Below, piece by piece: positions 1 through 24,386 of a stretch of DNA of 24,386 bases. Position 1 is the first letter of the stretch. Every line of letters starts with the position of its first letter. The translations under genes were made by a program, and so were the position numbers. The DNA is from a virus, in IMG/VR virus record IMGVR_UViG_3300025479_000001, positions 1 through 24,386 of that record. One strand, written 5' to 3'. The notes below the pieces were generated by a model. That model did not search any database. It was given only the letters and a program-made list of their open reading frames with translations, and had not been told where the DNA came from.

Positions 1-1
1 G

Positions 2-784
2 CCTGCCACTACAGACCGCTCAGATGGGTTCTATCGTAGATGGTCCATTATTGAGTTTAAGAACAAATTCAAAGATGGGCGGGATGTAGTAGATGAAATT
101 CCAGAGAGTGAGTATGAAAACCTGAGTTTCAAATGTATTAGGATGCTCAAGGATATTTTAGCAGCTGGAAAACTACTGAACGAGGAAGAACAGTCTAAAA
201 GAAAGGACAAGTACGAAAGTCTATCAAATCCCGTCCAAGCATTCATAAATGAAGAATGTTCGATCAATGACGAACAGTTCGTACCAATCTGGTATCTATA
301 CGAACAATACGAAAGTTACCGAGAGAAACGCGGACACCGTAAAATATCAAAGAATGAGTTCTCGTCCATAGTGCGTAGTTTAGACATTGAAAGCGGTCCT
401 AAGAAATATAATCAAGAGCAGCAGGAATGCTATTCCGATGTATCCGACGAAATGGGGAAAAACTGGAAGTCATTTTTTGGGATATGTTATAAGCACTCAG
501 GTAACCGAGGTAACCAAAGTAACCTTGATTCTAGTTCTTTCTCTTATATAGAAAAAGAAGAGAAAATAGGATTACCTGAGTTACCTCGGTTACCCGCCGA
601 GTCCGACGAGGAAACGCCCATTAGGTTACTTGATCGATTGATTTTACAGGCTGTTAGAAAACGAAACCTCATCGTAAAGGATGAGTATGAGTTTGAGAGG
701 TCGTTCTGTAGAGATGTTCCTTACTTCGCTGGATCAATAGTTAGAGCTAGGCTTCACGCACTCAAGTTAAGGGGTTGGAAGTGA
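2..784 (+). CDS. P4/D5-type primase-helicase, C-terminal part (5' partial)
   Basis: The reading frame enters from the left edge, giving 260 visible residues. The first residues, TTDRSDGFYRRWSIIEF, match the block that ends the SF3 helicase part of phage/plasmid P4-family primases (usual form D..D.F.RRW.II.F). Residues about 75-140 fit the winged-helix tail of this family, with a Y..Y...... G.......F pattern. The protein would unwind and prime viral DNA at the origin. Residues about 160-200 are low-complexity (GNR GNQ SN, later LPE LPR LPA) and are encoded by the 9-bp repeats listed separately. The stop overlaps a possible 49-codon gene (TGATG). The catalytic primase and Walker motifs lie outside the window, so the family call rests on the C-terminus alone. 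Confidence 0.75.
   Translation, partial: PATTDRSDGFYRRWSIIEFKNKFKDGRDVVDEIPESEYENLSFKCIRMLKDILAAGKLLNEEEQSKRKDKYESLSNPVQAFINEECSINDEQFVPIWYLYEQYESYREKRGHRKISKNEFSSIVRSLDIESGPKKYNQEQQECYSDVSDEMGKNWKSFFGICYKHSGNRGNQSNLDSSSFSYIEKEEKIGLPELPRLPAESDEETPIRLLDRLILQAVRKRNLIVKDEYEFERSFCRDVPYFAGSIVRARLHALKLRGWK
500..594. repeat. Iteron-like 9-bp repeats in two inverted triples
   Basis: Three GTAACC copies lie exactly 9 bp apart at 501, 510 and 519. Three TTACC copies, also 9 bp apart, lie at 572, 581 and 590. The core arms GGTAACCGAGGTAAC (500-514) and GTTACCTCGGTTACC (580-594) are perfect 15-bp reverse complements separated by 65 bp. They lie inside the primase coding region and stay in phase with its codons. 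The arrangement resembles initiator-binding iterons, so a replication origin or autoregulatory site is possible. It could instead be only low-complexity protein sequence. Confidence 0.5.
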
Positions 785-933
785 TGGGCATAAGACAGAC
801 ATGCTTAGTGGATCTAACTTTCTTGAAAAAGTCAAGAAATCAAATTCCAACTTTTATAATAGTCTGTAATGCCGGCGGAAAAATAGAAGAAGGTGACGAA
901 AATGATATGTCCTATGAATGGAAAAAATTGTGA
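784..933 (+). CDS. Possible 49-aa protein, unknown
   Basis: This ATG overlaps the primase stop in a TGATG junction and has a purine-rich GGGGTTGGAAG stretch just upstream, so coupled translation is possible. It encodes 49 residues starting MGIRQTCLVD, with a short hydrophobic stretch (PTFIIVC) at about 22-28. Its last 32 nt overlap the better supported gene at 902, which has its own SD site inside this frame. No family is recognised. If not translated, this stretch is simply the leader of the next gene. Confidence 0.3.
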   Translation: MGIRQTCLVDLTFLKKSRNQIPTFIIVCNAGGKIEEGDENDMSYEWKKL

Positions 934-1078
934 TACTCAAAAATGTGCAATGACTGTAGAAACAAATCAATTTGGTACTAAAACATGCGCTTTGGTATCA
1001 ATTGCATACTCTCTAAACAATGTAATGGATTTGATTAATGGACTCCCGAATGAACTTGAAAAACGTGGAGCATTTTGA
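902..1078 (+). CDS. Small Cys-rich protein, 58 aa
   Basis: I chose ATG 902 because GGTGA (891-895) sits the usual 6 nt upstream. A GTG at 893 is part of that site. Four cysteines at 3, 10, 15 and 29 (MICPMNGKNCDTQKC...) could bind a metal such as zinc or an Fe-S cluster. The rest is helical and ends in charged residues. It is the first of three consecutive small Cys-containing genes after the primase. No known family is recognised, so the metal binding is inference. Confidence 0.7.
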   Translation: MICPMNGKNCDTQKCAMTVETNQFGTKTCALVSIAYSLNNVMDLINGLPNELEKRGAF

Positions 1079-1088
1079 AGGTGATAAT

Positions 1089-1328
1089 ATGTGTAATTTC
1101 ACGGATGAGATTGATAAAATGTGGAAATGTAAATTTTCAGAGGAATGTTCTGAGGTTATTTACCCAAAAGAACTCTCAGATTTTAATCCTAATAAAAAAT
1201 ACCCTGAAAGAAAATTTTATGTATGTGCATTCGCACCTAGCCGCATCTCTTGTAAAGGCGAATCTCCCGATAGATTCCGCTGTCCTCGGTGGTGTCAAGT
1301 GTATCATGATAATAAATGTATTCAATAA
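1089..1328 (+). CDS. Small Cys-rich protein with CKGxxxDxxxCPxW motif, 79 aa
   Basis: Start 1089 follows AGGTGAT (1079-1085) at short spacing. An in-frame ATG at 1038 has no such site and would run deep into the previous gene. The protein has nine cysteines (2, 14, 20, 46, 55, 65, 69, 77 plus context) in an otherwise polar chain. Residues 55-68 read CKGESPDRFRCPRW, and the next gene has the same residues at identical spacing, so the two are tandem paralogues. Metal binding is likely from the Cys pattern. Function is unknown, and the position beside replication genes suggests an early accessory role. Confidence 0.72.
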   Translation: MCNFTDEIDKMWKCKFSEECSEVIYPKELSDFNPNKKYPERKFYVCAFAPSRISCKGESPDRFRCPRWCQVYHDNKCIQ

Positions 1329-1342
1329 AATGGAGTGATAAA

Positions 1343-1546
1343 ATGAAAGACGGATGTGTTTATTGCGGTATTCCTGGCAGATTTAACAACGTTTGTGCTT
1401 TAAGAGTTCGGGTCATTCCTGATTCTTATAGTTTAATTTTATGTAAAGGCACGGCAGCGGACAAAAAGAAGTGCCCTGAATGGGCGGCGGCTGTCGCAGC
1501 TGAAGAATATTATAAGCAAAAAATAAAACAAGAAAAAACGAAGTGA
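1343..1546 (+). CDS. Small Cys-rich protein, paralogue of preceding gene, 67 aa
   Basis: The start at 1343 is set by GGAGTGAT (1332-1339) followed by aaaATG. An upstream in-frame ATG at 1316 overlaps the previous gene. Cysteines lie at 5 and 8 (CVYC, a zinc-knuckle-like pair), 18, 34 and 44. Residues 34-47, CKGTAADKKKCPEW, repeat the motif of the preceding gene exactly (C-K-G-x3-D-x3-C-P-x-W). The C-terminal 20 residues are a Lys/Glu-rich helix. It is probably a small metal-binding protein. No named family is recognised. Confidence 0.72.
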   Translation: MKDGCVYCGIPGRFNNVCALRVRVIPDSYSLILCKGTAADKKKCPEWAAAVAAEEYYKQKIKQEKTK

Positions 1547-1550
1547 TAAA

Positions 1551-1796
1551 ATGACAGAACGATTAATGAATAAAAGTAAACCAACTGAATGTATAAACAC
1601 ATCTTTTGGCGTATGGGAATTAGAACTTACAGCATATAATCTAGAAACCTACATGCTGAAGAACGGAGCAGTGCCAGGCAAGGACTACACTATTCTTGAT
1701 CTGTATAAATTGGCTTCCGATTATATGAAAAGTAAAGCTATAGAGTGTGTATGGGATGCCCTTGACGATCTTGCTAAAAATTTAAAAAACGAGTGA
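1551..1796 (+). CDS. Hypothetical protein, 81 aa
   Basis: The SD is GTGAT directly before aaaATG, the same GTGATaaaATG arrangement as the previous gene, and the previous stop lies inside it, so the pair is co-translated. The product starts MTERLMNKSK and has a predicted helical C-terminus rich in Asp, Lys and Leu. No signal peptide or membrane segment is seen. A stem-loop with a T-run follows directly, so this is the last gene of the replication-side operon. No family is recognised. Confidence 0.7.
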   Translation: MTERLMNKSKPTECINTSFGVWELELTAYNLETYMLKNGAVPGKDYTILDLYKLASDYMKSKAIECVWDALDDLAKNLKNE

Positions 1797-1801
1797 TAAA
1801 G

Positions 1802-1833
1802 GATATAGAAATTCCATAAACTCTATATCTTTT
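1802..1833 (+). terminator. Stem-loop plus T-run ending the first operon
   Basis: GATATAGA (1802-1809) and TCTATATC (1822-1829) form a perfect 8-bp stem with a 12-nt loop, followed at once by TTTT. It sits between the 1796 stop and the next promoter. Confidence 0.55.
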
Positions 1834-1847
1834 AAAAACCTATATTG

Positions 1848-1855
1848 TTATATAA
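1848..1855 (+). promoter_or_regulatory. TATA box of the terminase operon (leaderless)
   Basis: TTATATAA is centred about 25 nt before ATG 1876 and no SD precedes that ATG. This is the normal spacing for an archaeal promoter whose transcript begins at or next to the start codon. Confidence 0.6.
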
Positions 1856-1875
1856 CGAATACAAAACGTTTTATT

Positions 1876-2358
1876 ATGCCCCCTCTATCAAAGATCATAA
1901 AATATGGCCTCGAATCGAGAGCCCGCGAATTATATGACAATGATATTTCATTTTCGGAGATAGCTGTAGCGTTATCTAACGAATCCGGCCAAAATATAAC
2001 GAAAGCAATGACGTTTCAATACCTGTCTTCGGAATCAAGGTGTAACGCTGCTGTAATCGAGAAAAAAGCAAATTTACAGTTTGCGATTGTTGAGGCTGAG
2101 ATATCCACTATCGAAATTCGCCAATCACTTATTAATAAACTTATAGACGTTTTTGAAACATGTGAAACGAAGCAGGAGTACGCTTTGATATCAAAGGAAC
2201 TCAGAGAACATGTTGACAGCCTAGATAAGAGGATAGGCAGGCTCTCTGCCAATCAGCAAAACTTGACGATAAATAATTTCAATGCGATGAAATTAGACAA
2301 GATACCCACCGACGAACTCCTGAGGATGGCTTATGCTGCAAGAAGTTCAAATCAGTGA
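1876..2358 (+). CDS. Terminase small subunit-like protein, 160 aa
   Basis: This gene lies directly upstream of, and overlaps, the terminase large subunit gene. Residues about 12-50 look like a helix-turn-helix (SRARELYDNDISFSEIAVAL followed by a second helix), fitting the DNA-recognising N-terminus of small terminases. Residues 55-130 are predicted long helices, as in the oligomerisation region of the family, and the C-terminus is the usual flexible tail that contacts the large subunit. Size and position are typical. The sequence family itself is not certain, so the call is by context and fold. The transcript is probably leaderless. Confidence 0.6.
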   Translation: MPPLSKIIKYGLESRARELYDNDISFSEIAVALSNESGQNITKAMTFQYLSSESRCNAAVIEKKANLQFAIVEAEISTIEIRQSLINKLIDVFETCETKQEYALISKELREHVDSLDKRIGRLSANQQNLTINNFNAMKLDKIPTDELLRMAYAARSSNQ

Positions 2359-3889
2359 AGCTGACATGTGGGATGAGCTGGCAAGAAGGAAGCTGGCTAG
2401 TGAGTCTATACAGGATTTCACTATTTTTACGAAGCCGAATTATCAACTTAACTGGCATCACGAACTTGTCTTTAAGAAGTTGGATCAGTTTATCTCAGGT
2501 GAGATCAAAAGATTAATAATAAGTATGCCTCCTCAGAATGGGAAATCTGAAGCTGTTTCCAGGCGACTTCCTGCTTATCTTTTTGGCAAAAACCCCGACT
2601 GTAAGATAATATCCTGTTCATATAGTGCAGACCTAGCTCAACGAATGAACAGAGATGTACAACGAATTATAGATACTCCTGAATATAATATCCTATTTCC
2701 TGAAGTTGGCCTTAATGAATCAAACGTTAGGTCAACAGCGCAAGGTAGCTTTCTAAGAAACTCTGATATTTTTGAGGTAGTGGGACACGAGGGAGTTTAT
2801 AGAAGTTGCGGCATCGGCGGCGGTATAACTGGTATGTCGATGGATTACGGGATAGTAGACGACTATCTCAAAAATAGAGAAGAGGCTGAGAGTCCGACTA
2901 TCCGGAATAAAATATATGAGTGGTATACGGATGTATTTTCAACTCGGGAACAGGGTAACTCATCGATCCTTATTACGGCTACTCGATGGCATGAGGACGA
3001 CTTAATAGGCAGGCTTCTGAAGAGTGCAGAGGCTGACCCAGAAGCGGATCAGTGGGAAGTCGTAACCCTTCCGGCACTGTCTGAAGAAGTAAGGCCATAC
3101 TATGACCAACGAACCGGGCCAGATCAACCCCTCTGGCCTGGGAAGTATACTCTCAAGTGGTTGAAAAAACGAAAGGCCAACGTCCCTCCTTATACTTGGT
3201 TATCACTTTATCAACAAAGGCCGTCCGCTATCTCAGGCAACCTCGTAAAGAAAGAACAGTTTAAATATTGTTCACTGATTAACAATGTTCTCGATCTCGG
3301 CGACGGCAAAACGCATCTCCTATCTAGATGCAGGATATTTCAAACGTGCGATCCTGCAGCCTCTGAGAAAACAAGTGCTGACTATTTTGCATTGGGAACA
3401 TGGGCTCAGACTCCCCAAAATGATTTAGCTTTGATAGATCTGATTCATACGAGACTCGAACAGCCGAAACAAGTTGAGTTATTCGAACAACAGTATAAAA
3501 AGTGGAAACCTCTTACTCAGTGGGTCGGATCAAGGGGTCTGGGTATAGGCCTCTTTCAAACTCTCAAAACAAAACGATTCCCGGTAGATGAAATTAAAGA
3601 AGATGTTGATAAAGTGTCTCGTTTTATCCCAGCTGCAACCAGGATAGCAACAGGAACCGTCTTTTTCTTAGATAGTTTGCCGGGACTTCACGACTTTGAG
3701 GCTGAACTGCTGGGCTTTCCTAATGCAGCACATGACGATAGGGTAGACATTACCTCAATGGCGGTCCAGGTAATAATCGAAAAACCTTTTGGCGGTCCAG
3801 TTCCAACTTCTCCACTCCCTGAAGAACACTGGCGCGAAACCCAACAAAAAGAAAGTCTTTTTGGAAGTGGCGATATGCCAGAATGGTGA
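2333..3889 (+). CDS. Terminase large subunit, 518 aa
   Basis: This is the ATP-driven DNA-packaging motor with a maturation nuclease. A deviant Walker A, MPPQNGKSE, lies at 65-73. The Walker B/catalytic carboxylate region DYGIVDD lies at 171-177 and is followed by NREEA. The TRWHEDDL block is typical of terminases of the MPP-xx-GKSE class. The RNase H-like nuclease starts near D340 (CDPAASEKTSADY) and ends with D468-D469 (HDDRVD). The length is normal and all expected motifs are present. The start at 2333 follows GAGGATG at good spacing and overlaps the small subunit gene by 26 nt, implying coupled translation. Confidence 0.95.
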   Translation: MLQEVQISEADMWDELARRKLASESIQDFTIFTKPNYQLNWHHELVFKKLDQFISGEIKRLIISMPPQNGKSEAVSRRLPAYLFGKNPDCKIISCSYSADLAQRMNRDVQRIIDTPEYNILFPEVGLNESNVRSTAQGSFLRNSDIFEVVGHEGVYRSCGIGGGITGMSMDYGIVDDYLKNREEAESPTIRNKIYEWYTDVFSTREQGNSSILITATRWHEDDLIGRLLKSAEADPEADQWEVVTLPALSEEVRPYYDQRTGPDQPLWPGKYTLKWLKKRKANVPPYTWLSLYQQRPSAISGNLVKKEQFKYCSLINNVLDLGDGKTHLLSRCRIFQTCDPAASEKTSADYFALGTWAQTPQNDLALIDLIHTRLEQPKQVELFEQQYKKWKPLTQWVGSRGLGIGLFQTLKTKRFPVDEIKEDVDKVSRFIPAATRIATGTVFFLDSLPGLHDFEAELLGFPNAAHDDRVDITSMAVQVIIEKPFGGPVPTSPLPEEHWRETQQKESLFGSGDMPEW

Positions 3890-3894
3890 TATAT

Positions 3895-3988
3895 AGTTTG
3901 CCTGCCTGGGCGACCAAACGTCAGGCAGACTGAAAACAAAACAGACTTTGAGGATTCAAATGATAGCATAATACACTATTCCTTTTTT
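3895..3988 (+). terminator. Hairpin and T6 run after the terminase operon
   Basis: AGTTTGCCTG (3895-3904) pairs with CAGGCAGACT (3922-3931), ten pairs with one G-T, beginning 6 nt after the terminase stop. A T6 run at 3983-3988 lies further down. Archaeal termination needs mainly the T-run. The hairpin may protect the mRNA end. Confidence 0.45.
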
Positions 3989-4038
3989 GTATATATAGAT
4001 TATCATTTTAACCAATGTTTTTACTATGTCTATAGTTA

Positions 4039-4092
4039 GAAAGACTTATCTATTTAGAAAACGTATTTACCTATATAGTATATAAGTCTTTC
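4039..4092. promoter_or_regulatory. Perfect 11-bp inverted repeat framing a TATA box
   Basis: GAAAGACTTAT (4039-4049) and ATAAGTCTTTC (4082-4092) are perfect reverse complements. CTATATAG at 4071-4078 lies between them. The expected transcript start near 4100 leaves a leader of about 30 nt with GGAG before the next gene. The right arm would overlap the initiation region, so a dimeric repressor site is plausible. Confidence 0.5.
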
Positions 4093-4132
4093 AAAATATT
4101 GATACAGTAGATTAAAAAACGGAGTTGAAAAA

Positions 4133-4447
4133 ACGGATATCAACGCTGAATTCCTTTCTGTTTTAGCAAATGCTATATTACTGCCTACGGCTGCCGCTCT
4201 GCTTCTGAAGCTGAAAAAATACGGTCCTGAGATACTCAAGGCATATACTCAGATCCAGACCCTTCAGACGAAGGGCGCTGGCGTTTTAGTGGTCATTACT
4301 GATCTTCGGGATACCGCTATGGTCACCAGGCAGGCAATGTGCGATCAGAGGATCACTCCTGAAGAGGCAACCTGCATCATTGACCACATCGATAAGATGT
4401 ACAACTCGGAAGAGGTTCAGGCACTGATGAAGGAGTTCGCTGTCTAA
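4133..4447 (+). CDS. Small membrane protein, holin-like; apparent ACG start, 104 aa
   Basis: The frame is open from 4103 but has no ATG, GTG or TTG before a GTG at 4289. ACG 4133 lies 8 nt after GGAG (4121-4124), in the context TGAAAAAACGG. The tape measure gene has the same context with ATG in place of ACG. The protein has one hydrophobic helix at about 7-25 (ending LLLKL), then KKYG and amphipathic helices with RITPEEATCIIDHI near the C-terminus. That layout is similar to single-span LLH-type holins, which open the membrane at lysis. Size and position after the terminase fit, but the sequence match is weak. Alternatives to ACG are a -1 slip on the A6 run from TTG 4125, or a sequencing error. 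Confidence 0.55.
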   Translation, partial: TDINAEFLSVLANAILLPTAAALLLKLKKYGPEILKAYTQIQTLQTKGAGVLVVITDLRDTAMVTRQAMCDQRITPEEATCIIDHIDKMYNSEEVQALMKEFAV

Positions 4448-4505
4448 GCGGGCTGTCTATCTAAAAACTTCACTATTCACGATCATGAGCGTCATATCCA
4501 GCCTT

Positions 4506-4550
4506 GAGAATATAGATGTTTCTGGGAACGTTTCTTATTCTCGGTTTTTT
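4506..4550 (+). terminator. Stem-loop with T6 run
   Basis: GAGAATA (4506-4512) pairs with TATTCTC (4536-4542), followed by GG and six T (4545-4550). It ends the transcript of the small membrane protein gene. Confidence 0.5.
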
Positions 4551-4592
4551 GTGGAATAAAATGCTCTGATAAATATATTTACGAGGTACTAA

Positions 4593-5825
4593 ATGAATAA
4601 AAAACAAATTGGGGTAACACTCCTGGCATTATGTATCATGCTATCGTTTGCGTTAGTATCATCTGCCGCGACGAACATCGTATCCCCCGGGCAATCAATC
4701 AATAGTGCGATTTCATCGGCTCAATCTGGTGATATCGTTTTCTTGACGTCCGGCACTTATCAACTAGGTAATGAAAAAATCATAATGAAAAGCGGTATTC
4801 ATCTTAAGGGTGAAAGTGCTGCAAATACCATTCTCAAAGCAGGGCCAAACACAGCGGGTTCCATTTCCGGCTCAACTTCAGATGGTTGGATATACTGTAG
4901 TGGGTTAAGCAATATCGAAATCAGTAATCTCGCTTTTGCAAGTTCAGCAAGTGGAACAAGTGACGGAGGGAGAGGTGAAACAAGAAATTGTATCCTACTC
5001 AAAAGCTGCTCGGATGTCAAAATCCATGATAACAAAGTAATTAAGTATGTGTACAACGACTTTGTAAAGTGTCACTCTGGAACTAATATCCAGGTGTATG
5101 ACAATAGCGGTCAATGTGGACACGACTTTATAGAGTTCTTGCGTGGAACTAAAAACAGCAGAGCATATGGAAACGATATTGTGGTCCAGACAAACACGGG
5201 CATCCGGTGCGATGGTGCTACAAACATTGAACTAGATCACAACACCTTAACAGGCGCGGGCGGCACGGGGTGGTGTCTTTTTGAGATGGAAAATTCCCTT
5301 TCGGGTATCAACATCCATCACAACATAATGCATGATTACAGAGGTAGCTCTGGAAGTTATGCTGTGGTTCCTGTTCATGCAAGCGGGTATGTTTCAGTGC
5401 ATGATAATGTCCTTTGGAATGTTGGCTCGATCGCATTTGGCACAAGCAAGGACAACATTATCAATCCTGCTGACAAAAATATAGCCAGCTGGGTAGCAAA
5501 AGGGTACGGTGCTGGATCTTCAGGCAGTGTTGAGCCTCCGGTCATTATCCCTGTCGAGCCTCCGGTCGTGCCTCCAGTGGTGACCCCAGCTTCCGTAGTG
5601 TCGGTTGTGTTTAAAGGCCCTGGACAGTTTGTATGTGCTGCAAATGGCAAGACCGCGAGCAATGACCAAATCGTCATAAACAAAGCTCTTGCATTCGCAA
5701 AGAGTAACAATATTTCAGAAGTTCGGTTAACCGGGCCTCACTCCTATTATATCAATTCTGCAATTATCACAGATGGTATAAAAATTTCAGGAGTCAAAGG
5801 GGTCCAGGTAATTTGGAACTTCTAA
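4593..5825 (+). CDS. Secreted parallel beta-helix protein, 410 aa
   Basis: A signal peptide is clear: KK at 3-4, a hydrophobic core at 6-22, and a cleavage site near SSA-ATN at 24-28. Residues about 30-300 are a right-handed beta-helix of the pectate-lyase/NosD type with repeated HDN turns (KIHDNKV, VYDNSG, ELDHNTL, NIHHNIM, SVHDNVL). A Pro/Val linker (about 312-332) leads to a 75-residue C-terminal domain that looks like the first turns of another beta-helix and stops abruptly. Such proteins bind or cleave polysaccharides. GAGGT precedes the start by 5 nt. It is related to the product at 6097. Whether it is an enzyme, an adhesin or a host-surface modifier is not known. Confidence 0.8.
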   Translation: MNKKQIGVTLLALCIMLSFALVSSAATNIVSPGQSINSAISSAQSGDIVFLTSGTYQLGNEKIIMKSGIHLKGESAANTILKAGPNTAGSISGSTSDGWIYCSGLSNIEISNLAFASSASGTSDGGRGETRNCILLKSCSDVKIHDNKVIKYVYNDFVKCHSGTNIQVYDNSGQCGHDFIEFLRGTKNSRAYGNDIVVQTNTGIRCDGATNIELDHNTLTGAGGTGWCLFEMENSLSGINIHHNIMHDYRGSSGSYAVVPVHASGYVSVHDNVLWNVGSIAFGTSKDNIINPADKNIASWVAKGYGAGSSGSVEPPVIIPVEPPVVPPVVTPASVVSVVFKGPGQFVCAANGKTASNDQIVINKALAFAKSNNISEVRLTGPHSYYINSAIITDGIKISGVKGVQVIWNF

Positions 5826-5870
5826 TTTGGTTAGGTTTTCCTAACTTAATTTTTTAATGGAGTTAAGAAC

Positions 5871-6074
5871 ATGTTTGAAATCAATGCCGTCGAAGATGAA
5901 AAAAACGTATGGCGCGTAGAATTGACAAACGAATACGGCGAAATGTTAGTGTTTGATAACAACGAATCGATGCTAGACGGACTTGTTACTGTCATCACTA
6001 AATTTATCGACAAGTGTCCATCGTATAGACAGGAAGCCCTGGAAACAATGTTTGAATTTCTTAAGAGTCTATAA
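5871..6074 (+). CDS. Hypothetical small acidic protein, 67 aa
   Basis: The start follows GGAGT (5859-5863) with 7 nt spacing. The chain begins MFEINAVEDEKN and is rich in Glu/Asp. It has predicted beta strands first (WRVELTNEYGEMLVF) and a helical second half (EALETMFEFLKSL). No signal or membrane segment is seen. It sits between the two beta-helix genes in the same operon, so it may serve them. No family is recognised. Confidence 0.65.
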   Translation: MFEINAVEDEKNVWRVELTNEYGEMLVFDNNESMLDGLVTVITKFIDKCPSYRQEALETMFEFLKSL

Positions 6075-6096
6075 GACTGAAAAACGGTGTATGAAC

Positions 6097-7230
6097 ATGG
6101 TAAAAAACGTAACAATCAAACCATGCGATTCAAAAACCCTGCAGAAAACAATCGATGCCACGGGGAATACTCCGGCAGAATACTATTTTTGCGAGGGTGA
6201 TTATCTTATCAATTCTCTTCTTAGAGTGTATAACTTTACAAAGTGGACATGTGATCCCTGTGTAAAGTTTGAGCTCATGGAACACGCGCCCTTGAATCCA
6301 TTTGGCTGCCAGGTCCCTCTCATTAGTTCAAAATATAAGACCGGGATAACAGGCTTAGAGTTTGCTGGATTCTCTTTTGATGGCCACTATAAAACGCAAA
6401 AGTATTCGACGAAAGCAGGCGGCGACGATCACGGAAAAGGATTTCATAATGTTCTCGGGTTCGGTGATCCGGGCAACCCTGCAAAAGCAAATATCACAGA
6501 CTCATCTTTTCATGATTTGACTTTCTGGAATAGTCAGGGCGACAGTATCAGGCCGGAAGGAGCTAAAGGTCTAGAGTTTTTCAACCTGAAAGGTGACTCC
6601 GGGCACGATATCATACATGCTAATGGCCTAATGGACTCTGAAATATATGGATGTAATGTCAATACCAGGGCTAATAATTTCGTGCGGCTCAGAGAGTCTA
6701 ATAATGTCTCAATCCACGATAATATAGCAAGTGGAAAGGGTACTTATGCGCCTATCATTCAGGTGCAGAGCATAACAAAAGGGCGGGTTTCGACAGGAAT
6801 CACAGTCTCAAACAATAAACTATCTGATGCATTGGGCCCAGGAATACAAATTATTGGGACTTATCCAGGAAACAAAGGAATAACAGTAAAAGAAAATATT
6901 ATATCTAGGTGTGGAACTATGCCAGCTGCTAATCGTTTGTCCGGTGTGGGTGGAATCGTTTTTGATGGATACGATGGGGTAACCATAGAGGGAAATGTCA
7001 TTGACTCTTGCAGAGGTTATGGGATCCTGGCAGGCAAATACGATACCTCCTCAAGTCAGAAGGGCAAGGCGACTCTAAAAAATAATACAGTAACAAACAC
7101 TAAGAAAAGTTACTGTGTAGGCACGATGTCGGGAACTGGAATAGCAAATCTAACGGCAGGGCGATACTCAATCACAAAAAGCGGTAATATCCTGAAGGGT
7201 AACGCTACATGCGACTATTATAAGGTGTGA
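6097..7230 (+). CDS. Parallel beta-helix protein without signal peptide, 377 aa
   Basis: ATG 6097 was chosen because GGTG (6086-6089) is 7 nt upstream. ATG 6091 is only 1 nt from it. The N-terminus (SKTLQKTID...) is the usual cap of pectate-lyase-like folds. Residues about 90-350 carry beta-helix turns such as SIHDNIA, TVSNNKL, TVKENII, TIEGNVI and TLKNNTV. The segment GDSGHDIIHANG with following NTR matches GQCGHDFIEFLRG in the product at 4593, so the two are paralogues. Lacking a signal peptide, it is more likely a virion part such as a tail spike or capsid-bound depolymerase, or is released at lysis. Catalytic residues cannot be assigned by eye. Confidence 0.78.
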   Translation: MVKNVTIKPCDSKTLQKTIDATGNTPAEYYFCEGDYLINSLLRVYNFTKWTCDPCVKFELMEHAPLNPFGCQVPLISSKYKTGITGLEFAGFSFDGHYKTQKYSTKAGGDDHGKGFHNVLGFGDPGNPAKANITDSSFHDLTFWNSQGDSIRPEGAKGLEFFNLKGDSGHDIIHANGLMDSEIYGCNVNTRANNFVRLRESNNVSIHDNIASGKGTYAPIIQVQSITKGRVSTGITVSNNKLSDALGPGIQIIGTYPGNKGITVKENIISRCGTMPAANRLSGVGGIVFDGYDGVTIEGNVIDSCRGYGILAGKYDTSSSQKGKATLKNNTVTNTKKSYCVGTMSGTGIANLTAGRYSITKSGNILKGNATCDYYKV

Positions 7231-7232
7231 AC

Positions 7233-7412
7233 ATGGGCGAATCGTTATATCAATTCTTAGAAAGTATTGGTCTTCCAGTATCCATTGCGAGTGTCAAGAT
7301 CTGCGGGGAATGTAGGAAATATATTGAAGATGAAGATTACCCCGCGCTATTTGGAGTTTGCAATAAAAAAAGTAAGTCGGTAGCTTTTAATCATAAATGT
7401 GATGTTGATTAG
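7233..7412 (+). CDS. Small four-Cys protein, 59 aa
   Basis: ATG 7233 follows AAGGTG (7222-7227), which overlaps the previous stop. Cysteines are at 24 and 27 (CGEC), 43 and 56, a spacing that fits a zinc-ribbon-like site. The stop is TAG, rare in this window, with a second in-frame TAG five codons later. It is the last plus-strand gene before the minus-strand island. Function is unknown. Confidence 0.68.
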   Translation: MGESLYQFLESIGLPVSIASVKICGECRKYIEDEDYPALFGVCNKKSKSVAFNHKCDVD

Positions 7413-7426
7413 GGGATTCAAAACCC

Positions 7427-7600
7427 TTAGTCTTTTATTCCACATTTCAACTTTTGTACTTTAATTCCAATCTCGCATTCTGGACAATTGGGAAAGTCTT
7501 CCATTATACAGGGTTGTTTATTGATTCCACATATGTATTCTACATACAGATCGTCTGGCATAGTCCTCAATGCTTCTTCTAACATTTTTTTTGCTGTCAT
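7427..7600 (-). CDS. Small Cys-rich protein, 57 aa (minus island)
   Basis: On the minus strand GGAGTT precedes ATG 7600, giving MTAKKMLEEALRTMPDDLYV and then five cysteines (24, 31, 39, 42, 53) including the CPEC pair. An upstream in-frame TTG lies in the SD region. The N-terminal half is a helix and the C-terminal half is probably metal-binding. It is the last gene of the island and converges with the plus gene ending at 7412, leaving 14 nt between them. Unknown function. Confidence 0.68.
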   Translation of the reverse strand: MTAKKMLEEALRTMPDDLYVEYICGINKQPCIMEDFPNCPECEIGIKVQKLKCGIKD

Positions 7601-7601
7601 T

Positions 7602-7721
7602 TTAAACAACTCCTTCAAATTCTTTTCTCACTCCATCAAACTCAATCTTAACTTCCTTAATAATTTCCCTTACATACTTTGTATAATCTACAGGCCGTGA
7701 AAAAGGATTATTAGAGGGCAT
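7602..7721 (-). CDS. Miniprotein, 39 aa (minus island)
   Basis: A strong AGGAGG site lies upstream of ATG 7721 on the minus strand. The product starts MPSNNPFSRPVDYTKYV and continues as a charged helix rich in Lys, Glu and Val. It abuts genes on both sides in an operon-like chain. No family is recognised. The SD and tight packing argue that it is real. Confidence 0.6.
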   Translation of the reverse strand: MPSNNPFSRPVDYTKYVREIIKEVKIEFDGVRKEFEGVV

Positions 7722-7722
7722 C

Positions 7723-7827
7723 TTAAACCCTCCTTGCTGTTACTCTCTTCCCCATGTTCTTAGCTCTCTGACGCTTCTCAGAGAGCCTTCTCTGACCATC
7801 CCTGAAATTAATGATTATGAAGGTCAT
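7723..7827 (-). CDS. Very basic miniprotein, 34 aa (minus island)
   Basis: GGAGG precedes ATG 7827, which overlaps the stop of the upstream gene (ATGA). The product begins MTFIIINFRDGQRRL and has 11 Arg/Lys against 2 Asp/Glu in 34 residues. Binding to nucleic acid or to an acidic partner is plausible. No family is recognised. Confidence 0.6.
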   Translation of the reverse strand: MTFIIINFRDGQRRLSEKRQRAKNMGKRVTARRV

Positions 7828-7958
7828 GCTGTGGCCTCCAGATCGCTCAGAATCATCTGGAATTCTGTGATAGTACAGTTTGCGAGTTTCAGCAGTTCAG
7901 CATCGGTCAGACTTCTATAATTAATTTGTTGTTCTGCAATTTCAATCCACGATTTCAT
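7824..7958 (-). CDS. Helical miniprotein, 44 aa (minus island)
   Basis: AGGAG precedes ATG 7958 on the minus strand. The product starts MKSWIEIAEQQINYRSLTDA and is all-helical in appearance (AELLKLANCTITEF, MILSDLEA). Its stop overlaps the next start by 4 nt, so they are translationally coupled. The middle (SLTDAELLKLANCTITEF) resembles a helix-turn-helix, but this is too short to claim. Confidence 0.6.
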   Translation of the reverse strand: MKSWIEIAEQQINYRSLTDAELLKLANCTITEFQMILSDLEATA

Positions 7959-8006
7959 ATTGTTGCGCTCCTTATTATCTCTTTGAAAATATTTAGGAGA
8001 ATCTGT

Positions 8007-8177
8007 TTAGAGTTCTCCTGTTTCATCGAATGTCTTCTGGTCTTCGATGTCTTTGGCGGTGATGTTCTCATCGTTCCATTCGCTGTGTATTTCGTCGTTG
8101 TCGTCTACGGTGTAGTGTGATGTTTCACGGACATACTTTTGAAGTTCGTTTGAAAGTTCGCTGTATTTCACATTCAT
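8007..8177 (-). CDS. Very acidic small protein, 56 aa (minus island)
   Basis: AGGAGTG precedes ATG 8177, and a TATA box lies about 50 nt upstream (8227-8243 region). The product has 16 Asp/Glu and 5 Lys/Arg in 56 residues, so the net charge is about -11. It has a helical N-terminus (YSELSNELQKYVRET). Small acidic viral proteins sometimes mimic DNA and block host defence enzymes. That is only a possibility here. No family is recognised. Confidence 0.65.
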   Translation of the reverse strand: MNVKYSELSNELQKYVRETSHYTVDDNDEIHSEWNDENITAKDIEDQKTFDETGEL

Positions 8178-8226
8178 TTTTGACACTCCTTATTCTTGCT
8201 GTAATAAGTAATACACGTCAAAAGTA

Positions 8227-8243
8227 TATAAAACTTTCGTCAA
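8227..8243 (-). promoter_or_regulatory. Minus-strand promoter, copy 1 of a 17-nt repeat
   Basis: On the minus strand the repeat reads TTGACGAAAGTTTTATA, with a BRE-like CGAAA then a TATA box. It drives the genes from 8177 downwards. An identical 17-mer lies at 8679-8695. Confidence 0.65.
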
Positions 8244-8260
8244 GTGTATATCGAAAAAAA

Positions 8261-8488
8261 TTAATCTGAACTTCCGTAATAACACGGGCATTGTTTGTGT
8301 TCTAGAATTGGGATCTGCTCTTCTTTTCGGTATAGTTCAACGTTTTGTATTCCATCCTCTGAACTCATGCTCCACTTAACAAGTTCTCCGGGGTGGAGTA
8401 GCCGGATTGCTGCGATTTTTGCTATAATCATCTGTCCTTTTTCGCTACATACATCTACATATGCCCGCGTGTAGTCATCCGGGATCAT
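8261..8488 (-). CDS. Hypothetical protein, 75 aa (minus island)
   Basis: GTGAGG precedes ATG 8488 on the minus strand, and the start overlaps the upstream gene's stop (ATGA), so the two are co-translated. The product starts MIPDDYTRAYVDVC and has a mixed alpha/beta pattern (QMIIAKIAAIRLLHPGELVKW). It ends in a CPC motif (with C68 and C70) near the C-terminus. No family is recognised. Confidence 0.65.
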   Translation of the reverse strand: MIPDDYTRAYVDVCSEKGQMIIAKIAAIRLLHPGELVKWSMSSEDGIQNVELYRKEEQIPILEHKQCPCYYGSSD

Positions 8489-8655
8489 GCTTTTTTCCTC
8501 ACAATAATCTCAATTACATCCTCACCCTCTACATAATCTTTCAATGTTGAGCAGCCTACATTAAGCCGCCCATCCCTTGTCTCGGTATGTTTGAGTGGGC
8601 GGTCTATTGTTAGGCGTTTTTTTATTTCGTTTTCGTTGAATGTTATTTTTGGCAT
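8485..8655 (-). CDS. Hypothetical small basic protein, 56 aa (minus island)
   Basis: This is the first gene of the minus island. The ATG at 8655 has no SD but lies 27 nt from the TATA box at 8679-8685, so its mRNA is probably leaderless. The product starts MPKITFNENEIKKRLTID and ends in a beta-like EDVIEIIVRKK. It may be a small regulator since it is promoter-proximal and divergent from the portal operon. No family is recognised. Confidence 0.62.
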   Translation of the reverse strand: MPKITFNENEIKKRLTIDRPLKHTETRDGRLNVGCSTLKDYVEGEDVIEIIVRKKA

Positions 8656-8678
8656 GATATTAAAACACGTCTAAATGG

Positions 8679-8695
8679 TATAAAACTTTCGTCAA
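8679..8695 (-). promoter_or_regulatory. Minus-strand promoter, copy 2 of a 17-nt repeat
   Basis: It is identical over 17 nt to 8227-8243 (minus strand TTGACGAAAGTTTTATA). BRE-like CGAAA is followed by TTTTATA, centred 27 nt from ATG 8655. Confidence 0.65.
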
Positions 8696-8728
8696 AACTA
8701 ACACTATACTTTATTCTCACTCTATATA

Positions 8729-8774
8729 CTAAAATATATATCATATAGTTACATACTATCTATATACATTTTAG
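8729..8774. promoter_or_regulatory. Plus-strand promoter region of the head operon with inverted repeat
   Basis: AT-rich TATA candidates are AATATATAT (8733-8741) and CTATATAC (8760-8767). The first would give a leader of about 30 nt. CTAAAATATA (8729-8738) and TACATTTTAG (8765-8774) are inverted with one mismatch, so they could be an operator. The region lies back-to-back with the minus-strand promoter. Confidence 0.45.
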
Positions 8775-8792
8775 ATACTAGGATGTGAAAAA

Positions 8793-10349
8793 ACGGCTAC
8801 TGACTTTGTTAATGTAAAGATACCGAGGGATACCCGGGACACTGTAAAAAATATAAGTAAAGCGAATAGGCAGACGATAGGCGAGACTGTCGCTCAATTT
8901 GCACAAGCTCAGACCTCTGGATCTATGGGACCTCTCGCCAGGAACTCAGGCAAAGAGCAGGGCACGATCTTCATTTCTCAAACCGGAGAAGTATTCAAGA
9001 GTCCAAAGATCACAGTCGAAAAAATAAAAGAAATGCTTCAAAATCCCTACATCAAAACGCAATTAAGAAGACGTTCCCTCACTCATTTTCCTGATAGAGT
9101 TCTGATTGAAGCACTTGACCCAACACAGAACGTAGACGAAGAAGTCACGCACAGATTACAAAACATGTGTGAGTTAGAAGATGTCAGATTAAACGAGAAA
9201 ATCAAGCAGGCTGATTCGGATTCTCATAATTACGGTGAAGCTCATTATAATCCTATCTGGGTAAGGAAAGGAAGCGAGATCACACTGCAAAAACTTCGGC
9301 ACTTGCCTGCTTGGTCTTTTGATACGTGCCCGATCTCAGAAAATATAGGTCTTACCTGGTCGGCTCTTCTGAGCGGTGTTATCCTGGGTGAAAATGGACC
9401 GGAATATTGGCAACGCCAGAACGATATACAGCTGCAACCTATACAAATCACTAATATCCTGATTGTCAAAGATCCCCAGAGCGAAGGACTAGCCGGAGAT
9501 TCTGAACTCCTTCCCCTTTGTCAGATCGTTGAAATGATTAAGTATGGCTGGAATACCGAAATGCAGGTTATTCACAGGTCAGGGGCTCCAATATTCTTTA
9601 TCAAGATAACTAATCCAAGACCCGCAGAGGACCCGGCGTGTGATGGTGTCTCAGACATTGCTTATGCTAATATGGTTATCAAAAAGGCATCGAAAAACAC
9701 ACAATTCATCCTCCGAGATAACATGGAAATTGTGAATGTGCCTCTAGATCCAAAAAAAGACGTTCTCCAGACGATAGACGTACTAAATGCAGTCATTGAA
9801 GACTATTTCTCAATTTCGAAAATGTTATCAAAGGGCGGCGCTCTGATAGGTGGGTCAAACATCTCAGAACTTAAGCTCTTGAATCAGGCTATCCGAGGGC
9901 TCCATAACTGGTTATTAGCGCCCTTCGAAGATCTTCTTAATCAGTATTTCACACTCAATAACTTCCCTGAAGGGTGGACTGTCAGGCTAACAATTCCAGT
10001 GTGGGACGAAGATAAAACAGCCTCCGATCAAAAGGACGCAGAATTGGGAATATCCGGGCAATGTGTAGACCTGGACGACCTGAGACAAAAGCTCCATTAC
10101 GAACCCGCAGACGATGCGAAAAAGGCCAGTATAGAAGCGTTCTGGGCGTCGAAAGTGCCCGCTCCTGTAGCTAGTGCAACCCTTGCTCAAGTGCCAGATG
10201 AGGCGAAACCTGCTCAATTCTCAAAGCCTGCTATACACATGCACGAGGGGGATGATATTCAAGATCCCATAGCTGATGAAATGGCAAGCAAATTAAGTCA
10301 GGCACTTGATAAACTTTCCGAGGAAATTCTAGGGGCGTATCCTGCATGA
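8793..10349 (+). CDS. Portal protein (Mu gp29-like) with RHH-like N-terminus; apparent ACG start, 518 aa
   Basis: Portals form the dodecameric DNA gateway of the head. The body (residues about 45-440) fits a Mu gp29/DUF935-type portal, with the long helix region LLPLCQIVEMIKYGW. The segment around SKGGALIGGS and the acidic C-terminal tail also fit. The frame opens after TAG 8772 with no ATG/GTG/TTG before ATG 8925. ACG 8793 has the same TGAAAAAACGG context as the gene at 4133. Residues 4-40 (beta strand VNVKIP, then two helices split by NRQT) look like a ribbon-helix-helix DNA-binding fold, odd for a portal. Starting at 8925 would lose it. The C-terminus carries a QFS motif and overlaps the methyltransferase start (ATGA). 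Confidence 0.78.
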   Translation, partial: TATDFVNVKIPRDTRDTVKNISKANRQTIGETVAQFAQAQTSGSMGPLARNSGKEQGTIFISQTGEVFKSPKITVEKIKEMLQNPYIKTQLRRRSLTHFPDRVLIEALDPTQNVDEEVTHRLQNMCELEDVRLNEKIKQADSDSHNYGEAHYNPIWVRKGSEITLQKLRHLPAWSFDTCPISENIGLTWSALLSGVILGENGPEYWQRQNDIQLQPIQITNILIVKDPQSEGLAGDSELLPLCQIVEMIKYGWNTEMQVIHRSGAPIFFIKITNPRPAEDPACDGVSDIAYANMVIKKASKNTQFILRDNMEIVNVPLDPKKDVLQTIDVLNAVIEDYFSISKMLSKGGALIGGSNISELKLLNQAIRGLHNWLLAPFEDLLNQYFTLNNFPEGWTVRLTIPVWDEDKTASDQKDAELGISGQCVDLDDLRQKLHYEPADDAKKASIEAFWASKVPAPVASATLAQVPDEAKPAQFSKPAIHMHEGDDIQDPIADEMASKLSQALDKLSEEILGAYPA

Positions 10350-11029
10350 AAAACGAGGTACTTATAGGAGATTGTAAGGATGTTCTAAAGCAATATCCTG
10401 ATAATTATTTTGATCTTGTTTTGACTGATCCTCCTTATGGTATATTCGGCGGGGATAAACCTTTTGGGAAAGGTAAAAAAATCGGCGGGGACAAATGCGC
10501 TCTTGCTACAGAGTATCATAATTTCAATTGGGATATCAAACTTTCAAAAGAACATATTGCGGAAATAAGAAGAGTATCAAAAAATCAAATCATATTCGGT
10601 GGGAATTATTACGCAGATTGGTTACCCCCTTCCTCCTGTTGGATAGCCTGGGATAAGAAAAATGGAGCTTCCGGTTTTGCAGACTGTGAGTTAGCCTGGA
10701 CTTCATTTAAATCAGCTGCCCGTCTTTTTAGTTGGAAATGGAACGGGATGTTACAAGAGGATATGAAACACAAAGAGAAGAGGGTTTATCCTACTCAGAA
10801 ACCAATTGCACTTTATAAATGGCTTCTTGAAAAATACGCAAAGCCGGGTTATAAAATATGTGATCCTTGTTGTGGATCGGGTACTATATTTGCAGCATCC
10901 AATCAACTACCTGAAATGGATTTTGAAGTTATCGGGATTGATAAAAACGTTTCCGCGCTGCCTATCATACAGGAAAGAGGACAACTTAACACCGTCACAC
11001 TCGAATCTTTCGAGAAGGTGATAGTATGA
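10346..11029 (+). CDS. DNA methyltransferase, beta class (N6-A or N4-C), 227 aa
   Basis: The catalytic motif TDPPY lies at 27-31, YPTQKP at 148-153, and the AdoMet-binding motif DPCCGSGT at 173-180. The order, DPPY before the AdoMet loop, defines the beta class that methylates exocyclic amino groups. No target-recognition domain of any size is present, as in many viral orphan enzymes, and no restriction gene is adjacent. It may protect viral DNA from host restriction or mark it for packaging. It overlaps both neighbours by 4 nt, so it is expressed with the head genes. Confidence 0.88.
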   Translation: MKNEVLIGDCKDVLKQYPDNYFDLVLTDPPYGIFGGDKPFGKGKKIGGDKCALATEYHNFNWDIKLSKEHIAEIRRVSKNQIIFGGNYYADWLPPSSCWIAWDKKNGASGFADCELAWTSFKSAARLFSWKWNGMLQEDMKHKEKRVYPTQKPIALYKWLLEKYAKPGYKICDPCCGSGTIFAASNQLPEMDFEVIGIDKNVSALPIIQERGQLNTVTLESFEKVIV

Positions 11030-11130
11030 TCCCAGGTCATAACCTAATCCACTACAAACCACTTTATACAATTTTACAGGACTTGTTTTTTACGGCGGTT
11101 CTTTATGTTCGTTTGAGAGTTGGTCGCTGA
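11026..11130 (+). CDS. Miniprotein, 34 aa, coupled on both sides
   Basis: AAGGTGAT followed by agtATG is an excellent SD. The start overlaps the methyltransferase stop (ATGA), and its own stop overlaps the next start (TGATG). It begins MIPGHNLIHYKPLYTIL and has a hydrophobic stretch (LYTILQDLFFTAVLYV) ending in Arg-rich residues, so a membrane-associated peptide is possible. Its function is unknown. Alternatively its translation could simply carry ribosomes to the next gene. Confidence 0.65.
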   Translation: MIPGHNLIHYKPLYTILQDLFFTAVLYVRLRVGR

Positions 11131-11768
11131 TGATTCCAGAGATTGACCCTCAAGAATTAGACCCAAATTCCATAATCCCTGAAGAACTTCTGGCTGTTCT
11201 CCTTGAAGCAATCCCGACTTTTGAAGATCAGCGTATAGAAATTATAACAGAGGGAGCTACAAAAGGCTATCTGAAAGGGGAAATGATAGCCCATACTAGA
11301 CTAGATATCCCCTTTAAATCTTCGGAAGTAAAGGACGACATCTATAGTTTTCTTAAAACATATAAACAGCAATTAGATGACGGATATACAATAATCAAAG
11401 GAGAAAAAAACTACTGGCTCAGAGACAGGACTCTAAAGGAACGTCAGAAGATTTTTGATATCATAAGCAATGGAATAACAGAGGGTAAGGGTCCTGCGAA
11501 TGTATCAAAAGAATTTCAAGAGTATTTTAGCATGTCAAAACGTGACTCTGTAACTCTTGCGAGAACCGAAACGGCATACGTGCAGGCGACAGGGCGGGAT
11601 ATCCGATATAAGAAATTTGGAGTTGAAAAGGTAAAATGGTTGTTGGGAAAGAATCCATGCGATGAATGCCTGGCACTAGGGGGAAAGATATTAATGTTAG
11701 ACGATCCGTTGGCAAGGCAGCCAAAACATCCGCGCTGCACATGTGACCTGTCGCCCGTTCTAGATTAA
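11130..11768 (+). CDS. Head morphogenesis protein, SPP1 gp7 / Mu gpF family, 212 aa
   Basis: Residues 144-148 (ARTET) begin the conserved C-terminal domain of the gpF/gp7 minor head proteins, followed by QATGRDIRYKKFG. The Cys pair C177/C180 and the ending HPRCTC (200-205) are the family's metal-binding signature. These proteins sit inside the prohead near the portal and help head assembly or DNA entry. The N-terminal 100 residues are shorter than in Mu gpF. Its position after the portal is canonical. Confidence 0.88.
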   Translation: MIPEIDPQELDPNSIIPEELLAVLLEAIPTFEDQRIEIITEGATKGYLKGEMIAHTRLDIPFKSSEVKDDIYSFLKTYKQQLDDGYTIIKGEKNYWLRDRTLKERQKIFDIISNGITEGKGPANVSKEFQEYFSMSKRDSVTLARTETAYVQATGRDIRYKKFGVEKVKWLLGKNPCDECLALGGKILMLDDPLARQPKHPRCTCDLSPVLD

Positions 11769-11778
11769 AAGAGTAAAG

Positions 11779-11835
11779 TGGATAGGATTTTTCGTTTTTC
11801 TCTAACACCCAGGGGAGTGGTTTGAATCCTATCCA
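11779..11835 (+). terminator. Inverted repeat and T-rich runs after gpF gene
   Basis: TGGATAGGATT (11779-11789) and AATCCTATCCA (11825-11835) are perfect reverse complements. T5 runs near 11788-11792 and 11795-11799 lie in the loop. Together they probably end the portal transcript before the capsid promoter. Confidence 0.5.
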
Positions 11836-11850
11836 TATTACTATCTGTCC

Positions 11851-11948
11851 TCAATCTATTTATATTTATCAAATATAATTAGTTACTATATCTAATATGG
11901 GGAAATATCAATATTTATATAGATTGAAGTCCATTTACTTATATAACT
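11851..11948 (+). promoter_or_regulatory. Capsid operon promoter with upstream inverted repeat
   Basis: TCAATCTAT (11851-11859) and ATAGATTGA (11919-11927) are a perfect 9-bp inverted pair. TTATATAA (11940-11947) is about 25 nt before ATG 11968, giving a leaderless or nearly leaderless mRNA. The inverted pair is a candidate regulator site for late expression. Confidence 0.5.
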
Positions 11949-11967
11949 GTTTTATTTACAAGGTAAC

Positions 11968-12999
11968 ATGGCACTAAAAAACGAAACTTCCGTGCAATGT
12001 ACGTCAGAGCCTATATCCAACATTCACCAAGTCATGTTTCAGACACTTGAGCGCAATCTTGGATACGATGAGTACGGACTACCTATTTTTTTCCCCAAAG
12101 ATGCCTATCAATCGGCTATAGAAAACGCCAACAACGTTAAAATTGTTTTTTCGTCGGGTGTTCATCCTGATTTCGAACTGTATGACGTTGATCCGGCAAA
12201 GGCAATCCGGGAAGCAGGTGGGAGGGAAGCAGGAGTACTACTGAATCCATATATAAACACAGTCGGGCATCCGATGGCATACGGCGATTTTGGACTATAC
12301 AATGATCCAGACATCGAACTACTGAATCAAGAGGGGCATCTCTCTATGAGCCCTTCTCTTGGGCTGACAAGGGACGAAAAGGGCAACATTACAAAAATAC
12401 GACTTCAAAATATTCTAATCTTCCCTGAAATTCCTGGGGGGGAATATGTACCGAGAGATCCGGGTACTAAATTACTCAACTCTCAACATAATCCACTTAA
12501 TAAAAAATCAACTATTCAAAAAACGGGTAATACCATGACTGAAAAACCAGATGGAGCACAGGCTCCTATCGACCTAGCCGGTCTTGCTGAGATGGTGGCA
12601 CAGTTCACCGCATCCAGCAAGAAGGCAGAGGAAGAAAAGGCACAGTTCACCGCAATGCTTGAAGCAAAGGACAAGGCCCTTGCGGATCTCCAGGCTAGTA
12701 TCGCAAAGCAGGAAGCCGCTAGGAAAGACTCCGAATTTAAAGCACTCATTGAAGATCCCAATTTCCCGGTGGGTATGAAAGCAGGTGACGGATTCGAGGC
12801 AACTCTCCGAGCCGAGTTTGAAGCAAGTCCTGTCCAGTTTACTAAAAAAGTTGTAACTGCAATGGCAACTCTCGGAACTCAGTTACCTGGAGAACAGGGT
12901 GCACAATTCACTGGACAGAAGCCTAAAAAACACACTGACGCAGAAATCGCGATATATAAAAAACTTGGACTTTCCGAAGCTGAATATCCGGAGGCTTGA
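11968..12999 (+). CDS. Prohead protease fused to scaffold, 343 aa
   Basis: Residues about 30-175 resemble phage capsid maturation proteases (Mu gpI / DUF2213-like): a conserved GH region (NTVGHPMAYGDF), then LSMSPSLGL with the likely Ser nucleophile, and the FPEIPGG region. After a Lys-rich linker, residues 190-343 are scaffold-like: a helical, Ala/Lys/Glu-rich coiled coil near 215-255 (KKAEEEKAQ, AKDKALADLQ). The gene lies between gpF and the decoration and capsid genes, as in Mu. Four QFT tripeptides occur in the scaffold part. It is expressed from its own promoter. Assignment of the catalytic His and Ser is by pattern only. Confidence 0.75.
   Translation: MALKNETSVQCTSEPISNIHQVMFQTLERNLGYDEYGLPIFFPKDAYQSAIENANNVKIVFSSGVHPDFELYDVDPAKAIREAGGREAGVLLNPYINTVGHPMAYGDFGLYNDPDIELLNQEGHLSMSPSLGLTRDEKGNITKIRLQNILIFPEIPGGEYVPRDPGTKLLNSQHNPLNKKSTIQKTGNTMTEKPDGAQAPIDLAGLAEMVAQFTASSKKAEEEKAQFTAMLEAKDKALADLQASIAKQEAARKDSEFKALIEDPNFPVGMKAGDGFEATLRAEFEASPVQFTKKVVTAMATLGTQLPGEQGAQFTGQKPKKHTDAEIAIYKKLGLSEAEYPEA
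12535..12999 (+). CDS. Internal scaffold protein, 154 aa, same frame as protease
   Basis: An in-frame ATG at codon 190 lies after AAAAAACGGGTAAT, the A-run-CGG element found before several other starts in this window. Starting here gives just the scaffold half (MTEKPDGAQAPIDL...), mirroring lambda C/Nu3 and Mu gpI/gpZ, where the scaffold is a nested product. The SD (GGGTAAT) is only moderate. Confidence 0.55.
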   Translation: MTEKPDGAQAPIDLAGLAEMVAQFTASSKKAEEEKAQFTAMLEAKDKALADLQASIAKQEAARKDSEFKALIEDPNFPVGMKAGDGFEATLRAEFEASPVQFTKKVVTAMATLGTQLPGEQGAQFTGQKPKKHTDAEIAIYKKLGLSEAEYPEA

Positions 13000-13001
13000 A
13001 A

Positions 13002-13382
13002 ATGACAGCAGCACAGGCAAACAGAGACGCATACGGACATCCTGGAAGTGTGTCATCCGCTGTAGTCGCAACTTCAAAAACTATCTACAAAGATACTCTG
13101 ATTGGCTTTGATTCAGGCGGTACTCTTGAACCGAAAGACGCATCCGGAAACGTCTTCGCAGGCGTGGCAATGGCAGGAGGAACCGCAGGAACAAGAATAA
13201 AATACGAAAGAAAAGGCACTTATGAAATGGTTATGAGCGGTGCAGGACTCGGAACCATCGGCGATGAACTCTATGTAGTCGATGACCAAACAGTAGCATC
13301 CTCAGGCACTACAAAAGTCGGAAGAGCTGTGAAATATATCAACGCCGATAAAATATTTATCGATATCGGGGGGTATTGCTAA
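13002..13382 (+). CDS. Head decoration protein-like, 126 aa
   Basis: Start 13002 follows GGAGG (12990-12994) with 7 nt spacing. The glycine-rich beta sequence (VFAGVAMAGGTAGTRIKY, then GDELYVVDDQTV and GRAVKYI) resembles the DUF2190/capsid-decoration type found next to major capsid genes. Such proteins bind the outside of the expanded head and stabilise it. Its stop overlaps the capsid start (TAATG), so high and matched expression is expected. The family is assigned by pattern and position. Confidence 0.68.
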   Translation: MTAAQANRDAYGHPGSVSSAVVATSKTIYKDTLIGFDSGGTLEPKDASGNVFAGVAMAGGTAGTRIKYERKGTYEMVMSGAGLGTIGDELYVVDDQTVASSGTTKVGRAVKYINADKIFIDIGGYC

Positions 13383-14299
13383 TGACAATAATGAATGGTG
13401 ATACATTTGTATCAGTCGAAAAGGGACTACGGGCGGTTTTCAACAGCGTGTATCAGCTCCCTATCGATAACGAATGGCAGAAAATCTCAGCTGAGATGTC
13501 GTCTAATGGACCAAGCGAAAAATACGGATTTATGGGAAATACTGCTTCAATGCGTGAATTCCTGTCTGAAAGGATACCGGCTGGACTTCAGGGAAACACC
13601 TTTGAAATCACAAACAAAAAGTTCGAGTCAACGTTGGCATTCGACAGGGATGCGATCGCAGATGACCGTTACGGTCAGTTTGTCATTCTAATCAAAAATA
13701 TGGGTGATGTTGCTCGCAGATACTACGGTGAGCGTGCCTGGGAAATCTTTTTCGAGGGTGACCAGACTACATATGGACAGTGTTATGACGGTCTTGAATT
13801 TTTTGATACTCAGCACAAAGAGGGTACATACTACACAACTGTCCAGAGCAACCTTCTAACTTCTGCATTTTCTCAGGCTGGAGTATCCGCTGCCAGACTT
13901 GCAATGAGGAACTTCAGGGATGATCGTGGCAAGAAACTCGGTATCGTCGGTGACACTCTGGTAGTGCCTCCTGAACTCGAAGACGACGCTATGAAACTCA
14001 CAAAGTCTCCAACTGTAGACGCAAGCGGAAACATCAACCCTAACCAGGGAAGATACAACGTCATTGTAAGACCCGAAATCACAGATACCGACTCATGGGC
14101 ACTCATTTCAACAAGCAGCTTCATCAAGCCCCTCATTTTCCAGAACAGAGAACCTACCGAGTTCGGATCAACTGAACCTGTGGGTGGATCTGGTCAGAAC
14201 GAGGGCGCTTTTATGCGTGAGAAATGGTATTATGGAGTCCGTAACAGGTTTAATTTCGGATATTGGGACTGGCGCAGAGCCATTATGTGCGTGCCTTAA
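13382..14299 (+). CDS. Major capsid protein, Mu gpT family, 305 aa
   Basis: The order of conserved blocks follows Mu gpT: an N-terminal FVSVEKGLRAVFNSVYQL, then MREFLSERIP, then the signature FEITNKKFESTLAFDRDAI with DDRYGQ. Next come YDGLEFFDTQH and the C-terminal EFGSTEPVGG and MREKWYYGVRNRFNFGYW. It forms the HK97-fold shell. Length is close to the family norm. The start at 13382 overlaps the previous stop, with a G-run just upstream. A second ATG at 13391 is possible. There is no N-terminal delta domain, consistent with a separate scaffold. Confidence 0.92.
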   Translation: MTIMNGDTFVSVEKGLRAVFNSVYQLPIDNEWQKISAEMSSNGPSEKYGFMGNTASMREFLSERIPAGLQGNTFEITNKKFESTLAFDRDAIADDRYGQFVILIKNMGDVARRYYGERAWEIFFEGDQTTYGQCYDGLEFFDTQHKEGTYYTTVQSNLLTSAFSQAGVSAARLAMRNFRDDRGKKLGIVGDTLVVPPELEDDAMKLTKSPTVDASGNINPNQGRYNVIVRPEITDTDSWALISTSSFIKPLIFQNREPTEFGSTEPVGGSGQNEGAFMREKWYYGVRNRFNFGYWDWRRAIMCVP

Positions 14300-14312
14300 G
14301 GCGGTCCTGAAC

Positions 14313-15071
14313 ATGCCTGCGATTTTCCGATCCCGTGTTATAAGTCCCGCAAGTGCGCGTGATGGCACTCTATGGGACACGCTAACACAACCGAACCCAG
14401 ACGCTGAGGGCAACGGGAGTCACGATACTTTTAGGTGGAACTGTTACCGTCACGGGACCGGGAAAAAATTCCAGGCATATATAAAACCCAAAATAATAAA
14501 AACCGTAGACCACTTCCATTCTAATTTTAGTTCTTCTTATACGTTTGAAGGAAATTTAAAAATCCTTCACTCCGCTTTTGAAACATCGATACTTAAAAAC
14601 ATACAACATGAACAGTATAAACAAGAATTTATGCTGAAGGCACTTGATATTTTTATTTATTCAATCAACCATCAAGAAAAATTAGAGAAGACATTTCAGA
14701 ATATCGTAATAAAAAACGCTATCTTGGGATGTCATAACTGGATTAAAAGATTTTATGACAAAGATGCTTATATATTCGACGATCCTCGCCTGAGTTCCAT
14801 TTCTGATTATTTGAAAACCATTATCATCTCCGAGTTTAAAACTCCCGATGTGATCCTGAAAGCCATCGACATTATTATTTTTCTGATGAAAGAGGATATA
14901 TATTATCGTCCTCGGTGGATAAAAATATTACAAGACGTAAATCAAACAGTTCAGATAGTCATAAGAGAATCCGACTACCCATTAATACGGATTTTAAGGG
15001 GAGTCTGTGAAACATGTGAGAATATGGTGTTGACTCCCGAAGAAATTGATAACGTTCATAGGTGGCACTAA
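14313..15071 (+). CDS. Unknown protein with odd N-terminus, 252 aa
   Basis: ATG 14313 follows a GGCGGT site. A longer frame reaches back over the capsid gene, but that part is a shadow. Residues about 55-252 are convincingly coding and all-helical, rich in Ile, Lys, Phe and Asp, like a helical-repeat protein. Residues 1-55 (MPAIFRSRVISPASARDG...) have CGN arginine codons and composition unlike the rest. Another frame in the same stretch encodes a plausible beta sequence (LLGGTVTVTGPG). So the N-terminus may be an inserted or frameshifted piece. No family is recognised. Its place after the capsid gene is usually taken by small head-completion genes. Confidence 0.55.
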   Translation: MPAIFRSRVISPASARDGTLWDTLTQPNPDAEGNGSHDTFRWNCYRHGTGKKFQAYIKPKIIKTVDHFHSNFSSSYTFEGNLKILHSAFETSILKNIQHEQYKQEFMLKALDIFIYSINHQEKLEKTFQNIVIKNAILGCHNWIKRFYDKDAYIFDDPRLSSISDYLKTIIISEFKTPDVILKAIDIIIFLMKEDIYYRPRWIKILQDVNQTVQIVIRESDYPLIRILRGVCETCENMVLTPEEIDNVHRWH

Positions 15072-15178
15072 TGGCCTTCATTACTCTTCTAAAAAAACTT
15101 TCAGCGTCTTATCAATCCTGGTGGGACTCTCTAAACGTTAACGAAAAAATGAAGCTGTTCGAGGTGCGTAGATGGTAA
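15071..15178 (+). CDS. Miniprotein, 35 aa
   Basis: GGTGG lies 5 nt before ATG 15071, which overlaps the previous stop (TAATG). The stop overlaps the next gene by 7 nt. The product starts MAFITLLKKLSASYQSWW and is an amphipathic helix with Trp pairs, perhaps binding a membrane or a structural protein. The next gene's SD (AGGTG) lies within it, so translation is coupled. No family is recognised. Confidence 0.6.
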   Translation: MAFITLLKKLSASYQSWWDSLNVNEKMKLFEVRRW

Positions 15179-15666
15179 TTACTCTTGATAAGGGCTGGAT
15201 TGCAGATGTTTCAATGGATGTATATTCCGTTGCCGCTGATTCATCAGGAAATGTCAATACAAAGACCTGCATAAGCCAGACTCGTTATGCTCGATACCTC
15301 TCAATCGCAGCCGATAGACTATATAAAGACGAACTGCTCGATTCTTCAGGAAATATTAAGGTAGGTTCTGAGTATCTCGCTGCTCTCCTGGTTTGTGATC
15401 TCATCCAGAGTGGACCTATTACAGATTACGGTATCACATCGGAGTCATATGATTCAGATTATTCTTATACCAAATCAGCACTTACCGCGCGAGAGGTCAA
15501 GTCTGCTTTTATGTGCAAATATGAGGACGCTCTTGCTTCAAGAAACAGAGGAGTTCAGGCCAGCGCAGGAGTGACCAGAGAAGACTTTGAGATCGAGTTT
15601 TCCAAGTTATCTCAGGGTGAACTTCCTAGAGTTTATGATTCTTCTTCAGATTATCCAAATTTATGA
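15172..15666 (+). CDS. Head-tail connector protein (adaptor-like), 164 aa
   Basis: AGGTG lies just before ATG 15172. The mostly helical chain (RYARYLSIAADRLYKDELL, then YLAALLVCDLIQSG) fits the gp6/gp15-type adaptor fold that docks under the portal, of the DUF1320/DUF4054 kind. A C-terminal arm follows. It stands directly after the head genes. The assignment is by size, helical pattern and position, not by a firm signature. Confidence 0.55.
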   Translation: MVITLDKGWIADVSMDVYSVAADSSGNVNTKTCISQTRYARYLSIAADRLYKDELLDSSGNIKVGSEYLAALLVCDLIQSGPITDYGITSESYDSDYSYTKSALTAREVKSAFMCKYEDALASRNRGVQASAGVTREDFEIEFSKLSQGELPRVYDSSSDYPNL

Positions 15667-15675
15667 GGGAAAAAA

Positions 15676-16026
15676 ATGTCAGATGTATACCCATCAGTCG
15701 ATTTTTTTACAGATCAAACAATAGCTGCATCAGGAAACGCAACGTCCGTTAACACTCTGGAAACAGGCTATCTCAGGATGCTCGATATCTATGTCGGCAA
15801 TGCTGGCACATCAACCGATTGTACTATAACGATCAAGGGGAGCCCCACAAAAGAAAAGGCACTCGAAAAGACCGTCTGGATTTTCAACGAAGGTGCTGGG
15901 GGGAAAGACGGTATCGGGATCGAGAAAATAGACATCCCTGAGTATATATGGGCTGTTGTCACAAATAGCGATACTACAAAAACAGCGATTATAACTGTCA
16001 AAGTCGTACTATACAAGTATTTATAA
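15676..16026 (+). CDS. Beta-sandwich structural protein, 116 aa
   Basis: GAGGG precedes the ATG by 6 nt. The chain alternates beta strands (TGYLRMLDIYVGN, CTITIKGS, TAIITVKVVLYKYL) with polar loops, as in decoration or small neck proteins. It has no helices, signal or membrane span. It is followed 11 nt later by the large LamG protein, and could be its baseplate or attachment partner. No family is recognised. Confidence 0.6.
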   Translation: MSDVYPSVDFFTDQTIAASGNATSVNTLETGYLRMLDIYVGNAGTSTDCTITIKGSPTKEKALEKTVWIFNEGAGGKDGIGIEKIDIPEYIWAVVTNSDTTKTAIITVKVVLYKYL

Positions 16027-16037
16027 GGGGTGCTTCT

Positions 16038-18218
16038 GTGAAACGTATTCGTACGGGCGGGATGCCGTTAACGATTTCGTGTAAGGGATCTTTTGTAGTT
16101 CCATCTAATAATATTGATGTTCTCCCACTGGTCAACGAATTTACTCAAGATCCTCGCAAATTGACAACTGCACAAAGTCCTTTAGGTGGTGTTAATGGAC
16201 TTGTCTCTTATAGTCCAGGCTCAGTCCATGTCACTGAAGGAGATGGGATTTATTTAACTGATGTTGCAGGAAATAACACTTCGAAAGATTTACCTGCCGG
16301 ATTACTCAGTCGATTGGGTTATTTGACTGTTGATCCTGTTGCGCATACGATAACCGAGGAGTTCATTGTTGCGAATACTGCGACGAGTAATAATCCTACT
16401 GTTATCGATTCGTGTGATGCTACTACCGGATGGACAATTGAGTTGGGAACTGGTACAATTTCAGTCGATAACGGACGTTTAAAAATTGTAGGTTCTGCGG
16501 ATTCAGCGGGAAAATTCAGAATAACAAAAAATAAAACAATAAATTTGACAAATGTATCATTTCTCTGCGTAAGTATCGAATCGAATGTAAACGCACAAGC
16601 TGCTTGTGCGATTTGGGAAAATTCTAACTATCAGTATTGGTACGATTCTCGTTTTGTACTCACTGCAAATAGTCCCAAACGTTATACATTTCCGGTCAAA
16701 TCGCCCGTTGGTATAATTGGATATATGCCTACTGCCGGAACTGGCACGGTGTCGAATACAACTAGGATCGTTTTCGGTATTCAAGGGTTGACAAATGGGC
16801 AAAATGCTACATTTTATATCGATGACATTACAACAGACGTTGCAAAATCGGCCTACATCGAAACCACAATCCCCGATAACATCACATCAGTAGTCTACCA
16901 AAAATGGACAGGCAGTGCCTACGAAACAAATTGTATCGCAATAATGGATCCAGCCTATTCACAGACATTCCTAGACTCTGCAAAAATGGTTTTAGGAGAT
17001 GGAACTAAATTTGATGATGTCTATGGCTCAGGTTTAGGGCGTTCGCGATTTATAAAAGGAGTAGCGGGTCAAACTGTAAACGGTTCTCTCGCTGGCACTA
17101 CAATGACCTACAGTGCAATAAAAGGCACGAAGAACAGGATAGGTACAAGGATAGATTTACCTCCGAGTGATGGCGGAAGAACTGCTTTTAATCAGTGTCG
17201 GATCAAGAAGATCATTTATTATACTGATGTGAATAGGGTTTCTGTGACTCTGCCTGATGTAAGTGGAAATGGTAATAATGGTACAATGTCATGTGTAGGG
17301 TTGACTGCTGATAATGCAGGTAATGCTTATGGGGCAATGTCGTTTGATGGTGTTAGGAGTTATGTTTCCATCCCAAATCATGTTTCGCTGAACCCCACTA
17401 GTGCAATTACAATATGCGCGAGGATGAACGTAGTCGGTACAGCATTTTCAGGTAGAAATAACGTACTTTCTAAAAACGGCGCATCATCATATCAAGTAGG
17501 AGGGGAAACAGGAACAAAAAAACTACAGATGTATGTCGTTATAGGCGGCACACTGAGATACGTTCAATCAGTGTCTGATATACAGTTTGGGCAATGGGTA
17601 GATGTTGTCTGGCAATACCCAACTCAAAATTCAAAGATTGGTATATTTATCAATGGTGTTCTTGATGCTGAAAGTGCGGTCTATTCCGGTAACATAGGGA
17701 CGGATACAACGGCTGTGAAAATTGGATACAATGGGGCCCAATACTATACAGGTGGACTATGCGACGTTAGGGAGTATGCACGCGCATTAACCCCTGATGA
17801 AATAACAGCCTATCACAACAATCAACCACTCTCCTCAACAGGTCTAGTAGCACAATGGCAACCATCTACAGTCTCACATATGGGACAATCGACCTATGAC
17901 CTATCAAATGATAACAACGCAAGCACAGGACTGCTGAACATCGCTAAACCCTGGCTTGCAGTAATCAACGCAACTTCCAAAATAATAGACTATTACGTTT
18001 TTTCAAGCCGTCCTAAATCACTATACTTCAAAAAAGACGAAACCGGAAACATCTATCAAATCGTTGTGAATCCAGGGTTTGGGAGACTCTATAAAGGCCA
18101 GGCGGTCTATTCAAACATGACACTCGATACTAATTCTGACGGAAAACCGGATTTCTTAGATGCAACGTTACCAAGTTCTTTAGCTCGGCTGTTATCGATG
18201 TACAGATTTAACGGATGA
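16038..18218 (+). CDS. Large virion adhesin with CBM-like and LamG-type domains, 726 aa
   Basis: The start is GTG 16038 after AAGGGGTG. Residues about 122-267 form a carbohydrate-binding-module-like jelly roll (from VIDSCDATTGW to FYIDDITTD). Residues about 400-595 form a LamG/concanavalin-type domain (DVSGNGNNGTMS, FDGVRSYVSIPNH, ISVR-like strands, ending LCDVREYARALTPDEI). A Ca-binding-type loop DTNSDGKPDFLD lies near the end. Such chains bind sugars on the host surface. Unusually, the gene sits between neck genes rather than after the tape measure gene, so it may decorate the capsid or neck. There is no signal peptide. Confidence 0.75.
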   Translation: MKRIRTGGMPLTISCKGSFVVPSNNIDVLPLVNEFTQDPRKLTTAQSPLGGVNGLVSYSPGSVHVTEGDGIYLTDVAGNNTSKDLPAGLLSRLGYLTVDPVAHTITEEFIVANTATSNNPTVIDSCDATTGWTIELGTGTISVDNGRLKIVGSADSAGKFRITKNKTINLTNVSFLCVSIESNVNAQAACAIWENSNYQYWYDSRFVLTANSPKRYTFPVKSPVGIIGYMPTAGTGTVSNTTRIVFGIQGLTNGQNATFYIDDITTDVAKSAYIETTIPDNITSVVYQKWTGSAYETNCIAIMDPAYSQTFLDSAKMVLGDGTKFDDVYGSGLGRSRFIKGVAGQTVNGSLAGTTMTYSAIKGTKNRIGTRIDLPPSDGGRTAFNQCRIKKIIYYTDVNRVSVTLPDVSGNGNNGTMSCVGLTADNAGNAYGAMSFDGVRSYVSIPNHVSLNPTSAITICARMNVVGTAFSGRNNVLSKNGASSYQVGGETGTKKLQMYVVIGGTLRYVQSVSDIQFGQWVDVVWQYPTQNSKIGIFINGVLDAESAVYSGNIGTDTTAVKIGYNGAQYYTGGLCDVREYARALTPDEITAYHNNQPLSSTGLVAQWQPSTVSHMGQSTYDLSNDNNASTGLLNIAKPWLAVINATSKIIDYYVFSSRPKSLYFKKDETGNIYQIVVNPGFGRLYKGQAVYSNMTLDTNSDGKPDFLDATLPSSLARLLSMYRFNG

Positions 18219-18238
18219 TAAAAACGGAGTCAGTGAAC

Positions 18239-18270
18239 ACCCATATCCAAGGTCTGTAAAGGACATGGGT
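18239..18270 (+). other. RNA hairpin between adhesin and next gene
   Basis: ACCCATATCC (18239-18248) pairs with GGACATGGGT (18261-18270), 9 of 10 pairs, 12-nt loop. An AAAAACGGAG element (18220-18229) lies just before it with no convincing gene after it. It may be an mRNA processing or attenuation element. No T-run follows. Confidence 0.4.
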
Positions 18271-18322
18271 ATCCATAACGACATAATAACAATTGAACTT
18301 TCTAATATAAAAAGGTGATCAC

Positions 18323-18718
18323 ATGGCAGCAACCGACATAAAAATAGTACGGAAAAAATCAAACATCCCTGATTTCGGACGAAATCTGACCATTTTGTAC
18401 AGAGAAAAGAACTTCCCTCTGTTAGATTCAGACGGAAATATAATGATGTCAACTGATATAGATTCTAGTGGGAATTTAATCCCTCAATATTTTGAGTTTG
18501 TCGTGACAATTCCGGTTCCCTCTCCGATTCCCGCAGCGGCACAAAGACAGGCATTTATCGACGACCTCAAAGCACAGGCAGATACACAGGCAAAAATCAT
18601 AGCTCAGAAAAGAGCGAACGACGTTCTTGATAAAAACAAAATAAATTCAATTGTAAAGAGCATCAATGACGATACCGGTGTATTTTTCACCGGAACATAT
18701 GACGTAACAGGTCTCTAA
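18323..18718 (+). CDS. Hypothetical virion-associated protein, 131 aa
   Basis: AGGTGATC (18313-18320) is a near-complete match to the 16S 3' end and lies right before acATG, so strong translation is expected. The N-terminal half is beta (IVRKKSNIPDFGRNLTILYR, EFVVTIPVPSPIP). Residues 68-115 are a helix rich in Ala, Gln and Lys (AQADTQAKIIAQKRAND). It lies directly after the adhesin and could be its chaperone or anchor. No family is recognised. Confidence 0.6.
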   Translation: MAATDIKIVRKKSNIPDFGRNLTILYREKNFPLLDSDGNIMMSTDIDSSGNLIPQYFEFVVTIPVPSPIPAAAQRQAFIDDLKAQADTQAKIIAQKRANDVLDKNKINSIVKSINDDTGVFFTGTYDVTGL

Positions 18719-18734
18719 AAACATGCTACTGTAA

Positions 18735-18744
18735 AGTATATATT
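18735..18744 (+). promoter_or_regulatory. TATA box of the connector/tail operon
   Basis: AGTATATATT is centred about 40 nt before ATG 18780, so a short leader carries the SD GAGGATC (18769-18775). Confidence 0.5.
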
Positions 18745-18779
18745 CATTCCCAACCTATATACATACAAGAGGATCTATA

Positions 18780-19088
18780 ATGTTTATGGCTCTGTCGAAA
18801 TTCTGCACTATAGCAAATCCAAGCGCAATAGATGGCCACAGGAACCCTACGCTTGGCACTCCGGTGACAGTAGCCTGTAATTATCATCTAGTCGAAGAAA
18901 TTAACGATGATGGAAGCAATATAATAGTTTCAGGTTGGGTCATGCTCCCGGCAAATACTGCAGTCGAAATTGATTCTCAAATCACGATTAACGGTCAAAA
19001 TCCTTCTGTTAAGTCAAAAACCAATGTAGAAAATTTGAGAACTGGCGAAGTGATGGGCATAAAATTAGAACTCGGGAAAGGTGCTTAA
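18780..19088 (+). CDS. Head-tail stopper/connector-like protein, 102 aa
   Basis: GAGGATC lies 4 nt before ATG 18780. A second ATG two codons later is possible. The all-beta chain (VTVACNYHLVEE, NIIVSGWVMLPANTAVEI, QITINGQNPSV, ending IKLELGKG) fits a small stopper or head-closure protein with a beta-barrel core. It is followed directly by gp10-like and terminator genes, the usual neck order. The call rests mainly on that order. Confidence 0.55.
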   Translation: MFMALSKFCTIANPSAIDGHRNPTLGTPVTVACNYHLVEEINDDGSNIIVSGWVMLPANTAVEIDSQITINGQNPSVKSKTNVENLRTGEVMGIKLELGKGA

Positions 19089-19439
19089 ATGCCTGGAGCT
19101 GCCGAATGTATTGCTAACCTGTTTATCACTCAAAAAGGTATGAATGATGCGGGTAGGAAGACTGTAAAAGATTGGTCGCTTGAAGTACTCGGGGATGGAA
19201 AAGAAGGGTGCCCGAGGGACACCGGAAAATTAAGCAGGTCGGGGGTAACCGAGGAATACAAGAACACTCTTACTGAATTTTATATAAGAATTGCTTTTCC
19301 TGTTGAATACGCGGCTGCAGTCCATGAGATCCCAATGTATCACAAAGTCGGACATGCGGGTTTTTTGAGAATCCCCTTCAATCTGAAGAGTACAAAACTT
19401 ATTAAAATGTTGGAATCCTCGATAGGTGGGGTTTTATGA
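19089..19439 (+). CDS. Neck/tail-completion protein, HK97 gp10-like, 116 aa
   Basis: The block CPRDTGKLSRSG followed by FPVEYAAAVHE is the usual hallmark of the HK97-gp10-like family (P.DTG.L..S..... YA..VHE). These proteins join head completion to the tail tube. AAGGTG precedes the start, and the gene begins right after the preceding stop. Its end overlaps the next gene by 4 nt. Confidence 0.75.
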   Translation: MPGAAECIANLFITQKGMNDAGRKTVKDWSLEVLGDGKEGCPRDTGKLSRSGVTEEYKNTLTEFYIRIAFPVEYAAAVHEIPMYHKVGHAGFLRIPFNLKSTKLIKMLESSIGGVL

Positions 19440-19822
19440 CCTGGATTGATGATATCTGCGCTTATCTCGCTACAAATTCAATAGGCACTGTAGGCGTTGA
19501 TATCGTTTCCGGGGGCTTTAATCCACCCGTTCAAAATTGCATAGCTCTATATAATCAGACTGGACTTCCCGAAATAGTAACACTTGGTAAAGGAATGCAA
19601 TTAAGACGGCCTGAACTTGGTGTTAGAGTCAGGAATAGATCTGATAGTCTGGCAGCATCAACGGCACTCGCAATCCACGAACTTCTTAATTTAAAAGTTA
19701 ATACTGTAATGGGAACTACACGGTTTAAGCGAATCGAAGCAGTCGCAGAACCTTTCATTGTTTCCTATGATCCCATTAATAAATATATTTATTCAGTGAA
19801 TTTTAGACTAGAAATATCATAA
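19436..19822 (+). CDS. Tail terminator/completion protein, 128 aa
   Basis: The chain (IDDICAYLATNSIG, then NCIALYNQTGLPE, then RPELGVRVRNRSD, and a final YIYSVNFRLEIS) fits the minor-capsid/tail-terminator fold of long-tailed phages, a mixed alpha/beta ring protein that caps the tail tube. It overlaps the previous gene by 4 nt and sits directly before the tail tube gene, the standard position. Confidence 0.7.
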   Translation: MTWIDDICAYLATNSIGTVGVDIVSGGFNPPVQNCIALYNQTGLPEIVTLGKGMQLRRPELGVRVRNRSDSLAASTALAIHELLNLKVNTVMGTTRFKRIEAVAEPFIVSYDPINKYIYSVNFRLEIS

Positions 19823-19841
19823 AAAACGGAGACTGAAAAAC

Positions 19842-20567
19842 ATGGCAATTGACACGAATAACGCAATCATTACCATCGACGGAACAACAATCGACGGCCT
19901 TGATCCGGACTCAATCCCCTTTCCGAAAGGAAAAACGGGAACGAAAGACTGTACCCCTCTGGGTACAATGGCAATGAAAAAGGGTTTGAAAATCCTGGAT
20001 CCGGGATCAACTGACCTCAAAGGATGGGTAATTCCTGGGGATGCAGGACAGATAGCTCTAAAAACCGCAGCGATTGACAGGAAAGAGCATGTTTTCACGG
20101 TGTCCATACCTGATGCAGGGGAACTTATCACATACAATGCTCTGGTTTCCGCGGACAACCGGGAGTCTAAGGACAACTCGTATTTATTTGCCTACAATCT
20201 CGAAATTTCGGGTCTGCCTACGAGAGCAACAACTTACGCGGCCATCACTTCAATTTCATGCTCTGGTGCGGGTGTGTCGTATTCACCGACTACCACGTCC
20301 ACTGCATTGGTGGCCACTGATAATGATATCGTAATCAATGAGGCAACAGGGATAGCCACATCCACCGTAACAGTAACGGCAGCGGCTTCCTCGTCTATCT
20401 GTCTTTCTGTCGATGGTGGAACAACCTGGCAGACTCTCGCTTCGGGAACTCCTTCAACCACTCCGGTAACTCTTGGGGCGGCCGGGTCACTCACAAAAGC
20501 ACTCGTCAAGGTATCCGAAACAGCAAAGGCCGACCGCTTTGTAAGAATATATATCGTAAGGGCTTAA
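19842..20567 (+). CDS. Major tail (tube) protein with C-terminal Ig-like domain, 241 aa
   Basis: The SD GGAG follows the recurrent A-run (AAAAAACGGAG) and the start context is TGAAAAACATGG. Residues 1-125 have the tube-protein pattern (NAIITIDGTTIDGL, GWVIPGDAGQIALK, NSYLFAYNLEISG). Residues about 130-241 form an added Ser/Thr-rich beta domain (Ig/BIG-like, ICLSVDGGTTWQTL) that would project from the tail surface and may touch host sugars. No sheath gene is adjacent, so the tail is likely non-contractile. Confidence 0.72.
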   Translation: MAIDTNNAIITIDGTTIDGLDPDSIPFPKGKTGTKDCTPLGTMAMKKGLKILDPGSTDLKGWVIPGDAGQIALKTAAIDRKEHVFTVSIPDAGELITYNALVSADNRESKDNSYLFAYNLEISGLPTRATTYAAITSISCSGAGVSYSPTTTSTALVATDNDIVINEATGIATSTVTVTAAASSSICLSVDGGTTWQTLASGTPSTTPVTLGAAGSLTKALVKVSETAKADRFVRIYIVRA

Positions 20568-20579
20568 GGGGTAATCCAG

Positions 20580-21029
20580 ATGACAGGACCGGAAGTGGAA
20601 TTTATCCCCGGATATTCTCTTTTTTTTACTAACCGTGGGCAATTGAAAATGTATGAACTGCTCGGGGTTAGAAACTATACACAGTTTATCAAACTTTTCA
20701 ATGATACCGACGGACTCGACAATGACCAACTCACGAAGATAGTTTACGCGGGGTTGATCTGGGAAAAGAAAGGGCTAACTCTCGAAGATGTAGGCGACCT
20801 CATAGAGAACGAGTTTTATATCAAACTTCGTAAAAACTTTGAAGACCTCAATACTATAATCATTGATGGACTTGCAAACTCGGGGCTGCTTGATAAAAAA
20901 GTAATTGCTACAATCCGTGAAATGAAAAAGATGTCTTCGGAAGAAATAAATGCTAAAATACTTGAAAAGAAACTAGAGAAGGCTGAAAAGGGGGAGGATA
21001 AGGGGGAAGCATTGCAGACCTTGACATAG
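20580..21029 (+). CDS. Tail assembly chaperone, G-like, 149 aa
   Basis: It lies between the tube and tape measure genes, the normal place for the chaperone that coats the tape measure protein. The middle is all helix (LTLEDVGDLIENEFYIKLRK), and the end is Lys/Glu-rich (KILEKKLEKAEKGEDKG). It ends in TAG, rare in this window. The last 25 nt hold the shift zone to the -1 frame that continues to 21400. Confidence 0.7.
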   Translation: MTGPEVEFIPGYSLFFTNRGQLKMYELLGVRNYTQFIKLFNDTDGLDNDQLTKIVYAGLIWEKKGLTLEDVGDLIENEFYIKLRKNFEDLNTIIIDGLANSGLLDKKVIATIREMKKMSSEEINAKILEKKLEKAEKGEDKGEALQTLT

Positions 21030-21400
21030 ATGAGTATTTCGACAGGCAGCAAAGAAGTTTATTCCGGGTTTGTGGGAAAACTCCCCAAGAGTTTTGGGGA
21101 TATTCACCAGGCGACACTAATTTGATGATTGAAGAAGGCAGCAAGGAACTAACAGCAAAAATTAAATTAGACACAATAAGACATGCAGATTTAAAAGTGT
21201 CAATTCTAAATGCTCCAAACTCTCACAGAATAGATGATAAGTTATGGACTCTTGAGGATGTTATAGATAAAGAACTCGCAGACGAACTTAAAAAACTTAT
21301 GAAAGATCAGCCTAAAAAACAAACTTCTAAAAAAGAACAGTCTGCTAGATGGTCGGCTGCAGGGAATGCTTATATGAGTCAATTTGACGGGCTTAAATGA
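21002..21400 (+). CDS. Tail chaperone GT-type extension, read by -1 frameshift
   Basis: This frame has no start of its own near its beginning. It is open from 21002 to the TGA at 21400, while the zero-frame TAG is at 21027-21029. A -1 slip with GGG at 21003-21005 re-pairing to GGG at 21002-21004 fuses it to the G-like protein (junction ...EDKG-GSIADLD...). The segment DEYFDRQQRSLFRVCGKTP and FWGYSP resembles the short helical T part of lambda-type chaperones. An upstream AAAGGGG heptamer (20987-20993) would slip into a stop. An alternative start at ATG 21122/21125 has no SD. Confidence 0.62.
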   Translation, partial: GGSIADLDIDEYFDRQQRSLFRVCGKTPQEFWGYSPGDTNLMIEEGSKELTAKIKLDTIRHADLKVSILNAPNSHRIDDKLWTLEDVIDKELADELKKLMKDQPKKQTSKKEQSARWSAAGNAYMSQFDGLK

Positions 21401-21429
21401 GTTACAGAGGGTAGACTAAACGTCTTAAA

Positions 21430-21453
21430 AGTGCCTAGAAACATATAGGCATT
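21430..21453 (+). other. Hairpin before tape measure gene
   Basis: AGTGCCTA (21430-21437) pairs with TAGGCATT (21446-21453), 8 pairs with one G-T, loop of 8 nt. It lies just before AAAAAACGGTGA, the SD of the tape measure gene. It may insulate that SD or stabilise the mRNA. Confidence 0.4.
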
Positions 21454-21469
21454 AAAAAACGGTGAAAAA

Positions 21470-23599
21470 ATGGGAATGATAGGTGAAGTTTTCGCACTCG
21501 CTGGACTACACGTTGATAGTGCTAGTTTCGCGGCCTACGGGTCCGCACTTCAGGGGGCTGAAAGCGGGGTCAGTGAGTTCGCTTCTGGCACTAAGGCCAT
21601 TATGGCGGGTGCCTTTGTCCTGCCGGCGGCGGCCCTCGCTGGAGTTGCCGGTTATGGCGTAGAACTCGCTTCCGGTTTTCAAGACGCCGGGGTCTCACTA
21701 ACTAATCTGTATGGTTCAGCAGACGTCGCAAAACAAAAATTCGATTGGATGACGAATTTTGCAGCTCAAACTCCTTTTAATTTTACTGAAATAGAACAGG
21801 GCGCGATAAAATTAAAATCGTATGGTATGGACATCGAAACTTATGGGCGGACGATGGGAGATACCGCCTCGAACATGGGGAAAAGTTTTAATGATGTCAT
21901 TGAAGCATACGCGGACGCGGGTAATGGAGAATTTGAACGGCTGAAAGAGTTCGGTGTCAAGGCCGTCGTCGTGCAAAAATCGAATTTAGATACATATGCT
22001 AAGTACGGCGCACAAATGAACGATACCGTGTTAAAATACACGGATAAAACCGGCAAAGAGATGGCTCAGGTCGTTGACCGGAATAATTCTCAAATGGTCT
22101 ATTCGACACTCAATAATATTTTTGATGTAGAAAAAGGGTTCCAGGGTGCGATGGAAACCCGGAGTAAAACATTAACGGGGATGATGTCAAATATAACCGA
22201 CAATCTCACATCGGGGCTATCGCATCTTGTCGGCTATGAAGACATGAAAGTTCAGACCTTCTCACTTATGGGGGCACTCACGGGGCTCGCGGGCGTTGCC
22301 GTTGATGTGTCCGGTGCATTCGCGCATATGAGCGAGCCTATGCAGACTATAATCCTAGTGGTGGCGGGTGCTACGGCGGCCATCGGATTATTAGCAGCGG
22401 GATCCATTGCGTACGGTCTTATACTACCTCTTATTACTGCCGATACTTTTTTGTTTGGTGCTACGTTATCGGCTGCTATCTGGCCTGTTACTCTGATAGT
22501 CGGCGGTATAGCTCTTCTAGCTGCCGGGCTCGTTTATCTCGATGAAAAAACGGGACTTGTAACGGCGGCATGGGAAGTCGCAAAAGACGCATTCACTATT
22601 TTTGTTGAGTATATTACCATAGCTGCCGGGATGTTGTACGATTTTATAGTTCCGAAATTAGAAGAAATCAAACAGGCATATTTGGATATGATCCCGCAAG
22701 GAGCTATTGACGCTGTTGTGGGTTTCGCGAGCAAGATTTCAGATTTGTTCGGGGGGGCTGCTTCTAGTATCCACACACAGGCAGAAGGAATTAGAAAAGA
22801 CAACGAAGAAACGGCGAAATCTTTTGACACATATTCAAATGTGAATATGGGTGGAACTGGATCACAGATTACAACAGTCGACGGTCTTGTTAAAACGTTA
22901 ACAGGTGACGCTAAAACCGGAACTACCGCGCTTGATGCCATGGGGAAAGTGCCTGCCGCGGGAACTATAGCAGGACTAACCGGAATAGACACCGGAGCGA
23001 AAAACGCAACAACTTCAGGAAAACAATTACAAGTTAACCTCACGGCTCTTGGTAGTGTTTCGATGGGTGGGACGACAGCTCAACTTATGCTGATTGACTC
23101 AACTGGGAAACGCTCAAGTCTTACAGTCAGCCAACTTCAGGAATATTTGAAACAGGCCGGGAACGTTTCGGCTTCGGGGACCATCGGACAACTCGCACTC
23201 GTTGATTCATCGGGAAAAGCCACGAATATTACCACGCAACAGGCAATAAACCTCCTGAGCAGTGCCGGATCTCAGAGCATGAGCGGCACGATTGGAGGGA
23301 TTAACGGGATAACCTCTGCGTGGGCACAAGCTAACGCCGCAGCTAACGCCTATGCAAAATCCGCTATAGCTCAGGCACAGGCTGAAATCACGTATCGGAA
23401 TGGGATGAAAGACTCAACGAGTACCGGGATGACATCAAAAGAAGGAGTGACCGTCATTGGTGCAACTCCTAAAGTTAATATGAGTGTAGTTTCCCCAAGT
23501 AAAACGACGACGGGACCAACTGTAAATAATTATAATATTGGAACAGTTAATAATAACGGCTCAACACTGCAAAAAACAGCAGCCCGGAGGGTAACATAA
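21470..23599 (+). CDS. Tape measure protein, 709 aa
   Basis: The start follows GGTGA with a spacing of 4 nt. The N-terminal part (about 1-270) is the phage tail tape domain, with helix SGTKAIMAGAFVLPAAALAG and the QTPFNFTEIEQGAIKLKSYG block. Membrane-like segments lie at about 285-360, as in many tape measure proteins, and probably aid DNA entry. Residues 457-600 hold four exact 36-residue repeats (see repeat entry). The C-terminus NNYNIGTVNNNG is typical. It sets tail length: at the lambda rule of about 0.15 nm per residue, roughly 100 nm. Confidence 0.88.
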   Translation: MGMIGEVFALAGLHVDSASFAAYGSALQGAESGVSEFASGTKAIMAGAFVLPAAALAGVAGYGVELASGFQDAGVSLTNLYGSADVAKQKFDWMTNFAAQTPFNFTEIEQGAIKLKSYGMDIETYGRTMGDTASNMGKSFNDVIEAYADAGNGEFERLKEFGVKAVVVQKSNLDTYAKYGAQMNDTVLKYTDKTGKEMAQVVDRNNSQMVYSTLNNIFDVEKGFQGAMETRSKTLTGMMSNITDNLTSGLSHLVGYEDMKVQTFSLMGALTGLAGVAVDVSGAFAHMSEPMQTIILVVAGATAAIGLLAAGSIAYGLILPLITADTFLFGATLSAAIWPVTLIVGGIALLAAGLVYLDEKTGLVTAAWEVAKDAFTIFVEYITIAAGMLYDFIVPKLEEIKQAYLDMIPQGAIDAVVGFASKISDLFGGAASSIHTQAEGIRKDNEETAKSFDTYSNVNMGGTGSQITTVDGLVKTLTGDAKTGTTALDAMGKVPAAGTIAGLTGIDTGAKNATTSGKQLQVNLTALGSVSMGGTTAQLMLIDSTGKRSSLTVSQLQEYLKQAGNVSASGTIGQLALVDSSGKATNITTQQAINLLSSAGSQSMSGTIGGINGITSAWAQANAAANAYAKSAIAQAQAEITYRNGMKDSTSTGMTSKEGVTVIGATPKVNMSVVSPSKTTTGPTVNNYNIGTVNNNGSTLQKTAARRVT
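22838..23269 (+). repeat. Four 36-residue (108-bp) repeats in tape measure protein
   Basis: Units begin at residues 457, 493, 529 and 565, each close to x-V-x-M-G-G-T-x-x-Q-L, with a fifth partial unit at 601. No gaps interrupt the period. DNA copies have diverged, so the repeat is old or kept at protein level. Confidence 0.75.
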
Positions 23600-24386
23600 T
23601 GACACTCGCAAAAGTAGCTCCCTATCACGGGACACTAGCAGCAACGGGGACAGATATATTACACGCTGGGAATCCGGGCTGGGAATTCTGGTCTGGTGGG
23701 ATGGCGACCCGTTTTGCTCAGACCGGCATCTTAAAACAGGTTAAATTTTATGCTTCTGCCATCGATACAGTAAGCGATTTTAGGATAAGAATTTGGAGAA
23801 AAAACGAAGGAACCGGACTGTATACAAGGGTTTACAACACCTCTAATCTTGTTACATCCCTTGTCAATGGTCTTAATACGATAGACCTTACAAGCCAGGG
23901 ATTTAATATTATCGAAGGCGATTCTTATAGTATTTTTATAGGCGGCACTTGGGACGCTGCCCGTGGAGTTATTCCCGTCACTTCTTCGGATGCTTCATAT
24001 CACGCGGAAGTTAAATTCGTAGACCAAAATAACATAGGACTTACTGATTTTGATTGGGAAGCGCAAGGCGGGTACACAGGCTCTATAAGTTTAGAATTTT
24101 ACATGGACTCCCCAGATGCTATTTTTATCGGGTGCAGTATAACCAGTGGGCATAGCGCGTCTTTTGCATTCACTGACCAGGTGGTAGGGGCTAGTATATC
24201 GTATCCTTCAAAGGTTTTACCTGCAAAAGTGGCAGCTTTAACAGGCTGGTCTTATCAAAATATGGGGATAACAGGGAATTACTTCCCAAATATGCATACT
24301 AGATTAGCTCACGATGTCATAGAAAAACATCCCACTTACGCGGTAATGGAAGCGGGTGTAAATAACCTCGCTAATCACGATATGGA
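23599..24386 (+). CDS. Tail protein with SGNH-hydrolase domain (3' partial)
   Basis: ATG 23599 overlaps the tape measure stop (TAATG), with GGAGG upstream. The first 170 residues form a beta-sandwich (DFRIRIWRKNEG-like, LTSQGFNIIEGDSYSIFIGG). Then comes block I of SGNH esterases, GCSITSG with S180, then NMGITGN (block II-like) and EAGVNNL with N255 (block III). The end lies beyond the window, so the catalytic Asp/His pair is not visible. It may deacetylate or hydrolyse host surface sugar at the tail tip. Confidence 0.72.
   Translation, partial: MTLAKVAPYHGTLAATGTDILHAGNPGWEFWSGGMATRFAQTGILKQVKFYASAIDTVSDFRIRIWRKNEGTGLYTRVYNTSNLVTSLVNGLNTIDLTSQGFNIIEGDSYSIFIGGTWDAARGVIPVTSSDASYHAEVKFVDQNNIGLTDFDWEAQGGYTGSISLEFYMDSPDAIFIGCSITSGHSASFAFTDQVVGASISYPSKVLPAKVAALTGWSYQNMGITGNYFPNMHTRLAHDVIEKHPTYAVMEAGVNNLANHDM

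Follow-up and report, generated by a model that had tools for sequence, protein, structure and literature searches.

The stretch of DNA analysed here (the window; 24,386 bases) is an IMG/VR fragment that carries terminase, portal, Mu-F-like, cement, major capsid, tail, and tape-measure genes; the portal gene, the second ACG-headed ORF, and the start-site elements considered below lie on its plus strand. The portal protein gene, read from an ACG codon, occupies positions 8793–10349 (518 codons) in a frame that is open over 8775–10349, and it aligns end to end with its two closest portal relatives in IMG/VR, designated L011 (54% identity) and L004 (52% identity). An AlphaFold model of the protein matches solved portals, including that of Haloferax tailed virus 1, with solved portals ranking first; the model is of low confidence (mean pLDDT, 57), and the match to the portal fold is hence moderate. 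A weak Portal_Mu match was obtained for L011, and the portal gene clusters with the TerL and Mu F genes. The predicted fold and the position beside the terminase and Mu-F-like head genes both fit the portal of a tailed virus. Among named records, Caudoviricetes sp. vir524 (BK063669), whose assigned host is Methanomicrobiales, is the best match for both the portal (31% identical) and the terminase (43.5% identical), and because of these matches the host of the present virus is probably an archaeon, most plausibly a methanogen. The vir524 portal is homologous to that of the window and adjoins a homologous terminase, but is devoid of the N-terminal helix-helix domain described below. At locus L135, the IMG/VR match of vir524, the first canonical start in the portal frame is GTG.

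The original prediction held that the portal frame is free of ATG, GTG, and TTG before 8925 and that its first 44 codons are coding-like, and both points were borne out. Between the preceding stop and ATG 8925–8927, the first canonical start in frame, none of the three codons occurs, leaving the beginning of the coding region with no canonical in-frame start. The codons at 8793–8924 gave a coding score of 0.151 per codon, as compared with 0.157 ± 0.072 for in-frame stretches and −0.41 ± 0.21 (maximum, 0.007) for off-frame stretches of this virus. A run of 43 codons without ATG, GTG, or TTG is common enough by chance (p about 0.21), and because such a run is not rare alone, the case rests on the position of the start.

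This position is marked by the relatives. Both L011 and L004 begin with ATG ACT TCY GAC ACT GTA, where the window has ACG GCT ACT GAC TTT GTT, so that the proposed start, ACG 8793–8795, aligns with their ATG; the alignment is gap-free through the first 34 residues. Over the N-terminal 35 codons, L004 and L011 differ from each other by 12 synonymous and 3 nonsynonymous codon differences, so that the stretch is coding in both. Coding signal and homology in the window begin at ACG 8793, not downstream. It had been suggested that related viruses be searched for ACG at the same place; the place of the start was found to be the same in both, whereas the codon there is ATG. The comparison comprises two genomes, which are similar to each other: near relatives were sought in viral contigs (7 of 8 scans), genome contigs (2 scans), phages, and plasmids, among which only L004 and L011 have the portal N-terminus, and the two scans of genome contigs contained no near relative of the window.

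The segment at 8793–8921, which would be lost if translation started at ATG 8925, encodes an N-terminal domain that is conserved in L011 and L004. Two helices are predicted, at residues 12–24 and 29–41 (pLDDT 80). A profile search placed Arc among the top matches, all weak (best E, 0.07), a fold search returned mostly ribbon-helix-helix proteins, none of them significant, and no Pfam family scored above the cut-off. The domain is tentatively assigned to the ribbon-helix-helix (Arc/CopG) type; it would be unusual for a portal to carry a DNA-binding domain at its front. The ribbon-helix-helix-like N-termini are located at 8793–8921 in the window, at 7790 in L004, and at 3861 in L011. More distant portals of the family, vir524 and others, are without this domain and align only from residues 49–58.

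Upstream of the ACG codon, the Shine–Dalgarno (SD) sequence AGGATGTGA at 8780–8788 matches AGGAGGTGA at 8 of 9 positions (duplex energy, −9.2 kcal/mol) and lies 4 nt before the codon. To define the register, the complement of the 16S rRNA tail (AGGAGGTGAT) was aligned gap-free upstream of 27 canonical starts, in a scoring scheme of our own and with some of the starts picked by eye; 24 of these gave a clear match, and in them the start codon followed the register end by 2–5 nt, with a mode of 3 nt that accounted for more than half. The ribosome-binding site is in the correct register with ACG 8793 (AGGATGTGA-AAAA-ACG; offset 3), and the same offset was found for a second codon, ACG 4133 (CGGAGTTGA-AAAA-ACG). 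The competing starts have offsets of −5 (GTG 8785), −5 (TTG 4125), −3 (ATG 8925), and +7 (GTG 4289), and duplex energies are −8.7 kcal/mol for ACG 4133, −3.7 kcal/mol for GTG 8785, and −3.1 kcal/mol for ATG 8925. The energies at the two ACG codons are among the best of this virus and are equalled by about 1–3% of random sites. By chance, 22 of the 501 ACGs on both strands carry a comparable SD; 14 of these are on the plus strand, where 8793 and 4133 alone open frames longer than 100 codons that have no canonical start either upstream or in the first 40 codons.

No SD precedes the portal ATG in L004 and L011, and one seems to have been acquired by the portal gene of the window, which agrees with the tendency of stronger SDs to offset weak starts in prokaryotes (PMC5622118). 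Across 2378 ORFs in the viral loci retrieved, SD-ACG starts were not convincingly in excess overall (15 observed, of which two come from the window itself, and 9.5 expected); as no general use of such starts was seen there, the trait may be private to the window's virus. The portal SD is overlapped by an ATG TGA start-stop pair (8783–8788), which could be a chance product of AGGATGTGA or a minimal upstream frame. Elsewhere in the window, at 4115, 6080, 18220, 19822, and 21455, genes are preceded by AAAAACGGAG or AAAAACGGTG, an SD whose front is A-rich.

The second ACG codon heads an ORFan at 4133–4447 (104 codons from ACG; coding score, 0.187) with one hydrophobic segment (hydropathy, 2.13 over residues 7–25) and with the SD sequence CGGAGTTGA at 4120–4128. 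This gene shares the arrangement of ACG and SD with the portal gene. Relatives of the ORFan were sought and none was found. The exact identity of the 11-mer TGAAAAAACGG at 8786–8796 and 4126–4136, reported in the original prediction, was confirmed; it consists of the SD end, an A spacer, ACG, and G. Dinucleotide shuffles gave an expectation of 0.04 copies, but the identity is less striking than this value suggests, because the genome is A-rich and A5-6CGG is recurrent in its ribosome-binding sites. A third copy (22543–22553) lies inside the tape-measure gene, where it is plain coding sequence in the frame GAT GAA AAA ACG GGA, and the start of the same gene (21470–23599) carries the ATG version, TGAAAAAATGG, at 21463–21473, with the same layout over 21460–21473 (CGGTGAAAAAATGG). 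With a coding copy at 22543 and an ATG version at 21463, the 11-mer was rejected as a dedicated ACG signal, and the argument that an ACG context shared by two genes speaks against chance calls for correction. The 11-mer is an SD end (GTGA/TTGA), an A-rich spacer, a start codon, and a G at +4, which is a common ribosome-binding design, since these elements stand in the same order around the ATG of the tape-measure gene.

Because the ATG of both relatives aligns with it, the SD register fits it, and the codons that a later start would skip bear a coding signal, ACG 8793 is taken as the start codon: the portal is probably translated from it under a strong and well-placed SD, as had been proposed. 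The ACG would most likely have arisen from an ancestral ATG by a single T-to-C change. Pairing of AGGATGTGA with the 16S rRNA tail would hold the P-site over ACG 8793, where the initiator Met-tRNA would pair with the A and G of the codon and tolerate the middle C–A mismatch, with a G at +4, to give the full 518-residue portal starting with Met. Initiation would probably be weaker than at AUG, which would fit a protein of about 12 copies per virion; portals form 12-mers, for which a low yield may be acceptable or even beneficial. Direct decoding of ACG by the initiator tRNA, the reduced yield, and any advantage thereof are what we infer. The product of the 4133 gene, being small and hydrophobic, might, at a guess, also need a low level. 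It is conceivable, although rather doubtful, that ACG under a strong and exactly placed SD is a deliberate low-efficiency start that restrains few-copy proteins (the portal and the small hydrophobic protein); the literature searched describes no such ACG-based control of expression in archaeal viruses.

A reduced yield from ACG would be expected because, in archaeal initiation, SD positioning is followed by local scanning and aIF1 acts against non-AUG codons (PMC6237735). The archaeal starts that have been reviewed are AUG, GUG, and UUG (PMC7531240), which counts against an ACG start, and in Haloferax mRNAs with short leaders UUG gave no detectable product, while AUG was 5–37 times better than GUG (PMC4574771). 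Two TATA-like elements (CTATATAC, consensus matches only) are located at 8722–8729 and 8760–8767, i.e., at −71 and −33 from the ACG. A promoter at the former would place the SD in the leader; one at the latter would leave the SD out of the mRNA and make it almost leaderless, which could count against an SD-led start at ACG. No RNA family and no unusual fold were found near 8793, nor was a tRNA gene able to read ACG found.

Both relatives have ATG, and the IMG/VR record is a metagenome consensus; nevertheless, a true ATG at 8793, with the C being a consensus error or a minority variant in the metagenome, is unlikely, as it needs a T-to-C error to have occurred twice independently, each time in a start codon under a well-placed SD, although the listed genes of the record are free of frameshift and nonsense lesions. 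The start might instead be truly broken by a recent loss-of-function mutation, with other virions providing the portal or the lineage on its way to extinction, and ACG is indeed a poor start codon in most systems. We regard this as very unlikely: two genes would have been hit, yet all listed reading frames of the record are intact, by which general decay is made improbable, and both ACGs would happen to be in the correct SD register. The domain-free portals of vir524 and other distant members of the family, which align from residues 49–58, are what favours a start at ATG 8925, with the upstream 44 codons untranslated or with a short form made alongside the long one. This start has a very low probability, however, given an SD that is not usable (−3.1 kcal/mol; offset −3), the conservation of the coding-like 44 codons in both close relatives, and the absence of ATG from the corresponding position of the latter; a dual long and short portal was judged unlikely on the same grounds of SD and relatives.

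In both genes, an NTG-A6-CGG sequence lies one base out of frame, so that translation could start at GTG 8785–8787 (and TTG 4125) and undergo a −1 shift on A6, or the run could really be A7 in the mRNA or DNA, with MKKTATDF... as the product. This rival, raised in the original prediction, is disfavoured by the SD register and by the start position of the relatives, and we consider it highly improbable. GTG 8785 and TTG 4125 abut the SD core (offset −5 versus 2 to 5 in the 24 canonical genes), the former being 8 nt too near the SD, and the extra KK is missing from the relatives, which start at the ACG position; by our own reasoning, moreover, an A6 run offers little length for the polymerase to slip on, and GAA blocks a tandem tRNA slip. 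We know of no C-to-U mRNA editing in archaea of the kind that would convert ACG into AUG at 8794 (and 4134), and such editing is exceedingly unlikely here. Chloroplast transcripts do make AUG from ACG in this way (PMC9845219), and the sequence context is the same at both sites; the SD register, however, accounts for the shared context without editing, and neither an editing system nor a deaminase gene came to notice in the window, albeit without a dedicated search.

Non-AUG starts are already known, and an ACG start in an archaeal virus is unreported in the literature searched, the coverage of which was incomplete. The VP2 capsid protein of AAV2 (PMC7354565) is likewise a viral structural protein made from a weak ACG start, but it depends on eukaryotic scanning without an SD and is a minor form in a nested set, whereas the window portal has no nested canonical start with an SD. 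Streptomyces sigR (PMC5472188) resembles the present case in that the level of a single protein is lowered by the non-canonical start of a prokaryotic gene; it differs in its GTC codon, in the bacterial factors involved (IF3 repression), and in having been shown experimentally, while the window ACG is read from sequence. Haloarchaeal non-AUG starts, including a GUC start reported for Halobacterium and cited in PMC4574771, also represent archaeal initiation outside AUG, GUG, and UUG, but on leaderless mRNA, in contrast to the SD and the ACG codon of the window portal. If ACG initiates, gene finders limited to ATG, GTG, and TTG would trim the portal by 44 residues, dropping a whole domain, and would misplace the start of the 4133 gene; further such genes may hide in archaeal viromes, and the locus would offer a clean natural test of an SD compensating a start-codon mismatch on the eukaryote-like initiation machinery of archaea.

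Several other features of the neighbourhood were observed. The gap between the portal and Mu-F-like genes (10346–11029 in the window, 9295–10552 in L004, and 5396–6771 in L011) varies in its cargo among the three and has the look of an insertion hot spot; that of the window carries a DNA methylase. The Mu-F-like head gene of L004 (10549–12270) is split by an intein-like insertion (CFTPDTEVETADGFKFI...), and in a helicase-like ORF of another locus, L006 (5591–8062), the Walker A motif contains an intein-like insertion (GCGKALPLDANVLTPKGF...VTHNTLTA). Within the protease-scaffold gene of the window (11968–12999), an internal ATG at 12536, preceded by AAAAAACGGGTAATACC and kept in L004 and L011 (MTEPT.., MNEQI..), is probably the start of a nested scaffold gene. 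The tail assembly chaperone pair (20580–21400) has a second frame without a start until 21122, which is probably reached, as in other tailed viruses, by a −1 frameshift near AAGGGGGAAGC (about 21000–21012).
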